NCBI GenBank assembly: GCA_013697915.1
Contig: JACCVY010000240.1
Coordinates: 1-64,000, forward strand
Reading direction: 5' to 3'
DNA: 64,000 nucleotides
Source: Blastocatellia bacterium
GTDB lineage: Bacteria > Acidobacteriota > Blastocatellia > Pyrinomonadales > Pyrinomonadaceae
How positions within the stretch are numbered: the first letter of the stretch is position 1; every line of letters begins with the position of its first letter. Shown piece after piece: positions 1-64,000 of the stretch. The notes under the pieces are model-generated. The model had not been told where the DNA came from. It was given only the letters and a program-made list of their open reading frames with translations, and did no database searches. The position numbers and the translations under genes were made by a program.

Positions 1-108
1 ATGATGAGTAATGGCCGATTCTATGCGCAAAGTGCATCAGCAATGGGTAAAGAGCCCGCGCCGGATTTTCACTGGGACTTCATCCCCTTGAGAGACCTAG
101 CTAAATAA
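1..108 (+). CDS. 3' end of an unidentified gene (partial)
   Basis: An open frame runs from the first base of the window to a TAA at 106-108 and encodes 35 residues ending in the peptide PLRDLAK. The window edge cuts it, so the true start and product are unknown. The opening ATG ATG could be internal methionines or a start. It lies on the same strand as the following TPR gene with a 44-base gap. No family is recognisable from so short a tail, and it could also be chance open frame. Confidence 0.35.
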   Translation: MMSNGRFYAQSASAMGKEPAPDFHWDFIPLRDLAK

Positions 109-152
109 GTATGAGCTGTGCACGCACATGATCTGAGTTGAGAGGTGAGCCT

Positions 153-1325
153 ATGTCTCGTCCAACAATTATCCTGGGTCTATTGGTTCTGAGTTGCTGT
201 CTGTCGCTCTCATCTGCCAACGCCCAAACAACCGAACAGCAACCAACCCTCACAGCCGAGCAGTACTTGCAAGCAGGCAATAAGTACGCGAACGGGAAAC
301 AGTACGACAAGGCCGTCGATGCTTTCAGACTCGCTATCAAGCTCAGCCCTAACTTAGCCGCGGCATATCATGGGCTTGGGAGTGCATACGTAAACATGGA
401 AAGAGTGGGTGATGCTTTGGAGCCGATGAAGACCGCCGTGCGTCTAGATCCGAACAACTCAGTCGCGCACCTTAATCTTGGCATCACCCTCGCATCCCTT
501 CGGCGCCCCGACGAAGCCATGACCGAGCTGAACGAGGCGAAGCGACTCAACCCAAATGACGCGCGTATTCATCTCGAAATCGGGAATGTCCTACATAATA
601 GTTTCGGGAGGATTCAGGATGCCCTAGCCGAAGACCTCGAAGCTCGTCGGCTGAATCCCAGTGTGCCAGCTATCCATCATAATATCGGGCTCATGTTGAT
701 GCGGCTCGGCAGATTTTCTGAGGCCATTGCGCCTTTCGAAGAAGCGCTCCGGCTAAACCCTCAATACCGCAACGCGAGATATTTTCTAAGTGATGCCTAT
801 ACCAAAACTGGTAGCTATCAGAAAGCCATAGAATCATGGACCAAGTTCCTTGACCTCGTCCCTAATGGCCCAGACGCCTTAACGAACCGATCGTGGACCT
901 ATTTGTACGAAGGAGGACATGGTCGGGAAGCAGCCGCCGACGCCCGGAAGTTTCTCGACGTGCATGGGTGGCGGCAAGAGACCTCGGCATATCTCGCGAT
1001 CATCGCGAACCTTGGCTATCGTGAGGCGGGAATGAACGAGGAGGCGCAGGCGATTCTCGAAGAAGCCACCAATAAGATCAGGAGCGGAAATTGGCCATGC
1101 AGTATCATCCGGTATCTGAAGGGCGAGGTTGGCGCTGATGAACTGCTACAGTTGGCCACTGACAACGATGAGAAGACCGAGGCACACGCCTACATGGGAA
1201 TGGATCTATTGCTGAATGGTAAGAGCGATGATGCGCGGACACACTTTGAGTGGGTGAAGGAGTACGGCAACAAGCGCTTCTTCGAGTATCCGCTCGCCAT
1301 TGAGGAGCTAAAGCGCCTGGGATAG
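153..1325 (+). CDS. Exported tetratricopeptide-repeat (TPR) protein
   Basis: A 390-residue protein with an N-terminal signal peptide (hydrophobic run to about residue 22, then a probable cleavage site near SANAQ). Residues of about 35 to 250 form five or six TPR units with the usual pattern of a small residue at position 8, Ala at 20 and Pro at 32, as in KAVDAFRLAIKLSPN and EAIAPFEEALRLNPQ. TPR proteins are scaffolds for protein contacts, here in the periplasm; the partner cannot be read from sequence. An in-frame TTG exists at 138, but ATG 153 is preferred because it follows a purine-rich GAGAGGTGAG and begins the signal peptide directly. It ends convergently with hpf, 9 bases away. Confidence 0.85.
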   Translation: MSRPTIILGLLVLSCCLSLSSANAQTTEQQPTLTAEQYLQAGNKYANGKQYDKAVDAFRLAIKLSPNLAAAYHGLGSAYVNMERVGDALEPMKTAVRLDPNNSVAHLNLGITLASLRRPDEAMTELNEAKRLNPNDARIHLEIGNVLHNSFGRIQDALAEDLEARRLNPSVPAIHHNIGLMLMRLGRFSEAIAPFEEALRLNPQYRNARYFLSDAYTKTGSYQKAIESWTKFLDLVPNGPDALTNRSWTYLYEGGHGREAAADARKFLDVHGWRQETSAYLAIIANLGYREAGMNEEAQAILEEATNKIRSGNWPCSIIRYLKGEVGADELLQLATDNDEKTEAHAYMGMDLLLNGKSDDARTHFEWVKEYGNKRFFEYPLAIEELKRLG

Positions 1326-1334
1326 ATGCGCTGA

Positions 1335-1868
1335 CTACGGCTCGATCAAGCCGAAGTTTCCGTCTTTGCGTTTGTAAAGGACACCGATGCGATCGGTATC
1401 AGCGTCACGAAAGACAACGAATTGATCCGTCTGCGAGGTGAGAGTTAGCGCTGCTTCTTCAGCCGTCATCGGCTTAATCGAATAACGGCGTGCGGCGATA
1501 ATGCGAGGCGGCCGGGGGCTAGCTTCCAACTGTCCATCGGGAATCGGCGCCAGCGTGGCGGTCCGTCGGGCGCCCTGCTTGCGATCGATGGTCTTCTCCT
1601 TAAGCTTGAGCGCCTGCTTCTCGATCTTGGCAATTGCCCGCGTCAGCGCCATGTACATGTCTGCGTTGATGTCCTTGGCAGTCAACGTATGATCGCGCCA
1701 GTGGACAATCAGCTCGGCAATCTGGCGATTCTTTTCCACTTCAATGATTACGTGCGTCCAGGCTGTAGTACCGTTAAAAATGTGTTCCAGCTTCTTAAAA
1801 TGATCTTCGACGTGCTTGCGTATGGCCGGCGAAACTTCGACGTGGCGCCCGGTGTACTCAAACCTCAT
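1335..1868 (-). CDS. hpf: Ribosome hibernation promoting factor, long form
   Basis: A 177-residue protein of the HPF/YfiA family. These bind the 30S decoding region in stationary phase, inactivate the ribosome and, in the long form, drive 100S dimers. Residues 1 to about 100 form the beta-alpha-beta-beta-beta-alpha ribosome-binding domain (start MRFEYTGRHVEVSPAIRKHV). A linker follows, and residues of about 125 to 177 match the C-terminal dimerisation domain (RRYSIKPMTAEEA, ending in GNFGLIEP). The length is typical of long HPF. It lies 128 bases downstream of rpoN on the same strand, the order known from many diderm bacteria, so co-transcription with rpoN is likely. Confidence 0.93.
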   Translation of the reverse strand: MRFEYTGRHVEVSPAIRKHVEDHFKKLEHIFNGTTAWTHVIIEVEKNRQIAELIVHWRDHTLTAKDINADMYMALTRAIAKIEKQALKLKEKTIDRKQGARRTATLAPIPDGQLEASPRPPRIIAARRYSIKPMTAEEAALTLTSQTDQFVVFRDADTDRIGVLYKRKDGNFGLIEP

Positions 1869-1996
1869 AATCGCGGTTCCCTTCTTAGGCCTGTGGATAT
1901 GGTAATGCTTGCCAAACCTCCGAACTGTCTGGCTGATTTATCGGTTAAGTCAGGGGGCGAATTACTGCCCCGAACGTGCAGCGCAGTTTCGGGCGT

Positions 1997-3604
1997 TTAG
2001 ACCACGGCCCGTCGTTCGCGCGATCCCGGGATGCTCATTTGATCGCGGTACTTTGCAACTGTTCGGCGCGATAATTTGATGCCGTCTTTAACTAGAATTT
2101 TTACGACCTGATCGTCCGTTATCGGACTGTGCGAATCTTCTTCTTCGATAAGCTTCTTGATCTTCAACTTAATAATCCGCGTGGAAATCTCTTCGCCGTC
2201 TTCGTTCATCATGCCTTCGGTGAAAAACCGGCGCAGCTCAATCACCCCCTGCGGCGTGTGTGCATATTTTCGATTAACGACCCGCGAAACCGTGGAAAGA
2301 TGCATGCCGATATCCTCGGCAATATCCTTTAACATCATGGGCTTGATGTATTGCACTCCCTTGTCGAGAAAATCCTGTTGCCGGTGCACGATTGATTCCA
2401 CCACTTTGTAAATCGTTTGCCGCCGGTGCTCGATGTTCCGCAGCAGGTCAACTGCCGAACGCATCTTCTCGCGGATGAAACTCTTGGTTTCATTGCTGAC
2501 GTCCGTCTGCCCAAGCATTTGTTGGTACTGCTGGCTCACGCGCAGGCGTGGACTGCCATCGTCGGCGAAATAGATGATGTACTGGTCGTCGTTCTCGTCC
2601 AGTTTTTCGATGTAAATTTCCGGCGCGATAAGCACAGGCTCTTCCGAGGAATAACGCCGGCCCGGATACGGATCAAGCGTGCGAATGAATTGCAGTTCCG
2701 CAAGCAGCGTGTCCACGTCAACGCCAATCTGTTTAGCCAGGTGGGGCAGCTTGTGTTGTTGCAGCTCCGACAGATGCTCACTAATTAATCGTGCGGCTAA
2801 CCGATCGCTTTCACCGCGCACCTCGAGCTGGATCAGCAAACATTCCTTGACGTCGCGCGCGGCGCAGCCGACCGGGTCGAGCTGAAGTATTGCTTGCCGC
2901 GACTCTTCTACCAGCTGCTCGCTCCAGCCGCCCATCGCCGCAATCTCTTCATTGGTTGCATTGAGGCGCCCGTCGGCATCCAGGTTTCCGATCACGCTGA
3001 CAGCCGCATCGCAAACATCCTGCTCGATTGGGCTCATGTGGAGTTGCCATTCGAGATGATCCGCAAGCGACGGAGGTCGAGTTAGAAACTGTTCAAAAGT
3101 AGGGGCGTCTTCTTTATATTCAATTTCCTGAGTCTTGTAACCGGGATCGAGGTAGTCCTGAAACTCCCGGCCAAAATCGATCTCTTCAAATGGATCGCGC
3201 GCGCCTTCATCAACATTGGCATCATCGCCCGGGAGTTCTTCACCTGGTTCCGCACCCGCAACCTCCGCCGCTTCACTATCAACTTCTCCGGCAATCTGCG
3301 GCAAGGGCCCGGTGTCGCCAGAACCGTTGGATGAAGGACTGCCCAATTCAGCTTCAACAGCCTCAACCGACTGTTCCGGCACGGCGCCCGGATCGGCGCC
3401 AGTTAAATGATCGAGAATCTTTTCGGCCAGCTCCTGCGCTTCTTCCTGCGTCGCTACTTCTTCCAGCACGGGATTCTCGAGCAACTGCGCCTGAATAAGA
3501 TCAGTCAGCTCGAGCGTAGTCATCTGCAACATCTCGATGCGCTGCCGCAACTGCGGCGTCAATACGAGTCGTTGAGAGAGGCTGGTAGTTAGTTTAAGAG
3601 ACAT
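1997..3604 (-). CDS. rpoN: RNA polymerase sigma-54 factor
   Basis: A 535-residue sigma-54. Region I is the glutamine- and leucine-rich N-terminus (SLSQRLVLTPQLRQRIEML) that contacts AAA+ activators. It is followed by a strongly acidic variable region II (about residues 60 to 160), the core-binding domain, a helix-turn-helix (about 425 to 445) and the RpoN box near the C-terminus (SRRTVAKYRDQ), which reads the -24 element. All hallmark parts are present, so it should be functional. No enhancer-binding activator is encoded in this window. It lies between lptB and hpf. A TATAAT hexamer about 60 bases upstream suggests rpoN-hpf can be transcribed on its own. Confidence 0.96.
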   Translation of the reverse strand: MSLKLTTSLSQRLVLTPQLRQRIEMLQMTTLELTDLIQAQLLENPVLEEVATQEEAQELAEKILDHLTGADPGAVPEQSVEAVEAELGSPSSNGSGDTGPLPQIAGEVDSEAAEVAGAEPGEELPGDDANVDEGARDPFEEIDFGREFQDYLDPGYKTQEIEYKEDAPTFEQFLTRPPSLADHLEWQLHMSPIEQDVCDAAVSVIGNLDADGRLNATNEEIAAMGGWSEQLVEESRQAILQLDPVGCAARDVKECLLIQLEVRGESDRLAARLISEHLSELQQHKLPHLAKQIGVDVDTLLAELQFIRTLDPYPGRRYSSEEPVLIAPEIYIEKLDENDDQYIIYFADDGSPRLRVSQQYQQMLGQTDVSNETKSFIREKMRSAVDLLRNIEHRRQTIYKVVESIVHRQQDFLDKGVQYIKPMMLKDIAEDIGMHLSTVSRVVNRKYAHTPQGVIELRRFFTEGMMNEDGEEISTRIIKLKIKKLIEEEDSHSPITDDQVVKILVKDGIKLSRRTVAKYRDQMSIPGSRERRAVV

Positions 3605-3662
3605 TTCTTCATTAAAATCAGCGTTCTGTCTGATTGTTTTTGCGATTGAAAAGCGCAGGGAG

Positions 3663-3668
3663 ATTATA
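3663..3668 (-). promoter_or_regulatory. Candidate -10 element for rpoN-hpf
   Basis: A perfect TATAAT on the minus strand lies about 60 bases before the rpoN start codon, in the lptB-rpoN spacer. No good -35 hexamer sits at 16-18 bases; TTGGGC lies 20 bases upstream. Inferred from the motif only. Confidence 0.35.
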
Positions 3669-3700
3669 CTCGATTAGACGCGATTTGCGCCCAACTGAGT

Positions 3701-4522
3701 TTACATGCGGAATTTCTCGCCGAGATAAAGGCGGCGCACTTCGGCGTCTTCCGTCAATTGTCGCGGAATGCCCGATCGGAAAATTCGACCATCGGCCATA
3801 ATGTAGGCCCGGTCGGTGACACCCAGGGTTTCTCTTACATTATGGTCCGTGATCAAAATGCCGATGCTACGATTGCGTAAATAAAGTATGACATTTTGAA
3901 TGTCATCAACCGCTTTGGGATCGATCCCCGCGAAGGGTTCATCAAGCAGGATGTACTGCGGTTCGGTGGCCAGGGCACGCGCAATTTCGGTTCGCCTTCT
4001 TTCGCCGCCAGAGAGCGCATCACCGCGCGTGTTGCGAACGTGCGCGATTCCGAATTCTTCCAACAACTCTTCCAGGCGCGTCAGCCGTTCACGCCGTCTT
4101 AAGCCCATCGTCTCGAGCACTGCCAGAATATTTTGCGCCGCTGTCATCTTGCGAAAAATCGATGGCTCCTGCGGCAAATAACCCAGCCCAAGCCGCGCTC
4201 GCAGATACATGGGGAGCTTAGTCACATCGCGCTCGCCCAGGCTCACCACACCTGCGTCGGGCCGCTCGAGACCGACAATCATGTAGAAGGTTGTCGTTTT
4301 ACCGGCGCCGTTTGCGCCGAGCAATCCGACAACTTCGCCCTTCTCCACATGCAAACTCACGTTATCGACAACGCGACGGCGGCCGTACGATTTTTGGAGT
4401 TGGAACGCTGCCAGCGCGGAAGCGGAAGGAGTTTCGTTTAATCGCTGGTTGGTCGTGGAAATTGAGGCGCGCTGCTCGCTGTGGTTGATCGCGATACTCA
4501 CGTCTTCTGGCAGAATGCTCAT
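3701..4522 (-). CDS. lptB: LPS export ABC transporter ATP-binding protein LptB
   Basis: ATPase of the LptB2FG machine, which extracts lipopolysaccharide from the inner membrane and pushes it onto the LptC-LptA bridge. The 273-residue protein has Walker [10 protein letters not shown], the signature [15 protein letters not shown], Walker [14 protein letters not shown] and the switch histidine in LITDHN, all in LptB-like context. The first 35 residues before AFQLQKSYG extend beyond the usual LptB N-terminus. An in-frame TTG at 4549 would add nine residues; ATG 4522 is preferred because it is a regular start. It lies 48 bases after the lptC/lptA fusion and before rpoN, the canonical order. The permease subunits LptF and LptG are not in the window. 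Confidence 0.94.
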
Positions 4523-4570
4523 AGTGCCCGCACGGCAGTTGCCAAACAAACTTTATTGGAAGTCATCCAG

Positions 4571-6886
4571 CTATTGTTTCTTCACTTTATGCGTCGACCT
4601 GACGCGACCTGCCGACTGTGCTCCTCTTACGTCGTCAGCGATCACTCTACCGTCTCGCATGTTGACGGTCAAACGACCGCCTTCAGTGCTGCCCTTCTCA
4701 ATGTCTTCGACGCGCGCCGGATTACCTTTGAGAATCGCCACTTCATCGGCTGACGTATATTGAATCCAGTCGCCGGTCCCTTTGCGATTTGGCTGGGTCA
4801 TGACTACGTTACGCTGAGCCACCGTTTTCTCCACTTCGTTTGAGTCTCGCAACAGATAAACATCCGCCACGCCGCCGGTGAGACGGTCAGTGCCCTGGCG
4901 AATGTCAACATTGCCCTCGTAGTGCAGCGTACGGTTTGGATCGGAATAAGACATGGAATCGGCCGACACAAAAACCGGAATTGTGGTGGTTGTTCCTTCG
5001 ACGCGGCGGCGGGCATTGTAGATTGCGCTCTGTACGTGACTGTCCCCGGTCATCTTCTTTTCGTTGGTATAGATCGTCAGTTTGTCGGCGCGCACAAAAT
5101 TGTCATCCTGCCAGGCCCGCGCATTTCCAGTATAGATAGCCACGCCGCTGTCGCGGTGAAACTCGCCTCGATCACCGACGATGTAAACCGGGCTCTTCAC
5201 TTTTGAGAAAGGAACAGCGCCATTGGTTTGTTCCTGACTGTAATAGGTTGTCGCGATCTTGCCGCGACCGTACGACACGTTGTTAGCCAGGTCTGAATCC
5301 ATCTCGATTGCTTTTGTTCGGGCGCGTGAATCCCAAACTGTGGGTTCGCCCCCGCGCAAGCGAATGGTCTTGTCTGACTCGGTGTAGGAAATGTTTGACG
5401 CAATACCGTTGCGATCGTTCTCATTAAACTTCGCATCGCCGACCGCGTCCATCCTTTCGAGCGCCTGCGTGTCTTTCACAAATACGGCAGTCATTTTTTG
5501 CGAGGTGAGCACACGACTGCCGCGATCGGCAACCGTCTGAACTGGTTCAATCACAGTTTTGGCGCCGCCGGAAGCGGTGAAAGTGCGCGCGAGATTTCCG
5601 CTTTCGAAAAAGTCGCAATCGATGCGCGGCGCGGTCAGGGTTTTCTTGTCGGCCTGCGCATTCTTGATGACAGGATCGATGAACAGTTCTGCATTTCCGA
5701 CGGCCTCGGCGTTGTCCAGGTCACGGCCGGAAACGCGCCAAATCAGCTTCACCGTGTCGGCAGTCAATCGCTTGTTAGCAGCGCGGGGATCGTTTGCTTT
5801 CGACTTGGGAGCCGAAAGGTTGATAACCGATCGGCCTTCGGTGCGCATTTGCTTAAGCAAGCTGCGGTCGCCCTGGGCTTGAAACAAGACTTCGATCAAG
5901 CTCGCGCCGGTCAGTTGTAAGTCTGAATCGGCGTCCAGTGTCTTGGCAGCGGCGTCGCGCATCGCCACGGCCCGCTCCAGCCGCTGGACCGCGTCAAAAA
6001 AGAAATCCATGTCGGCCGCATGAACCTCGGCGGCGCGACCTTCCTGCATCGAACGCAGATACGCATTCGTACGCACTTCTACCTTTTGAATTTTTTTCTG
6101 CTGGTTGAGAGTGGCATACATGTTCTCGCCGCTCATCACGTCGCGGTCCTGTTCGGCAGTGACGCCGCCGGTAAACAACAGTTTCATCGCCTCTTGTTCG
6201 AAAGACGCTTGCGCCGACCGGATTGTGACTGGCCGCGATCGGCTGCCGGATGGCTTGGCCTGGGGATCCTTCAACGCTTCAGGAGCAACTGTTATCTCCA
6301 CGTCCTTCTTTAAATCCAGCTTCTTTGTTTTCGAAAAAACAATTGCACCGGTTGAGTGTCCGGAAACATTATCACGCTCAAAAGCAATTGGAGCATCTGT
6401 CTGGGCAACTTCATTGTTCTGGTCGTAGGTGAGTGACTCAGTATTCACTTTCAAAGCGTCTTTGGTCTCCACTTTCACGTTACCCAAAAAAGTGATAATC
6501 GAATTCTGCTGATCGTAGATGGCTTTATTAGCGTTAATCTGATCCGGCTTATCGCCGACCGGTGGGTACACTGAAAGACTTACCTGATCTAGTTCGTGAT
6601 GACCATCGGAAAAGGTGACATCGCGCGCGGCCTTGACCAGCAGGTAAAGCCGGTCGCCCTTCATAACGCGCTGTTCATAACCGTTGATGATGCCGGTGAT
6701 TTCTTTGGAAAGTTCGGGCGTCTCGGACTTGAGGCGAAATGGCTTGTTGTTGCGCAGACGATAATAAGAAACAGCGACGAAGATTACGGCTGCGACCAGA
6801 ATCAGAAGCGCCGTAGCACGCGCAACCAGCGGCGCGTGCGCGCGCAGCCCGATGGCAATAGCTCTTTTTCTGGTGATCTCTTGCAT
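4571..6886 (-). CDS. LptC-LptA type fusion protein for LPS transport
   Basis: A 771-residue single-pass membrane protein. Residues of about 20 to 42 form the N-terminal anchor. Residues of about 45 to 210 resemble LptC, with the YDQQNSIITFLGNVKVETKD type beta-jellyroll repeat, and residues of about 560 to 765 resemble an OstA/LptA domain (SYSDPNRTLHYEGNVDIRQG). The middle carries further repeats of the same fold. LptC is normally about 190 residues and LptA about 180, so this one chain could form much of the periplasmic bridge. It precedes lptB on the same strand. No Shine-Dalgarno is visible: the leader is a heptad-repeat tract that separates it from recJ. Confidence 0.85.
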   Translation of the reverse strand: MQEITRKRAIAIGLRAHAPLVARATALLILVAAVIFVAVSYYRLRNNKPFRLKSETPELSKEITGIINGYEQRVMKGDRLYLLVKAARDVTFSDGHHELDQVSLSVYPPVGDKPDQINANKAIYDQQNSIITFLGNVKVETKDALKVNTESLTYDQNNEVAQTDAPIAFERDNVSGHSTGAIVFSKTKKLDLKKDVEITVAPEALKDPQAKPSGSRSRPVTIRSAQASFEQEAMKLLFTGGVTAEQDRDVMSGENMYATLNQQKKIQKVEVRTNAYLRSMQEGRAAEVHAADMDFFFDAVQRLERAVAMRDAAAKTLDADSDLQLTGASLIEVLFQAQGDRSLLKQMRTEGRSVINLSAPKSKANDPRAANKRLTADTVKLIWRVSGRDLDNAEAVGNAELFIDPVIKNAQADKKTLTAPRIDCDFFESGNLARTFTASGGAKTVIEPVQTVADRGSRVLTSQKMTAVFVKDTQALERMDAVGDAKFNENDRNGIASNISYTESDKTIRLRGGEPTVWDSRARTKAIEMDSDLANNVSYGRGKIATTYYSQEQTNGAVPFSKVKSPVYIVGDRGEFHRDSGVAIYTGNARAWQDDNFVRADKLTIYTNEKKMTGDSHVQSAIYNARRRVEGTTTTIPVFVSADSMSYSDPNRTLHYEGNVDIRQGTDRLTGGVADVYLLRDSNEVEKTVAQRNVVMTQPNRKGTGDWIQYTSADEVAILKGNPARVEDIEKGSTEGGRLTVNMRDGRVIADDVRGAQSAGRVRSTHKVKKQ

Positions 6887-6895
6887 GGATTGCTA

Positions 6896-6921
6896 GTTGT
6901 TCGTTGTCAGTTGTCAGTCGG
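6896..6921. repeat. Heptad-repeat tract 1 (recJ / lptC spacer)
   Basis: Short tract of 7-base units on the plus strand (GTTGTTC, GTTGTCA, GTTGTCA, GTCGGAA). It lies 22 bases past the recJ stop and 9 bases before the lptC start, so it forms the leader of the lptC mRNA. It belongs with the other tracts of period 7 in this window. Confidence 0.7.
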
Positions 6922-6943
6922 AATAGCTACTGGCCATTAACCA

Positions 6944-8653
6944 CTACTGACCGCTCCTCACGTCCTGTACCGACAACTGCAAAAACGTTTCGCCATTCCA
7001 TTTACTGTTTTCAACCGTGTAGACCATTTCAATGCCGTTCTTAAGAACTGGGGCGCGGTCGGCGCCATTCCACCATATCGTTTCGAGCGGCCGGCCCTGC
7101 GGTCCACGCACGCGCAACTTCAAATGCCGTTCTCCAATTAGACGCGGTTCCGCAACGATGCACAAGTTGCGCGCCAAAAACGTTGGTCTGGGATTGCCGG
7201 CACCGTACGGCTCCAGGTCTTTCAGTTGCGCAACCAATTCAAAACTAATCTCCTCGGTGGGCAATTCGGCGTCAACATAGACGCAAGGTTGCAAATCATC
7301 GGCGGTCAAATGCGCGCCTGCATGCTGATTCAATCTGCGACGCAGCTCATCAATCCCAGCTCGCTTCAGGGTGATGCCGGCCGCATGCGAATGGCCGCCA
7401 AACTTGTCGAACAAATCCGCGCATGACGTCAAACCATTGAGCAGATGATAAGGCTCAATACTGCGAGCGGAGCCATGCGCGACATCGTCTTCGATTGAAA
7501 GGACGACGCAGGGGCGGTTAATGCGTTCGGCAATTTTCGATGCGGCGATGCCAATCACGCCGCGATGCCATCCTTCACCCGCGATCACCGCGACGTAGGA
7601 ATTCGCCGGATCCTGCGCGCTTCCTTCCAACTCCTTGATCGCCAACTCCACGATCTGACGCTGAACCTCCTGTCGCTCCTGGTTGCGCGTGTCGAGATGC
7701 ATCGCCAATCGCTTCGCTTCCGCCGTGTCGCGAGTACTGAAGAGTTCGACAACAGCGCGCGCCGCATCCATTCTTCCCGCCGCGTTGATTCTTGGCCCAA
7801 GGCGAAAGCCAATGTCGTAGGCAGTCATGCCGGCGCCATCACCACAACCGCAAACCTCCATTAACGCGCGCAGCCCGGGATTCGTGGCCTTCGCCAGATC
7901 CTGGAGACCAAGCGCGACGATAGCTCTATTTTCTCCCGTCAACTTCGCGACATCGGCAACGGTTCCGATAGCAACAATCTTTAGGAAGGAGTTGACTTGT
8001 GATTCACGATCGCGCTCACGGAACAATGCATGCACGAGCTTGAAAGCGACGCCTACCCCAGCCAGATTTTTGTCAGGATAGGTGCAACCTTGCTGGTTTG
8101 GATTTAGAACGGCGTAGGCCGGTGGCACACCCTCGCCTTCGTCCGGCAAGTGATGGTCCGTAATGATGACATCGAGGCCATTGTCGCGCGCCCAGTAAAG
8201 CGGGGCGTGCGCGCGTATACCGCAATCGACGCTGATTACCAGTTTGTAGCCTTCGGCCCAGGCCTTTTCCAGCGCCGGTTGTTGTATACCGTAGCCTTCG
8301 GTGAAGCGGTGCGGAATATGAAAACCGGTACGCGCACCGAGCAGATTCAGGGCGCGCAAAAGGACCGCTGTCCCGGTCGTGCCATCGACATCGTAATCGC
8401 CGTAGACAAGAATCGGCTCGCCGTCGTCGATTGCTCTCAGCAGGCGCGTGACGGCTTCGTTCACGCCTTTCATCAAGTACGGATCATGCAGATGTTCGTG
8501 AGAAGGTTTAAGAAATTTCCGTGCAGAAGTTTCATCCGCACAGCCGCGCGAGATAAGTAAGGCTGCAATCGTGGGGGAAACACTAAGAGCGCGAGCGAGC
8601 GCGTCGATCTTTTGCGCATCGTGCTCGCGCACAATCCAACGCTTTGCCGTCAT
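6944..8653 (-). CDS. recJ: Single-stranded-DNA-specific exonuclease RecJ
   Basis: A 569-residue DHH-family 5'-3' exonuclease that acts on single-stranded DNA in RecF-pathway recombination, mismatch repair and base excision repair. The metal-binding motifs are visible: DYDVDGTTGTAVL (about residues 84 to 96), the aspartate of SVDCGI, and DHH in VIITDHHLPDEG. A DHHA1 domain follows (RPCVVLSIEDDVAHGSAR, FGGHSHAAG), then a C-terminal OB-like domain. Length and motif order are normal. It lies downstream of the PilZ-like gene and is separated from lptC by a heptad-repeat spacer. Confidence 0.95.
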   Translation of the reverse strand: MTAKRWIVREHDAQKIDALARALSVSPTIAALLISRGCADETSARKFLKPSHEHLHDPYLMKGVNEAVTRLLRAIDDGEPILVYGDYDVDGTTGTAVLLRALNLLGARTGFHIPHRFTEGYGIQQPALEKAWAEGYKLVISVDCGIRAHAPLYWARDNGLDVIITDHHLPDEGEGVPPAYAVLNPNQQGCTYPDKNLAGVGVAFKLVHALFRERDRESQVNSFLKIVAIGTVADVAKLTGENRAIVALGLQDLAKATNPGLRALMEVCGCGDGAGMTAYDIGFRLGPRINAAGRMDAARAVVELFSTRDTAEAKRLAMHLDTRNQERQEVQRQIVELAIKELEGSAQDPANSYVAVIAGEGWHRGVIGIAASKIAERINRPCVVLSIEDDVAHGSARSIEPYHLLNGLTSCADLFDKFGGHSHAAGITLKRAGIDELRRRLNQHAGAHLTADDLQPCVYVDAELPTEEISFELVAQLKDLEPYGAGNPRPTFLARNLCIVAEPRLIGERHLKLRVRGPQGRPLETIWWNGADRAPVLKNGIEMVYTVENSKWNGETFLQLSVQDVRSGQ

Positions 8654-8677
8654 GTGAGGATTATCACTTCGTCTTAC

Positions 8678-9013
8678 TTATTCAGCAAACCAGCCGTCCT
8701 GATCCAGCAGCTTGACACCAATTCGGCGGCGGCCGTCGAGCTGATCCGTCCAGGCGCCATTGACCTCGGCATTCAGCTCGGAACCAAACGGCGGCGTTAA
8801 TTTTAGAATTGCACCCAACGGGACTTCTGCCTCGAGAATAATAGTTGCGCCCCCGCGGCTAATCTTGACAGCCTGAGCCTTAACGTTAAAAGACTCGCCG
8901 GTGACTGTCTTGCCTTCGACTTCAAGAGCAAACTCTACCGGAACTCGCGGACTACGTGGGCGCTGGGAAGGCACAAGCGCGCCTCGCGGGTCTTTTTCAT
9001 TCATTAAATTCAC
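8678..9013 (-). CDS. PilZ-like domain protein
   Basis: A 111-residue protein consisting of one probable PilZ beta-barrel. An RSPRVPVEF segment near residue 20 resembles the RxxxR c-di-GMP signature, and VKISRGGATIIL near residue 51 resembles the second motif (D/N-x-S-x-x-G-x-x), with the usual acidic residue replaced by lysine. PilZ domains bind cyclic di-GMP and pass the signal to motility, polysaccharide or envelope machinery; the target is not evident. An HD-GYP phosphodiesterase is encoded elsewhere in this window. It lies 24 bases upstream of recJ on the same strand. Ligand binding is uncertain because both motifs are degenerate. Confidence 0.65.
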   Translation of the reverse strand: MNLMNEKDPRGALVPSQRPRSPRVPVEFALEVEGKTVTGESFNVKAQAVKISRGGATIILEAEVPLGAILKLTPPFGSELNAEVNGAWTDQLDGRRRIGVKLLDQDGWFAE

Positions 9014-9151
9014 CGCCCTTTTGCATTGATGAGATGACCCCGAAATGTCGGGTCGGGGAGGAAGAGGGGCAAAACAGTTTACCTGAATCTCTAAACCTTT
9101 TGGTAGTGCTTTAATTCTGGAAGTGTTGCGGATGATTTCCAGAAGGTTCCA

Positions 9152-10039
9152 TTAAGCGCTGGCGGAGATGTAACCAGTTACCAATGCGGCCAAAATCAAA
9201 CCACCGACGATTAAACGGTAAACGATAAAGACTGCGGTCGAATGCGTTCGCAGGAATCTTAGCAGGAACCAGATGGACGCATACCCAACAATGCCGGAAA
9301 CCACGGTTGCAATTAGCAACGGCAAGAAACTCCCCGAGGGAAGTTTGTGCATTGCTTCTTTGAGTTCAAGTAATCCGCTGGCCGCGATTGCAGGCATGGA
9401 AAGCAGGAAAGAAAACCTTGCCGCCGTTTCGCGCGTTTCTCCGGCAAAGAGACCTGCCATGATCGTCGAGCCTGAACGGCTTGAACCGGGAACCAGCGCA
9501 AGCACCTGAGCAAAACCAACTGCCAATGCGTCACCAATGCCGAGCTCCGCCAGCCCACGATTTTTTTTACTGACCGCTTCTGCCAGCGCCAGCAGAATCG
9601 CAATCACAATCATCATCGTCGCGATCACCCAAAGGTTTTTGGTGAATGACCCTTCGATCTGATGCTTGAATAACAAGCCGACGACTGCGACGGGAATTGA
9701 TCCAATGATCACCAGCCATCCCAACCATGCGTCTTGCGACAAGCGCGCTCCGGCGGGCTTTTCGCCACTACTCTCCGTTAGGAGGGCTATGTGATCGCCG
9801 ACGAACGCCCGCGTGATATTCACAATGTCCCGAGCAAAATAGATCAGCACAGCCAATAACGTTCCTAACTGGATGATTGCGATCGTGGCCGTTGTTTGCT
9901 CAGCTCTGAGCGCTGAATCGACTCCGGCATACAACCCGACCAACCTGGATGCAAGCACGAGGTGTGCAGTGGAGCTGATGGGAATGAATTCGGTTAACCC
10001 CTGGACGATGCCGAGGATGATGGCTTGAAGAACAGTCAT
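9152..10039 (-). CDS. uppP: Undecaprenyl-diphosphatase UppP (BacA family)
   Basis: A 295-residue integral membrane enzyme that removes a phosphate from undecaprenyl diphosphate, recycling the lipid carrier for peptidoglycan and other glycan assembly; overexpression in other species gives bacitracin resistance. The two catalytic motifs are clear: GLTEFIPISSTAHL near residue 15 and PGSSRSGSTI near residue 185. About eight hydrophobic helices follow the family pattern. The leader lacks a Shine-Dalgarno and contains heptad repeats with the word ATTTGAA. It lies downstream of the SDR gene and the long tract 2. Confidence 0.94.
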   Translation of the reverse strand: MTVLQAIILGIVQGLTEFIPISSTAHLVLASRLVGLYAGVDSALRAEQTTATIAIIQLGTLLAVLIYFARDIVNITRAFVGDHIALLTESSGEKPAGARLSQDAWLGWLVIIGSIPVAVVGLLFKHQIEGSFTKNLWVIATMMIVIAILLALAEAVSKKNRGLAELGIGDALAVGFAQVLALVPGSSRSGSTIMAGLFAGETRETAARFSFLLSMPAIAASGLLELKEAMHKLPSGSFLPLLIATVVSGIVGYASIWFLLRFLRTHSTAVFIVYRLIVGGLILAALVTGYISASA

Positions 10040-10058
10040 GAAGATTCAGAAAGTTTGT

Positions 10059-10232
10059 GATTTGAAATGTTAAATTTGAACTTCGTTACCAGGTCTTTGG
10101 TCTTGGGTTTTTGGTCTTGGGATTAGGTCTTTGATCTCTGGCCTTGGGTCTTGGGTTTTAGCCTAACTTGAGCTGTTACAAAGCGCAAAAACCAGAGACC
10201 AAAGTCCAAAGACCGAAAACCCAAGGCAAAAG
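10059..10232. repeat. Heptad-repeat tract 2, with inverted arms (SDR / uppP spacer)
   Basis: Most of the spacer between the SDR stop (10240) and the uppP start (10039) has a 7-base period. On the plus strand the units include ATTTGAA near 10060-10080, then GGTCTTT, GGTCTTG and similar words (10091-10158), and finally the complementary words GACCAAA, GTCCAAA, GACCGAA (10187-10229). The last block is a partial reverse complement of the middle block, so the transcript could fold into a long imperfect stem. The tract begins 7 bases after the SDR stop codon. Confidence 0.8.
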
Positions 10233-10239
10233 CCCGCCT

Positions 10240-11010
10240 TTATCCCCTAAACGAATTCCTTCTCGAAATCCGGTCGTACATCCAAATAGGCATTACCATC
10301 CCAGCGCGCACAATACTCGCAAGCTGCCAGGGAAATGCATATGACTTTTTGCGTTTCTCGATCGCGCATAAAATTTTTTGCACCGCGTCGTCGAGTTCCA
10401 TCAGGAATGGCATCTGGGCCTCGCGGCCTGCGGTCAGCGGTGTCTTTATGAAGCCGGGATGAATAATCGTTACCGCAATCCCCTTGGGTTCAAGATCAAG
10501 CCGCAGACTTTCAAAGAATGCCGAAACTGCAGCCTTGCTGGCACAATACGCGGCCGATCTTGGCAAGCCGCGATAAGCAGCCAAACTGGAGATAACGATC
10601 AGATGGCCTTGGCCTCGCGCTAGCATCTGCGGCACGACGGCGACGACGCTGTTCGAAGCTCCGACGACATTGATGTTGATAACGTCCGACACTTCGGCTG
10701 CATCAAGCTCTGACGCATCCCGCGTTGGCCCAATTCCCGCATTCGCAATCAGCACGTCCACCGGACCAAGCGTCGACTGTAATTGTTCAGCCACTCGCCG
10801 CAACGAATCGGCATCGCGTACGTCAGCGGGCAGGACCAGCGCCTGTCCTCCGTTGGTTGCAATTATTCGCGCAACTTCAGCCAACGCCTCAGCGCGACGC
10901 GCCACTAAACCTAATCTGGCTCCTCGTTTTGCAAGCTCAACTGCAAGCGCGCCTCCGATTCCCGAAGACGCGCCGGTGATCATCACAACTCTGTTTTGCC
11001 AGCCAACCAC
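10240..11010 (-). CDS. Short-chain dehydrogenase/reductase (SDR)
   Basis: A classical SDR of 256 residues: cofactor motif TGASSGIGGALA near residue 13, NAG in the central sheet, and catalytic Ser (VISSLAAYRG), Tyr and Lys (YCASK). The C-terminal tail carries a hydrophobic, membrane-leaning segment (MVMPIWMYDRISRRN), as in DHRS7-like SDRs. The substrate is unknown. The frame is open to a TTG at 11025, but those codons lie in heptad-repeat DNA. GTG 11010 is preferred because it is exactly where the repeat tract ends and puts the Rossmann motif at normal depth. No Shine-Dalgarno is visible. Confidence 0.88.
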   Translation of the reverse strand: MVGWQNRVVMITGASSGIGGALAVELAKRGARLGLVARRAEALAEVARIIATNGGQALVLPADVRDADSLRRVAEQLQSTLGPVDVLIANAGIGPTRDASELDAAEVSDVININVVGASNSVVAVVPQMLARGQGHLIVISSLAAYRGLPRSAAYCASKAAVSAFFESLRLDLEPKGIAVTIIHPGFIKTPLTAGREAQMPFLMELDDAVQKILCAIEKRKKSYAFPWQLASIVRAGMVMPIWMYDRISRRNSFRG

Positions 11011-11040
11011 AGTTTCAGGTCTCAAGTTTCAGGTTTCAAG
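11011..11040. repeat. Heptad-repeat tract 3 (four-helix-bundle gene / SDR spacer)
   Basis: Units on the plus strand are GTTTCAG, GTCTCAA, GTTTCAG, GTTTCAA. The tract starts 6 bases after the stop of the four-helix-bundle gene and ends at the GTG chosen for the SDR. It is complementary to tract 4 on the other side of that gene: TTTCAGGTCTCAAG is an exact 14-base inverted match. Confidence 0.8.
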
Positions 11041-11046
11041 CCAACG

Positions 11047-11446
11047 CTATTTGTCAGGTTTTTTGAACTTCGTTCCTTTGATCCCTGACTGGCGTAGATA
11101 ACTCATCAAACCGCTAATCATTCGGCTGACTTCTGTAGCAAGAAAACTGAGTGTCTCGAATAGATCTTGCTCCACGTAGCGCTGATCTAAAGCAATGTAT
11201 AGCTGGGACCTAACCTCGCCTGCCGAACCTTTTGCGGTTGCCAGGAATTGATTGAACTCTGCATTCCCGCTTCGCTCGAAACCTTCAGCGATATTAGACA
11301 TGATAGAGACCGAAGCTCGGCGAATTTGGTCCCTAAGTCCATAATCTCGCGCAAAGCTTCCTTCTGCTGTCACATCATAAATGAGTTTCGTCAGTTCTCT
11401 GTTTCTGCCACGCGGTGATTTCTTCAAAGGTCTTAAAGGTCCCCAT
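11047..11446 (-). pseudogene. Four-helix-bundle (23S rRNA intervening-sequence type) protein gene, frameshifted
   Basis: From residue [11 protein letters not shown] onward this is the four-helix-bundle / S23 family ([14 protein letters not shown] is a hallmark). The intact ORF starts with an out-of-family peptide at ATG 11427. The real start is ATG 11446, six bases after a perfect AAGGAGGT, and reads [15 protein letters not shown], exactly the family N-terminus. That frame then stops 9 codons later. The two frames join at 11400-11402, where the family has a codon such as GCA between WQK and RELT; only one base (C) is present, consistent with a 2-base deletion. The family forms pentamers of unknown role and is often carried in rRNA intervening sequences and small mobile cassettes. 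Confidence 0.82.
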
Positions 11447-11508
11447 TTCCATACCTCCTTAGCAATAAAAGACTCTAGCGGCCAAGGGTGTTTCCAAAAC
11501 CAGAGTAA

Positions 11509-11550
11509 CTTGAGACCTGAAACCTGAAACTTGAAACTTCAAACTTGAAC
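11509..11550. repeat. Heptad-repeat tract 4 (rnj / four-helix-bundle spacer)
   Basis: Plus-strand units are GAGACCT, GAAACCT, GAAACTT, GAAACTT, CAAACTT. The tract runs into the rnj gene and supplies its stop codon and the last three codons (VQV). It is the inverted partner of tract 3, so tracts 3 and 4 bracket the four-helix-bundle gene. Confidence 0.8.
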
Positions 11551-13200
11551 GACGACGGGCATGATAACCGGCCGCGCGCCCGTAAGTTTTTGTATGAAAC
11601 GTTTCAACTCAACGCGTACGTGCTCTTTCAACAGGCTCTCATCGGCAAGTGTTTGCCGCGAGGCGCCGGCGATGGCGGCCGCAACCACACGTTGCGCATC
11701 CTTCAAAGAACCATTTGCTGAATCGAAGCCACGCACGCCCCGCGTTACGATTTCGGGCGGCGATTGCAGTTCGCCTGTTTGTGCGTTGATGGTCACAACC
11801 AAGGTGATCATCCCTTCATACGCCAACTGCCGGCGCTGACGGATTGTTTCGCTCTCGATCTCTTCAAAACCAGTGTCATCAATAAACGTGCGCCCGATTT
11901 CCCGCTTGCCAACTACCGCCGCTCGCTCGCCGTCTAGCTCAAGCACGTCGCCATTTTCTATCAGAACGATGTTTTCTTCAGCGTAACCCAAGTGGTTTTT
12001 GACAAACTCCTTGTGGCGAAACAGCATGCGATACTCGCCATGAATCGGCACCACGAACTTTGGCCGCACAGCTTCGGTCATGATGCGAATGTCTTCCTGT
12101 GACGCATGACCGCTAACGTGGACCAGCCTGCGCTTCTCTTCAATGATGTTGGCGCCGCGTTTGTAGATCATCCCAATCATTCGCGAAATCAAGCGCTCGT
12201 TGCCGGGGATGATGCGCGCCGAAAGCACGACCGTGTCGCCTTCGTCGATCATCAGGCCCTTATAGCTTTGCGTCGCCATCTGCGAAAGAGCGGCGCGCGC
12301 TTCACCTTGAGAACCGGTCACCAAAAACACTATCTCATGATCGCGCATCTGCTTCGCTTCATTCAGCGAGACAAGCAGGCCGTCGTGAATGTCCAGGTAA
12401 CCGAGACGATCGGAGATCTCGACGTTCTTCTGCATCGAGCGCCCCAGCACGCAAACCTTGCGATTGAACTGTTGCGCGATGTCAATCACGATTTGCAGGC
12501 GATGTATCGACGACGCGAAAGCGGCAACGATGATGCGGCCGCCGGCTTCAGCAAAAATCTCTTCAAACGCCGGAATCACAGCGCGCTCTGACGGGGTGCG
12601 GCCCGGCACCGTCGCGTTCGTCGAGTCCGACAAAAGCGCGAGCACGCCTTCCTGTCCGTAACGCCGAAACGAGCGCAGGTCTATGGGCTCGCCAATCACT
12701 GGGGTCTCATCGACCTTGTAGTCGCCGGTATGAATGATTGTGCCGACCGGCGTTTTGATGGCAAGCGAAAAACAATCAACCAGCGAATGCGAGACGCGAA
12801 TAAACTCCACGGTGAAGACGCCAATATCGACCACATCACGCGGCTCGACCCGATGGAGTAACACGTCGTTCGTCAATTCATGTTCTTCGAGTTTGCTTTC
12901 AGCCAATCCGGCGGTGAAGTGCGAACAGTAAACAGGAACATTGAACTTCTTGAGAAGGTAAGGCAGCGCGCCCAGATGATCCTCGTGGCCGTGCGTAAGA
13001 ACTATCGCAGTTATGTGATCGCGGTACTCTTCGAGAAAATCAAAATTAGGAATGCAGACGTCAACGCCATAGGCAGTTTCTTCAGGAAAGCCCATGCCCG
13101 CGTCGAGAATGAGCATCTCATCCTCATAACGCACAGCCATGCAATTCATTCCAAACTCGCCGATCCCGCCGAGCGGAATAATCTCGAGAACACTACTCAC
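11539..13200 (-). CDS. rnj: Ribonuclease J
   Basis: A 553-residue metallo-beta-lactamase/beta-CASP nuclease with endo- and 5'-3' exoribonuclease activity in mRNA decay and rRNA maturation. Visible motifs are the zinc-binding THGHEDHLGA (about residues 70 to 79), HTGDYKVDET, the beta-CASP serine/threonine region (LSDSTNA), GSQGE and HVSGHASQEDI. The C-terminal domain of about 100 residues is present, so the length is normal. The last codons and the stop lie within heptad-repeat DNA. Transcription probably starts from an extended -10 element about 75 bases upstream. The divergent gene is the M64 peptidase. Confidence 0.95.
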   Translation of the reverse strand: MSSVLEIIPLGGIGEFGMNCMAVRYEDEMLILDAGMGFPEETAYGVDVCIPNFDFLEEYRDHITAIVLTHGHEDHLGALPYLLKKFNVPVYCSHFTAGLAESKLEEHELTNDVLLHRVEPRDVVDIGVFTVEFIRVSHSLVDCFSLAIKTPVGTIIHTGDYKVDETPVIGEPIDLRSFRRYGQEGVLALLSDSTNATVPGRTPSERAVIPAFEEIFAEAGGRIIVAAFASSIHRLQIVIDIAQQFNRKVCVLGRSMQKNVEISDRLGYLDIHDGLLVSLNEAKQMRDHEIVFLVTGSQGEARAALSQMATQSYKGLMIDEGDTVVLSARIIPGNERLISRMIGMIYKRGANIIEEKRRLVHVSGHASQEDIRIMTEAVRPKFVVPIHGEYRMLFRHKEFVKNHLGYAEENIVLIENGDVLELDGERAAVVGKREIGRTFIDDTGFEEIESETIRQRRQLAYEGMITLVVTINAQTGELQSPPEIVTRGVRGFDSANGSLKDAQRVVAAAIAGASRQTLADESLLKEHVRVELKRFIQKLTGARPVIMPVVVQV

Positions 13201-13275
13201 TATTTCTTATTACTCACTCTCAGGACGTTGGTGGTGCTGCATTACGCAGCAATCGCGGGGCTAAACAAGCGGCTC

Positions 13276-13284
13276 AGTATAGCA
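13276..13284 (-). promoter_or_regulatory. Candidate extended -10 promoter for rnj
   Basis: On the minus strand TGCTATACT (TGn plus TATACT) lies about 75 bases before the rnj start in the divergent rnj / M64 spacer. There is no convincing -35, which fits an extended -10 type. Motif-based inference only. Confidence 0.4.
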
Positions 13285-13404
13285 TGCAGAGTCTAAACTC
13301 GTGGCAGATAGCGGTACACATTCGATTCGATGTCCCCCTGGTTCTGTTGTTTTTATCGATTTGACTGCTGACTACCGCACACGGCTTCGCTTACAATCCA
13401 CCAC

Positions 13405-14838
13405 ATGATCAAAACACTGACGACTGTCGCTGCTTTCCTTCTCCTCTTGGCGACTTCAGCTTTTGCGGTTCCGCGCACTATGCGGCTGGACTATTACCAC
13501 ACCGGCGACGCAAAGCAGGAAGTGTTCAGCCTTGATCGAGTCGTGATGGAGCCACTTCCCTGGCCCGGCGATCTTAGCAAAACAATCGACAGCACCAATC
13601 TTGGTAAGTATTTTTTTGAAGTTCGCGATCAGAAGACAAAACAGATTCTTTACTCTCGTGGTTTCGCCTCGATCTATGGCGAGTGGGAAACGACGGATGA
13701 AGCAGCCACGATCAAACGAACCTTTGGCGAATCGCTGCGCTTCCCCGCGCCTGACGCGCCGGTGCAAATCGTTTTGAAAAAGCGTGACGCGAAAAACGAG
13801 TGGCGCGATATCTGGTCCCTTACCATTGATCCCAAAGACATCTTTATCGACCGGTCCCGGCAGTCTGCGCCCGCTCCGTTAATTGCGATTCAAAAGATGG
13901 GCGATCCGGCAACGAAGGTGGATTTGCTTTTGCTGGGCGATGGTTACACTGCGCGCGAGGCCAGGAAGTTTGTTGCTGACGCGCGACGGTTGCTCGATGT
14001 ACTGTTTGCAACTTCCCCATTCAAAGAGCACCGCAACGATTTCAATGTTTGGGGTTTATGTCCGCCCGCGCACGAGAGTGGAATTTCTCGACCGTCAACC
14101 GGCATCTATCATGATTCACCGGTTGGAGCGACTTACGATGCGTTTGGCTCTGAACGCTATGTGCTCACTTTTGATAATCACGCTTTACGCAAAGTCGCAC
14201 AGTTTGCTCCTTACGAATTCATCGAGATCCTGGCGAACAACCGGACCTATGGAGGCGGCGGAATTTTCAATCTTTACAGCACCGTGGCGGTGGACAATGC
14301 TTTCGCCAACTATGTTTTTGTGCATGAGTTTGGTCATCACTTTGCCGGACTTGCCGACGAATACTACACGTCCGACGTTGCCTACAATCCGAGCGCGGAA
14401 CATGTTGAACCATGGGAACCCAACGTTACCGCGCTGCGTGCGATTACGAACGTGCCTGGAGTCGCGGGAGACTTGCGACCTTTTCTGAAATGGAAGGATA
14501 TGGTTTCACCCGACACCCCAATTCCAACTCCCTGGAACAAAGCGGAATTTGAAAAGTATTCTCATGAAATTCAGAAACGCCGCGCGCAGATTCGGAAGGA
14601 CAAACTTCCTGAGAATGTTATGGAGGCGCTGTTCCGCGAAGAGTTGGCCCACGAACGCACGATGTTCGCCGCAGAAAAATATGCAGGTCGTGTCGGTGCA
14701 TTCGAAGGCGCTAATTATGAACCGAAGGGTTACTACCGGCCAGAGATTAACTGCATCATGTTTACGCGCACCGATCACTTCTGCGCCGTTTGTCGCCGGG
14801 CCATCGAGCGCATCATTGGGCTTTACTCGCACAGTTGA
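13405..14838 (+). CDS. Secreted M64-family (IgA peptidase-like) metallopeptidase
   Basis: A 477-residue exported protein with a signal peptide (residues 1 to 21, cleavage after AFA). The zinc-binding signature HEFGHHFAGLADEYY (about residues 309 to 323) has the HExxHxxxxxxD form typical of family M64, named from a Clostridium IgA protease. An N-terminal beta domain precedes it and the C-terminus holds a cysteine-containing segment (NCIMFTRTDHFCAVC). In soil bacteria M64 proteins are exported peptidases of unknown substrate; IgA itself is an unlikely target. An S9 peptidase follows 77 bases downstream on the same strand. Confidence 0.88.
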   Translation: MIKTLTTVAAFLLLLATSAFAVPRTMRLDYYHTGDAKQEVFSLDRVVMEPLPWPGDLSKTIDSTNLGKYFFEVRDQKTKQILYSRGFASIYGEWETTDEAATIKRTFGESLRFPAPDAPVQIVLKKRDAKNEWRDIWSLTIDPKDIFIDRSRQSAPAPLIAIQKMGDPATKVDLLLLGDGYTAREARKFVADARRLLDVLFATSPFKEHRNDFNVWGLCPPAHESGISRPSTGIYHDSPVGATYDAFGSERYVLTFDNHALRKVAQFAPYEFIEILANNRTYGGGGIFNLYSTVAVDNAFANYVFVHEFGHHFAGLADEYYTSDVAYNPSAEHVEPWEPNVTALRAITNVPGVAGDLRPFLKWKDMVSPDTPIPTPWNKAEFEKYSHEIQKRRAQIRKDKLPENVMEALFREELAHERTMFAAEKYAGRVGAFEGANYEPKGYYRPEINCIMFTRTDHFCAVCRRAIERIIGLYSHS

Positions 14839-14915
14839 TCGTATAATCCGTTTGCTGTTCCGTCTCCCCGATAAATCAATTCCCTTGTGGTGGACTCTGT
14901 ATGAAAGGCGCAACA

Positions 14916-17120
14916 ATGCGAAAGTACCTTCCTCTTCTGCTTGTCTTGTGGGCGATTGTCGCCAGTCCCGTTCCTGCTCAGAAACGCAACATTACCGAAA
15001 AAGATTTGTTCAATTTCGAGTGGGTTGGTGATCCGCAAACTTCGCCCGACGGATCGCGAGTGGCGTTTGTTCGCGTCACAGTCAACGAAAAGAAAGATGG
15101 CTACAACACCGCTATCTGGACTGTTTCACCCGCCAGCGGCGAGACGCATCAACTGACGACGGGACCGCGCGACTCTGCGCCGCGCTGGTCGCCCGACGGC
15201 AAATATCTGGCCTTCGTTCGCGTTACCGAAAAAGATGGGAAGCCTGATGTGCCGCAACTCTTCATGCTGCCGCTGGCCGGCGGGGACTCGTTTCAGTTTA
15301 CGAGTATTGCGCGCGGCGCCGGCCAACCGCAGTGGTCGCCTGACGGTAAAATAATTGCTTTCGTGAACGACGTAAATGCGGAAGATCTCTCCAAGCAAAA
15401 GGAGGAGGCCACCAGGTCGTCGAGTCCGCTGCCGTCGCAAGCAGCGGCCGCGCCGAGTCCAACCGCAAGCAAATCAGATGATAAACGGGACAGCGATGTG
15501 CGCGTGATAACCCAAGCGGTCTATAGATTCAACGGCGCCGGTTACCTCGATGCGAAGCATCCGCAGCACATTTGGATCGTCGTTGCGCCACGTAACGCAG
15601 ATGAGAAAGTGACGCCTAAACAACTAACCACGGGCCGCTACTCGGAAGATCATGTTACCTGGGCCAGGGACGGCTCGCAGCTTTACTTTGCGTCCGACAG
15701 AGTTGACGAACCCTATTACCAGATTCAGAAAACGGATATCTATTCAATTTCGATCGTCGCTGGCCGGCCCGTCAAGCTTACATCGTTTGATATGGGCGCG
15801 GGCCCTTTCGCCGTCAGTCCGAACGGCAAACAACTGGCATTTATCGCTTCTGCGGGCCAGCCAATAAATTCGTACACCCAACCGGACCTCTGGGTAATCG
15901 ACATTGATGCGAACGCAAAGCCGCGCAATCTGACGGGCAATTTTGACTACGATGTCGGCTCCGGTGTCGGGGGCGATAACGCGCCGCCACGCGCGGGCGG
16001 CGGCAGTCTGCCCATCTGGACTGCGGATGGCCGTGGCATCGTCGAAGTTTATGCGAAAGAAGGAAGGGCAAACCTCGCCACGTTTGATGTCTCCAGTGGC
16101 AGGCCCGTTGATCTAACCCGTGGCAATCAAGCGGTGATTGCTTTCCGCTCAACCAACTCCGGAAGTTTTGTTTACACGCTCTCTACGCCGACACGCGTAG
16201 GCGACATCTTCTGGCTTGATCGTCCGGGAGGCGAGCCTAAACAGCTGACGCATCTTAATGACGGTTTGTTCTCTCGTTTGAATCTCACTGAGCCCGAAGA
16301 AATCTGGTATCAAAGCTTCGACGGCAAGAAGATTCAGGCTTGGATACAGAAGCCGCCCGACTTTGATCCAAACAAAAAATACCCGCTGATTCTGAATATT
16401 CATGGTGGTCCCCATTCAGCCTATGGATTTGTTTTCGATCACGAGTTTCAGTGGATGGCGGCGAAGGGTTATGTTGTTCTCTATGCGAATCCGCGCGGGA
16501 GCACCAGCTATGGACAGGATTTTGGCAACGTAATTCAGTATCACTATCCGGGCGATGACTATAAGGATTTGATGGCCGGCGTCGATGAACTGCTTAAGCG
16601 CGGGTACATCGACGAGAAAAAGTTGGGCGTCACCGGCGGCAGCGGTGGCGGACTACTGACTAACTGGACGATAGTGCAAACGACGCGGTTTGCGGCTGCG
16701 GTGTCGCAACGAGACATCGCAAACTGGGCCGACTGGTGGTACTCGGCAGACTTCTCGCAGTTTCAGCCAGAGTGGTTCCGCGGCGCGCCTTTTGAAGAGC
16801 CGGACGACTTCAAAGCTCGTTCACCGATCACTTACGTCAAGAACGTCACCACGCCATTGATGTTGATACTCGGAGAAGCTGACTATCGCACGCCCACCGG
16901 CGCCGGTGGCGAGCAAATGTTTCGCGCGCTGAAGTATCGCAAGATTCCAACGGTGATGGTCCGCTTTCCCAACGAATCGCACGAGCTGTCGCGTTCCGGT
17001 CAACCCTGGCACCGCATCGAACGCCTGGGACACATCGTCGGCTGGTTTGATCATTGGTTGTTGGGAGTGCCGAAACCGGAATATGAGGTTGGGCAAAAGG
17101 AAGCTTTAGCAGTGGAGTAA
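14916..17120 (+). CDS. Exported prolyl-oligopeptidase-like S9 peptidase
   Basis: A 734-residue alpha/beta-hydrolase peptidase. A signal peptide (MRKYLPLLLVLWAIVASPVPA) is followed by a WD40-like/TolB-type beta-propeller to about residue 460, with repeats such as PRWSPDGKYLAF and PQWSPDGKIIAF. The S9 catalytic domain has nucleophile Ser576 in GGSGGG, the Asp in LGEADYRTP and the His in NESHELSRSG. The family cleaves short peptides, so it probably finishes what endopeptidases start. ATG 14916 is preferred over ATG 14901 because AAAGG lies at good spacing before it and the signal peptide then begins cleanly. Low-complexity Ser/Ala/Pro residues near 175-200 interrupt one propeller blade. Confidence 0.92.
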   Translation: MRKYLPLLLVLWAIVASPVPAQKRNITEKDLFNFEWVGDPQTSPDGSRVAFVRVTVNEKKDGYNTAIWTVSPASGETHQLTTGPRDSAPRWSPDGKYLAFVRVTEKDGKPDVPQLFMLPLAGGDSFQFTSIARGAGQPQWSPDGKIIAFVNDVNAEDLSKQKEEATRSSSPLPSQAAAAPSPTASKSDDKRDSDVRVITQAVYRFNGAGYLDAKHPQHIWIVVAPRNADEKVTPKQLTTGRYSEDHVTWARDGSQLYFASDRVDEPYYQIQKTDIYSISIVAGRPVKLTSFDMGAGPFAVSPNGKQLAFIASAGQPINSYTQPDLWVIDIDANAKPRNLTGNFDYDVGSGVGGDNAPPRAGGGSLPIWTADGRGIVEVYAKEGRANLATFDVSSGRPVDLTRGNQAVIAFRSTNSGSFVYTLSTPTRVGDIFWLDRPGGEPKQLTHLNDGLFSRLNLTEPEEIWYQSFDGKKIQAWIQKPPDFDPNKKYPLILNIHGGPHSAYGFVFDHEFQWMAAKGYVVLYANPRGSTSYGQDFGNVIQYHYPGDDYKDLMAGVDELLKRGYIDEKKLGVTGGSGGGLLTNWTIVQTTRFAAAVSQRDIANWADWWYSADFSQFQPEWFRGAPFEEPDDFKARSPITYVKNVTTPLMLILGEADYRTPTGAGGEQMFRALKYRKIPTVMVRFPNESHELSRSGQPWHRIERLGHIVGWFDHWLLGVPKPEYEVGQKEALAVE

Positions 17121-17138
17121 TCATGAGTGAATTCTGTT

Positions 17139-17223
17139 CCCCTCTCCCTCTGGGAGAGGGGTTAGGAGAGGGTCTAGTGAGCGCCTAAAACCCCCACCCC
17201 GGCCCTCCCCCAAAGGGGGAGGG
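17139..17223. repeat. Double GC-rich hairpin element A
   Basis: Two perfect hairpins lie between the S9 peptidase and the SnoaL-like gene. The first is CCCCTCTCCC, loop TCT, and its complement (17139-17161). The second is CCCTCCCCC, loop AAA, and its complement (17203-17223). The layout and loops match element B at 42184-42267. Neither hairpin is followed by a T run, so they are not classical terminators. Confidence 0.75.
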
Positions 17224-17256
17224 AGAACCAGGCGAGTAGGAACGAATGTGACACCC

Positions 17257-17643
17257 ATGAGTGACGAGCAACAAATCCGCGACTTGATCGCGACCTGGTT
17301 GCGTGTCAGCGCCGAAGGCAACATCTCTCAAATACTGTCTTTGATGGCCGAGGACGTCGTCTTTCTGGTTGCGGGACAACCGCCGATGCGCGGGCGCGAT
17401 GCCTTCGCCGCTTCATTTGCCGGCTGGCAAGGCAAGTTTAGTTTGGAAACCGATTGCGAAATTCAGGAAATTCAGGTGAGCGGAGATTTGGCTTACAGTT
17501 GGACCAGGTTGTCGGTGACGATGACGCCAATTGAGGGCGGGCCCGCTAATCGGCGCAGCGGCTACACGCTGACTGTCTGGCGCAAGAACGCTGAGAGCGA
17601 CTGGCAAATCTTTCGCGACGCCAATCTGTTAACTGAACAATGA
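17257..17643 (+). CDS. SnoaL-like / ketosteroid-isomerase-fold protein
   Basis: A 128-residue NTF2-like single-domain protein. The N-terminal helices (SDEQQIRDLIATWLRVSAEG), the VVFLVAGQPPMRGRDAFAASF segment and the closing YTLTVWRKNAESDWQIFRDANL are typical of the SgcJ/EcaC/SnoaL-like group. Members are small isomerases, hydrolases or binding proteins; no specific reaction can be assigned. GTG 17248 would add three residues; ATG 17257 is chosen as the commoner start. It follows hairpin element A, with no close partner gene. Confidence 0.8.
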   Translation: MSDEQQIRDLIATWLRVSAEGNISQILSLMAEDVVFLVAGQPPMRGRDAFAASFAGWQGKFSLETDCEIQEIQVSGDLAYSWTRLSVTMTPIEGGPANRRSGYTLTVWRKNAESDWQIFRDANLLTEQ

Positions 17644-17755
17644 GGACCGGGCCAGGACGTGTTCCTAATGGTCGCCGATCGCTGTTTGGTTTGGTTCGCA
17701 CTTAAATCCAACCGTCCGCTGATTACGTATATTAGGTTGGGGGAAATAACAAATC

Positions 17756-18427
17756 ATGTATAAGTATTTTGTCGCAATTGCTGTCATTTTTCTTATTGTC
17801 GCGGCGATGATGGCTCGCAATAATGCCACCGCTTCCGCCACGGCACTCCCGGATCCGGCTGTGGATACACCACTCGCCAGTTCTAAAGGCGAGCGGACTG
17901 CGGTACTTGCAGGGGGCTGCTTTTGGGGCGTGGAAGCCGTCTTCGAACATGTAAAGGGAGTAACCGACGTGCGTTCGGGCTACGCGGGCGGCTCACCCGC
18001 TACGGCTCACTACGAGAAAGTCGGAACTGGGGAAACGGGCCATGCGGAATCGGTGCGGATTACTTACGATCCATCCCAGATCTCTTATGGTCAACTCCTC
18101 AAGGTATTCTTTTCGGTGGCCCATGACCCGACTGAACTAAACCGGCAGGGACCCGACACGGGCACGCAGTATCGCTCGGCCATCTTCTTCGCGAACGAAG
18201 AGCAAAAGCGAATCGGGCAAGCCTATATTGAGCAACTAAACCGCGCTAAGGTCTTTGCGCGTCCCATCGTGACTAAAGTTTCCGCCCTCCAGTCGTTCAA
18301 TGAAGCCGAAAACTATCACCAGGATTATCTGGCCCGTCATCCGGATGAACCTTACATCGTCTTCAACGATCTCCCCAAGATCGAAAACCTACGCAAACAA
18401 CTCCCCGGTTTATACAACGCGCAGTAG
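17756..18427 (+). CDS. msrA: Peptide-methionine (S)-S-oxide reductase MsrA, membrane-anchored or exported
   Basis: A 223-residue MsrA, which reduces the S epimer of methionine sulfoxide in proteins. The catalytic cysteine lies in GGCFWGVEAVF at about residue 55. The conserved GYAGG, GHAESVRITYDP and NYHQDYL segments are all present. The N-terminus has a hydrophobic stretch (residues 4 to 20) followed by an Ala/Pro-rich linker, so the enzyme is probably periplasmic and either anchored or cleaved. The chain has a single cysteine, so there is no resolving Cys and recycling must use an external reductant. A GGGGGAAATAAC segment serves as ribosome-binding site. Confidence 0.93.
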   Translation: MYKYFVAIAVIFLIVAAMMARNNATASATALPDPAVDTPLASSKGERTAVLAGGCFWGVEAVFEHVKGVTDVRSGYAGGSPATAHYEKVGTGETGHAESVRITYDPSQISYGQLLKVFFSVAHDPTELNRQGPDTGTQYRSAIFFANEEQKRIGQAYIEQLNRAKVFARPIVTKVSALQSFNEAENYHQDYLARHPDEPYIVFNDLPKIENLRKQLPGLYNAQ

Positions 18428-18476
18428 TAGTAGTTTCATCCGAACAGAGCGCGAAAACGAGTGGTTTGAATAGTTC

Positions 18477-19259
18477 ATGAGTAACCCAATGCCGGCGATT
18501 TTCTTCGGACATGGCAATCCGCTGAATGCGTTGCTGCGCAATCAATACACCGAAGCGTGGGCCAACATTGGCAATTCCCTGCCAAGACCCAAAGCTGTTC
18601 TGTGCATCTCCGCGCATTGGTATCTTCCGGGCACGGCGGTCACCGCGATGGTCCAACCTCGCACCATTCATGATTTTGGCGGCTTTCCTCGCGAACTTTA
18701 TGAAGTTCAGTATCCGGCGCCTGGTAGTCCCGAGCTGGCGCGCCGCGTGCAGAATCTGCTTACGCCGGTTGCTGTTCAACTTGATGAAGAGAGTTGGGGG
18801 TTGGATCACGGTACCTGGTCGGTGCTGTGCCACGTGTTTCCAAATCCCGACATACCAGTTGTCCAGTTGAGTATCGACGAGACTCAAGCGCCTGAATTTC
18901 ATTACGAGCTGGGAAAACGTCTCGCGCCGTTGCGCGACGAAGGCGTGCTGATCATCGGCAGCGGGAATCTTATTCACAATCTTCATACATACGCCTGGGG
19001 CCGGCACAACGTTGAGGCCTTTGATTGGGCAGTGCGCTTTGAAAAAATGGCGCGCGAGCTTTTAGTCAAAGGTGATCACGCGCCGCTGGTGGACTACGAA
19101 TCCCTTGGACGTGACGCGTTGTTGTCTGCGCCGACGCCTGATCATTATCTGCCGCTGCTCTATGTCATCGGCTCCACTCGGCCCGGCGATGACGTAAGCT
19201 TTCCCGTCGAAGGATTTGATGGCGGTTCGATTTCCATGCTGAGTGTTCGGATTGATTGA
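18477..19259 (+). CDS. Class III extradiol dioxygenase, YgiD / 4,5-DOPA dioxygenase family
   Basis: A 260-residue LigB-superfamily protein. Expected metal ligands are seen in FFGHGNPLNAL (His near residue 12), CISAHWY (His near 45), the LDHGTWSVL motif (His near 111) and the late GSGNLIHNLH (His near 168). Related enzymes such as YgiD and plant DODA cleave catechol-type rings using non-haem Fe(II) or Zn(II). The physiological substrate in bacteria is generally unknown. It starts 49 bases after msrA and may share its transcript. A 41-base perfect inverted repeat lies downstream. Confidence 0.88.
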   Translation: MSNPMPAIFFGHGNPLNALLRNQYTEAWANIGNSLPRPKAVLCISAHWYLPGTAVTAMVQPRTIHDFGGFPRELYEVQYPAPGSPELARRVQNLLTPVAVQLDEESWGLDHGTWSVLCHVFPNPDIPVVQLSIDETQAPEFHYELGKRLAPLRDEGVLIIGSGNLIHNLHTYAWGRHNVEAFDWAVRFEKMARELLVKGDHAPLVDYESLGRDALLSAPTPDHYLPLLYVIGSTRPGDDVSFPVEGFDGGSISMLSVRID

Positions 19260-19361
19260 ACCCTCATCCCGCCTGCCAACCCTCCGTAGCTTCCGGTCTA
19301 ATGCCCTGAGATTCATTAGTCCAGTTTCAGAGCTTTGCCTCAAAAGTCATGAGCCACGTCA

Positions 19362-19565
19362 GGTTCGGCTTTGCCGCCTGATGTGCGGCGGTGGCTATGC
19401 CCCGCCGTAGACGTGCCTTTTTTACTTTTGGGGCTATGCCTTCGTGCGGCCTTTGGCCGATCCGAAGGGCTTAGCCAGGACCAAGGGCATAGCCCGAGAA
19501 TAATCTGGCTGCTCTCGGCGGGGCATAGCCACCGCCGCACATCAGGCGGCAAAGCCCAAGCCGCA
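19362..19565. repeat. GGC-N3-GCC hairpin array with 41-bp perfect inverted repeat (element C)
   Basis: Fills much of the 427-base spacer between the dioxygenase and the lipoprotein. Arms 19367-19407 and 19516-19556 are exact reverse complements over 41 bases. Both arms and the loop contain short palindromes of form GGC-N3-GCC (GGCTTTGCC, GGCTATGCC, GGCATAGCC). The inner GGGCTATGCCTT pairs with AAGGGCATAGCCC. It shares the signature CGGCTTTGCCGC then GTGCGG with the element at 51715-51883. The rest of the spacer (19260-19361 and 19566-19686) holds nothing I recognise apart from the lipoprotein leader. Confidence 0.85.
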
Positions 19566-19686
19566 CCAAACAGGTGACTCTTAGCGCAAAGTTCAGTTTC
19601 AGCAAAGACGAGCGTAAGTTTTTGTTTCAACGCGCTTTCATGGGCAAGTGCGTTTGAATCGTCCATTGAAAACAAGAGAGGCCACG

Positions 19687-20301
19687 ATGAAAACACTTTC
19701 CCTGCTTGCTGTCGTTACACTATTCGTCATCTTCATTTTACCGGCTTGCACTGAAATTCCCGGCGATACCATTCCCCCGGTCCTCGCGGCCGGTTCGACC
19801 GCGCCGGTCAAAAAGAATGGAACTGACGGGACCGACCTGCAATTCTCCGCCGTGCGATTAGGTGAATGGCCCGAAGTCGCGGATAGGTTCACGCGGAAAG
19901 GAGCGTCACAGGCCGAGCTGCGCAGTCAGGGATTTTTCTACAAGGCTGATGGGCCAGACTCTGGCACATTGGGACTGCCCATTAGCACTCCCGCTCGTCC
20001 CGGTTACCGACACTTGTTTGATAGTTCTTCTGCAATCCTTTTTCTACGAAATGACTCGTTGCACTTTGAAGAAGTCGGCGAGCTTGCGGCTCGATCTGAC
20101 AAGGCTGTTGACGACGCTTGTCGCGCCTCATGCGTAGATTGGTATGGCAACTCCCGACCAATCTTCGTGCAGGGCCGCGTCCTGGCTTTGATGGGCTACG
20201 AGCTGGTGGAAGGAACGGTTGCAGACGGTCGCATGCGGGAGTTGCGACGGGTCAGTTATGCACCCACCAGAACGCAAGTGACACGGGCCAGCGGCGAATA
20301 G
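19687..20301 (+). CDS. Hypothetical lipoprotein
   Basis: A 204-residue protein with a lipoprotein signal: Lys-containing n-region, hydrophobic core and lipobox LPAC with the modified Cys at residue 20. Most of the mature chain is soluble, with a central RPGYRHLFDSSSAILFLRND segment and a pair of cysteines in CRASC near residue 148. I recognise no family. ATG 19687 is chosen over upstream in-frame codons because AAGAGAGG precedes it at good spacing and the signal peptide begins there. It stands alone, between hairpin element C and the 3' end of rsmA (convergent). Confidence 0.7.
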   Translation: MKTLSLLAVVTLFVIFILPACTEIPGDTIPPVLAAGSTAPVKKNGTDGTDLQFSAVRLGEWPEVADRFTRKGASQAELRSQGFFYKADGPDSGTLGLPISTPARPGYRHLFDSSSAILFLRNDSLHFEEVGELAARSDKAVDDACRASCVDWYGNSRPIFVQGRVLALMGYELVEGTVADGRMRELRRVSYAPTRTQVTRASGE

Positions 20302-20479
20302 ATTAGTGCTGATTCGCCTGAACGACGCAACGACGGTCGTGGGTGGACCAGCAAAACGATTATTCCCTCACGCATAGAATGACCACGACCACGCCTGCAT
20401 TTCTGTCTATCGCCATTGTATTGCGCAGTGCGGCAAACACTGATCAGCCGTTAACCCCGCAACCGGCGAATTCCAAAGC

Positions 20480-21301
20480 TTAACTCTCGAGCGCGCGCAC
20501 CATGCGCGCCCAGTCCTCCAGCGCCAGCGTCTCAGCACGCCGTTGGAGTTCCACTTCCGCACGGCACAAGACCAGGCTTGCGCCGCCGTGAGCTTTCAGT
20601 CTTTCCTGTAATGGCGGTGGCGCACTCCGCAAGTTATTGAGAATCGTTTTGCGACGCTGGGCAAAGCCGGCACTCACAACCTGCCACAAAAGCTTTTCGT
20701 CCTTCACCTCAACAACGATCTTCGGTCGCAGCGTCAGCCGGACGATGGTGCTCCAAACTTTGGGCGCCGGACGAAATGAACGAGGCGAGACATCAAACAG
20801 CTTTTCAGTTTCGCAATAGGCTTCGACGAAAACCGAAAGATAACCACGCTCAGCAGAACCCGGAGACGCGATAATCCGGTCGACCACCTCCCGTTGCAAC
20901 ATCAATATCAATTCCGTGAGACACGCGCGCTGCTCGATTAATCTCTGTAGAACGGCGGTGGCGATATTGTAAGGAAGATTGGCAACCACTCGCGCCGTCG
21001 CGGCGGGACGAATTTCGGCGCAGATATCCGTAATTAGCGCATCATTCTGGATGAGCTTGAAGTTCTCCCTTTTTCCGAACGTGTTAACGAGAATTGGAAT
21101 CAAGTTTCGATCAAACTCAATCGCAACTAACTGACCGGCGTGTTCGATAAGTGGCGCGGTTAGTGCTCCTCTCCCCGGTCCGATTTCAACGATTGTCTCG
21201 TTCGCCAGCGGATTGAGGGACGCGACTATTCGTTTGATGATTGATTTGTCGGTGAGGAAATTCTGGCCAAAGCGCTTTGATGGACGATGGGTGGTGGACA
21301 A
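20480..21301 (-). CDS. rsmA: 16S rRNA (adenine(1518/1519)-N6)-dimethyltransferase RsmA/KsgA
   Basis: A 273-residue enzyme that dimethylates two adjacent adenines in helix 45 of 16S rRNA late in 30S assembly; loss gives kasugamycin resistance. SAM motif I is VEIGPGRGALTAPL, the catalytic NLPYN motif is followed by IATAVL, and the N-terminal KRFGQNFL is diagnostic. TTG 21301 gives the normal short N-terminus (STTHRPSKRFGQNFL). The frame is also open to ATG 21358, but those 19 extra residues are encoded by heptad-repeat DNA and are unlike the family. It lies downstream of ribD and ftsY on the same strand. Confidence 0.93.
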   Translation of the reverse strand: MSTTHRPSKRFGQNFLTDKSIIKRIVASLNPLANETIVEIGPGRGALTAPLIEHAGQLVAIEFDRNLIPILVNTFGKRENFKLIQNDALITDICAEIRPAATARVVANLPYNIATAVLQRLIEQRACLTELILMLQREVVDRIIASPGSAERGYLSVFVEAYCETEKLFDVSPRSFRPAPKVWSTIVRLTLRPKIVVEVKDEKLLWQVVSAGFAQRRKTILNNLRSAPPPLQERLKAHGGASLVLCRAEVELQRRAETLALEDWARMVRALES

Positions 21302-21302
21302 A

Positions 21303-21381
21303 GGCTGAAGGCTAAGGGATGAAGGATGAAGTGAAGAAGCCTCGCGATCTTTTTTCATCCTTCAGCCTTCATTCTTCAGAC
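21303..21381. repeat. Heptad-repeat tract 5, inverted arms (ribD / rsmA spacer)
   Basis: Plus-strand left arm (21303-21336) uses units GGCTGAA, GGCTAAG, GGATGAA, GGATGAA. The right arm (21353-21381) uses TTCATCC, TTCAGCC, TTCATTC, TTCAGAC. The arms are complementary and could pair in RNA. The right arm runs into the last codons of ribD and supplies its stop codon. Confidence 0.82.
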
Positions 21382-22520
21382 TTGCCTGGGTATCCAGTGA
21401 TTTCAATGTCTTCACCGCGCCGCACAATCTCGACGTTTCGAAGTCTCAACGCGTTGGCCAGCCGGTCCGCCCCGGCGCCACCGATTGCCGCAGGCGCTTC
21501 GCGACCGCCGATGATTATTGGAGCGAGAAAGAAAGTGACCTTATTTACCAGGCCGCCTTCGAGCAGTTTGCCGGCAACGGTCGCGCCGCCTTCCACAAGC
21601 ACACCCTGGATCGAGCGAGCCCCAAGCTCGGTGAGAACGGATGATAAATCCCGGCCGTTTGTTTCATCAATTACGACTTCAACTCCCGACGATCTGAGTA
21701 AATCAAGTTTAGCGGTGTCCGCCTTTTGGCCGGCGAAGATAATAAGCGGCGCCTCAGTAGCGGTGGCCACCAGTTTTGTATTAGCCGGAATTGTTAAACC
21801 CTCATCAAGCAGGACACGAATCAAAGATTTGCGGCGGGCCTGACCCGAACGATCGGTAAGTAGCGGATTATCAACGGACGCTGTGCCCGCGCCCACCAGG
21901 ATTGCATCGTATTCATGCCGCAGTTGATGCACGCGCGCGCGCGACTCAGGGCCCGTGATCCACTGCGACTCTCCGGTGCGCGTGGCTATTTTGCCGTCCA
22001 ACGACGCTGCCAACTTCAAGTGAACGAAAGGGCGGCCAGTGGCCATGAAGTGCAAATACTTTTCGTTGAGTTGCCGGGCCTCGCGCGTCAACAAACCAAC
22101 CGAGACAGCAATGCCCGCCTTGCGCAAATGCGCAAAGCCTTTACCGGACACTTTCGGATTCGGGTCTTTGATCGGAGAAATCACTCGGCTAATGCCGGCA
22201 TTGATCAACGTATCAGTGCATGGCGGCGTGCGCCCGTGATGCGCATGAGGCTCGAGCGAAACGTACACGGTCGCGCCACGCCCGCGCGCTCCTGCCTGTT
22301 CCAGCGCATAAGTTTCAGCGTGCTTAAGTGTTTCGTAAACGTAAAAGCCTTCGCCCACGATTTCACCGGACGGAGAAACAATCACACAGCCGACCAGTGG
22401 ACCAGGACTGACCTGCCCTGCGCCCTCTGCCGCCAGTGCCAGCGCGCGGTGCATGAAGCGGTCATCCGCCTCGGTCCATTCGGCAATTTCGTTTTGCGCT
22501 GTTGCTGTTGTTCGTTGCAC
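21369..22520 (-). CDS. ribD: Riboflavin biosynthesis deaminase/reductase RibD
   Basis: A 383-residue bifunctional enzyme for the second and third steps of riboflavin synthesis: deamination of the pyrimidinone and NADPH reduction of the ribose. The N-terminal deaminase domain (to about residue 155) has HAE for zinc and catalysis and the segment VYVSLEPHAHHGRTPPC. The C-terminal reductase domain (about 160 to 375) has LKLAASLDGKIATRTGES and VLVEGGATVAGKLL. The usual first zinc cysteine of EPCxH is a histidine here. Other rib genes are not in the window. The gene sits between ftsY (8-base gap) and rsmA; its last residues come from repeat tract 5. Confidence 0.94.
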   Translation of the reverse strand: MQRTTATAQNEIAEWTEADDRFMHRALALAAEGAGQVSPGPLVGCVIVSPSGEIVGEGFYVYETLKHAETYALEQAGARGRGATVYVSLEPHAHHGRTPPCTDTLINAGISRVISPIKDPNPKVSGKGFAHLRKAGIAVSVGLLTREARQLNEKYLHFMATGRPFVHLKLAASLDGKIATRTGESQWITGPESRARVHQLRHEYDAILVGAGTASVDNPLLTDRSGQARRKSLIRVLLDEGLTIPANTKLVATATEAPLIIFAGQKADTAKLDLLRSSGVEVVIDETNGRDLSSVLTELGARSIQGVLVEGGATVAGKLLEGGLVNKVTFFLAPIIIGGREAPAAIGGAGADRLANALRLRNVEIVRRGEDIEITGYPGKSEE

Positions 22521-22528
22521 CTGAAGTC

Positions 22529-23839
22529 TTATTCAAACAGGCCGTTGACATACAATTCCGGATCGAAGACGACGAGATCGTCAACCTTTTCGCCAATGCC
22601 TGCGTAGCGAATCGGTAAGCCGAGTTCATTCGCAATCGCGACGGCAATTCCGCCTTTGGCGGTGCCATCAAGTTTTGTGAGCACGATACCGGTGACACCT
22701 GCGACTTTCAGAAACTGCCGCGCCTGTTCCAGTCCATTCTGACCGGTCACGGCATCGACGACTAACAAAGTCTCGTGCGGCGCGCCTTCAACTTCGCGCG
22801 CAGCCACCCGCTTCATTTTTTCCAACTCGGCCATCAGGTTCGACTTATTGTGGAGACGGCCCGCCGTATCGACAATTAACACATCCGAACCGCGGGCCTT
22901 TGACGCCTTCAACGAATCGAAGAGCACGGCGGCGGGATCTGTTCCCTGCTTCTGTTGAATTAACGGAACTCCCGTGCGCTCAGCCCAGATCGCCAGTTGG
23001 TCCGAGGCAGCCGCGCGGAAAGTGTCTGCCGCACAGATCAGGACGTCGTTGCCCTCTGCTTTGATTCGTTGCGCCAGTTTGCCAATCGTCGTCGTCTTGC
23101 CGACACCGTTCACGCCCACAATCATCATTACATATGGCGCCACACCTTCCGGCACACTTGTTTCGGAAGCGACTCCCCGCTGTTCCGACTGCCGCAGAAT
23201 TTTCAGCAGCTCATCCTTGATCGCCCGCTTCAATGTTTCGAGATCATTTATTTGTTTTCTCGCTACACCGCGCCGGACTGTTTCCAGGATGTGTTGTGTA
23301 GTACTCACCCCAATGTCGGCGGCGATGAGGGCTTCTTCCAGCTCATCCAAAAGATTCTCGTCGATCTGTTTCAGTCCCTGGAAAACTGTGTCGAGGCGAT
23401 CGGAAAGAGATTCGCGCGTGGCAGAAACGGCGCGGCGAAAGCGCGCAGAGAATTCCTGTTCAAGCGCAGCTTCCTGCGCTTGCAGTTCCTCAATCGACAG
23501 ATTGAGTCCCAGCACTGAAGTCGCAAAAGGCGAACCTGACGGCACGGCCTTTTGAGAAAACTCGGCGTTTCTCGCATTAGTTACTGGTGCTGAGGAAGGA
23601 GCCGTCGCCGCAGGTTTTTCGATTGACGACTCGTAGAGAATCGGCGTGGGGCCGCCCGCGCTTGCTGGTGGCTCGAGCACAGCGACCGGAGTCACGGGCG
23701 AATCCACCGCACGCTCAGCCCTAATGCTTGTCTGCGGTCCGTCCTTACGGGCTTCACGCTTGGTCTCGGCCGCAGCAGGCTCATTCAACCTTAGCGAAAC
23801 AAACTGATCACCGCTTTTGCGTTTCCAGAAAAGCCCCAT
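22529..23839 (-). CDS. ftsY: Signal recognition particle receptor FtsY
   Basis: A 436-residue SRP GTPase that docks ribosome-nascent chain complexes at the membrane. Residues 1 to about 135 form the variable A domain with a short basic start ([10 protein letters not shown]). The N domain follows (about 140 to 230), then the G domain with [16 protein letters not shown] (P-loop), [23 protein letters not shown] and the closing [14 protein letters not shown]. All GTPase motifs are intact and the length is normal. It heads the ftsY-ribD-rsmA run on the minus strand; a 170-base spacer separates it from the HD-GYP gene upstream. Confidence 0.96.
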
Positions 23840-24009
23840 AGACCTTCATCCCCTAAATACAGCTGTTCGTTGTGAAATGCTGATTATACGGGCAAGACTG
23901 GCGCAGTCACAAAAATGCATCTCTGCCGAGGGTGAACACAATTAGGCCTGGCTTTGCGCCTTATCAAGGCGCAAGACAGGTGCGGTTAGTTTTCGAAGAT
24001 GTTGTTGGG

Positions 24010-25851
24010 TTATGAAACCGGCACTGCCTCGCGCTCGATATTGGTTTCGAGCGGCGTTGGCGTGACCTTGTTTTGAACTGGCGCGGGGCGCTTGAGTCTC
24101 ACAGTGCCGGGACGAATCTGGCCTTCGTCACATGCCGCAACGAAAGCACACACAACCGCTGCATCGTATCGCGTGTCGACAAAGCTTTGAATGCGCGCAA
24201 CCGCGTCCTCAAACTTCATCGCTCGCTGGTACGGGCGGTCCGTGGTCATGGCATCGAATGTGTCCGCCACCGCAACTATTTTTGCCATTAACGGAATTTC
24301 ATCACCATGCAGGCCCTGTGGATAGCCTTGGCCATTCACCATCTCGTGATGCATGTACATGCCGGGTAAGAATTCCTTCATGGCAGCAATCTGCGACATG
24401 ATCTTGTAGCCCTTCTGCGGATGCTGCTTCATGATCAAGTACTCGTCGTCGGTGAGGGCCGCGGGCTTCTTCAAAATGTTGTCGTCGATAGCAATCTTGC
24501 CGACGTCATGAAGCAACGCACTGATGCGAATCTTTTCGCATTCATCATCGGACAATTGTAAGCGTTGTGCGATAGCGACAGACATTCTCGAGACGCGCTC
24601 CGAATGTCCCCGCGTGTACGGATCCTTGCCGTCGATGGCTGCCGCCAAGCTCTTTACCGTTCCCAGAAACAATTGCCTGTTTTCGTCAGCCGAACGTTGT
24701 AGATCAGTGATGTAACGCTCAATCTGGTCCGTCATTAGATTGAATGAATTGCCGAGATCACCGAGCTCGGTTCGGCTGCGAATGTTAATGCGCTGCGAAA
24801 AATCACCAGACGCAATGCGGTGGGCGCCACTGGCCAGCTCCTGAACCGGCTGGGTCAGCTTCTTGGCAAAGAAGAAACCGATCAACAGTGTCAGCATACC
24901 CGCTACCAAGCTGATGAGGATGGTTTGGCGTCTCATGTCACTGACGGACGCGAGCGCTGCCGATTCATCCTGAATAGCAATCACACCCAGGCGCGAGTTC
25001 TTGTCCAGCTCTGCGGTGGCATAGGAGCCGAGCATCTCGACCTTTCTTCCGTCGCGCACCAGTGAAAATGGTTCCAGTGCGGATTGTACCTGGGCGCCCG
25101 ACTGCTGCCAGTCCTGGACCACTTTCAAATCCGTCATCGGCTTTTCGGCAAAAGCGACGGCCGCTTCCGGATGTGCGACGGCGCGCCCGTTTTGATCGAC
25201 AACAAAAACAACGGGCAGGCCCGCATCCAGGAGTTCGCGTTCGCTTTTTGACGTTTGTTGATGGACCGCGTTGAAGACTTCCTGAAACGAGATTATTGCG
25301 ATGACCGCAGCAACTAAGTCCTGACCGCTCGGGCCACCCATCACCGGCGCCGCGACAGTGAGCGCCATCTCCTGACCCGATCGAATAATTTGCGGACGGC
25401 TGACCACAACGCCGCGACCATTCATCCTGGCGAGAACTTCGCTAACGCGCTGATCAACTTCCTGATGTTGAATCACGTCAGGTTGAAAGGCGCGGTGCAC
25501 GGGACCATTCACCGGCCAGATCGCCAGGCCGATTAAATTCGGATCTTCTTGCAGTGTCTTTTGCAGGCGCGAGTCGTAACCGGGATCATTGAGTGCCTTG
25601 ATACCGCCGGCAATTTCAAAGGCCCTTGCCAGCCCGGTAACCACATCGCGATAGCGTTGGCCATAGAGTTCGATTTGTCTTGCCTTGTCCTGAACGAGCT
25701 GCGCCTGATAACGCCCTTCGACAGAACGCAACTCTTCGGCGCTGCGATCGGAAAGAAGCATGCCGGCAAAACCCAGCGGCAGCAGCCCAACTAAGAGCAG
25801 TACTCCGAGAACGATATAGAGAAGACGAATTCGGCCGGTTTGATGCGACAT
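24010..25851 (-). CDS. Membrane HD-GYP protein with extracytoplasmic sensor and HAMP domain
   Basis: A 613-residue probable cyclic di-GMP phosphodiesterase. A transmembrane helix at residues of about 8 to 31 precedes a Cache-like periplasmic sensor (about 40 to 300). A second helix (SLVAGMLTLLIGFFFAKKL, about 310 to 330) leads into a HAMP domain (TQPVQELASGAHRIASGDF), then the HD-GYP domain (about 400 to 560). The latter has HSERVSRMS, the HDVGKIAI pair and HHEMVNGQGYPQG, then DTFDAMTTDRPYQ. The catalytic HD and GYP residues are present, so enzymatic activity is likely. A TTGACA/GATAAT promoter lies upstream. The PilZ-like protein at 8678 is a conceivable but unproven effector. Confidence 0.92.
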   Translation of the reverse strand: MSHQTGRIRLLYIVLGVLLLVGLLPLGFAGMLLSDRSAEELRSVEGRYQAQLVQDKARQIELYGQRYRDVVTGLARAFEIAGGIKALNDPGYDSRLQKTLQEDPNLIGLAIWPVNGPVHRAFQPDVIQHQEVDQRVSEVLARMNGRGVVVSRPQIIRSGQEMALTVAAPVMGGPSGQDLVAAVIAIISFQEVFNAVHQQTSKSERELLDAGLPVVFVVDQNGRAVAHPEAAVAFAEKPMTDLKVVQDWQQSGAQVQSALEPFSLVRDGRKVEMLGSYATAELDKNSRLGVIAIQDESAALASVSDMRRQTILISLVAGMLTLLIGFFFAKKLTQPVQELASGAHRIASGDFSQRINIRSRTELGDLGNSFNLMTDQIERYITDLQRSADENRQLFLGTVKSLAAAIDGKDPYTRGHSERVSRMSVAIAQRLQLSDDECEKIRISALLHDVGKIAIDDNILKKPAALTDDEYLIMKQHPQKGYKIMSQIAAMKEFLPGMYMHHEMVNGQGYPQGLHGDEIPLMAKIVAVADTFDAMTTDRPYQRAMKFEDAVARIQSFVDTRYDAAVVCAFVAACDEGQIRPGTVRLKRPAPVQNKVTPTPLETNIEREAVPVS

Positions 25852-26176
25852 TTATCGATTAACTGTTGATAACTTTCGAGGAAAACGACAGGTTGTCTGG
25901 AAGGTGCTTGTCTCTGGACGACCGGAGGGTTCAGCCGCCACCTCATTATCGTTGAGCAAATACGCCTCTGTCAACGCGTTTCACAGTTCATAAACATTGT
26001 TTGACTGCAAACTCAGCCCAGATTTCCGCGATTTTCCGTAAACTCGAATCACTTGCGGTCCCAGCGGCGGGTTCCTGGTTCACGTTTAATCAACTTATGT
26101 ATGATGGGTTGCGTCTAAACACTCGGGTCTTTGCTGGTTAAGCCGGCGCAATTTCAGGGAACCGAGACAGTTTCGC
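25852..26176. other. Divergent intergenic region, HD-GYP gene / ECF sigma gene
   Basis: This 325-base spacer contains the HD-GYP promoter described separately. On the sigma-factor side TATGAT at 26100-26105 is a possible -10, with no convincing -35. No ORF, repeat or RNA gene was recognised in it. Confidence 0.5.
25945..25974 (-). promoter_or_regulatory. Sigma-70 type promoter for the HD-GYP gene
   Basis: On the minus strand a perfect TTGACA -35 (25969-25974) is followed by an 18-base spacer and GATAAT (25945-25950), 94 bases before the HD-GYP start codon. Confidence 0.6.
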
Positions 26177-26755
26177 ATGGAGGCGGCTACGAGCGACGAA
26201 CAGATCGTAGAGCGAGCTTTGACGGGCGACGCGGAAGCGTTCGGCGAGATTGTGCAGCGCTGGGAGCGGCGAATTTTCGCGCTTGCCTTCGGCATGCTCG
26301 GCCGTGAGGAGGATGCGCGCGACGCCACCCAGGAAACGTTTCTGGCTGCGTTTCGAAATCTGCGAGCGTTTCGTGGCGAGGCAAAGGTTTCGTCGTGGCT
26401 GCACCGAATAGCTGTGAATCAATGCCTCACGCGACAGCGCAGGGCGAAAGTTAGAAAGGAAAGCGGCCTTGAAGAGGAAGAAGAAAAACATGCTGCGAGC
26501 TTTTCGGCGCCGCTTCATTATTCGCCGGCGCTCGTGGTTGAAGGTCGCGAGCGCAGCGCGGCCGTCCGTAGCGCCGTGAATAGCTTGCCGCTCGACCTGC
26601 GCCAGGTAATCGTAATGAAGGAGTTTGAAGAGCTGACATTTCGCGAGATGGCGGATGCGCTGGACATCCCGCTGAGCACAGTCAAGAGCCGGCTCTACAC
26701 TGCGTTGCGACAATTGCAAATGCGACTGCAGAAGTATGACAGCGAATTAAGGTGA
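26177..26755 (+). CDS. ECF-type RNA polymerase sigma factor
   Basis: A 192-residue group IV sigma factor. Region 2 (about residues 25 to 95) has FGEIVQRWERRIFALAF and the DARDATQETFLAAFRNL segment that binds core and the -10. Region 4 (about 130 to 185) has LPLDLRQVIVMKEFEELTF, then the helix-turn-helix IPLSTVKSRLYTALRQL. The linker is Glu/Lys-rich. The next gene, 18 bases downstream, encodes a zinc anti-sigma factor, so this is a sigma/anti-sigma pair, probably responding to envelope stress given the Spy-like gene that follows. The regulon is unknown. Confidence 0.93.
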   Translation: MEAATSDEQIVERALTGDAEAFGEIVQRWERRIFALAFGMLGREEDARDATQETFLAAFRNLRAFRGEAKVSSWLHRIAVNQCLTRQRRAKVRKESGLEEEEEKHAASFSAPLHYSPALVVEGRERSAAVRSAVNSLPLDLRQVIVMKEFEELTFREMADALDIPLSTVKSRLYTALRQLQMRLQKYDSELR

Positions 26756-26773
26756 GATGTGGGAGTAAAGAAT

Positions 26774-27499
26774 ATGCAAGAAGTTGATGCCCCAAGCTGT
26801 GAACACGAAAACGAGCTGGTTGCATTTCTCTATGGTGAGTTAAGTGCGGTCGAGAAAAAGTCATTTGAAGGCCACCTGCATACTTGTCGCCTCTGTCAGG
26901 ATCAGACTAGCGAGTTCAGATCAATTCGTGAGTCGGTGGCGGCCTGGCGTGACGAGTCGCTCGGCAGCGCTTTTGGTACCGCTCCTACAACTTCCAGATC
27001 CATTTATGAACGCAAGGCCTCCGGTCTTGCGGCGTTACGCGCGTTCTTTGATCTTTCTCCGTTGTGGATGAAAGGCGCAGTCGGTTTTGCAGCGATATTG
27101 TTTTGTATTTTCACTGTATTAACGGTTGCTCACTTGCGGCCGGCACCCGCCCCGGTCGTCACAACAACAAACGCCAACAGTCCGGGCTCTGCACAACAAG
27201 AGTTGAATGCATTGGTAGAGCGGCGCGTGCAAGAGGAACTGGTCAGGCGTAAGGTCGCCGAGGACGGGCTGGCGCCACTCCCAACGTCCGTCGCTGTGAA
27301 AGACAAAAAGGTGGGAGTTAGATCGCGTGGGGTTGCGAATCAAAACAATGAGGTTGCAACGACGAATGGGAGGGATGGAAAAGCGCGCCGGCCGCTATCA
27401 AAAGCGGAGCGCGAGCAGTTAGCGGCGGATTTGAGGTTGGTATCATCAGGCAACGAACGTGGTGTTGAACTGGTCGATGACCAAATTAATCAGCCGTAG
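26774..27499 (+). CDS. Membrane anti-sigma factor with zf-HC2 domain
   Basis: A 241-residue protein. Residues of about 5 to 45 form the anti-sigma zinc-finger motif (CEHENELVAFLYGELS, then HLHTCRLC: His-x3-Cys-x2-Cys). One transmembrane helix lies at about residues 98 to 118 (GAVGFAAILFCIFTVLTVAHL). The rest is a periplasmic tail with a helical EL-rich stretch (QQELNALVERRVQEELVRR). It should hold the preceding ECF sigma factor at the membrane until a signal releases it. GTG 26759 is also in frame; ATG 26774 is preferred because GGGAGTAAAG precedes it at normal spacing. Confidence 0.88.
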   Translation: MQEVDAPSCEHENELVAFLYGELSAVEKKSFEGHLHTCRLCQDQTSEFRSIRESVAAWRDESLGSAFGTAPTTSRSIYERKASGLAALRAFFDLSPLWMKGAVGFAAILFCIFTVLTVAHLRPAPAPVVTTTNANSPGSAQQELNALVERRVQEELVRRKVAEDGLAPLPTSVAVKDKKVGVRSRGVANQNNEVATTNGRDGKARRPLSKAEREQLAADLRLVSSGNERGVELVDDQINQP

Positions 27500-27532
27500 T
27501 TTGTCATTCAGCAGCCCCGTTTCATGAGGTAA

Positions 27533-28096
27533 ATGATGAAGCACGACGCACAAATACTTGTTCTGGTCACGGCGCTATTGGTCCTTTTGGGAGCGCCCAC
27601 GGCGAGCGCCCAACCGCAACAACCGCAAACGCCGGAACTGCAACAGCAAGCGCCTGCAGACGCTATCCTGCAATTGAACTTGAGTGCTGAACAGCGCGAA
27701 AAGATCAGAACCATCCGCGAACAAACCAAAGCTGAACGGGCCGCCAATAACGAACGTCTTCGCGAAGCGAACCAGGCCCTGGAAGCTGCGCTCGATGCGG
27801 ACAATCCTGACGAAGCCGTGGTCGAACAAAGAGTGCGCGATGTGGCGGCGGCTCAGTCTGCTGCGATGCGGATGAGAATCCTTACCGAAGTAAGAATCCG
27901 CCGCGTTCTCAGCCTGGAGCAGTTGGGGATTTTGCGGACGTTGCGTCAGCAAGCCCGCGATGCAAGACGAAATCGCATGCTGGATAATTCGAATGGGCAA
28001 CGGCAGCAAGACAACGGGTCGCGTAATCAAAATCAGCGCAACAGCGTAGGACCGCTTTTCCCCCGGCGCGCTTTACAGCGCAGACAGCGACCGTAA
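27533..28096 (+). CDS. Periplasmic Spy/CpxP-like protein
   Basis: A 187-residue exported protein with a signal peptide ending near TASAQ (residue 24) and a Gln/Pro-rich start of the mature chain. The core (about 45 to 140) is helical. It has LNLSAEQREKIRTIREQTKA, then RRVLSLEQLGILRTLRQQ: two LTxxQ-like motifs spaced as in Spy and CpxP, which are ATP-independent periplasmic chaperones or stress regulators. The C-terminus is Asn/Gln/Arg-rich and low-complexity. Its position 33 bases after the anti-sigma gene makes it a likely output or feedback member of that sigma system. This is inference from motif and context. Confidence 0.72.
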   Translation: MMKHDAQILVLVTALLVLLGAPTASAQPQQPQTPELQQQAPADAILQLNLSAEQREKIRTIREQTKAERAANNERLREANQALEAALDADNPDEAVVEQRVRDVAAAQSAAMRMRILTEVRIRRVLSLEQLGILRTLRQQARDARRNRMLDNSNGQRQQDNGSRNQNQRNSVGPLFPRRALQRRQRP

Positions 28097-28170
28097 GGCT
28101 GCAGATGGCTCGTTTTACATCGCTCTGCCTGCTTCTTCGTATAAAGTCTAACCACTCAAATAACTTCCGC

Positions 28171-28196
28171 TTGACGCTTTGCGCAAATATTGCGCA
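28171..28196. promoter_or_regulatory. Palindrome next to a -35-like hexamer upstream of mlaE
   Basis: TTGACG (28171-28176) is followed by the palindrome TGCGCAAATATTGCGCA (28180-28196): 7-base arms TGCGCAA/TTGCGCA around a 3-base centre. A -10 after a normal 17-base gap is not convincing. It lies about 150 bases before mlaE, and no T run follows, so it looks more like an operator than a terminator. The rest of the 254-base spacer shows nothing recognisable. Confidence 0.35.
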
Positions 28197-28350
28197 TGAT
28201 AAGCCGCTATTTCAATCTGCCCATCGCCAAATAAGCAGCGGATGCTTTTGACGAGCAGGCCCTGGTAGCCAATCTGCGGCTATCGCGTGGGCAGCCGAGT
28301 CCCGGAAACAGTGCAACGTTTCTGACCGCCCGGCCACCGTATCAACCCTA

Positions 28351-29118
28351 ATGAATTTCGTCACGCGCTCTGTCTTCGAGCTGCAAGAGACCACCTTGAT
28401 AGCCACACGCGCTATCGCTGGTCTGTTCAGACGTCCCCGTTACATTTCCGAAGCCATCAACCAGATGGACGTAATCGGCGTTGGTTCGCTGACAATTATT
28501 CTGCTGACGGGATTTTTCACCGGTGGCGTGCTAACGCTGCAAACATTTCCCACGCTGCAATTCTACGGCGCGCAATCACAGACCGGGCGACTAGTCGCCA
28601 TCTCATTAGTACGCGAACTGGGGCCGGTCCTTTGCGCCTTGATGGTCACCGGACGCGTCGGCTCGGCGATTGCCGCTGAGCTGGGCTCGATGACGGTATC
28701 GCAACAGATCGACGCGATGCGCGCGCTGGGCACCGATCCCATCAAAAAGCTGGTAGCCCCGCGCTTGCTTGCCCTGGTCGTCACTCTACCGCTGCTGACG
28801 GTGGTGGCTGACGTGGTCGGTATCGGCGGCGGCGGAATTGCTGCCACAACGCTTTATGGCCTTTCGATAAATGAGTTCGTTACTTCTGTTCGGGATGGCA
28901 TCAGCTCCAGTGATATTATTGGTGGCGTCATCAAGCCGATTTGCTTTGCTCTGATTATCAGCTCGATTGCCTGTTATAAAGGACTCAGCACCGATGGCGG
29001 CACCGTTGGCGTGGGACGAGCCACGACGCGAGCCGTAGTCACCGCGTCGATCGTTGTGATTATCACGGACTTCTTTTTGGCGCGGGCGCTGCAATACATT
29101 CTGGGCGTGCAAAACTGA
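28351..29118 (+). CDS. mlaE: MlaE-family lipid ABC transporter permease
   Basis: A 255-residue integral membrane protein of the MlaE/YrbE family, the permease that moves phospholipid between the inner membrane and MCE proteins. After an amphipathic N-terminus there are about five membrane helices. The conserved ELGPVLCALMVTGRVGSA and AELGSMTVSQQIDAMRALG segments, which contact the ATPase, are clear. It is followed directly by mlaF (14-base gap) and mlaD, a minimal MCE transport operon. MlaA, MlaB and MlaC are not seen nearby. Confidence 0.94.
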   Translation: MNFVTRSVFELQETTLIATRAIAGLFRRPRYISEAINQMDVIGVGSLTIILLTGFFTGGVLTLQTFPTLQFYGAQSQTGRLVAISLVRELGPVLCALMVTGRVGSAIAAELGSMTVSQQIDAMRALGTDPIKKLVAPRLLALVVTLPLLTVVADVVGIGGGGIAATTLYGLSINEFVTSVRDGISSSDIIGGVIKPICFALIISSIACYKGLSTDGGTVGVGRATTRAVVTASIVVIITDFFLARALQYILGVQN

Positions 29119-29132
29119 AACAATAAACAGCC

Positions 29133-30038
29133 ATGGTTTCATCCGAACAAATTCATTCCAGCCAACCGCTTCCGGGTGAAGTAAGCAAGAATGCGGCCGG
29201 CTCGACTTTCGCCGAAGTTGACGATACCCATCGAATCGTTCCCGCGATTGAGTTCCAGGACGTCCTGCTCGCTTTTGACGACCGCGTCGTTTTGAATCGA
29301 CTTAGTTTCAAAGTAATGAAGGGCGAGACAAAGATAATCCTTGGTGGATCGGGCGGCGGAAAATCGACCATCATCAAGCTGGTGCTTGGTCTGCTAAAGC
29401 CGGACGAAGGACGTGTTCTGGTTGATGGCGAGGACATCACTGACTACGACGAACGGCAGATGATGAGCGTCCGCAAGAAAATCGGCATGGTGTTTCAGGA
29501 AGGTGCGCTGTTTGATTCCCTTTCGGTTTACGACAATGTCGCTTACCGGCTTCATGAACAGGGACTGCCGGAAGATGAAGTTGAGCCCGAGGTGCGGCGT
29601 ATGCTTCGTTTCGTTAATCTTGAGGATGCGATCGACAAAATGCCTTCCGAGCTTTCGGGTGGCATGCGCCGTCGAGTGGGCATTGCGCGCGCTTTAATTG
29701 GCGATCCAAAAATTGTACTTTTCGACGAGCCTACCGCCGGTCTCGATCCGCCTACCGCGCGCACCATTTGTGAACTCGCCATGAAACTTAGGGACCTCGA
29801 AGACGTCTCGTCGATATTTGTGACGCACGAGATGAACAACCTGGATTATCTCTGTTCCGAGTATGCCGTTGTGAACGAAGAGGGCCAGGTTGTGTTTGAG
29901 GTTGAAGGCGAAAGGCTGTGCCTAACTAATAGCAAGGTAATGATGATGCGGGACGGCAACGTGATTTTCAGCGGCACCGACGAGCGGATACGCAAGGCGG
30001 AAGATCCGTACATTAAGAAATTTCTTCGGGGACACTAA
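29133..30038 (+). CDS. mlaF: MlaF-family lipid ABC transporter ATPase
   Basis: A 301-residue ABC ATPase that powers MlaE. Walker A is [20 protein letters not shown], the signature [15 protein letters not shown], Walker [14 protein letters not shown], and the switch His is in FVTHEM. The LSGGMRRR form is typical of the Mla subgroup. An N-terminal extension of about 30 residues precedes the ABC fold, and about 50 extra residues follow it. The heptad tract begins two bases after its stop codon. Confidence 0.94.
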
Positions 30039-30040
30039 CG

Positions 30041-30116
30041 AAAGGATGAGGGAGGAAGGATGAAGGATGAAATAGGATGAACGAAAATTTTCTTCATCCT
30101 TCCTCCTTCCTCCTTA
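30041..30116. repeat. Heptad-repeat tract 6, inverted arms (mlaF / mlaD spacer)
   Basis: Left arm (30041-30082) has units GGATGAG, GGAGGAA, GGATGAA, GGATGAA. Right arm (30091-30116) has TTCATCC, TTCCTCC, TTCCTCC. The arms are complementary and could form a hairpin in the mla mRNA. It uses the same word family and the same arm order relative to transcription as tract 5. It starts two bases after the mlaF stop and ends nine bases before the mlaD start. Confidence 0.82.
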
Positions 30117-30125
30117 CTGAGCGCT

Positions 30126-31271
30126 ATGCCAAGATCAACGAAACAAGTCAGCTTAAACCAACTGCGGGTCGGCATTTTCGTATTGGTTTCTATCGTGATC
30201 CTGATTTTTCTGATCCTAAATGCATCGGGCGACATCAATCCTTTTACCAAGAAGCTACACCTAAAGGCGCAGTTCAGTGATGCAAACGGGCTGCGCGAGG
30301 GATCAGAAGTTCGCCTCGCGGGCGTGCGTGTCGGCAAGGTCGACAAGATCACACTGTTGAAGCCATCGACTGAGCCCACCGCCAAGCGCGTCGAAGCATT
30401 GATGACCATTGACTCGACGATTGATGGCCTTCCCGCAACTGAGCGCATCCGCCAGGATTCAACCGCCCAACAGGGATCGCCGAGCCTGCTCGGCAACGAA
30501 ATGTTGATTAATATCAGTCCCGGCACGGCGCTGGGCCAACCGGTCAAAGACTACGCCATCCTCCCCTCATCCAGTTCAAACACAGTCAACGATTTTGCAA
30601 CTTCTGGAACCGATCTGGCGCAGCGGCTGAGTAAACTTTCCGATCAGATAAGTTTGATTGTGAAGGACGTCCAGGACGGCAAAGGCACGGTCGGTCGTCT
30701 GTTTAGCGATGAAGCGCTCTATAACAATCTGAACGCGACCGTTCGCGAAACCGAAGACGTAATGCGGCTGATACGTTCGGGCAATGGCTCAGCCGGCAGG
30801 TTTGTAAACGACCCGGCGCTCTATAACAACGCCAACGAGATTGCTTTGCAGTTAAGACAAATCGCGGCTGACTTGCATGCTGGACGCGGCAGCGCCGGAA
30901 AGCTGCTGACGAGCGACGAGCTTTACAATCGCATCAATCACACGGCTGATAGTCTGGATCGGTCTGTAAATCAAGTTAATTCCATGATTGCGGAAATCAA
31001 TGCCGGACATGGCACCCTGGGCAGGCTGATCAAGGATGAACAAATCTATAACGATGCGCGCTCCGCGATCGCCCGCTTTAATACCACTGCGGAGCGAATC
31101 GACAACGTCGTAGCCGGCGCGCAAAGAGGTGAAGGCACTTTCGGCAAACTGCTCACCGACGACGCGCTTTATTCGAACGTCAACCAACTTTCTTCCGAAG
31201 GCGTGAAGCTGATTTACGACTTCCGGCAGAACCCGAAGAAATATCTCACCATCAAGTTCCAGTTGTTCTAA
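30126..31271 (+). CDS. mlaD: MlaD-family MCE domain protein with C-terminal repeats
   Basis: A 381-residue protein. A transmembrane helix at residues of about 15 to 35 anchors it, and one MCE domain follows (about 45 to 125: LKAQFSDANGLREGSEVRLA). MCE domains form hexameric rings that pass lipids across the periplasm. The remaining 250 residues are helical, with five copies of a motif GxG(T/S)xG(R/K)(L/F)xxDxxLYN beginning near residues 185, 219, 253, 294 and 336. Such tails form coiled or tunnel-like extensions in long MCE proteins, so a bridge toward the outer membrane is plausible. No Shine-Dalgarno is visible; the start follows tract 6. Confidence 0.9.
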   Translation: MPRSTKQVSLNQLRVGIFVLVSIVILIFLILNASGDINPFTKKLHLKAQFSDANGLREGSEVRLAGVRVGKVDKITLLKPSTEPTAKRVEALMTIDSTIDGLPATERIRQDSTAQQGSPSLLGNEMLINISPGTALGQPVKDYAILPSSSSNTVNDFATSGTDLAQRLSKLSDQISLIVKDVQDGKGTVGRLFSDEALYNNLNATVRETEDVMRLIRSGNGSAGRFVNDPALYNNANEIALQLRQIAADLHAGRGSAGKLLTSDELYNRINHTADSLDRSVNQVNSMIAEINAGHGTLGRLIKDEQIYNDARSAIARFNTTAERIDNVVAGAQRGEGTFGKLLTDDALYSNVNQLSSEGVKLIYDFRQNPKKYLTIKFQLF

Positions 31272-31774
31272 AAGGCGCTCTCATCGGCCGATGGGCCATA
31301 AATCGACGGCACCGGAATATCGTTGAGCCGCAGGTAAACGCCCAGCTGGGCGCGATGATGAATCATGTGATTCATCACAAAGTTGCGCAGCACCGCGATC
31401 TTCGGCATTGTCATGAGTGCGTTTCCGTTTGACTGCAACGTCCAGGGTTTGAACAACTCATCGTCACTTGCCGCGACGATAGCGGCCCTCGTTGCCGCTG
31501 CATTCTCGTCAAACTTCTCGAGCACTTCCTTAGTCGAATTCAACTCCGGAGTTTTGACTGGCTTGCCTTCAGGGGCCACGTCAAACGAATCCGAACCTAG
31601 AGTCAAACTTCCCCAGCTCGGTAGATTCGCCAGATGCGTCGCCAACGCGCCCATGGCAAACGATTTGTCGTGCGGCTTCCAGGCGAATTTTTCGTCCGGC
31701 ACGCGCTCGAGTGTCTTGCGAGTGTTCTTCATCTCATTATCAAACTCAGGTAGTAAAGAGTTGCTTATCGCCAT
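31268..31774 (-). CDS. DinB-family protein
   Basis: A 168-residue four-helix protein of the DinB/YfiT-like superfamily, whose members are metal-dependent thiol transferases or proteins of unknown role. Helix 1 begins with SLLPEFDNEMKNTRKTLERV. The family FAWKPHDKSFAMGALATHLA segment and the MNHMIHHRAQLGVYLRLNDI segment supply the probable metal-binding histidines (His in THLA, His in MIHHR). GAGGAGAGGGAGGAAAT gives a strong ribosome-binding site. It overlaps the mlaD stop codon by 4 bases on the opposite strand. Confidence 0.87.
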   Translation of the reverse strand: MAISNSLLPEFDNEMKNTRKTLERVPDEKFAWKPHDKSFAMGALATHLANLPSWGSLTLGSDSFDVAPEGKPVKTPELNSTKEVLEKFDENAAATRAAIVAASDDELFKPWTLQSNGNALMTMPKIAVLRNFVMNHMIHHRAQLGVYLRLNDIPVPSIYGPSADESAF

Positions 31775-31809
31775 ATTTCCTCCCTCTCCTCATTTTGATC
31801 CAAAGGTAA

Positions 31810-32496
31810 TTAATCTGTTGCCCGTTTAGGCAAAATGCCAAACGCACGAACCGGAAACGTGCCAAAGTCTTTAACCTTCACAGGCACGGCAAAGAATCGA
31901 AAGCCGCTATCCGGCAGATCGCCGAGCCTGCACAAGTGTTCGACGATTGGAATGTTGTTAGCCAGCAGAATCGAATGTGCCGGACGCTCACCAGTGCCCG
32001 TGTCGTCGATGTTGTAGGAATCAATGCCGACAAGCGCGGCGCCTTTTGTAACCAACAGCTCGGCTGCATCGGCAGTAATGAACGGATGCGTGCCGTCGCT
32101 GTACGCTTCGGTCTGCCAACGCATGTCCCAGCCGGTATGAAACAAGACCGCTTTGCCTTCTAATTCGAGATCCGCAAACGCCGATGCCTTGATTGCGCGT
32201 GGCGCGGCCACATCCTGGCGGATGACGACGCCCTCGAGATTAGCCAGTGAATAGAGACTGAGTCCGGCAAGATCGGTTCCCTGCGGGTAACGATGAAACG
32301 GGCTATCGATGTAGGTGCCGGTGTTGGCGACCAACTCGATCTTTCCGATGTGGAATTCCGTGCCCGGCGCATATAGCTCGCGCGACCGCTCGCGAGTGAG
32401 GTGATCGCTAATCACCGGCGGTGGCAGCCCTTTATACGTGATCATACGATCGTGAATGGTGTGGCACACGTCGACGATTTCGTAATCCTTTTTCAT
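31810..32496 (-). CDS. Cyclase-family protein (kynurenine formamidase-like) with altered metal motif
   Basis: A 228-residue protein of the cyclase/KynB fold (SCO: hydrolysis of amide or ester bonds in characterised members). It starts VDVCHTIHDRMITYKGLPPP and ends with RFFAVPVKVKDFGTFPVRAF, both typical. The signature normally reading HxGTHxDxPxH is NTGTYIDSPFHR here (about residues 57 to 68). The two zinc histidines are replaced by Asn and Tyr, while Asp and the last His remain. It may bind metal differently or have lost the ancestral reaction. It overlaps the MidA-like gene by four bases, so the two are translationally coupled. Confidence 0.85.
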   Translation of the reverse strand: MKKDYEIVDVCHTIHDRMITYKGLPPPVISDHLTRERSRELYAPGTEFHIGKIELVANTGTYIDSPFHRYPQGTDLAGLSLYSLANLEGVVIRQDVAAPRAIKASAFADLELEGKAVLFHTGWDMRWQTEAYSDGTHPFITADAAELLVTKGAALVGIDSYNIDDTGTGERPAHSILLANNIPIVEHLCRLGDLPDSGFRFFAVPVKVKDFGTFPVRAFGILPKRATD

Positions 32497-33629
32497 TCGC
32501 CACCAGTTCCGAGATCGTTCGCAGCGGAAAGTTTCTCCTGGACCAGCACCTGAAAATTCGCGGCCATTCCGTTTGGCAAAAGCATCTCGCGCGCAGCCGT
32601 GCTTAGACGCAGCCTGTCGGATTCATTAACGTTTGCCGTCTCCAACTGCAACTGATCAAGCAGCCCCGCCGCGAGCAAAAACTTGTCTTGCCGGGCAAAT
32701 TGCACGGTTTCCAAACCCAAACTCTCGCCCGCCGATCTGACAGCCGTCCAGTTTATCGTGCTGGTGAGATCGCTGTCGCCCGGCGCCGCCAGCAAGTTCT
32801 CAACAAACGCATGCCGATGAAAACTTCGCAGCGTGCCGCGCTCGCGCTCGGCTGAAGAATAAAGTTCTGCTGCCTCGGCGCCGTAATCGACAGTAACGAG
32901 ATAACCGCGTCGCAGCTTAGTTGCAACCTTCGCCAGCCAAGCTTCCATTTCGAGGCTGACTTCCGCAACCTGGCCCTCGCGCAAACGGAGGTCGTGCCGG
33001 TGCAGATATTCGGCGACCTCAGGAGTCGACGCCGGACCAATCATCCAGGCGAACTGCTCATCGCTGCCAAGTGTTACGTAGTATTCGCAAAGCGTCCCGG
33101 CAAGCAGAGTCAGACGATGAACAGGGAAAGCGTCAAGCAACTCGTTGCTGAAAACAATTCCCGGATCGATCTCGATGTCAGTAACACTTGCAAACTCAAC
33201 GCAGCCGCTAAATTGAAGCAGGCGTTGCTGCGCGGCAGTTTGCGCCGTGATGCTGATTTCATCGAAGACATAACGAGTGGCAGCGAAGACTTGCGGAAAG
33301 TAAGCCTGCAGGGTTTGCAACACTCCGAAAGCAAAGTGGCCGGCGCCGCCGCCCATTTCCACTAACGTAAGTGAGCGCGGATTATCCAGTCTCTGGTACA
33401 GGCCGGCGAAGTAACGGGCAAACGTCGCAGCGAACAAACCGCTGCGTTCGGGGCTGGTGCGATAGTCGCCTTCCCTTCCCCAAATCTGATGAGGCCTGCG
33501 GTAGTAGCCTTCCGCCTCGTCATAAAGTGCGGCTCGCATCCATTCGCGAAAAGTGATCGGACCCTCACGCTTAATGCGTTCGCGCAGTTGTTCGGCGAGT
33601 ACTGTTGTGTAGGGGGCTACTTCGATCAT
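32493..33629 (-). CDS. MidA/NDUFAF7-family class I SAM-dependent methyltransferase
   Basis: A 378-residue protein of the DUF185/MidA family. The N-terminus LAEQLRERIKREGPITFREW is diagnostic, followed by the SAM motif VEMGGGAGHFAFGVLQTL (about residues 90 to 107). The family also has SNELLDAFPVHRL near residue 160 and YLVTVDYGAEAAEL near 245. The eukaryotic homologue methylates an arginine of a complex I subunit. Bacterial substrates are largely unknown, and no nuo genes are here. Its 3' end overlaps the start of the cyclase-family gene. Confidence 0.9.
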   Translation of the reverse strand: MIEVAPYTTVLAEQLRERIKREGPITFREWMRAALYDEAEGYYRRPHQIWGREGDYRTSPERSGLFAATFARYFAGLYQRLDNPRSLTLVEMGGGAGHFAFGVLQTLQAYFPQVFAATRYVFDEISITAQTAAQQRLLQFSGCVEFASVTDIEIDPGIVFSNELLDAFPVHRLTLLAGTLCEYYVTLGSDEQFAWMIGPASTPEVAEYLHRHDLRLREGQVAEVSLEMEAWLAKVATKLRRGYLVTVDYGAEAAELYSSAERERGTLRSFHRHAFVENLLAAPGDSDLTSTINWTAVRSAGESLGLETVQFARQDKFLLAAGLLDQLQLETANVNESDRLRLSTAAREMLLPNGMAANFQVLVQEKLSAANDLGTGGE

Positions 33630-33664
33630 CGATTGAAATACGGTTTAGACGTTGCCGGCAGCTT

Positions 33665-34216
33665 CTAGCGGTCCTCAGGATCTTCCTTTTGCAGCAAGCG
33701 GGTCGTGTTTTCAGTGACACTTGGCGGCGTAAAGATTTCTGCCGTATTTGGGCGAGGGTTCCACGCCGGCGTTGGATTGAATGACGCCTGCGCTGATGCC
33801 ATTGGCCTGCCACTTTCAAGCTGCGAGGGCGCGGGCGGCGCGTAAGAAGCAAGTTGGGACGAATTGCTTGGCGGATGCGCATCTTCCATCATTAGGGCAT
33901 AAAGCATGCGCAGCAAACCGCCGATGAAACAAGTGATCGCGACCACGGGAACGAATATATGGGGGGCGATGTCCAGGCTGACGGTAAGGATCGCGACAAT
34001 CGGAACTACCAATAGCGTGCTGAGCATCAACAGTGCGCCTTGCCGCACGCCCTTGCTTCTCGCAGATAACTCTCGGCTCGCCGACTGCACGTAACGCATG
34101 GGCAGTTGTCCGCCAGATGCAACCACAGCGCTCACTCCTTCCAGCAGGAAGCCGCAGCGCGAGCAATACCTGACCGTTTCGGAAACTTGTTGTTGTGCAC
34201 ACTGGGGGCAGAACAT
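33665..34216 (-). CDS. Zinc-ribbon membrane protein, hypothetical
   Basis: A 183-residue protein with an N-terminal zinc ribbon (CPQC near residue 3, then CSRC near 18). Two hydrophobic segments follow at about 66 to 83 and 88 to 108 (LMLSTLLVVPIVAILTVSL and IFVPVVAITCFIGGLLRML). The C-terminal 70 residues are Pro/Ser-rich and probably disordered. A ribbon plus two helices suggests a small membrane protein with a cytoplasmic sensor or docking finger; no function is known. GAGGTAGCGA gives the ribosome-binding site. It lies in the minus-strand cluster next to the MidA-like gene. Confidence 0.72.
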   Translation of the reverse strand: MFCPQCAQQQVSETVRYCSRCGFLLEGVSAVVASGGQLPMRYVQSASRELSARSKGVRQGALLMLSTLLVVPIVAILTVSLDIAPHIFVPVVAITCFIGGLLRMLYALMMEDAHPPSNSSQLASYAPPAPSQLESGRPMASAQASFNPTPAWNPRPNTAEIFTPPSVTENTTRLLQKEDPEDR

Positions 34217-34249
34217 TTCGCTACCTCGAAGAGAATCTGGTAAGGCGCG

Positions 34250-34765
34250 CTAAATAATAAGCCCTGAAGGGCTGATACCGGAAAGCGCATTGAGCGCCGC
34301 TGCCGCCCGGCTTTGATAATGCGCCGCACGCAGAAGAGTCCGAAGCAGCAGTTCTATTAACGATACTAACCCGTCGGCGGGCGTAGCGATAGATTTCAGC
34401 AAACAAGAATCATCAGTGAAGCTGGTAAAGGCGTGCTTTCTTGTTTCCTCAACCTCGAGCAGATGAGCCAGGACTGTGGACGGCGTGGACAACTGTTCCG
34501 GTAAGGTCCATTCAAAAGGATCGTCCCACAGGTTTGCAGTCAGGCCACCAAAGGTTTGCTCAATTACAGCGGCAGAGCGCAACACATTCTCGCCAATTGA
34601 ACGTAACCCAGTAATTGCGGGCTGAACGGAACCTTGGTAGAGGAGCGAGGCGGGAGTGCTTTCAATTATTGCTGTTGAACGAAAATGAAGGCGCGCAAAC
34701 TCTCGATCCAGACTGGCGACAATATCGCGCTGTTCGAGAATGTGCGCGCCTGCAGTTTGTTCCAT
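34250..34765 (-). CDS. Hypothetical helical protein, possibly DinB-like
   Basis: A 171-residue, mostly helical protein. The segment STPSTVLAHLLEVEETRKHA and the later LRAAHYQSRAAAAL resemble helices two and four of the DinB fold, but metal histidines are not clear, so the assignment is weak. The frame is open upstream to 34855, overlapping the preceding lipoprotein gene. Met 34765 is chosen because it lies just past that gene's stop codon (26-base gap). No good ribosome-binding site is visible, so translational coupling is possible. Confidence 0.55.
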   Translation of the reverse strand: MEQTAGAHILEQRDIVASLDREFARLHFRSTAIIESTPASLLYQGSVQPAITGLRSIGENVLRSAAVIEQTFGGLTANLWDDPFEWTLPEQLSTPSTVLAHLLEVEETRKHAFTSFTDDSCLLKSIATPADGLVSLIELLLRTLLRAAHYQSRAAAALNALSGISPSGLII

Positions 34766-34791
34766 ACGCTGGTGCAGAGCGGGCGCTGTTC

Positions 34792-35145
34792 CTACCGTTG
34801 CTTGGAAGTGCGACCGGTTTCTTCCAAAACCGTTCCAAAGCTGCGGCCGCCCCATTGGAATCCATTGAGTACGCGACCCTTCACGCCCACACGCGAGCCG
34901 CGCGAAGGCACGCCGCGCCTCGTTGCTACCCAGATGCGGCCGGTGCCGTCATCGATTTCGTAGGCGCCGTTGCCGAGCACGCCGTAACTATCAGTGACGT
35001 TGCCGACAATGCCGACTTCTTTACCGCGATAACGACCCGGATCGGCGTTGATGCTGGAAATGGTTGTCTGGCTGGGGCAGGCTGTCAGCAGAAACACCGC
35101 CGCCAGTAATACCGCGGCCGGTGCTATTCTTTTTACAATATGCAT
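34792..35145 (-). CDS. Small lipoprotein with OB-fold-like domain
   Basis: A 117-residue lipoprotein: Lys/Arg n-region, hydrophobic core and lipobox LTAC with Cys at residue 22. The mature part (TISSINADPGRYRGKEVGIV, GAYEIDDGTGRIWVAT, GVKGRVLNG) has the strand pattern of small OB-fold nucleic-acid- or ligand-binding modules that are common in periplasmic lipoproteins. No function can be given. ATG 35145 is selected over the longer frame to 35214 because AAGGAGACGCTT precedes it and the signal peptide begins there. Confidence 0.75.
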   Translation of the reverse strand: MHIVKRIAPAAVLLAAVFLLTACPSQTTISSINADPGRYRGKEVGIVGNVTDSYGVLGNGAYEIDDGTGRIWVATRRGVPSRGSRVGVKGRVLNGFQWGGRSFGTVLEETGRTSKQR

Positions 35146-35282
35146 AAGCGTCTCCTTCTTTGGTTTCAGTTTTGCTCGAGGAGAGCGCCGCAATGCAGCC
35201 TGCTCGCTGCGCAAACCATTTGCGGCAATCTAAAGATGCCATCGGGGCAGAAAGCGTTTTCCGAAGTCTCGAATTGCAGGGA

Positions 35283-36791
35283 TTACTTGCCGAACCAGCC
35301 AATGGGCTTGCCCGACAAATCAACCCAGACGCTCTTGACGTTGGTATACATCTCGAGCGCATGCTTGCCCATTTCACGGCCATAGCCCGACTGTTTATAA
35401 CCACCAAAGGGCGAGGCTGCATTGAACATGTTATAGGTATTGATCCAAATCACGCCCGCCTTGATCGCTTTCGCAAAACGGTGCGCGCGCGTGATGTTGC
35501 TGGTCCAGATGCCGGCGGACAAGCCGTAAATCGTTTCGTTTGCCTGCTTGATCAGATCGTCTTCGTTTTCAAAACTGATCACCGATACGACCGGACCAAA
35601 AATTTCTTCCTGCGCCACACGCATCTGGTTCTTCACATCAGAAAAGATCGTCGGCTGATAGAAGTAGCCATTCTGAAAAGCGCCTGTGAGTGTCGGGCAT
35701 TCGCCGCCGGCAACGACGGTCGCGCCTTCGTTTCGCGCAATGTCTGCATAGCTCTTGACGCGATTGAGTTGTTCCTGTGAAACCTGCGGGCCCATGTTCG
35801 TAGCTTTGTCCATCGGATCGCCGACTACGATCTTCGCGGACTTCTCTTTCAAGCGATCGATAAACTGATCCTTTACATCGGCCTGCACAAAAAGGCGCGA
35901 GCCCGCGCAACATACCTGGCCCTGATTGAAAAAGATTCCCATCATCGCGCCGTTGACCGCCTGCTCGATATCGGCGTCAGCAAAGACGATGTTTGGCGCT
36001 TTGCCGCCGAGTTCAAGGGAAACCTTGGTCAAGTTGTCGGCAGCGGCTCTGGCAATTAACTTGCCAACTTCCGTCGAGCCAGTGAAGGCAACTTTGTCGA
36101 TGCCGGGATGGGCGGCGAGCGCCGCGCCGGCAGTTTCGCCGTAACCAGGAACGATGTTGACCACACCTTCGGGGAAGCCGGCTTCTTGAATTAACTTTCC
36201 CAACTCCATGGCAGTGACAGGAGTTTGCTCGGCCGGCTTAAGTACAATCGTGTTGCCGGCGGCGAGCGCGGGGGCGAGTTTCCACGCGGCCATCAAAAGC
36301 GGAAAGTTCCAGGGGATGATTTGTCCACAAACGCCCACTGGTTCTCGCAAGGTGTAGTTGAACATTTCGCCGGGCACGGGAATGGTTTCGCCTTCGATTT
36401 TGGTGGCCCAACCGGCGAAGTATTCAAAATTCTCCGCGACCTGAGGGAGATCGACATAGGAAGATTCCTTGATCGGTTTGCCGTTGTCAGCGGTCTCGAG
36501 TGCCGCTAGTTCCGTGCTGTGTTCTTCAATCAACTGCGATAACTTGTAAAGCATGCGTCCGCGATCGCGCGCGCTGATCTTGGACCATTTGCCTTCAAAA
36601 GCTCGCCGCGCCGCAGCCACAGCATTGTCTATGTCAGCCTTGTCGCCTTCGGCTACTTCAGCGAGAGTTTCGCCGGTCGCCGGGTTCGGGGTAGCGAACG
36701 TTTTGCCCGACTGTGCGTCTACCCACTGGCCATCAATTAGAAGTTGATACTTGCGAGCTGAGTTTGTTCCGGCTGGTTGTGCTGATGACAT
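35283..36791 (-). CDS. NAD(P)-dependent aldehyde dehydrogenase (ALDH1/2-like)
   Basis: A 502-residue class I aldehyde dehydrogenase that oxidises aldehydes to acids. Key parts are visible: the cofactor-binding PWNFPLLMAAWKLAPALAAG and KPAEQTP, the general base Glu in LELGGKAPNIVF (near residue 269) and the catalytic Cys in FNQGQVCCAGSRLFV (near 303). The C-terminal FGGYKQSGYGREMGKHAL is typical of betaine/retinal-like ALDHs. The substrate cannot be fixed. It lies downstream of aconitase, separated by a 354-base spacer with a large inverted repeat. Confidence 0.93.
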   Translation of the reverse strand: MSSAQPAGTNSARKYQLLIDGQWVDAQSGKTFATPNPATGETLAEVAEGDKADIDNAVAAARRAFEGKWSKISARDRGRMLYKLSQLIEEHSTELAALETADNGKPIKESSYVDLPQVAENFEYFAGWATKIEGETIPVPGEMFNYTLREPVGVCGQIIPWNFPLLMAAWKLAPALAAGNTIVLKPAEQTPVTAMELGKLIQEAGFPEGVVNIVPGYGETAGAALAAHPGIDKVAFTGSTEVGKLIARAAADNLTKVSLELGGKAPNIVFADADIEQAVNGAMMGIFFNQGQVCCAGSRLFVQADVKDQFIDRLKEKSAKIVVGDPMDKATNMGPQVSQEQLNRVKSYADIARNEGATVVAGGECPTLTGAFQNGYFYQPTIFSDVKNQMRVAQEEIFGPVVSVISFENEDDLIKQANETIYGLSAGIWTSNITRAHRFAKAIKAGVIWINTYNMFNAASPFGGYKQSGYGREMGKHALEMYTNVKSVWVDLSGKPIGWFGK

Positions 36792-36871
36792 TTCTTACTC
36801 CTTTATGTTTCTGAACGTGTCCCACGGAAAGGACACTTCACAGGTTAATGCGTCTTAATGCGTGCTTTCCA

Positions 36872-37137
36872 AAACCCGCGCAGCGGGTGGGAGCATAAAG
36901 CCTGGGGTGGAGCGAAGCGGAACCCCAGGATGACGAAAGGTAAAAAACTAGCGCGCGCGAAGCGTGCGATAGAGCAAGACTAGGACTTACTCATGATGGA
37001 TGGCTGTCGCCCACTTCGCGGGCTCAGCGCTTTGCTTCAACCGATACCCGGGGTTCCGCTGCGCTTCCACCCCAGGCTTTACGCTATCGCCGCGCTTCGC
37101 GGGCTTAATCCCAACAGCGACAAACCTAAGTTTGTCG
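36872..37137. repeat. Long inverted-repeat element (aconitase / aldehyde dehydrogenase spacer)
   Basis: Arms 36892-36928 and 37049-37085 are near-perfect inverse copies over 37 bases (core AGCCTGGGGTGG). About 120 bases separate them, containing further GC-rich palindromic words (GCGCGCGCG, CCCACTTCGCGGG). Next to the acnA stop lies a perfect 8-base hairpin with a 4-base loop (CGACAAAC and its complement, 37118-37137). It has no long T run. No gene is seen in the 354-base spacer. Confidence 0.78.
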
Positions 37138-37145
37138 GACCTTCA

Positions 37146-40034
37146 CTAGAAATCCGTTGTACCCGCCAGCAGTTGCCTCAAAACGTAAGGCAGAATTCCG
37201 CCATGTTGGTAATAATCGATCTCGATCGGCGTGTCGATGCGCAAAACAACCGGCACTTCATCAGTCTTGCCCGACGACCGATGAACCCTCAGTTTCAGAT
37301 CCTGCTGCGGCGCCACTCCATCTTCAAGGCCAATCAAGTCAAAAGTCTCGCTGCCGTCTAACCCCAACGAGGCCGCGTTGGTCCCTTCCTTAAACTGACA
37401 AGGCAAAACGCCCATGCCCACCAGATTGCTGCGATGAATTCGTTCGAAGCTTTGTGTGATGACCGCCTTCACGCCCAGCAACCTCGTGCCCTTTGCAGCC
37501 CAATCGCGCGAGCTGCCAGTACCATACTCCTGGCCGCCAATCACAACCAGCGGCACGCCCTCTTGCTGATACTTCACTGAGGCGTCATAGATACTCATGC
37601 GCTCGCCATCAGGCTGGTGAAGTGTGACACCGCCTTCAACCCCCGGCACCATCAGGTTCTTGATGCGCACATTGGCAAACGTGCCGCGCACCATGACTTC
37701 GTGATTGCCGCGGCGCGAGCCATAGCTGTTAAAGTCTTCGATCTGCACTCCCTTTTCCTGGAGATACAAACCCGCTGGTGAGCTGGCCTTGATCGCGCCC
37801 GCAGGACTGATATGATCGGTCGTCACCGAATCGCCAAAAATCGCCAGCGGTCGCGCGCGGTGAATGTCTTTAAACTCTTCAACCGCATTGCTGAAACCGT
37901 CGAAGTATGGCGGCTCGCGAATGTACGTCGATTCCGGATCCCATTCATAAACGTTGCCGGTGCTGGTCGGGATTTCATTCCAGAACGGGTTCTGCTCGGC
38001 AAAATCACGATAGAGTCGCCGGTACGTTTCCGGATCCATCGCCGTTGACAGTAACGCGTTGATCTCCTGAAGGTTGGGCCAAACATCGCGCAGGTAAACG
38101 TCTTCACCATCGCTTCCCCGGCCCAGCGGTTCGCGTGAAAGATCGATGTTAACGCGACCGGCAATTGCAAACGCCACGACGAGCGGAGGGCTCATCAGGA
38201 AGTTTGCTTTGATGCTCTGATGAACGCGGGCTTCGAAATTTCTATTGCCGGAAAGCACGCTGGCCGCGATCAGGTCATGTTCGCTGAGGACTTGTTCGAT
38301 GGTTGGATCGAGTGGGCCGGAATTCCCGATGCAGGTGGTGCATCCGTAACCGACTAGATTGAAACCAAGCTGGTCCAAATACGGCTGCAGGCCAGTCTTC
38401 TGCAGATACTCGGTGACTACTCGAGAACCCGGGGCCAGCGAGTTTTTTACAGCCGCACCGACGGTCAAGCCACGCTCAACTGCTTTCTTCGCAAGCAGGC
38501 CCGCCGCCAGCATCACACTCGGATTCGAAGTATTGGTGCACGACGTGATCGCGGCGATCAGTACATCACCATGGCCCAAATCGACTTCAGCGTGTGGAAA
38601 CTCTTCCGGATGAACTTCCTCCAGGCGATCGGGTGTGGGACGGTTGTTCACCATCTCGGTTTCCGTCCACACCGACGTATTCTGTGCTGTTACGTCGCCG
38701 CCTGCGGCCACCGAGACGGGAGTAGGGGTCTGTTCTCCGCCGCCTGCGATTGGCTTCTTCGCAATCTCAACCGTGCCGATGCGCGTGAAATAGCGCGAGT
38801 CCGTCTCTTCTTTTGATTTTCCGTATCCACCTTCACTGGTTGGTTTCTGCAGCAGATCGATAAATCGATTCTTGAGATTTGAAAGCTCAATGCGATCCTG
38901 TGGGCGTTTTGGACCAGCTACACCAGGCGAGATCGAAGCTAGGTCGAGATCGAGCACGGTGCTGTACTGACATTCGCCTGCTTTCGGAATTCCAAACATG
39001 CCCTGCGCTTTGTAATAGTTGCGCACGGCTTCAACTTGTTCGTCGGTGCGCCCGGTTGCTTTCAAGTAAACGCACGTTTCTTCATCCACCGGAAAGAAGC
39101 CCATCGTCGCGCCGTATTCGGGCGCCATGTTCGCAATCGTGGCGCGGTCGGTCACCGACAAGCTGGTTGCGCCTGCGCCATGAAACTCAACAAACTTTCC
39201 CACCACTTTGGCTTTGCGCAACATCTCGGTGACGCGCAAAACCAGATCTGTTGCGGTCACACCCTCGCGCAAACTGCCGGTCAGGTTTACGCCGACCACA
39301 TCCGGAGTTAAGAAGTAAACGGGTTGGCCCAGCATCGCCGCCTCGGCTTCGATCCCACCGACGCCCCAGCCGACAATACCCAGTCCATTGATCATCGTAG
39401 TGTGCGAGTCTGTCCCGACCAGCGTGTCAGGATAGTAAAAGCCATTGCGCTCCCAGACACTCTTCGCGAGAAACTCCAGATTTACCTGATGACAAATGCC
39501 GATGCCGGGGGGAATCACGCCGAAGCCATCAAACGCCTGCGTGCCCCATTTCAGAAACTGGTAGCGCGAGTTATTTCGTTTGAACTCCATTGCCATGTTT
39601 TTTTCAAAGGCATCTTTGGTGCTGGAAAAATCGACCTGAACCGAATGATCGATAACGAGGTCCACCGGCACCAAGGGCTCGATGACGCCGGTGTTTTTGT
39701 GCAAACGCGCTACCGCAGATCGCATTGCTGCCAAATCCACCAGCAAAGGAACTCCGGTAAAATCCTGAAGCAGCACGCGAGCGACTACGAACGGTACTTC
39801 TTCCTTTCGCTCGCCGTTGGGCTGCCAGTTTGCAAGCGCGCGCACATCATCTTCAGTAATCTTTCGGCTGTCGCAGTTTCGCAGCACCGACTCGAGCACC
39901 ACGCGAATGCTGACCGGCAATTTGGAAACCGGACCAAGGCCTTCTTTTTCCAGTTGTGGAAGCGAATAGAATTTTGCAGTTTGACCGGCGCTGGGACTGA
40001 ACGTTTGGAGAGAATTAAAAGGGGCTTGTGGCAT
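37146..40034 (-). CDS. acnA: Aconitate hydratase A
   Basis: A 962-residue aconitase of the AcnA/IRP type, interconverting citrate and isocitrate in the TCA cycle. [4Fe-4S] ligands are in [13 protein letters not shown] (first Cys) and [13 protein letters not shown] (the other two). The N-terminal [11 protein letters not shown] and [13 protein letters not shown], and the C-terminal swivelling domain with [13 protein letters not shown], are intact. It is slightly longer than the usual 890 to 930 residues because of an insertion near residue 400-450 rich in Gly/Thr/Val ([20 protein letters not shown]). A TTGACG/TACACT promoter is present upstream. Confidence 0.96.
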
Positions 40035-40113
40035 AGAAACCGCAAATGTTCGTGATTAGTTATGCAACATCATCACGCGAAGCAGGTTGTTACTGTGTTT
40101 GTTTAGCGACTTA

Positions 40114-40142
40114 AGTGTAGAGTCCTGTTAGTTAATCGTCAA
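40114..40142 (-). promoter_or_regulatory. Sigma-70 type promoter for acnA
   Basis: On the minus strand TTGACG (40137-40142), a 17-base spacer and TACACT (40114-40119) lie about 80 bases before the acnA start codon. A weaker plus-strand pair (TTGGTT and TATAGT, 40188-40217) could serve the divergent gene. Confidence 0.6.
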
Positions 40143-40316
40143 GCGAGCTATTTCCCTTGCTTTCAGAGAGAAAACTCGGTGCGGTTGTTGGTTAGTTTTC
40201 TCGGCATTTGTTATAGTTTTACTTCCCCCGCATTGTTGCAAGCAGCTTGAGAATTTAATCGCTCTATCAATCCCGCGATTGATAGTAGCCGATGATCCAA
40301 GGTGAGGAGAGCTTAC

Positions 40317-40715
40317 ATGACCAAGAAACCGGCGGAAGAGTTTGAATACTTAAGCAATAATCCCGATTACATCCCGAATCCCGAAATCGAAGAGTTCATG
40401 GAGGGCGAGATTGCGCGTGCGCCGAAAGACCCTGATCAACTGGCGCACCGGCTACGCAACAACACTGCTGCTTCGCCAAAGGACGCGGGCGGCGACCTGG
40501 ACGCCTCGTGGGAAGATGTAAATGAGAGCGGCTCAGAATCCGTCGGCGGCGACAACCCTACGCCGGATCAATCGATGGTCGAAGAAAATGCCAACGCCGT
40601 GGGTGTGAATTTTGAGGACAACGAAGAGCTGGATTTCCTCGACAAGATAGAACGGCGCGATCGCGACCGCTATGAGTTGAATGAAAGCTCGAAAGCCGAC
40701 GAGGATTCAATCTAG
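40317..40715 (+). CDS. Small acidic hypothetical protein
   Basis: A 132-residue soluble, strongly acidic protein without Cys or membrane segments. It opens TKKPAEEFEYLSNNPDYIPN and ends with an Asp/Glu-rich stretch (NFEDNEELDFLDKIERRDRD). Composition suggests a largely disordered protein. No family is recognised. ATG 40317 follows GGTGAGGAGAGC, a good ribosome-binding site, and is preferred over the upstream in-frame start at 40302. It is transcribed divergently from acnA and convergently with dtd. Confidence 0.68.
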   Translation: MTKKPAEEFEYLSNNPDYIPNPEIEEFMEGEIARAPKDPDQLAHRLRNNTAASPKDAGGDLDASWEDVNESGSESVGGDNPTPDQSMVEENANAVGVNFEDNEELDFLDKIERRDRDRYELNESSKADEDSI

Positions 40716-40747
40716 GCAGGCTTTAGTAATGAAGAGGCTTTGCTAAT

Positions 40748-40896
40748 GAAGACGAAGAGCGGGGGCATGCCCACCTTCCTGACCTCGAGACCGTTGGACT
40801 TGAGTGATGCCTTTCACGTTGAAAGGCTTTCAAGTGCCGATTACAACAACTCTTTAGTTAGCTCGGGGTCAGGAAGGTGGGCATGACCCCGGTCTT
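40748..40896. repeat. MITE-like inverted-repeat element between convergent genes
   Basis: Terminal inverted repeats with a perfect 19-base core (40766-40784 and 40867-40885) extend imperfectly to GAAGAC at 40748 and GTCTTC at 40896. The interior holds a second hairpin, GCCTTTC/GAAAGGC (40809-40827), and no ORF. It lies between the stops of the acidic protein and dtd. It could be a bidirectional terminator or a non-autonomous mobile element; no target-site duplication is evident. Confidence 0.75.
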
Positions 40897-40922
40897 CGGT
40901 GCCAGGATTTGACATTAAACAA

Positions 40923-41372
40923 CTAAAATAACTTTTTGCTATCGATCAGGATCGTAACTGGTCCATCGTTAACCAACTCCACCTGCATGGTCTGACGGAA
41001 GCCGCCTGTGGTGACATGAGTTATTTCTTTCCGCAGTTCAGCACAAAACAATTCATATAACGGCTCAGCAACCTCTGGGGCCGCCGCATCGATCCACGAA
41101 GGCCTTAGCCCGCGCCGCACATCGCCGTAGAGCGTGAACTGCGAAACCACTAAACCGCCCCCGCCACAGTCTTTCAGCGACAGATTCATCTTTCCATCCT
41201 CGTCGTCGAAGATACGCAAGGCAACAATCTTGTTCGCGAGATAGACCGCATCGCTTTCCGCGTCATCACGCGCCACACCAAGCAAAACGACGAGACCTTT
41301 TTTGATCTCGCCGACCGTTTGGCCTGCGATTGTTACCTTCGCGCGCGTCACCCGCTGAACCACAGCTCGCAT
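40923..41372 (-). CDS. dtd: D-aminoacyl-tRNA deacylase
   Basis: A 149-residue homodimeric enzyme that removes D-amino acids (and glycine from tRNA-Ala) from mischarged tRNAs. It starts [17 protein letters not shown] and has the two catalytic motifs, [10 protein letters not shown] (near residue 77) and [10 protein letters not shown] (near 138). The length is exactly that of the family. The frame is open 19 codons further upstream, but MRAVVQRV is the universal start. The 80 bases before it contain a small inverted word, ACAGACTGCAGTCTGT. Confidence 0.95.
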
Positions 41373-41453
41373 CAGCTTTGCCCAAAGAATCCTCTGAGGG
41401 CATAGACTCTTAGTCTGTGCCCTCCACAACCACAGACTGCAGTCTGTTCCACA

Positions 41454-42173
41454 CTATTTCTTTGGCGGCTTGCTCGGCCTTATCTCGACGCGGCTCGGCA
41501 GACTGCGCTCATCGTGTTGCAGCAAGTCAACAACAACTTTGGCGATATCGGCGGGCGTCAGTTGCCACGCCTTTGATTCGTCGGGCGAATCGCCGCCAAA
41601 TTCTGTATTCACTGAGCCTGGCATGACGTAGCTGACTTTGATGCCGTCATGTCGGACTTCCTGCATCAGCGCTTCGCTGAAACCATTCAGGCCAAACTTT
41701 GAAGCATTGTAAGCGGCCATTTTTGGATGAGCGTTAACACCCGCCAGCGATGAAATGTTGATGATGTAGCCGCCACCGCGCGCTCGCATTAAGGGAATTG
41801 CCAGGCGGCAGCAATGGAAGACGCCGAACACGTTTGTCTCCAGGACCGCGCGAAAATCTTCGACTGACATCTCTTCAACCAGTCCGAAGATACCGATGCC
41901 GGCGTTATTAATCAGGATGTCCACGCCACCGAAAATCGAGACTGCGCGCTCAAATAACGCTTGAACCTGCGCATAATTGCAGACGTCGGCGACGATGCCG
42001 GTGGCCGAACCCGCGCGCAACGCGTTGAGTTCCTGCACAGTCTCGTCAATCTCATTTCGCTTGCGCGCGCTGATAACGACATTGATGCCTTCGCGCACCA
42101 ATGCTTCCGCAATGCCGCGGCCAATTCCCTTCGAGCCACCAGTGACGATTGCAACTTTGTTCTTCAGATCCAT
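41454..42173 (-). CDS. Short-chain dehydrogenase/reductase (SDR)
   Basis: A 239-residue classical SDR: cofactor motif TGGSKGIGRGIAEAL at about residue 10, NNAGIG in the sheet, and catalytic Ser in INISSLAG with YNASK. It is of the 3-oxoacyl-ACP reductase-like type; the substrate is unknown. MDLKNKVAIVTGG at 42173 is the normal family start. The upstream in-frame extension is hairpin-repeat sequence. Its ribosome-binding site GGGGAGG comes from hairpin element B, partly inside the stem. It is downstream of gatB. Confidence 0.9.
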   Translation of the reverse strand: MDLKNKVAIVTGGSKGIGRGIAEALVREGINVVISARKRNEIDETVQELNALRAGSATGIVADVCNYAQVQALFERAVSIFGGVDILINNAGIGIFGLVEEMSVEDFRAVLETNVFGVFHCCRLAIPLMRARGGGYIINISSLAGVNAHPKMAAYNASKFGLNGFSEALMQEVRHDGIKVSYVMPGSVNTEFGGDSPDESKAWQLTPADIAKVVVDLLQHDERSLPSRVEIRPSKPPKK

Positions 42174-42183
42174 TTGTTCAGGG

Positions 42184-42267
42184 CCTCCCCTCCCTTTGGG
42201 AGGGGAATGAGGGGAGGGTTTAGCTGACGTAAGGCCCTCTCCCTTACCCTCTCCCAAAGGGAGAGGG
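42184..42267. repeat. Double GC-rich hairpin element B
   Basis: Two hairpins fill the gatB / SDR spacer. CCCCTCCC, loop TTT, and complement lie at 42187-42205; CCCTCTCCC, loop AAA, and complement lie at 42247-42267. The pattern is the same as element A at 17139. It starts 17 bases after the gatB stop and ends about 10 bases before the SDR start codon. Confidence 0.78.
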
Positions 42268-42283
42268 AATTTCAAGAACTAAG

Positions 42284-43756
42284 TTAGCCCAGCTTCGCCT
42301 TCAATCGCTCGTTCACAATCTTCGGGTTGGCTTTGCCCTTCGAAGCCTTAATCACCTGGCCCACGAAAAAGCCAAACAGCGCTTCCTTGCCGGCGCGATA
42401 TTGTTCGAGCTGCGATGGATTACTCGCGATTACTTCATCAATGATGCGGTCGATCTCGCCGGTGTCGCTAACCTGGACCAGTCCGCGCTCTTCAATAACA
42501 GCGTTCGCAGTCTTGCCGGATTTGAACATCTCGTGCAGAACTTCTTTGCCTTGTTTGCCGCTTATCTTGTCGTCATTAATCAGCCGGACCAACGATCCCA
42601 ACTCTTCCGGCGAAACTGTAGACGCCTGCGCTGTCAGACCTGCTGCATCCAACTCGCGCAACAGTTCAGTTCGAATCCAATTAGAAGCAGCTCGTGGATC
42701 GCCCGAGGCCTCCGCTGCCTTTTCGTAGTAATCCGCCAGCGAGCGTTCAGATGTTAGCTGCGAAGCGTCTGGAAAACTCAAACCGTAGGCTTCCATGAAT
42801 CGCTTGCGGCGCGCTTCCGGCAATTCAGGCATCGCGTCGCGCACCTCAGCAATAAATTCATCCGAAACTTGAAGCGGCGGCAGATCCGGCTCGGGAAAAT
42901 AACGGTAGTCGTGTGCTTCTTCTTTTGAACGCATGACGCGCGTCTCGGCAGCGCGTTCGTCCCAAAGCCGCGTTTCCTGTTGCAAACGGCCGCCGGCTTC
43001 CAACACGCCAGTCTGTCGTTCAACCTCAAACTCGATTGCCCGGTGCATGAAACGGACTGAGTTCAGGTTCTTAAGTTCGACCTTAGTGCCGAACTTTTCA
43101 TCGCCACGACGGCGAACGGAAACATTCGCTTCGCAGCGCAAGTTTCCCTTCTCCATGTCGGCTTCAGACGCGCCCACCCATTGCAGCGCGCGACGCACGT
43201 GATTGACGTAATCATAAGCTTCCCACGAGGTGCGGAAGTCCGGTTCAGTGACGATTTCAGCCAGCGGCGTGCCGGCGCGATTTAGATCGATGTAAGAATA
43301 ACGATCGATATCCGGCAGTCCTTCATGCACGTTCTTGCCGGCGTCTTCTTCCAGATGCAGCCGCGTAATGGTTATCTTTTTCGGCCGCCACTCAAGCGGA
43401 TGACCCGCCTCGTCGCGCTCGGCCGTCATAATCTCCAATTCACCGTTAGCTGAAAACGGTTGGTCGAATTGCGAGATTTGATAACCTTTTGGCAGATCAG
43501 GATAGAAATAATTCTTGCGCGCAAAGATCGAGCGATTGTTTATTTGCAGGCCCAGCGCTAACGCGGCTCGAGCGCCGAGTTCGACTGCGCGTCGATTAAG
43601 CACCGGCAACGCGCCCGGCAATCCGAGACAAACGGGACATGTGTTCGCGTTTGGCTCGTCGCCAAAATGCGTAGAGCAACCGCAAAAGATTTTCGAATCA
43701 GTGCTCAGTTGCGCATGAATCTCTAAGCCGATAATTGTTTCCCACGTCTTCGTCAT
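42284..43756 (-). CDS. gatB: Asp-tRNA(Asn)/Glu-tRNA(Gln) amidotransferase subunit B
   Basis: A 490-residue GatB, the kinase/transamidase subunit of GatCAB that turns Glu-tRNA(Gln) or Asp-tRNA(Asn) into the correct amide. It begins WETIIGLEIHAQLSTDSKIF. Zinc ligands are in CGCSTHFG and CPVCLGLPG, and DIDRYSYIDLNRAGTPLAEI is present. The C-terminal YqeY-like tail ends KGKANPKIVNERLKAKLG. It is complete. GatA and GatC are elsewhere. No Shine-Dalgarno is present; heptad tract 7 abuts its ATG. Confidence 0.96.
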   Translation of the reverse strand: MTKTWETIIGLEIHAQLSTDSKIFCGCSTHFGDEPNANTCPVCLGLPGALPVLNRRAVELGARAALALGLQINNRSIFARKNYFYPDLPKGYQISQFDQPFSANGELEIMTAERDEAGHPLEWRPKKITITRLHLEEDAGKNVHEGLPDIDRYSYIDLNRAGTPLAEIVTEPDFRTSWEAYDYVNHVRRALQWVGASEADMEKGNLRCEANVSVRRRGDEKFGTKVELKNLNSVRFMHRAIEFEVERQTGVLEAGGRLQQETRLWDERAAETRVMRSKEEAHDYRYFPEPDLPPLQVSDEFIAEVRDAMPELPEARRKRFMEAYGLSFPDASQLTSERSLADYYEKAAEASGDPRAASNWIRTELLRELDAAGLTAQASTVSPEELGSLVRLINDDKISGKQGKEVLHEMFKSGKTANAVIEERGLVQVSDTGEIDRIIDEVIASNPSQLEQYRAGKEALFGFFVGQVIKASKGKANPKIVNERLKAKLG

Positions 43757-43864
43757 TTGGTTCGTGATCAGTCGTCAGTGGTTCTTTGTTGTTTGGTCTT
43801 TGGTCTTCGGCCTTTGCGCCTACTGCCTTCTGCCGGCTGCCGGCTGCCGTCTGCCCCTGCCGAC
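43757..43864. repeat. Heptad-repeat tract 7 (coiled-coil gene / gatB spacer)
   Basis: The whole 108-base spacer keeps one 7-base phase from the gatB start codon to the stop codon of the upstream gene. Plus-strand units change gradually, for example TCGTCAG, TTGGTCT (twice), TTCTGCC, GGCTGCC (twice), GTCTGCC. Words of tracts 1 (GTCAG) and 2 (GGTCTT) both occur here, which links the tracts as one family. Confidence 0.85.
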
Positions 43865-44920
43865 CTAGGATCGCAGCCAGCCCGGCGGCGCACCGGCGCG
43901 TCTCGCTTCATCCTCAAGCTCACGCCATCTGGCACTTAGTCCGGCGCGCGCAGCCGACAACTCATTGAAATGCGTTATCAGGGCGCTGCGTTCGTAGCTG
44001 TAGTCGAAAGCTTGAATTCCCGAACCAAAAGCACCCACGCTGGAAACGATTGGAAACGGAAACCCAACGCCAAGCGATCGCGAATGGCGAAAGCCGCCGT
44101 TGTTCAGCCACCCGCGCGTGGCCCCGCCCCCGACTCCCACGCGTGCTGTCAAACGCGGTCCAAATTGCGGCGCGCTATACGGTGGCAGTGGACGTTGTCC
44201 ACCGGCGCGCAGAAACGGACCTCCGATACCGGCGTTGCCAAATGAAACGTCCGGCGTAATGAATGGGAGAACGGTGATAGAAGTAAAGCCGCTCGCAAAA
44301 GGAGATGGGGAATCCTCAAGCCGCACGCGCACGTAATTGAGTTCGGCGTCGATAGCAGCCATCTCGGTCCGCAAGGCTGAAGCGCGCGCGCGCCAATAAC
44401 TTTCCGACTCTTGTTCGACTGATCGTGTCGCTCTCAATTCACTTCGAATCTGCTCTGATTCAGTCTCGGCGCGTCGTCGAGATTCAGCCACGCTCGGCAA
44501 TCCAAGCTCTTGTCTTCTCTTTTCGTAGGCGAGCTCGCTTTGCCTGCGACGCACCATCGATGATTCGAGGTCACGATTTGTAATTGTTCGCCGCGCGCTG
44601 GAAGTTGTGGTTGGGGGTTGAGTGCCTGAATCCGCGCGGGGCACGCCAATGCGCCGCAACAGAGCACCGGCTGTTTCGTTATTCGCTTTCTCGGTGGCCG
44701 GAACGTCAATGGCGGCGAGCTGCAGCGTAATCTGAATCTCCGGCCCCGCTTCGTAGGTCAGCGTCGTGGCCGTAACCTGAAACTTTGCGGGTATTTCAAT
44801 CCGCTTTCCCCCGCGCATAACAATCGTGTAGGCACTCGCCGTGCAAACAAACAAGATGATAAGAACACTACTAGCGGCAATCCGGCTTATCGCCTGCTTC
44901 GTTTGGTAGAGTTTTCGCAT
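43865..44920 (-). CDS. Hypothetical secreted protein with coiled coil
   Basis: A 351-residue protein with a signal peptide or anchor (residues 14 to 31). The N-terminal domain (YTIVMRGGKRIEIPAKFQVT, then LQLAAIDVPATEKAN) has a small beta-fold reminding of short periplasmic modules. A charged coiled coil follows at about 125 to 215, then a Gly/Pro/Phe-rich region. A second helical segment near the C-terminus contains SARWRELEDEARRAGAPPGW. I know no function. A TGCTATACT element lies about 55 bases upstream. Its stop codon is the edge of heptad tract 7. Confidence 0.7.
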   Translation of the reverse strand: MRKLYQTKQAISRIAASSVLIILFVCTASAYTIVMRGGKRIEIPAKFQVTATTLTYEAGPEIQITLQLAAIDVPATEKANNETAGALLRRIGVPRADSGTQPPTTTSSARRTITNRDLESSMVRRRQSELAYEKRRQELGLPSVAESRRRAETESEQIRSELRATRSVEQESESYWRARASALRTEMAAIDAELNYVRVRLEDSPSPFASGFTSITVLPFITPDVSFGNAGIGGPFLRAGGQRPLPPYSAPQFGPRLTARVGVGGGATRGWLNNGGFRHSRSLGVGFPFPIVSSVGAFGSGIQAFDYSYERSALITHFNELSAARAGLSARWRELEDEARRAGAPPGWLRS

Positions 44921-44973
44921 AATTCAACTCCAAATCATTAACGGACCTTTTTGAGCGGGAGAACGGTTTTTTA

Positions 44974-44982
44974 AGTATAGCA
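44974..44982 (-). promoter_or_regulatory. Candidate extended -10 promoter
   Basis: TGCTATACT on the minus strand, the same 9-mer seen before rnj, lies about 55 bases before the start codon of the coiled-coil protein gene. TTCCGG 18 bases upstream is a weak -35. Confidence 0.4.
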
Positions 44983-45041
44983 CTCTGATTTATTCGCCCG
45001 GAATGGTGCGGCGACTTCTCGCCTTAGCGTTCAAAAAACCT

Positions 45042-45070
45042 TTGCAAGGAACGGGACACTCTGATATACA
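45042..45070 (+). promoter_or_regulatory. Sigma-70 type promoter for the DUF4383-like gene
   Basis: TTGCAA (45042-45047), a 17-base spacer and TATACA (45065-45070) lie about 105 bases before the ATG at 45175. Confidence 0.5.
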
Positions 45071-45174
45071 TTCGCCACCGTCAGACATCACCCTCGCTGG
45101 TTTACGCGGTTGCTTTTAATTGTTGCAGCGGCCGCATGGTAGTCAACCTTTCACAGAGGAGAAAAACGGTAATC

Positions 45175-45522
45175 ATGGCAAAAACTGTTGCTAAGATTAT
45201 GGGGCTGGTGCTGCTGCTGGTAGGCGTGCTTGGTTTTACTCACGTGTTGGATTCTCTCGGCGCCCATCTTTCGCCCGCGCATAATCTTGTACATATTCTT
45301 TCCGGTGTGATTGCGCTTTACTTTGGCTTTGCCGGCTCCCTCAGCGGCGCAAAGGGCTTTTGCATTATCTTTGGCTTGATCTATTTGCTACTCGGAATAC
45401 TGGGACTGGCCATGGGCGAGTTGCATATCGGGCCTTTGATGTTGGGCAAAGTAGATCACGGCATTAATTTGATTGTGGGTACAATCTTTCTGGCGGGAGG
45501 TTTGTTTACTAAAAATCCTTAA
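45175..45522 (+). CDS. DUF4383-like small membrane protein
   Basis: A 115-residue protein with four hydrophobic helices: VAKIMGLVLLLVGVLGF, NLVHILSGVIALYFGFAG, FCIIFGLIYLLLGILGLAMG and GINLIVGTIFLAGGLF. The motif NLVHILSGVIALYFG and the final HGINLIVGTIFLAGG are typical of DUF4383. The function of the family is unknown; members often appear among general stress genes. ATG 45175 follows AGAGGAGAAAAACGG and is preferred over an in-frame start at 45136. It has its own promoter and no operon partner. Confidence 0.8.
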   Translation: MAKTVAKIMGLVLLLVGVLGFTHVLDSLGAHLSPAHNLVHILSGVIALYFGFAGSLSGAKGFCIIFGLIYLLLGILGLAMGELHIGPLMLGKVDHGINLIVGTIFLAGGLFTKNP

Positions 45523-45639
45523 CTTCGCCGCGCACGTAAGCGGCCAACGAGTTTCAGGTTGCAAGGACAGGTTGTTGTAAGGGACGCAATTGCGCCCATC
45601 AACCCGCAAAACCTTGCAACCTGATTCATTTTTGGTGAA

Positions 45640-48039
45640 CTAGAATTTCAGGCTGAGGCCGGCGCGGCCAACGACCTCCGGCGCGAGAAAGCCGTTCTCG
45701 TAATAACGGCGATTGAAAACATTTTCAGCGCCGGCGAAGAGAACAATTGTCGTCCGGTCCGCCAATCTTCTTTCATAACTGCCGAACACATCAGCCTTGG
45801 TGTACGCTGGGAAAATAAGCTCCGCACTTCGAAACGGAAAATCATTTTCAAAAACCGGCGCCAGGTACGGACCCGTGCGCGTCAGATCGAAATTAAAGGC
45901 GAACGCCCGGTACCGCTGACTGAATAGCAAGCCAAATACATTTTTGGGGATTACGTATTCGGGTTGAAGTCCGCGCGAAACCAGCGAGCGATCGCTATTG
46001 GTATAGGTGTAAGAAAAACGCAGGTTCGTACCGCGCGCCGGCGATGCTTCCAGCGAGGTTTCCAGGCCGCGTGCGAGGCCACCGGGCTGATTAACGAAGC
46101 CGCTAAAACGGCCGAGGCCCAGTGGGTCTACAACAAACGACGATTGCAGAGCGATTACCCGCCGCAGGCGCGTGTAAAAATAGTTGGCGCTCGCAAGCAC
46201 GCGATCGTGCGCGAATCGCTGTTCAATGCCGCCGTCGACGCTGATTGACTGTTCAGCGCGCAGCGTTGGATCGCCAAATCGGACGAAGCCGAGGTTTTGA
46301 AAAGTACCCCCGCCGAATCGCTCGTACAATGAAGGCGCCCGGAACCCGTTGCCCGCGTGCGCGTGCAATTTCGTACCTGTCGATCGGACAAAGTAGGCAA
46401 CCGAAGCGTCGCCCGTAATTGAGCGTTCCCCATTTACGCTGTTCAGAAATCCGGGCCGGTCCGCAGCGCGGATGCGAAAGAATTGTCCGCGCGCCGCAAC
46501 CGAGACTTGCAGGCGATCGCCCAGTAAAGAAATCTGGTCCTGGCCAAACACTGCGAACGTGCGCTGCCTGTCAGTAGTGTTGTTGAAAAAACTAAACGAC
46601 GGGATTGACTGTTGAAATAACGACTCGTTTTCAAATTCAAAACCGGCGGTCACCAGATTTGATCGCGCTATGTGAATGTTGAGTCGTCCGTCGAATGTGT
46701 CAGTGGTTCCCTTGTTCAGACTGAAGAATTCAAAATCGCCGAAGGGATAGAACGTGGCAAGTCGCGGATCGATTCGCGGGCCATTATAATTCCGGCGGTG
46801 ACTCGAAACGCGTTGATAAGAGATTGAGTAAGAGATGTTTTCGTTCGGCTGGCCCAGCAAACGTAGTGAGCCAACCAGTAAGCGATTGCGGCGACCTTCA
46901 TCGGGATTATTTAGATCCGGATGGAACGTCACACCGGGAACTGCGCGAGCGAATCCAGAAGTAACCGCAAAGGCTGCCGGCAGTGCGAAGGGACTGTCGT
47001 TCAGCCGGGCATTTGAGATTGTTCCGTATAAATTTCCTGCAATGACAAGCGTAGGCGAAACGTTGTACTGAACCCTCGCACTCCCTGCGGAATTGCCATA
47101 CTGGTCCTCGCCATCAACTCCGCGACGCACATCCAGGCGATTCAAACCCAGGTTAAATCCAAAGCGCTTCCAGCCGGACGACAACTTTACCCGCTCGCGA
47201 AATGTCTCGAGGCCGCCACCCTCCGCGCCCAGTTCGAAATGAATGCCAGCGGTCGGCGTGTCAGTCACCAGGTTCACGACGCCGCCCACGGCGCTGGTTC
47301 CATAGATCGAAGAGCCTGCGCCACGAAGAACTTCAACACGGTCCATTGCCACCGGCACAAGGTCGGTCATCAATGCGGCCGCCGAACCATTAATGTCCCC
47401 GGCATCGCGCACGCGCATGCCGTCGAGCAGAATCGCCGTATCGAAAGCGCGCTGTCCGCGAATACGAAGCGTGGTCAAAGCTCCCGGCGAGCCTTGTTGC
47501 TGGACGCGCACGCCCGGAGTTCCGCGCAACGCTTCGGGAAGCAACAACTCGTGTTTTTGTTCGAACTCCGCGCTGTCAAGAATGAAAACGACCTTCGAAA
47601 CTTCATCATCGCGCTGTGCGGTTCCGGTCGCTGTTACCACCACATTTTCGCTGATGCCGGCGACTTTCAGCGCCACAATTACTTGTTTGCGATCAGCGCG
47701 CGCAACTGTAATTTCATCCAAAGTAAAGCCCGAAAACCCATCAGCCTTTACTTCAATAAAATACTCGCCCGGTGACAGAGTTGCGAATTCAAACTTCCCT
47801 TCGCTGTCTGAAGATGTCGAGAGGTAAAAACCTGTGCGCGAACTCAAATGAACTGAGGCGCCGGCAACTTTTGCGCCTTTCTCGTCAGTGACTGTGCCGT
47901 GAATGTCCGCGGTGGATTGCGCAAAAACACTTGCCGCAAAACATGCTGAACACAAAACCGCGGCTGTCAGACTCAACAGACCGTGACGCAAACTACGTTT
48001 TCCGTTATGTATCCATTGATAGTTCTTAGTTGTAATCAT
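45640..48039 (-). CDS. TonB-dependent outer-membrane receptor, probably for cobalamins (BtuB-like)
   Basis: A 799-residue receptor. A signal peptide is followed by a carboxypeptidase-regulatory-like beta-sandwich (about residues 45 to 125: IHGTVTDEKGAKVAGASVHL), a plug (about 130 to 260, with LRIRGQRAFDTAILLDGMRV and VEVLRGAGSSIYGTSAVGGV) and a 22-strand barrel ending in an aromatic residue (AGLSLKF). The cobalamin riboswitch in its leader and the adjacent btuFCD genes argue for vitamin B12 or cobamide uptake. The N-terminal sandwich is not in E. coli BtuB but is frequent in Bacteroidetes- and Acidobacteria-type receptors. Confidence 0.9.
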   Translation of the reverse strand: MITTKNYQWIHNGKRSLRHGLLSLTAAVLCSACFAASVFAQSTADIHGTVTDEKGAKVAGASVHLSSRTGFYLSTSSDSEGKFEFATLSPGEYFIEVKADGFSGFTLDEITVARADRKQVIVALKVAGISENVVVTATGTAQRDDEVSKVVFILDSAEFEQKHELLLPEALRGTPGVRVQQQGSPGALTTLRIRGQRAFDTAILLDGMRVRDAGDINGSAAALMTDLVPVAMDRVEVLRGAGSSIYGTSAVGGVVNLVTDTPTAGIHFELGAEGGGLETFRERVKLSSGWKRFGFNLGLNRLDVRRGVDGEDQYGNSAGSARVQYNVSPTLVIAGNLYGTISNARLNDSPFALPAAFAVTSGFARAVPGVTFHPDLNNPDEGRRNRLLVGSLRLLGQPNENISYSISYQRVSSHRRNYNGPRIDPRLATFYPFGDFEFFSLNKGTTDTFDGRLNIHIARSNLVTAGFEFENESLFQQSIPSFSFFNNTTDRQRTFAVFGQDQISLLGDRLQVSVAARGQFFRIRAADRPGFLNSVNGERSITGDASVAYFVRSTGTKLHAHAGNGFRAPSLYERFGGGTFQNLGFVRFGDPTLRAEQSISVDGGIEQRFAHDRVLASANYFYTRLRRVIALQSSFVVDPLGLGRFSGFVNQPGGLARGLETSLEASPARGTNLRFSYTYTNSDRSLVSRGLQPEYVIPKNVFGLLFSQRYRAFAFNFDLTRTGPYLAPVFENDFPFRSAELIFPAYTKADVFGSYERRLADRTTIVLFAGAENVFNRRYYENGFLAPEVVGRAGLSLKF

Positions 48040-48170
48040 GATTAGCTTCTCCTGCCCGTCGCAGTGCGAGCTGAAAGTGAAGCGACCATAAGATGTCCTG
48101 ACTTGCGGTTATGAATTCAAACAGTCAACCTGAAATCGAAGCTGACCGATATATGAATCGCCTTTGCTCT

Positions 48171-48312
48171 TTGCCTTCCCGGATGTTGATCCAGTGGTAA
48201 TCAAGAGCATCGTGGCCGCTTACAGTTGCGCGGGCAGTGACGGAATTGCACCGTCTTCCCTTGGTGGCCCTTCAATGGTTAGTAGACTGCCGGAGCGTTT
48301 CATGCACCGGCG
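48171..48312 (-). ncRNA. Cobalamin riboswitch upstream of the TonB receptor
   Basis: On the minus strand GGGAAGACGGTGCAATTCC, then CTGCCCGCGCAACTGTAAG, are the conserved core of the cobalamin (B12-box) riboswitch. The 3' end with CCACTGG and CGGGAAGGC closes the fold near 48171. The 5' part (GGTGCATGAAACGCTCC, about 48293-48309) lies inside the last codons of btuD, whose stop is at 48272. About 130 bases of leader follow before the receptor ATG. The switch should repress receptor synthesis when cobalamin is plentiful. Confidence 0.88.
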
Positions 48313-49075
48313 TAATACGAGGTACCCCGCTTATCGGATGTGCATCGACTAAAACTCTTACCGCAAACACTTCATTGAGAAGTTCGGGCGTCAATACTTC
48401 TTCAGGACGCCCAAACGCGACACTCTTTCCGTCCTTCATCAGCAGGACGTGATCTGAAAACTCCGCCGCCAGATTAATATCGTGAGTGACGACTAGCGCT
48501 GCAGTTTTTCGCTTATTACAGCGCGCCCGCACCAGCGCCAGGATGGTGGCTTGATGCGCCAGATCGAGATTGGCTGTCGGCTCATCAAGCAGCAATATTC
48601 CCGCTTCAGTAGCCAGCGCTCGCGCCAGCACCGCTCGTTGCCGCTCACCGCCAGAGAGCTCATTCATCAGCCGGCCACTAAGTTCATCCAACTGGGTTTC
48701 AGAGATAACCTCGCGCGCAATTTCGACGTCGCGCGTTGTTTCCCAGCCCCACGCCGCCGTACTGGCCCAGGCATAACGACCACCCAGCACAAATTCGAGG
48801 ACGGTAACCGGAAAACGAAGATCGGCTTCTTGTGCAACTACGGCAATCCGCTTTGCGATGACGCGGCGCGAATGGGAATTTATCGGCTGGCCATCCAACA
48901 AAATCGTTCCGGACGAAATAGCTAATCCACCGTTCAGCGCGCGCAGCAGCGAAGATTTTCCCGCGCCGTTTGGCCCAATAATGGTCGTGACCTCGCCTGG
49001 AGCAAGTTGCATCGAGACGCCGCCGACCGCTTTGCGCTGGGCGTAATGAATTGAGATGTCGCTGGCTTCCAACAT
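48272..49075 (-). CDS. btuD: Cobalamin (iron-siderophore family) ABC transporter ATPase
   Basis: A 267-residue FecE/BtuD/HmuV-type ATPase. Walker A is GPNGAGKSSLLRAL, the signature LSGGERQRAVLARAL, Walker B ILLLDEPTANLDL, and the switch His is in VVTHDINLA. Similarity alone cannot separate haem from B12 importers; the two riboswitches and the BtuF-like protein favour B12. It follows the permease by 17 bases. Its last 13 codons also encode the 5' side of the downstream riboswitch, so that part is under double constraint. Confidence 0.92.
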   Translation of the reverse strand: MLEASDISIHYAQRKAVGGVSMQLAPGEVTTIIGPNGAGKSSLLRALNGGLAISSGTILLDGQPINSHSRRVIAKRIAVVAQEADLRFPVTVLEFVLGGRYAWASTAAWGWETTRDVEIAREVISETQLDELSGRLMNELSGGERQRAVLARALATEAGILLLDEPTANLDLAHQATILALVRARCNKRKTAALVVTHDINLAAEFSDHVLLMKDGKSVAFGRPEEVLTPELLNEVFAVRVLVDAHPISGVPRITPVHETLRQSTNH

Positions 49076-49092
49076 TTCGTGCCTCGTGCTGC

Positions 49093-50121
49093 TTAACGGC
49101 GTTTCAGCAAATAAATAAACAAGGGAGCCCCGACGAGCGCAGTGATCGCGCCCACGGGCAGTTCTCGCGGCGCGATGATCGTGCGCGCAACTGTGTCGGC
49201 GAAAATTACGAATGCAGCGCCAGCTAGAGCAGACGCGATGATCACGATGCGATTGTCGCTGCCAAAAGAAAGTCGTACTAAGTGGGGCACCACCAGCCCG
49301 ACATAGCCAACCGATCCGCTCGAGGCGACCGAAGCGCCCACCAGCAGACTCGCAGCGAGGAACACAGTCACGCGCACTTGTTTTACTTCTACGCCGAGAT
49401 CGAACGCGTCACGCTCGCCCAGCATCATCAGATTCAACGAGCGCGCATTGAGCGCCAGACACGCAACGCCGATGCCGGCTGAGACAAAGGCCACAAGCAA
49501 CAAGTTAGTGCTGGTGCCGGAAAGATCACCAAGCAACCAGAAGGTGAACGAACGAATGCGTGTCGCATCCATCAGTGTTGTAATGAAAACGATCGCGGAT
49601 GAAAGAAAGGTAGTGACGATGACACCCGCCAGGATCAATCGCTCGGGAGTGGCCCCCGCTCGTCCACGGGCCAAACGGTAAACCACGAATGTCGCCGCCA
49701 GCGCGCCGGCAAATGCGAACACCGGCCGGCTCCATTCGTGTACGCCAAAAAAAACAAGCGCAATCATTGTTCCGACCGCCGCCCCGTTCGATACACCCAG
49801 CAGATAAGGTTCGGCGAGCGGATTGCGCAGTAACGCTTGATACCCTGCGCCGGCCGCGGCCAAACACATTCCCACCGCGCCCGCCAGCAAAATTCGCGGC
49901 AACCGAACGTCGAAAAGGATTGCTTCCTGTTCGAGAGTTAGTCCACAAGATGATCTCCCCGTTAACGCGCACAGCGAATTGGCAAGCGGCAGACGCTGGC
50001 TGCCTACAACCGAGGCAACAATGAATACTACCGCCAGTGTGAGCAGAAGTAGTCCACAGACAAAGAGCGCCCGACGAAACGTCGCACGTGCCGGCTCAGA
50101 TGATTGCCGTCTGGTCACCAT
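49093..50121 (-). CDS. btuC: FecCD-family cobalamin ABC transporter permease
   Basis: A 342-residue polytopic membrane protein with about ten helices. The family LLRNPLAEPYLLGVSNGAAV segment, the LAGVIVTTFLSSAIVF stretch and the C-terminal VVPHLVRLSFGSDNRIVI with REIPVGAITAL-like RELPVGAITALVGAPLFIYL are typical. It works as a dimer with BtuD and receives substrate from BtuF. The spacer to btuF is 204 bases and is mostly hairpin array D, which is unusual inside an uptake operon. Confidence 0.93.
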   Translation of the reverse strand: MVTRRQSSEPARATFRRALFVCGLLLLTLAVVFIVASVVGSQRLPLANSLCALTGRSSCGLTLEQEAILFDVRLPRILLAGAVGMCLAAAGAGYQALLRNPLAEPYLLGVSNGAAVGTMIALVFFGVHEWSRPVFAFAGALAATFVVYRLARGRAGATPERLILAGVIVTTFLSSAIVFITTLMDATRIRSFTFWLLGDLSGTSTNLLLVAFVSAGIGVACLALNARSLNLMMLGERDAFDLGVEVKQVRVTVFLAASLLVGASVASSGSVGYVGLVVPHLVRLSFGSDNRIVIIASALAGAAFVIFADTVARTIIAPRELPVGAITALVGAPLFIYLLKRR

Positions 50122-50133
50122 GGCGTAACAACA

Positions 50134-50296
50134 TGCGGCCTAGCCGCCTTCCGTGCGATAAGGCTTTGCCTTACCGGGGCCTTACAGCCCTGTCTTTCGC
50201 GAGGCTGCGCCTCGCGATGGGAGGCATAGCCTCCGATAATTTTGATCACGCGTCCGAAAAGGCAGAGCCTTTCTGCACGGAGGCGGCAGAGCTGCG
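50134..50296. repeat. GGC-N3-GCC hairpin array inside the btu operon (element D)
   Basis: A chain of short perfect palindromes: TAAGGCTTTGCCTTA, CGAGGCTGCGCCTCG, GGAGGCATAGCCTCC and AAAGGCAGAGCCTTT. The outer ends also pair imperfectly (left 50134-50175 with right 50255-50296). The left end, GCGGCCTAGCCGCC then TTCCGTGCG, matches the signature of elements C and E. Confidence 0.8.
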
Positions 50297-50325
50297 AATA
50301 ACCCTCAGCTTAAATAGCCCTGCCA

Positions 50326-51264
50326 TCACTTAAATGCCTCCGAATGTAAGGAGCGCGCCATTTCCTCAAGCCCACCCACCAACCGCGGACCCGGTCGCGA
50401 CAAGTGATCATCATTGATCCTGAAGACTCGATTGTTCAGCGCCGCCGGCGAATTCCGCAGTGGCGCCGCAACTGTCGAATTTGCCGATCCCATGGACCCT
50501 CCGGTTGGCAGAATGATCGCATCCGGTTTTGCCGCCAGTGCCGACTCGTCGCTGTATCTGGGAAACGCGCCCGGCACATCAGCAGTCACTGACAGGCCAC
50601 CGGCGCGCCTTACCAAATCCGTCAAGTACGCATCGCGGCCAATCGTGTAAAGAGGTTGATCAGACACCTGATAAAAAACGCTTACCGGTTTGGATTGCTT
50701 TATCGCTGCTTCGATCTTGTCAGCGCGTGCGCGCAATTCTGCCGCCAATTTCGCTGCTTGAGCTTGTTGATTAAGCAAGTCGCCGATCGTTGTAATTGAA
50801 CGAAAAACTTCTTCCAGGCTGCGTGGGTTCGTGACGTAGACAGCAATGTTCTGTTGATTGAGTTGAGTAGTGAACGCTTCGAGCTGTGAAGCAGTTGAAA
50901 CCAAAACGAGCTGCGGCTTGAGCGCAATGATTCGTTCAATGCTCGGGTGCATTGTGTCGCCAACCTTGGCGACACTCTTAGCCGCCGCCGGATAATCGCA
51001 ATATTCCGTGTCTCCTACCAAGCGGTCACCAGCGCCGACTGCGTAAACAATTTCGGTGAGATTTGGCGCCAGCGAAATCACACGCTCGATATTTACCGGC
51101 AGCGTGACCTTGCGTCCTGCCTCGTCAACAACGTCCCTTGTTTGGGCGCCAACTTTGATGTCGGATGATCGTTGCCGCGGAGCGCAGCTCAAAACACCGG
51201 CAACCAGGCACAGAAGGACCATGGCCCGCACAATTTCTTTTGGTTTAACGTGGTCTAGTTGCAA
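50326..51264 (-). CDS. btuF: Cobalamin-binding periplasmic protein BtuF-like
   Basis: A class III substrate-binding protein with two lobes and a rigid helix. ISLAPNLTEIVYAVGAGDRL (lobe 1), VGDTEYCDYP, VGDTMHPSIERIIALKPQLV and the later LVRRAGGLSVTADVPGAF are typical of BtuF/FhuD-type proteins. A lipoprotein signal ends with the lipobox VLSC. The start is uncertain. TTG 51264 gives a 312-residue protein with AGGAGG 14 bases upstream. ATG 51222 would leave too short an n-region, while ATG 51312 and ATG 51387 lie in or next to the riboswitch expression platform. Riboswitch and promoter are upstream. Confidence 0.85.
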   Translation of the reverse strand: MQLDHVKPKEIVRAMVLLCLVAGVLSCAPRQRSSDIKVGAQTRDVVDEAGRKVTLPVNIERVISLAPNLTEIVYAVGAGDRLVGDTEYCDYPAAAKSVAKVGDTMHPSIERIIALKPQLVLVSTASQLEAFTTQLNQQNIAVYVTNPRSLEEVFRSITTIGDLLNQQAQAAKLAAELRARADKIEAAIKQSKPVSVFYQVSDQPLYTIGRDAYLTDLVRRAGGLSVTADVPGAFPRYSDESALAAKPDAIILPTGGSMGSANSTVAAPLRNSPAALNNRVFRINDDHLSRPGPRLVGGLEEMARSLHSEAFK

Positions 51265-51388
51265 AACAGTCCCGACGACCTCCTGGTTTCGCGAAAGGAA
51301 ACAGGCACTCATCGGGACCGGAATGGAAGCTGGTGGTCCGTGCGGCCTGAACGCCTTTCCGCGAAGCGTTCGAAAGCTGCAAAGCATC

Positions 51389-51517
51389 CTGGCAGGTCTC
51401 CTGGCTTAGAGAGCAAATTCAATCACCTAGGTAATCGAATGCCTCATCACAGTGGCGCGACCGCGCGGGAGTCTCACCCGCTTCCCTATTCTCCCCTCTT
51501 CGGGGCACCCAGACGCT
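51389..51517 (-). ncRNA. Cobalamin riboswitch upstream of btuF
   Basis: On the minus strand all core blocks of the cobalamin riboswitch are present in order: GGGTGCCCCG with its hairpin, AATAGGGAAGCGGGTGAGAC, CCGC then GCCACTGTGATGAGG, and the 3' block AAGCCAGGAGACCTGCC (51391-51407). After it, GAACGC and GCGTTC can pair and may form part of the expression platform before btuF. It should switch off btuFCD when cobalamin is abundant. Confidence 0.95.
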
Positions 51518-51551
51518 TTCAAATAAAAAGATCAAGTCGTAATTGTGGCGG

Positions 51552-51580
51552 ACACTAACACGCGCTTCGGGTCGTGTCAA
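51552..51580 (-). promoter_or_regulatory. Sigma-70 type promoter for the btu operon
   Basis: TTGACA (51575-51580), a 17-base spacer and TAGTGT (51552-51557) on the minus strand lie about 35 bases before the riboswitch core, as expected for a riboswitch leader. Between here and hairpin array E (51581-51710) nothing else is recognised apart from an alternative TTGACT/TATACA pair with a 19-base gap. Confidence 0.65.
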
Positions 51581-51709
51581 ACATTTGCCCGAGGCGATTG
51601 GCCGCAATGTATACTCTGTTGCCGCATCAGCCAGTCAACAATCTTTGCCTGCGAGTTTTTGTCGCAGTCGCCGAATGGCTTTGCACAAACGTGGGCTTTA
51701 AGTACGTCT

Positions 51710-51890
51710 GCTTGCGGCTTTGCCGCGTTCCGTGCGGTAAGCCTGAGGCTTATTAGCTCTTGTCGGAGGCTACGCCTCAACCCTTTGTTATCGCACGGCA
51801 AGAGTCAGGAAGAGGCACAGCCTTGAGCAGAAAAGCTGTTTCCGGTAAGCCATAGGCTTACCGCACGGAACGCGGCAAAGCCGTCTATCA
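51710..51890. repeat. GGC-N3-GCC hairpin array with 30-bp perfect inverted repeat (element E)
   Basis: Arms 51715-51744 and 51854-51883 are exact reverse complements over 30 bases. They contain CGGCTTTGCCGC and GTGCGG, shared with element C. Inner palindromes are TAAGCCTGAGGCTTA, GAGGCTACGCCTC, AAGGCACAGCCTT-like and TAAGCCATAGGCTTA. It lies between the btu promoter and the divergent glycosyltransferase gene. Confidence 0.85.
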
Positions 51891-51947
51891 ACTCCGTCGA
51901 GTGTTTGCGCGCAGCCTCGCCGGGTTAGGAACTGAATCACTTCTCTT

Positions 51948-53555
51948 ATGCCCTCGAGCCGAACTGAACAGTCGCTTTTAAAAAATGCGAACGAAGCCGC
52001 CGGGAGAAAATCTTTTTCGACCCTTTCCACTGCGGGGGTGGTCGTGTTGTTTATCGCAGTCAGGTTGTGGCGGCTGTCGGCGAGCTGCCTATGGTTTGAC
52101 GAAATCTTTAGCGTTCACGCAGCGAACCATCGATGGGCTGAACTGCTCCGGTTTGCAGCCGCGGACATAATTCATCCTCCGCTCTTTTACCTGCTCCTAA
52201 AGATTTGGATTTCGTTGGGCGGCGAGTCTTTGCTGTGGTTACGATTGCTTCCGGCCCTCTTCAGCATTGCGGCGATTGTTCCCTTTTTACTTCTTTGCCG
52301 CGAACTGAAACTGAATCGAAACGAGCGCAACCTGGCGTTACTGTTGCTGGCTGTCAACGGCTATTTGATCAAGTACGCGCAGGAACTGCGAATGTACTCG
52401 CTGCTGATGCTTCTTTCGTTTTGCTCGCTATGGCTCTTTGTTAAAGTTTTCAAGGCCGAACCAGCTTCTCGCAAACAACTAGTATGGTTGTTCCTGGTCA
52501 ATTTCCTGCTGGTGTACTCGCATTACGCTGGTTGGATTGTTGTTGTTCTCGAAGGCCTGGCACTAGTGGTTTGGCAATGGCGCAAGGCCAAACCATTCCT
52601 GATCGCTTTCGCCATATCGCTGCTCGCTTACGCGCCGTGGCTCTTCCTGGTAAAGGAAAACCTGGAAGCAGGAAAAGGTCTGGCGCAGAACATCGGTTGG
52701 GTGAAGCGGCCAACTCTTTGGGACATAACGCAATTCTATGCGCTGCTGAACAAACCATTCTGGTTCATTCAAAGCACGGCCGCGCGACCTTTCGATCTGC
52801 AGACAGCTTTCTTCGCCTTATTGATTTTAGGCGGGCCCTTGTTGCTCTTCTCTATGCGCCTTTGGCGGGCTGCGGAGCGGATGAACGACGCCAACATGCA
52901 ATCGTTTCGCGCGCTGTTCTTGTTCGTTCTGGCACCGGTAGCGATCGTCTTTGGATTGAGTTGGCTGCTGCCACTATCCGTCTGGGGCACGCGTCACCTA
53001 ATCATTGTGTCCGCCCCTTACGCGATCCTGGTTGCGGTGGCGATAAGCCGGCTCCCTCGCGATTGGCTCAAAGTCGCTGTCGGCCTGATCTTAGGATCCT
53101 GGTTTCTGCTTGCAGGAATCGCTTGGGCCTTAGCGCGACCGCCGGTTTTCATTTGGTGTGCCTGGCAGCCCCTCGCCGAGCAAATTGGGGCAACCGCGGC
53201 ACAACCGGCGCCAGAAGTTCGGGTTTATGCTTTTGAAGATCTGGTCGCCTATCACCTTTGGTTTGCTTCCCGTTCCCAAGGCAAACAATTCAAGGTAACG
53301 GTCGTCGAGGGTGTCGAGGGCATTCAAGAAGATCCAGCCTATTTTCTGCCGCGTCGCTTCAATGAAATCGTGGTAGTAAATGGTGCTGCACAAATAACCG
53401 GAGGTGAGATTTGGATCGCATATCGAGCTCCGGGTTGGGATGAAACATTGCCACCGCTTAACACACTCGAAAGCATGGGTTACACCGTGCGCAATCTTTA
53501 TTCTATTCAGGCACAGGGGCAGCAGGCTTTCATGGTACGAATGGAGCGTCAATAG
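51948..53555 (+). CDS. GT-C glycosyltransferase, GT39/ArnT-like membrane protein
   Basis: A 535-residue polytopic membrane protein of the PMT_2/GT39 type, which transfers sugar from a polyprenyl-phosphate donor to protein, lipid or glycan on the outer face of the inner membrane. The first periplasmic loop has the acidic motif CLWFDEIFSVHAANHRWAEL (catalytic Asp/Glu pair), then IIHPPLFYLLLKIW. At least ten hydrophobic helices follow to about residue 400. The last 120 residues form a soluble domain. The acceptor is unknown. The start at ATG 51948 is followed by 30 hydrophilic residues before the first helix. Confidence 0.85.
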   Translation: MPSSRTEQSLLKNANEAAGRKSFSTLSTAGVVVLFIAVRLWRLSASCLWFDEIFSVHAANHRWAELLRFAAADIIHPPLFYLLLKIWISLGGESLLWLRLLPALFSIAAIVPFLLLCRELKLNRNERNLALLLLAVNGYLIKYAQELRMYSLLMLLSFCSLWLFVKVFKAEPASRKQLVWLFLVNFLLVYSHYAGWIVVVLEGLALVVWQWRKAKPFLIAFAISLLAYAPWLFLVKENLEAGKGLAQNIGWVKRPTLWDITQFYALLNKPFWFIQSTAARPFDLQTAFFALLILGGPLLLFSMRLWRAAERMNDANMQSFRALFLFVLAPVAIVFGLSWLLPLSVWGTRHLIIVSAPYAILVAVAISRLPRDWLKVAVGLILGSWFLLAGIAWALARPPVFIWCAWQPLAEQIGATAAQPAPEVRVYAFEDLVAYHLWFASRSQGKQFKVTVVEGVEGIQEDPAYFLPRRFNEIVVVNGAAQITGGEIWIAYRAPGWDETLPPLNTLESMGYTVRNLYSIQAQGQQAFMVRMERQ

Positions 53556-53650
53556 AAACGGTGCTTGAAGAACCCACGTCACGCTTTGCGGTGCTTTTTA
53601 GCGTCAAGTAAGATTGAGGAGTTTCAAAACCATTTTTGGAGTTATAGCGA

Positions 53651-54724
53651 ATGATTAAAACGGTCGAATGGACCAACGAAGGCATCCGCATGATCGATCA
53701 GCGCGTGCTGCCCACTGAAGAAAAATATCTGATGTTGCGATCCTGGGAAGAAGTAGCCGAAGCAATTAAGAAGATGGTCGTGCGCGGAGCGCCTGCGATC
53801 GGTGTGTCCGCAGCCATGGGCATTGCGCTTGGCGCGAGCCAATCAGTCGGAATGTCGGTCGCCGATCTGGAAGATGATTTCACTTACATGTGCCGGGTCA
53901 TGGGTGAGACGAGACCAACGGCAGTTAATTTGTTTTGGGCCATCGAACGAATGCGCGAGCGATTCAACCGCGAAAAGAGCAAGACGAACAGCGTTGAAGA
54001 GATAAAAGCAAGTCTGGTGGACGAAGCGCAAAAAATCTTTCAGGAGGACATTGCGGCAAACCGCGCGATCGGAAGGTTTGGCGCGGACCTGATTGCCGAT
54101 GGCGACACGGTGCTAACCCACTGCAATGCTGGGGCACTGGCCACGGCCGGCGATTATGGAACGGCACTCGGCGTAATTCGGGGCGCACGTGACGCAGGAA
54201 AGCGCGTGGCGGTAATTGCCGACGAGACGAGGCCCTTCTTGCAGGGTTTGCGGCTGACCGCATGGGAGTTGGCAAAGGACGACATTCCAGTCACAGTCAT
54301 TACCGACAACATGGCTGGCTCGGTGATGCAAAACGGAAAAGTTAACGTAGTGGTGGTCGGCGCGGATCGCATTGCCGGCAACGGCGACACAGCCAATAAG
54401 ATTGGCACCTATATGGTGGCAGTGCTGGCTCGGAAGCATGAGATTCCCTTTTACGTTGCGGCTCCAATTTCGACGCTTGATTTGACTTTGAAATCAGGTA
54501 GGGAAATTCCGATTGAGCAACGTGACAGTAAAGAGGTAACGCACATTCGGGGACAGCAAATGGCGCCTGACGGAATCAAAGTAAGCAATCCGGCGTTCGA
54601 CGTAACGCCGAATGACTTGATTACAGCAATTATTACCGATCGTGGGGTAGCAAGGGCGCCTTACATTGAAAGCTTGCGGAAATTGATGACTGACAGTAGC
54701 ACGGCCGCCACGTCGCGCGACTGA
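53651..54724 (+). CDS. mtnA: S-methyl-5-thioribose-1-phosphate isomerase
   Basis: A 357-residue aldose-ketose isomerase of the methionine salvage pathway, making methylthioribulose-1-phosphate. Family motifs are [37 protein letters not shown] with the catalytic Cys (near residue 157), and [18 protein letters not shown] with the Asp (near 237). The C-terminus is normal. No other mtn gene is nearby, as in bacteria where MtnA works with scattered partners or in the DHAP shunt. It lies 95 bases after the glycosyltransferase. Confidence 0.94.
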
Positions 54725-54752
54725 ACCTTCGGGTGGTGGCAGGCTCTTAACT

Positions 54753-55712
54753 TCATTGCTTTGCAAAGCGGCTATTCTTCCACCAATCCATCGTTAGCTT
54801 TAAGCCTGTTTGCAAGTCTACGTGAGGCGCAAAGCCCAGCAACTCACGGGCGCGACTGATGTCGGCGAGACTGTCTCGCACATCGCCCTTGCGAAATTCT
54901 AAGTGCTCCGCTTGCGTATCAGTCATTCCTGTCAGTTGTTTCAGCTGGTCCAATAGCTGATTGAGGGTGACTCTTTCACCGTTAGCAATGTTGATGACCT
55001 GTCCGACTCCCTTTGTTGTTTCCGCAGCCTTGAGATTGGCAGCCACAACATTATCGATATAGGTAAAATCCCGCGACTGCTCGCCATCACCGTAAATTAC
55101 TGGTCGCTGATCCGATAAAAGCGCGCTGATAAAGCGCGAGATCACACCTGAATACTGCGAGCTGGGATCTTGTCGTGGTCCAAACACGTTAAAGTACCGC
55201 AGCGAAACTGTCTCTAAACCATAAACTCGCGTGAAGACCTGGCAGTAATACTCGCCAACCAGCTTAGCGACGGCATAAGGAGACAGGGGATCAGGGAGCA
55301 TCGTTTCAACTTTTGGCAGCGTCGGCTGATCGCCATAGGCTGAGCTCGAGGCTGCATAAACTAACCGTTTGACCTTGTTGTCTCGGGAGGCTAACAAAAG
55401 CGAGAAAGTGGAATCGACGCTGGCAATGTGCGTCTGACGGGGGTTTTCAACCGAACGAGGCACGGAAGGGATTGCGGCTTCGTGAAAAACGAGTTCAACA
55501 TCTTCGAGGGCCTTTCGCAGCACGGACTCGTCCGCGAGCGATCCCAGCACGAAGTCCACATCGCCGCCGATCTCTTCAACGTTTTCGCGATAGCCGGTTG
55601 ATAGATCATCGATAATACGAACTTTCGCTCCAGCTTTAATTAGTCCCGATGCGATATGGGACCCGATGAAGCCGGCTCCCCCGGTTACCAGCGCTATTCC
55701 TGTGAGTGCCAT
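54753..55712 (-). CDS. NAD-dependent sugar epimerase (extended SDR, UDP-glucose/glucuronate 4-epimerase group)
   Basis: A 319-residue extended SDR. The Rossmann motif GGAGFIGSHIASGLIKAG is at the N-terminus, followed by IIDDLSTGYRENV, SSSAYGDQ and the catalytic YAVAKLVGEYY. SRDFTYIDNVVAANLKA and the substrate-binding region are of the GalE/WbpP-like type. It probably epimerises a UDP-hexose, UDP-uronate or UDP-HexNAc. The neighbouring UDP-glucose dehydrogenase-like gene (50 bases upstream) suggests a shared precursor pathway for surface polysaccharide. Confidence 0.9.
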   Translation of the reverse strand: MALTGIALVTGGAGFIGSHIASGLIKAGAKVRIIDDLSTGYRENVEEIGGDVDFVLGSLADESVLRKALEDVELVFHEAAIPSVPRSVENPRQTHIASVDSTFSLLLASRDNKVKRLVYAASSSAYGDQPTLPKVETMLPDPLSPYAVAKLVGEYYCQVFTRVYGLETVSLRYFNVFGPRQDPSSQYSGVISRFISALLSDQRPVIYGDGEQSRDFTYIDNVVAANLKAAETTKGVGQVINIANGERVTLNQLLDQLKQLTGMTDTQAEHLEFRKGDVRDSLADISRARELLGFAPHVDLQTGLKLTMDWWKNSRFAKQ

Positions 55713-55762
55713 AATTTGCTGTGTTTGGGCGAATTCACTTTGTAACTCGAACGGGTATTGCT

Positions 55763-57058
55763 CTACCTACCGACGCCGACATACTCGAACCCCAACTCGC
55801 GCATGTCGTCAGGTTGGTAAATATTTCTTAGATCCGCGATGCGCGGCGACGTCATTAGATCATGAATGCGCTTCATGTCGAGCGCGCGAAATTGATTCCA
55901 CTCGGTAACGAAGACAAGCGCATCGGCGCCTGCTACAGCCGCATATTCGTCTTCTACATAGTCAACTTCGGGCACAACCTTGGCAGCTTCGACCATGGCT
56001 ACCGGATCATAGGCAACGACTTTGGCGCCGCGCTCGATCAAGCCTTTGATGATATCGATCGCTGGGGCCTCGCGCATGTCATCAGTTTCGGGCTTGAATG
56101 CCAATCCGAGAATAGCAATCGTCTTTCCTTTGAGCTCCCCAACCAGTTTTTCAATCTTAGGTACCATCGCCAGACGCTGTCGCCGATTAACCTCGATCAC
56201 AGCATCAACGATTAAAGAATCGCGTCCGAACTGACGCGCCACTGAGGCAAGCGCTTGAGTGTCCTTGGGAAAACAGGAGCCGCCGAAGCCGGGGCCGGGA
56301 TGGAGAAACTTATTGCCAATGCGCCGGTCCATACCAATCGCCCGGGCCACATCATGCACGTCACAGCCAATGCTTTCACACATGCTCGCGATTTCGTTTA
56401 TGAAAGATATCTTGGTCGCCAGGAAAGCGTTTGCAGCGTATTTGGTTAGTTCAGCGGCTTCGAGCGAAGTGATAACAAACGGGGCCTCGATGAGATAGAG
56501 CGGGCGATAAAGATCCCGCATGATTGCGATGGCCTCCTCGTCGCGACTGCCAATAACTACGCGATCTGGACGCATGAAATCATTGATCGCAGCGCCTTCT
56601 CGCAGAAACTCGGGGTTCGAGACGATCCCAAAATTCAAGCGAGACTTTTGCTTCTCACGAATTAGCTGCCGCAGCCACTCACCAGTCCCGATCGGTACCG
56701 TAGATTTAGTGACAATGACTTTATAACCGTTCATGTATTGCGCGACAGAGGTAGCGGCGGCTTCAACAAAACTAAGGTCCGGCGAACCGTCAATCTTCGG
56801 CGGCGTTCCCACGGCCAGGAAAATCACCAGCGCCTGTTCGACTGCCTGTTTAATGTCAGTGGTAAACCGCAGTCGTCCTGACTGCATGTCTTTGGTAACC
56901 AGCTGTTCGAGACCTGGTTCATAGATGGGCATCTCACCTGCGGTTAGACGGGCAATCTTAGCGGCGTCAATGTCAACGCAGGTTACATCCACACCAAACT
57001 CGGCAAAACAAGCACCAGTGACCAAGCCGACATAACCCGTACCAATTACCGCAATATG
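55763..57058 (-). CDS. ugd: UDP-glucose/GDP-mannose dehydrogenase family protein (UDP-glucose 6-dehydrogenase)
   Basis: A 431-residue NAD-dependent enzyme that oxidises the C6 alcohol of a nucleotide sugar to the acid in two steps. The N-terminal fold shows IAVIGTGYVGLVTGACFAEF and AVGTPPKIDGSPDLSFVEAA. NPEFLREGAAINDF and the catalytic Cys in GPGFGGSCFPKDTQAL (near residue 260) follow. The C-terminal domain has LGLAFKPETDDMREAPA. It is most like UDP-glucose 6-dehydrogenases. The frame is open to 57148, but MHIAVIGTGYVG is the family start. It precedes the epimerase on the same strand. Confidence 0.93.
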   Translation of the reverse strand, partial: HIAVIGTGYVGLVTGACFAEFGVDVTCVDIDAAKIARLTAGEMPIYEPGLEQLVTKDMQSGRLRFTTDIKQAVEQALVIFLAVGTPPKIDGSPDLSFVEAAATSVAQYMNGYKVIVTKSTVPIGTGEWLRQLIREKQKSRLNFGIVSNPEFLREGAAINDFMRPDRVVIGSRDEEAIAIMRDLYRPLYLIEAPFVITSLEAAELTKYAANAFLATKISFINEIASMCESIGCDVHDVARAIGMDRRIGNKFLHPGPGFGGSCFPKDTQALASVARQFGRDSLIVDAVIEVNRRQRLAMVPKIEKLVGELKGKTIAILGLAFKPETDDMREAPAIDIIKGLIERGAKVVAYDPVAMVEAAKVVPEVDYVEDEYAAVAGADALVFVTEWNQFRALDMKRIHDLMTSPRIADLRNIYQPDDMRELGFEYVGVGR

Positions 57059-57218
57059 CATGAGTGACCTTAAGAGAAAACCAGGAAGGATTGAACTGCC
57101 AACCAAAAGCTTGCGGGCCAAGCACGACCTAAGTCGCGTGACCCGCAAATTTGTAGGTGCATGACCCCAGCGCTAGCTATCGCGCTGCGGTTTTTGTTGA
57201 AAAGATGCAATAGACCGC

Positions 57219-57920
57219 TTACCGAGCCGGGCTGATTACAGTAACTGAGCCGCCGAAGTTCAGGTCGTTGTTGTGAAGGAGCGCATAGAAAATCAATGCA
57301 GCCGCAGCACCGCCGGCAAGCAAGAATGCTGCCAATTCGCCGCTGCTCATCTTATCGTCGTCATCGCCCGGATCGTTCTTCGGATTCGGTGTGCCGGCAG
57401 TTGCGCTTTCGCCAGCGGCTACCTGCTTCGAAGTGCCGCCCACACGCAGGAGCGCGAGGCCAGAGTGAGTGGTAAGAGAGGTAATCCCCTTTACGACATT
57501 CACTGTGAACGAAGTGGCTTGACTGCCGTCTACAACGACCGCGCCATCTTTAGTTGTGAAATTTACGACGACGCCATTCAAAGTCGATACATGGGCACTG
57601 CCGCTATCGAGCAGGCCAGTAATACCCTTTTCCGTGAAGCTTATTTTCAAGCTTGAATTCGGCGCCAGTTCCACGCGACCCAGCTTGCTAAGGTTCACAG
57701 TTGCTGTGCTTTTTTCCGCGGTCGTGATTACGCTGTCCGAAAACAAGGTACCACCGGAAATCACAGTCTCCCCGTTGACCGTAACATTACCGGAGACCGT
57801 CAGTTCTCCAGATGGGGCCTTTGCTGTCGGCGACGCTAACACCACCATTGAGTAAACACTCAGAATGGCCACTGCCACACAGGCCGCGATAGGTTTGCGG
57901 CTCCAAGTTTTGCTGATCAT
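57219..57920 (-). CDS. FecR-like exported protein with C-terminal membrane helix
   Basis: A 233-residue protein. A signal sequence (about residues 10 to 28) is followed by an all-beta domain resembling FecR (SGNVTVNGETVISGGTLFSD, LSKLGRVELAPNSSLKISF, LDSGSAHVSTLNGVVVNF). FecR domains normally sense receptor occupancy, but this gene has no sigma factor beside it. A C-terminal helix (ELAAFLLAGGAAAALIFYAL, about 190 to 213) precedes a short tail. It might read surface polysaccharide or metal state; that is speculation. GGGAGGAAAGTT gives a strong ribosome-binding site. Confidence 0.72.
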   Translation of the reverse strand: MISKTWSRKPIAACVAVAILSVYSMVVLASPTAKAPSGELTVSGNVTVNGETVISGGTLFSDSVITTAEKSTATVNLSKLGRVELAPNSSLKISFTEKGITGLLDSGSAHVSTLNGVVVNFTTKDGAVVVDGSQATSFTVNVVKGITSLTTHSGLALLRVGGTSKQVAAGESATAGTPNPKNDPGDDDDKMSSGELAAFLLAGGAAAALIFYALLHNNDLNFGGSVTVISPAR

Positions 57921-58282
57921 TAACTTTCCTCCCGTATTGTGAAACTAAATTCTTGATTGCGTGCCGCGACGGCCAATATTCGTGAGGGAGCAGGTTATGC
58001 TACCCGTTTTCGACTCGTTACCAACCGCTGCCTGGAATTCAAAATGCCGTACGCAAAAGCTTTAACACTCGGCTGTTATTACACGATTGAAGGCACTCTG
58101 TCAACAGCCATTCAACCAATTTTGCCACGAAATTGTGCTTTTTTGCTGTGGCCGAGAAGATACCACTACCGGCCCGCCTGAGTCTACACTTTTTCTCATC
58201 TGAATGACGCTCTATGGAGGACCGACAATCAGCGATTACATCGTGGTGGACGCAAATAGACCCGAACCGAAAGTATTGGGCG
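57921..58282. other. Intergenic region without recognised feature
   Basis: A 362-base stretch between two exported-protein genes on the minus strand. It holds the leader of the FecR-like gene. I see no ORF with coding character, no RNA gene, no heptad tract and no long inverted repeat. The short words here do not match the element families described elsewhere. Confidence 0.5.
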
Positions 58283-58849
58283 CTAGGGAGTGCTCACGCG
58301 CCGGGCCCGAGTGACGTTCTTTGATCCGGAAAGCTGTGGCGGGTTGGGCAAATTCTCGGCTTCCGTGCCCGACCTGATTTCGCGAGCCCTCAGTTCTGAC
58401 TGTTCGTAAGGGTCGAGTCGCGCAAACACGTAGAAGACTTCACCCGATCTGACCACTCCCAAATAACGGAACTTCGTGCTGAAGACCTCGCCGACCCTTA
58501 AAACGCTGAGGTGTGGCGGTTGCTCGAAGAGCAAGCCAAACTCGTCCGCTGAAACTGCCTCCAACTCCGGCAGATAATCATTCCGCGTCTCGCTTGCTAT
58601 GCGCATCGCCATTTGCCGCAGCGCCCTAATTCGATTCGAATTTCTGCGATAGTATGCGGGTGTTACTTCGCGCCGGCTTACCCGATCGTCAACAACCTCT
58701 TGCTCATTCTTAAGGTAGCCAAGGTAAGCACGCACCACTGGTCCATATGCAGCGTCTGCATCAAACGTTTGAGCAGATCCTGCATTGAGGAGGCAGAGTA
58801 TTAGAAATAATCCGGCCAAGCCGAAACTTACAGGTCGTCTGCTGGACAT
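58283..58849 (-). CDS. Hypothetical exported protein
   Basis: A 188-residue protein with a signal peptide (residues 8 to 26, cleavage near GSAQ). The mature chain begins FDADAAYGPVVRAYLGYLKN and has a helical first half rich in Arg and Tyr, then a beta part (LEAVSADEFGLLF, RVGEVFSTKFRYLGVVRSGE) and a basic C-terminus. No family is recognised. ATG 58849 follows AAGAGGATTC and is preferred over the long frame to 58945. It is divergent from coaBC. Confidence 0.68.
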   Translation of the reverse strand: MSSRRPVSFGLAGLFLILCLLNAGSAQTFDADAAYGPVVRAYLGYLKNEQEVVDDRVSRREVTPAYYRRNSNRIRALRQMAMRIASETRNDYLPELEAVSADEFGLLFEQPPHLSVLRVGEVFSTKFRYLGVVRSGEVFYVFARLDPYEQSELRAREIRSGTEAENLPNPPQLSGSKNVTRARRVSTP

Positions 58850-58978
58850 TTTGAATCCTCTTAATCGCGCGGTTGCTGAATGACTTCGAATAGCACAAAT
58901 TGTATCAAGGAGCAAGAAAGGTCCATTGCGCCTGTGTTTCAGCAATGTTACATTGATCTTTAATTTAATTATCTATTT

Positions 58979-60268
58979 ATGGCCCAAGACACTTCACAAA
59001 ATGTCTTTCAAGGCAAGAAGGTGGCCCTCGGAATCTGTGGAGGCATTGCCGCCTATAAAGCTGCGGAGGTACTGCGCGGACTCCAAAAAGCCGGGTGCGC
59101 CGTTAGGGTTGCAATGACCGCGCGGGCCTGCGAATTTGTTCAACCTCTTACTTTTCGCGCCCTGTCTGGCGAGCACGTCGTTGTAGACGATTACGCGCCC
59201 GATAATCCCGATCCCATCGCCCATATTACCTTCTCCCAGACCGTTGAACTGCTCATCATTGCTCCGGCCACAGCCAACATCATCGGGAAGTTCGCTAACG
59301 GCATTGCGGACGATTTTCTTAGTTCCACTTATCTAGCCTCCACCGCGCCGGTGCTGATCGCGCCGGCCATGAACACGTCAATGTGGGAACATCCCGCCAC
59401 GAAGCGTAACGTGGAACGCCTCAAGGCCGACGGCGTCATCTTTATCGAACCTGATGACGGCGAGATGGCTTGCGGAACGATTGGTCCGGGCCGTCTCAGC
59501 GAGCCCGAGCGAATAGTTGCCGCAGCAATGGAGATTTTGCAAACCACCAGCGGCGTTGTAGTTCAGGATCTCGCCGGCGAGAAGCTCCTCATCACCGTAG
59601 GCGCAACCCGTGAACCCCTGGATCCGGTACGCTTCCTGTCTAACAATTCATCTGGTCGAATGGGGTTCGCAATTGCGGATGCAGCCAGGAAGAGAGGCGC
59701 TAAAGTGAGTGTCATCGCGGGTTCCACGACCGCGGAAGCACCGGCAGGTATTGCACTCATTCGCGCCTTTTCAGCGGCCGAAATGCACGCCGCCGTGATG
59801 AACGCATTACCAGAGGCTTCAATTTTTATTGGCGCGGCAGCCGTTGCCGACTATCGACCAGCGCAATCCGCTCAGCAAAAGATCAAGAAGACTGACACCG
59901 AAATCACGATCAAACTAGAACGGACGGAAGACATCCTCGCCGATGTTGCCGCCCTGAACCGAGATGACCTCCTGGTGATTGGCTTTGCGGCAGAAACTGA
60001 AAACGTTCTTGCCAACGCGCGCGAGAAGCTGCGCCGGAAAAATCTTGATGCAATCGTCGCGAACGACGTGATGCGCGAAGGCGTCGGCTTTAACACCATT
60101 ACCAACGAAGTAACGGTGATCAGCCGCGACGGAAAAGCGCCAATTCACGTGCCGCTAATGCCCAAAACAAATGTCGCTACCATCATCTTGGATCAGGTTG
60201 TGCGCTTGCGAGCACGCGTCAAACCAACGTCACACCAACGAGTCGTGAACGGACGCAAAAAAGCGTAA
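58979..60268 (+). CDS. coaBC: Bifunctional phosphopantothenoylcysteine decarboxylase/synthetase CoaBC
   Basis: A 429-residue enzyme for two coenzyme A steps: CTP-dependent joining of cysteine to phosphopantothenate (CoaB, C-terminal) and FMN-dependent decarboxylation (CoaC, N-terminal). CoaC motifs are GICGGIAAYKAAEVLRGL, AHITFSQ with the catalytic His, APAMNTSMWEHPAT and GEMACGTIGPGRLSEP with the Cys. CoaB motifs are VGATREPLDPVRFLSNNSSG and AAVADYRP. All are intact. It starts the coaBC-udg-priA-lpxD run on the plus strand. A run of A/T at 58960-58978 precedes the start. Confidence 0.96.
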   Translation: MAQDTSQNVFQGKKVALGICGGIAAYKAAEVLRGLQKAGCAVRVAMTARACEFVQPLTFRALSGEHVVVDDYAPDNPDPIAHITFSQTVELLIIAPATANIIGKFANGIADDFLSSTYLASTAPVLIAPAMNTSMWEHPATKRNVERLKADGVIFIEPDDGEMACGTIGPGRLSEPERIVAAAMEILQTTSGVVVQDLAGEKLLITVGATREPLDPVRFLSNNSSGRMGFAIADAARKRGAKVSVIAGSTTAEAPAGIALIRAFSAAEMHAAVMNALPEASIFIGAAAVADYRPAQSAQQKIKKTDTEITIKLERTEDILADVAALNRDDLLVIGFAAETENVLANAREKLRRKNLDAIVANDVMREGVGFNTITNEVTVISRDGKAPIHVPLMPKTNVATIILDQVVRLRARVKPTSHQRVVNGRKKA

Positions 60269-60277
60269 GCCAATCCA

Positions 60278-61174
60278 ATGGAAATGCAGAACCAGCAACT
60301 TTCGGACGAACTCCTCGCTCTGGCCAACGACATTCGGGAGCATCTTTCTTGTCTGCACGAACTGGGCATCGATTCTGTTGATCCTGCGAATGCAACTCAG
60401 CCCCTCGACGAGTCGCGGGCGATGTATCCTGAGGACATCAACCAGAAGATACCGCCAAGGCGTTATCAATCCGCGGCAGTCTCGACTTTAGCTGCGGCAC
60501 CTGCGCCAGCTCCGAAACCAGGCACGTCGTCAGCAAAGACTGTACAAAGGGCGCCCAACACCTTGTTCGGAGAATTGACCGCAACAAGTCCAAAACTCGA
60601 GAAGACAACCGAAACTTTTGAAGAGATTTGGGCGGACATAGGCGACTGCACACGTTGTCCCCTTTATCAGGGTCGAACCAACATTGTGCACACGGAAGGT
60701 AACCGGCGCGCTCGCCTTATGTTTATTGGTGAAGCGCCCGGCGCCGACGAAGACGCGCAAGCGCGACCTTTCGTTGGGCGCGCCGGTCAGCTGCTAACAA
60801 AAATCATCGAAGCCATCGGTTTCAAACGAGAGGAAGTCTTAATCGGCAACGTTAACCGTTGCCGTCCGCCCGGCAATCGCCCGCCGACTGAAGAAGAAGC
60901 AACGATGTGCAAGCCTTTTCTGTTACGTGAAATTGCTTCAGTCCAGCCCGAGGTTATCGTCGTAATGGGAAACACGGCGACCAGGAATTTGCTGAACGCA
61001 AAGCTGGGAATAACGAAGCTCCGAGGAGAATTTCAGGATTACCACGGCGTAAAGGTGATGCCCACTTTTCATCCGGCCTATTTGTTGCGCGACCCATCCA
61101 AGAAACAGGAAACCTGGCAAGACCTCAAGAAGGTGCGCGACTATCTCGAAACTACCGCCAAGAGTAACTCCTAA
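60278..61174 (+). CDS. Family 4 uracil-DNA glycosylase ([4Fe-4S])
   Basis: A 298-residue UDG of the thermophile/mycobacterial type (UdgA). The core (about residues 120 to 295) has [15 protein letters not shown] with two cluster cysteines, [20 protein letters not shown] (water-activating and uracil-binding motif), [13 protein letters not shown] with later cysteines and [13 protein letters not shown]. The first 120 residues, Ala/Pro/Thr-rich in part, extend beyond the usual length of about 200 and may be a flexible arm. It removes uracil from DNA in base excision repair. It begins 9 bases after coaBC. Confidence 0.93.
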
Positions 61175-61222
61175 GAACTCGCGGACTTTTGCAATTCAAA
61201 ATTTAGCGTTACCTTCTGACTC

Positions 61223-63769
61223 GTGCACGAGCCTTCCCAAGTATTAAGCAAACCTGCAACAACGCCTGACCGTCTGCCCGCAGCCGAAGCGCCATTCGCA
61301 GCCGGCCCACCTCAATATGCCGAGGTGGCAGTTCCCGTCCACGTTCTGACAACCTTCATTTACCGTCTACCTCCCGCCTTGCAAGCAGACGCAGAAACCG
61401 GGTCGCGCATTGCTGTCCCTTTTGGAAGAAAACTCGTTACCGGCTACATCGTGGCTTTGCACAGAGATTTGCGATCCGGCACGAGTTTGAAAGAAGAAAA
61501 TATCAAGGATGCGCGCGAGATTCTCGACACGTCTCCGCTCGTAACATCTGAAATCCTGGAACTTACCCGCTGGGTCTCGGACTACTACCTGGCGCCGTGG
61601 GGCGAAGTGCTCAAGGCGGCGTTGCCACCAGGCGTCAGTCCGCGCGTTCAGCAACTTTTGAGCATTACCAAAGCTGGACGCGCCGAAATGGACTACCCCT
61701 CGGCGGACACCGAGAGTGCCAGACGACGCTTGCTGGAAATGGTAAACGAAGCAGGTACGCTGGCACTGGCTTCAGCCGCTGACAAGTTGAAGATTAATGA
61801 ACTGGCCAAGCTCGCACGTGTACTTGCGCGCGAGGGTTTACTAGATATTGAACAGCAATCTGGTACGGATTCGGTGCGTGCAAAATATGAACGGCGTGTT
61901 CGCTTATGTCCCGCGCCCTCCCTGGCTGCTCCAGATAATGCGGCAAAGTTCACCGACGCCCAACAACGAGTCATTGAGTCGCTCAAAAATGAAGAGTCGT
62001 TAGCTTTCCCTGAACTGCTCGCGCGCGCGCAGGTTGGTCCATCGCCGGTGATGACGTTGGCGAAGCGGAAGCTCGTGGAAATTTTTCAACAGCAGTCGCG
62101 TCGCGATCCTCTAAGCGATTCGCCAGCGGCGGCGGTTACAGACTATGTATTGACGGAAGACCAGGAGAAAGTCATTGCCGAAATCATTCTGTCGCTGGAC
62201 AGCCACGCCTACTCGCCGTTTTTGTTGCACGGCGTGACGGGCAGCGGCAAGACCGAGGTTTACATCCGGGCGATGCGGGTGGCGCTCAAGCTCGGTCGTT
62301 CTGCGTTGATGCTGGTTCCGGAAATTGCGTTGACGCCGGTTTTCTCCCAGCGCCTGCGCATGCACTTCGGCGAGCAAGTCGCCATTTTTCATTCATCGTT
62401 ATCGAAAGGTGAGCGGTTCGACGAGTGGACGCGTGTCCGCAACGGCAGCGCGCGTATAGTCATCGGCACGCGCTCGGCAGTATTCGCACCAATACAAAAT
62501 CTGGGGCTGGTTATTGTTGACGAAGAACACGAGTCGACCTATCGCCAGCAGGATTCACCTCATTACAATGCGCGCGACACCGCAATTGTGCGGGCGCAAA
62601 AGCAAGCTGCCGTGGTCATTCTCGGCTCGGCAACGCCTTCACTCGAATCATTTCATAACGCGAGCACGGGCAAGTATAAGTATTTGCAACTGCCCAATCG
62701 CCTGGGAGGCCGGCCGCTGGCAGTGGCTGAAATCATTGACATGCGCGCGGCGTTTGCACGCCAACAGCGACCGGCGATTTTTTCCGACGAATTGTTGCGA
62801 GCGATTGACGCGACTCACCGGCGCGGCGAGCAATCAATCATCCTGCTGAATCGTCGCGGCTACTCGAGCTTCGTGCTCTGCCGCTCGTGCGGCGAAAGCA
62901 TTCAGTGTCCAAACTGCGATGTGACGCTAACCTATCATCGCAGTGAATGCGTAATAATCTGTCACTACTGCGATCATCGCGAAGCTGCACCGGTTAAGTG
63001 TCCGAACTGCGAAGGCAAGTACATCTATTACGTAGGTGAAGGCACGCAGCAGATTGAAGAGAAGTTGCGCACATTGTTTCCTGCAATTCGAATCGCTCGA
63101 ATTGATCGAGACACAACCGCGCGCCGGCATGCAGTTGAAAAGTCCCTGCACGACTTTAGCGAGGGCAAAATCGACATGCTGGTGGGAACGCAGATACTCG
63201 CCAAAGGTCACGATTTCCCCAACGTTACGCTGGTTGGAGTGGTATCGGTTGATGCCGGCCTGGCGTTGCCGGACTTCCGCGCCGCCGAACGGACATTTCA
63301 ACTTCTGACCCAGGTTGCGGGTCGCGCCGGGCGCGGCGATCTCGCCGGCAAAGTTTTGATTCAGACCTATCACCCTTATCATTACGCGTTGCGGCATGCG
63401 AGCGGTCAGGACTACGCGGGCTTTTATGAAGAGGAGATTCGCCACCGGCAGAATCACAGTTATCCTCCGTTCGTCGCGCTGGCTTCGTTGCTGGTTCATG
63501 GCACGAAACTCGATCAAGTTAGGTCAGATGCTCTGCAGCTGCGAAAAGAATTGGACACGGCCAATCCGAATCGCATCGTGCGCGTCCTGGGCCCGGCGCC
63601 AGCCGCACTCGCAAGATTGAAAAATGAGTTTCGCATGCAACTCCTAATTAAGGGTCGCAAGCGCCAGCAGTTGCGCGACGTTATCGATGCGGCTTTGAAG
63701 GCGGTTGCAACTAACGGGGTCAATCTGCGCACGGTCAACGTGGAGATCGATCCGGTGTCAATAATGTAG
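61223..63769 (+). CDS. priA: Primosomal replication protein N' / helicase PriA
   Basis: An 848-residue PriA, which restarts collapsed replication forks. The 3'-DNA-binding domain has AVPVHVLTTFIYRLPP and TRWVSDYYLAPWGEVLKAAL. The helicase core has HGVTGSGKTEVYIRA (Walker A), DEEHESTYRQQDSPHYNARD (motif II) and LGSATPSLESF. The zinc module has eight cysteines in CRSC, CPNC, CHYC, CPNC order. The C-terminal domain ends in NLRTVNVEIDPVSIM. It starts at GTG 61223 with no good ribosome-binding site, and about 35 residues precede the usual family start, so the start is uncertain. Confidence 0.95.
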   Translation: MHEPSQVLSKPATTPDRLPAAEAPFAAGPPQYAEVAVPVHVLTTFIYRLPPALQADAETGSRIAVPFGRKLVTGYIVALHRDLRSGTSLKEENIKDAREILDTSPLVTSEILELTRWVSDYYLAPWGEVLKAALPPGVSPRVQQLLSITKAGRAEMDYPSADTESARRRLLEMVNEAGTLALASAADKLKINELAKLARVLAREGLLDIEQQSGTDSVRAKYERRVRLCPAPSLAAPDNAAKFTDAQQRVIESLKNEESLAFPELLARAQVGPSPVMTLAKRKLVEIFQQQSRRDPLSDSPAAAVTDYVLTEDQEKVIAEIILSLDSHAYSPFLLHGVTGSGKTEVYIRAMRVALKLGRSALMLVPEIALTPVFSQRLRMHFGEQVAIFHSSLSKGERFDEWTRVRNGSARIVIGTRSAVFAPIQNLGLVIVDEEHESTYRQQDSPHYNARDTAIVRAQKQAAVVILGSATPSLESFHNASTGKYKYLQLPNRLGGRPLAVAEIIDMRAAFARQQRPAIFSDELLRAIDATHRRGEQSIILLNRRGYSSFVLCRSCGESIQCPNCDVTLTYHRSECVIICHYCDHREAAPVKCPNCEGKYIYYVGEGTQQIEEKLRTLFPAIRIARIDRDTTARRHAVEKSLHDFSEGKIDMLVGTQILAKGHDFPNVTLVGVVSVDAGLALPDFRAAERTFQLLTQVAGRAGRGDLAGKVLIQTYHPYHYALRHASGQDYAGFYEEEIRHRQNHSYPPFVALASLLVHGTKLDQVRSDALQLRKELDTANPNRIVRVLGPAPAALARLKNEFRMQLLIKGRKRQQLRDVIDAALKAVATNGVNLRTVNVEIDPVSIM

Positions 63770-63906
63770 GCGCAATCGGCTAGTAGTTCAGAGTACAACC
63801 TTAGGTTGCGCTTCGGCGAGTTGAGGTAAGCGGAAACATGAACTCTAAACTGAGGAATCAAGCTCCCTCGCTATTCGCGATCCTATTGATACGTTAAACT
63901 TTCAGC

Positions 63907-64000
63907 ATGAAACTTTCAGAACTTGCCAGATTGACGGGCGCCAGCGTTGACGAAAACTTCAACGGTATCGAGATAACCGGTGCTGCCGGTCTTGACGATG
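63907..64000 (+). CDS. lpxD: UDP-3-O-acylglucosamine N-acyltransferase LpxD (5' part)
   Basis: The first 31 codons of a gene cut by the window edge. The peptide begins MKLSELARLTGASVDE and continues into a NGIEITGAAGLDD type segment, the recognisable N-terminal uridine-binding domain of LpxD. LpxD adds the second 3-hydroxyacyl chain to lipid A precursor in the cytoplasm. It lies 137 bases after priA, which may be in the same transcript. Together with the lpt genes it shows that this organism makes lipid A. Confidence 0.85.
   Translation, partial: MKLSELARLTGASVDENFNGIEITGAAGLDD

Follow-up and report, generated by a model that had tools for sequence, protein, structure and literature searches.

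Genes encoding a four-helix-bundle protein (4HB, PF05635) and a pair of arms made of inverted heptad repeats co-occur at many unrelated sites in bacteria of many phyla. One such cassette lies in the window, by which we mean the whole 64,000-nt stretch of contig JACCVY010000240.1 (Blastocatellia bacterium, assembly GCA_013697915.1) that was analyzed. We are fairly confident that this copy belongs, as one decayed member, to a family of insertion elements that are only about 0.5 kb in size. The terminal inverted repeats are matched within a locus and unlike between loci, and thus are not of the insertion-sequence type. The element would consist of inward-reading heptads (typically NKTNNNN)n, a ribosome-binding site, the 4HB gene, and n reverse-complement heptads. 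From site variation and interrupted genes we infer that the cassettes are mobile, and they apparently represent a widespread bacterial insertion element undescribed until now. An earlier note on this DNA had proposed that a small element was inserted at the end of a gene and is bordered by the repeats. Comparisons with relatives support that proposal; the note had overlooked the heptads that are locus-specific yet matched within each locus, the in-frame cassettes, and the frameshift of the window copy.

The cassette between rnj and the SDR gene

Inverted heptad tracts at 11011-11549 bracket the 4HB gene in the window. The cassette and its surroundings comprise the following features.

10092..10235, no strand: gene-less inverted heptad pair of the GGTCTTT type, at SDR|uppP, the junction that follows in this operon
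10240..11010, minus strand: SDR-family dehydrogenase, the downstream host gene of the operon, apparent GTG start at about 11010
11011..11040, no strand: outer arm, 3' of the 4HB gene, abutting the SDR start; inverted heptads, in gene sense CTTGAAACCTGAAACTTGAGACCTGAAAC
11047..11452, minus strand: 4HB gene, by family match (PF05635 / TIGR02436); ATG at 11452, frame broken at about 11400/11401
11508..11549, no strand: arm located 5' of the 4HB gene and including the rnj stop codon; period-7 tract, in gene sense TTCAAGTTTGAAGTTTCAAGTTTCAGGTTTCAGGTCTCAAGT
11539..13200, minus strand: rnj (ribonuclease J), the upstream host gene of the operon

The earlier note had described the two tracts as reverse complements over 14 bases. 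This was borne out, and the exact match extends to 17 nt (11012-11028 against 11507-11523), with the extended arms (11011-11040 and 11509-11538) matching at 87% across 30 nt; shuffles of the window contained a mean of 0.0 heptad tracts. The note had also placed the enclosed gene in a family found in rRNA intervening sequences (IVSs), and had read one repeat as supplying the rnj stop codon and the other as reaching the SDR start. All three readings hold: the gene matches PF05635 with 110 bits and TIGR02436 with 107 bits, the stop codon lies within the right tract, and the apparent GTG at about 11010 directly adjoins the left one.

The natural start of the 4HB gene in the window copy is the ATG at 11452 on the minus strand. 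In the assembly, a MAG of 271 contigs, a 2-nt deletion at about 11400/11401 frameshifts this copy and sets its N-terminal 15 residues out of frame with the remainder. The orthologue in genome G004 is intact and open throughout, and that in G014 carries a different frameshift near its C-terminus. Between the window arms there is only the 4HB gene and no transposase, and no catalytic domain was recognized within the cassette; this and the fact that no transposition was observed speak against an insertion element. Its neighborhood contains no reverse transcriptase, and thus does not have the layout of a diversity-generating retroelement with Avd.

The rnj|SDR junction in relatives

Relatives were located by their RNase J protein, and their rnj|SDR junctions were then read. 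The gene and both tracts are present in G000, G004, and G014. In G006 the gene is missing from the junction and a single short tract lies at the stop codon; the junction of G017 likewise has one tract and no gene, and those of G003, G005, G009, G013, and G015 have neither gene nor tract. RNase J protein identity is 99% for G004 and 97% for G006. This pattern of presence and absence indicates that the site is polymorphic within the genus. The comparison had been suggested in the earlier note, and it revealed that gene and tracts are not always present. The same note had held that tracts found here without the gene, in identical form, would count against a cassette; single arms without the gene do occur in G006 and G017, but they are not identical. 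These single arms could be remnants of loss; the pattern at this one site would fit losses as well as gains. The arms also change in a coordinated manner at this site, with TCTC in both arms of G000, TTTCGAG in both arms of G014, and TTTCAAG in G004.

Matched arms and their sites within the genus

The genome that contains the window has 12 PF05635 matches, nearly all of which lie within inverted heptads. The heptads vary by locus (AGTGATG, AGTGCTG, GGTATCA, AGTTGTC, ATTTCGG, ATTGCCG, and others), and the search for other 4HB genes with like borders, another suggestion of the earlier note, thus recovered the same type of border with heptads differing by locus. To assess arm matching, we aligned every 5' flank locally to the reverse-complemented sequence of every 3' flank and set a threshold of 14. 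For 11 loci of this genome, the mean score was 21.3 within loci versus 8.5 across loci (permutation p<1e-4), and the own-arm pair on the diagonal was the best in 10 of the 11 rows. At or above the threshold were 23 of 24 further loci from the genus. Over 1.195 Mb of G004, matched arms were found at all eight 4HB genes.

Cassettes in the genus lie between co-directional genes, often spanning the distance from stop codon to start codon, as at rnj|SDR, gap|pgk, and nuoI|nuoJ. Several junctions, nuoI|nuoJ and gap|pgk among them, vary in content and hold different elements or none. The nuoI|nuoJ junction carries the same 4HB subfamily with ATTGCCG arms in six genomes, a different 4HB gene with other arms in G014, and gene-less hairpins of three further heptads in G004, G006, and G011 (nested in the last); in G007 it measures only 25 nt. 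At the junction of locus L017, one 4HB subfamily is associated with three heptad types depending on the genome, and only 13 nt are found in G015. The L017 junction also holds palindromes rich in GC that belong to a different repeat family (GCGGGCG type), at L179 in G004 and L180 in G014, indicating that one stop|start junction gathers unrelated palindromic elements. Filled and empty sites are strongly diverged, too much so for a target-site duplication to be delimited.

Matched arms across bacteria

Screening 84,980 species yielded 80 loci in about 16 phyla, as judged by record titles; the scan motifs represent one 4HB subfamily, so that for the family as a whole the estimate derives from the genus sample. 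The 4HB gene was also present in three IMG/VR viral contigs, which were added to the 80 loci. A phage collection gave no 4HB match, and carriage by phages was rejected. Flanks were long enough for the arm test at 74 loci. A score of at least 14 was reached in 61 of these, compared with 10 of 1181 control windows of the same geometry from the same loci; several low-scoring loci have arms that appear degenerate by eye, and these were left out of the counts. The arms read inward: in gene sense, G exceeds C in the 5' arm in 59 of these 61 loci and in 26 of 31 in a further count. This G-rich 5' arm in nearly all loci indicates that polarity is conserved while sequence varies. Since most scan loci come from MAGs, ten plasmid 4HB loci of cultured isolates were read, and all ten have inverted heptad arms. 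In plasmids of Anabaena sp. 90 and Pseudanabaena (L244 and L245), 4HB cassettes lie between cas6 and cas4 in CRISPR loci.

These frequencies bear on whether there is an element at all. Slippage in slack intergenic DNA could generate heptads, and 4HB genes could be old accessory genes located there by chance. Gene-less tracts and hairpins are indeed common, as 52 of the 64 heptad pairs in the same 1.195 Mb of G004 have a loop of less than 220 nt, and tandem heptamers are known in other bacteria (PMC4679880). However, matched arms surround 4HB genes about 100-fold more often than they occur in control windows, all six of the G004 pairs with a loop of 370-490 nt hold a 4HB gene, and cassettes interrupt conserved genes and 23S rRNA. 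We therefore regard chance association as highly improbable.

Copies within 23S rRNA and protein-coding genes

The window copy lies outside 23S rRNA, between rnj and the SDR gene. By contrast, a plasmid locus of Azospirillum lipoferum (L250), which has heptad arms, is entirely contained in a match to bacterial LSU rRNA (2139 bits) that extends across the insertion. The 23S IVSs of Coxiella, Leptospira, and Salmonella likewise contain the same protein family with inverted repeats around the gene. As in the Azospirillum 23S copy, heptameric repeats adjoin the gene in the Coxiella IVS, in which tandem GACAGAT heptamers precede the S23p gene (PMC4990558). Together, the heptad arms of L250 and the Coxiella heptamers suggest that the classical rRNA IVS, which looks like an rRNA-resident form of the same heptad-armed element, belongs to this family.

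In 16 of the 83 loci, a stop-free host frame runs through the whole cassette, from 250 nt before to 250 nt after the 4HB gene (less at the contig ends of L080 and L156). At these 16 loci, the open host frame corresponds in every case to +2 relative to the 4HB gene and never to +1. No +2 stops were observed in the 16 loci, whereas 49.3 were expected from synonymous-codon shuffling. In the other 67 loci, +2 stops were still depleted (237 observed versus 327 expected), while +1 stops across all loci were at expectation (573 versus 559). Depletion of +2 stops was weaker in the genus sample (175 versus 206 expected).

The interrupted genes could be identified at several loci. NCBIfam models matched both flanks of the insert for BREX-1 PglX in L083, L089, L096, and L151, and for an error-prone DnaE in L160, an IMG/VR contig in which the cassette lies in frame between the NTPase and finger domains; methylase matches were found on one side only in L110, L125, and L141. 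PglX is interrupted at three different places, and the genomes concerned belong to different phyla. The product of the +2 frame is polar, with a hydrophobic fraction of 0.28 versus 0.45 for the 4HB frame, and a ribosome-binding-like site precedes the gene's own ATG in 13 of 15 in-gene 4HB genes. Both frames are probably translated in the in-gene copies. The host proteins of L145 (Chlorobiota), L151 (Omnitrophota), L110, and L141 also contain further short in-frame insertions of gene-less heptad hairpins, encoding peptides such as SGQWSV and PLTTDH.

Maintenance of the arms and role of the 4HB protein

Mismatches between arms were of G:U type and A:C type in equal measure, with ratios of 71:71 in distant loci, 33:30 in the genus, and 104:101 in total. 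This equality indicates that RNA pairing alone is not what keeps the arms alike, and RNA-stem selection as the main cause of arm identity was rejected on this ground. It likewise weighs against the idea that the cassette serves RNA processing, with cleavage of a transcript stem by RNase III preserving the arms and the RNA device insulating or excising the 4HB message; an excess of G:U-type mismatches would be expected. Moreover, in-frame copies keep the host frame open, which would be pointless if the insert were cut and the message broken. What such a role would explain is the presence of the same kind of arms in the 23S rRNA copy, the excision of the Coxiella IVS by RNase III within its inverted-repeat stem (PMC4990558), and the orientation of the cassettes. 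The latter are mostly co-directional with the operon, matching both neighbors in 23 of 28 distant loci; this count covers clear cases only, as overlapping frames in GC-rich DNA mislead raw-ORF counts, and some of the cases that it lists as antisense probably represent ORFs on the strand opposite pglX. On balance, we consider an RNA-processing cassette improbable. We infer instead that one arm is copied onto the other at the DNA level, which fits both the lack of a wobble bias and the coordinated changes at the rnj site.

The dN/dS of the 4HB gene at nuoI|nuoJ is 0.06-0.13, indicating that a working 4HB protein is selected, at least at that junction; copies like that in the window still decay. 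The closest solved structure to the 4HB profile of the relatives is PDB 2gsc (4e-38), a homopentamer of four-helix bundles (PMC4990558). Our best guess is a putative role of the 4HB protein in binding the arms.

Taken together, our findings lead us to lean, if only modestly, towards a pan-bacterial selfish element based on dual coding. It would combine a 4HB frame, a stop-free hydrophilic +2 linker, and variable heptad ends that match each other, with rRNA IVSs and many intergenic hairpins as its forms or derivatives. The 4HB protein, a relative of S23/IVP, would probably bind the folded arms and aid insertion or maintenance, while the DNA work would be done by host replication or repair, or by another enzyme in trans. 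Arm identity would probably be maintained by arm-to-arm copying of DNA, for example by template switching at the hairpin, which would also add or remove heptads. Such an element could survive wherever it is tolerated: between genes, in rRNA from which the insert is excised, and in proteins by virtue of the stop-free hydrophilic +2 frame.

Relation to known elements

Unlike 23S IVSs, the window element and nearly all others described here are located not in rRNA but at operon junctions or in frame within protein genes. Judging by the IVS descriptions compared, further differences are heptads that are specific to a locus and matched between its arms, and a second frame free of stops. The rRNA insertions of CPR bacteria also carry a 4HB-type protein (PMC11270868). 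As one of the copies is an IVS of the classical kind, we place the armed cassettes as a variant of the rRNA IVS; the dual-coding, genome-wide form may deserve a class of its own.

Rickettsia palindromic elements are small palindromic insertions that are tolerated in frame within protein-coding genes and are not known to carry a gene of their own. In-frame insertion into coding genes is shared by 16 of the 83 related loci, but not by the window copy, which is intergenic. The present element differs in having a conserved gene, in a frame other than that of the host. Dispersed hairpins of which the gene-bearing form is rarer are also typical of REP/BIME sequences with RAYT and of MITEs; here, however, there is no transposase, arm sequence is not conserved between copies, and the RAYT-type Y1 genes examined are not bracketed by the arms. 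Tandem heptamers include the cyanobacterial STRR and the TAACTGA repeats of Beggiatoaceae, Cyanobacteria, and Bacteroidetes (PMC4679880). These share the period of 7 and the intergenic location, and TCAGTTA fits the present heptad framework, but they are direct, almost never inverted (one case), and have no link to 4HB genes (PMC4679880). Within the openly searchable literature, we found no description of 4HB genes bracketed by matched heptad arms at sites outside rRNA or in frame within protein genes.

4HB genes are common in bacterial genomes, where they are annotated without function, and the origin of rRNA IVSs has lacked an explanation ever since they were discovered. Gene and arms, occurring together, give both one common unit with recognizable ends. 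This association predicts sites of new copies, marks intergenic tandem heptamer hairpins as possible derivatives, and provides a testable case of an element with two overlapping open frames that is able to live inside the gene of another protein. If the element moves without a transposase, its mechanism would be new.

Gene-less hairpins and candidate partner enzymes

Gene-less heptad hairpins outnumber gene-bearing ones. Those on contig C15 of G004 are intergenic, with only 1 of 28 in a long open frame compared with 39% of random positions. We searched for enzymes that might act as partners. Y1/RAYT transposases, with 13 genes in G000 and 15 in G004, were rejected, as none of the 16 loci examined had matched arms; heptad tracts occurred elsewhere in three of these loci. 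Reverse transcriptases were also rejected, being undetected in the 4HB-bearing genomes G006, G007, G011, and G015 as assembled, and in the genomes checked no matched heptad arms were found around them.

The hairpins themselves might be a non-autonomous mobile unit, moved by an enzyme encoded elsewhere, with 4HB as occasional cargo. Such a passenger role would account for the far greater number of gene-less hairpins, for the existence of nested hairpins, and for the one non-4HB gene that is bracketed. Yet the cargo is the same gene family in about 16 phyla, neither Y1 transposases nor reverse transcriptases have matched arms, and several 4HB genomes have no detected reverse transcriptase. We thus think it unlikely, though worth serious consideration, that 4HB is a mere passenger, and favor an element to which the 4HB gene belongs.

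The bracketed non-4HB gene encodes an apparently secreted protein of 155 aa and lies between well-matched ATTTACC arms in G004 (C2:76784-77396), and 4HB is therefore not the sole gene that such arms enclose. Hairpins nested in hairpins of another heptad were observed at G004:C15:205648-205937 and at nuoI|nuoJ of G011 (L170), which suggests successive insertions. In the window, the GGTCTTT pair at SDR|uppP (10092-10235) is a likely gene-less relative of the 4HB cassette. Two adjoining heptad tracts of unlike sequence, with no clear inverted partner, lie at 43781-43855, and another gene-less inverted heptad pair, of the CTTCCTC type with a 26-nt loop, lies at 30042-30118.
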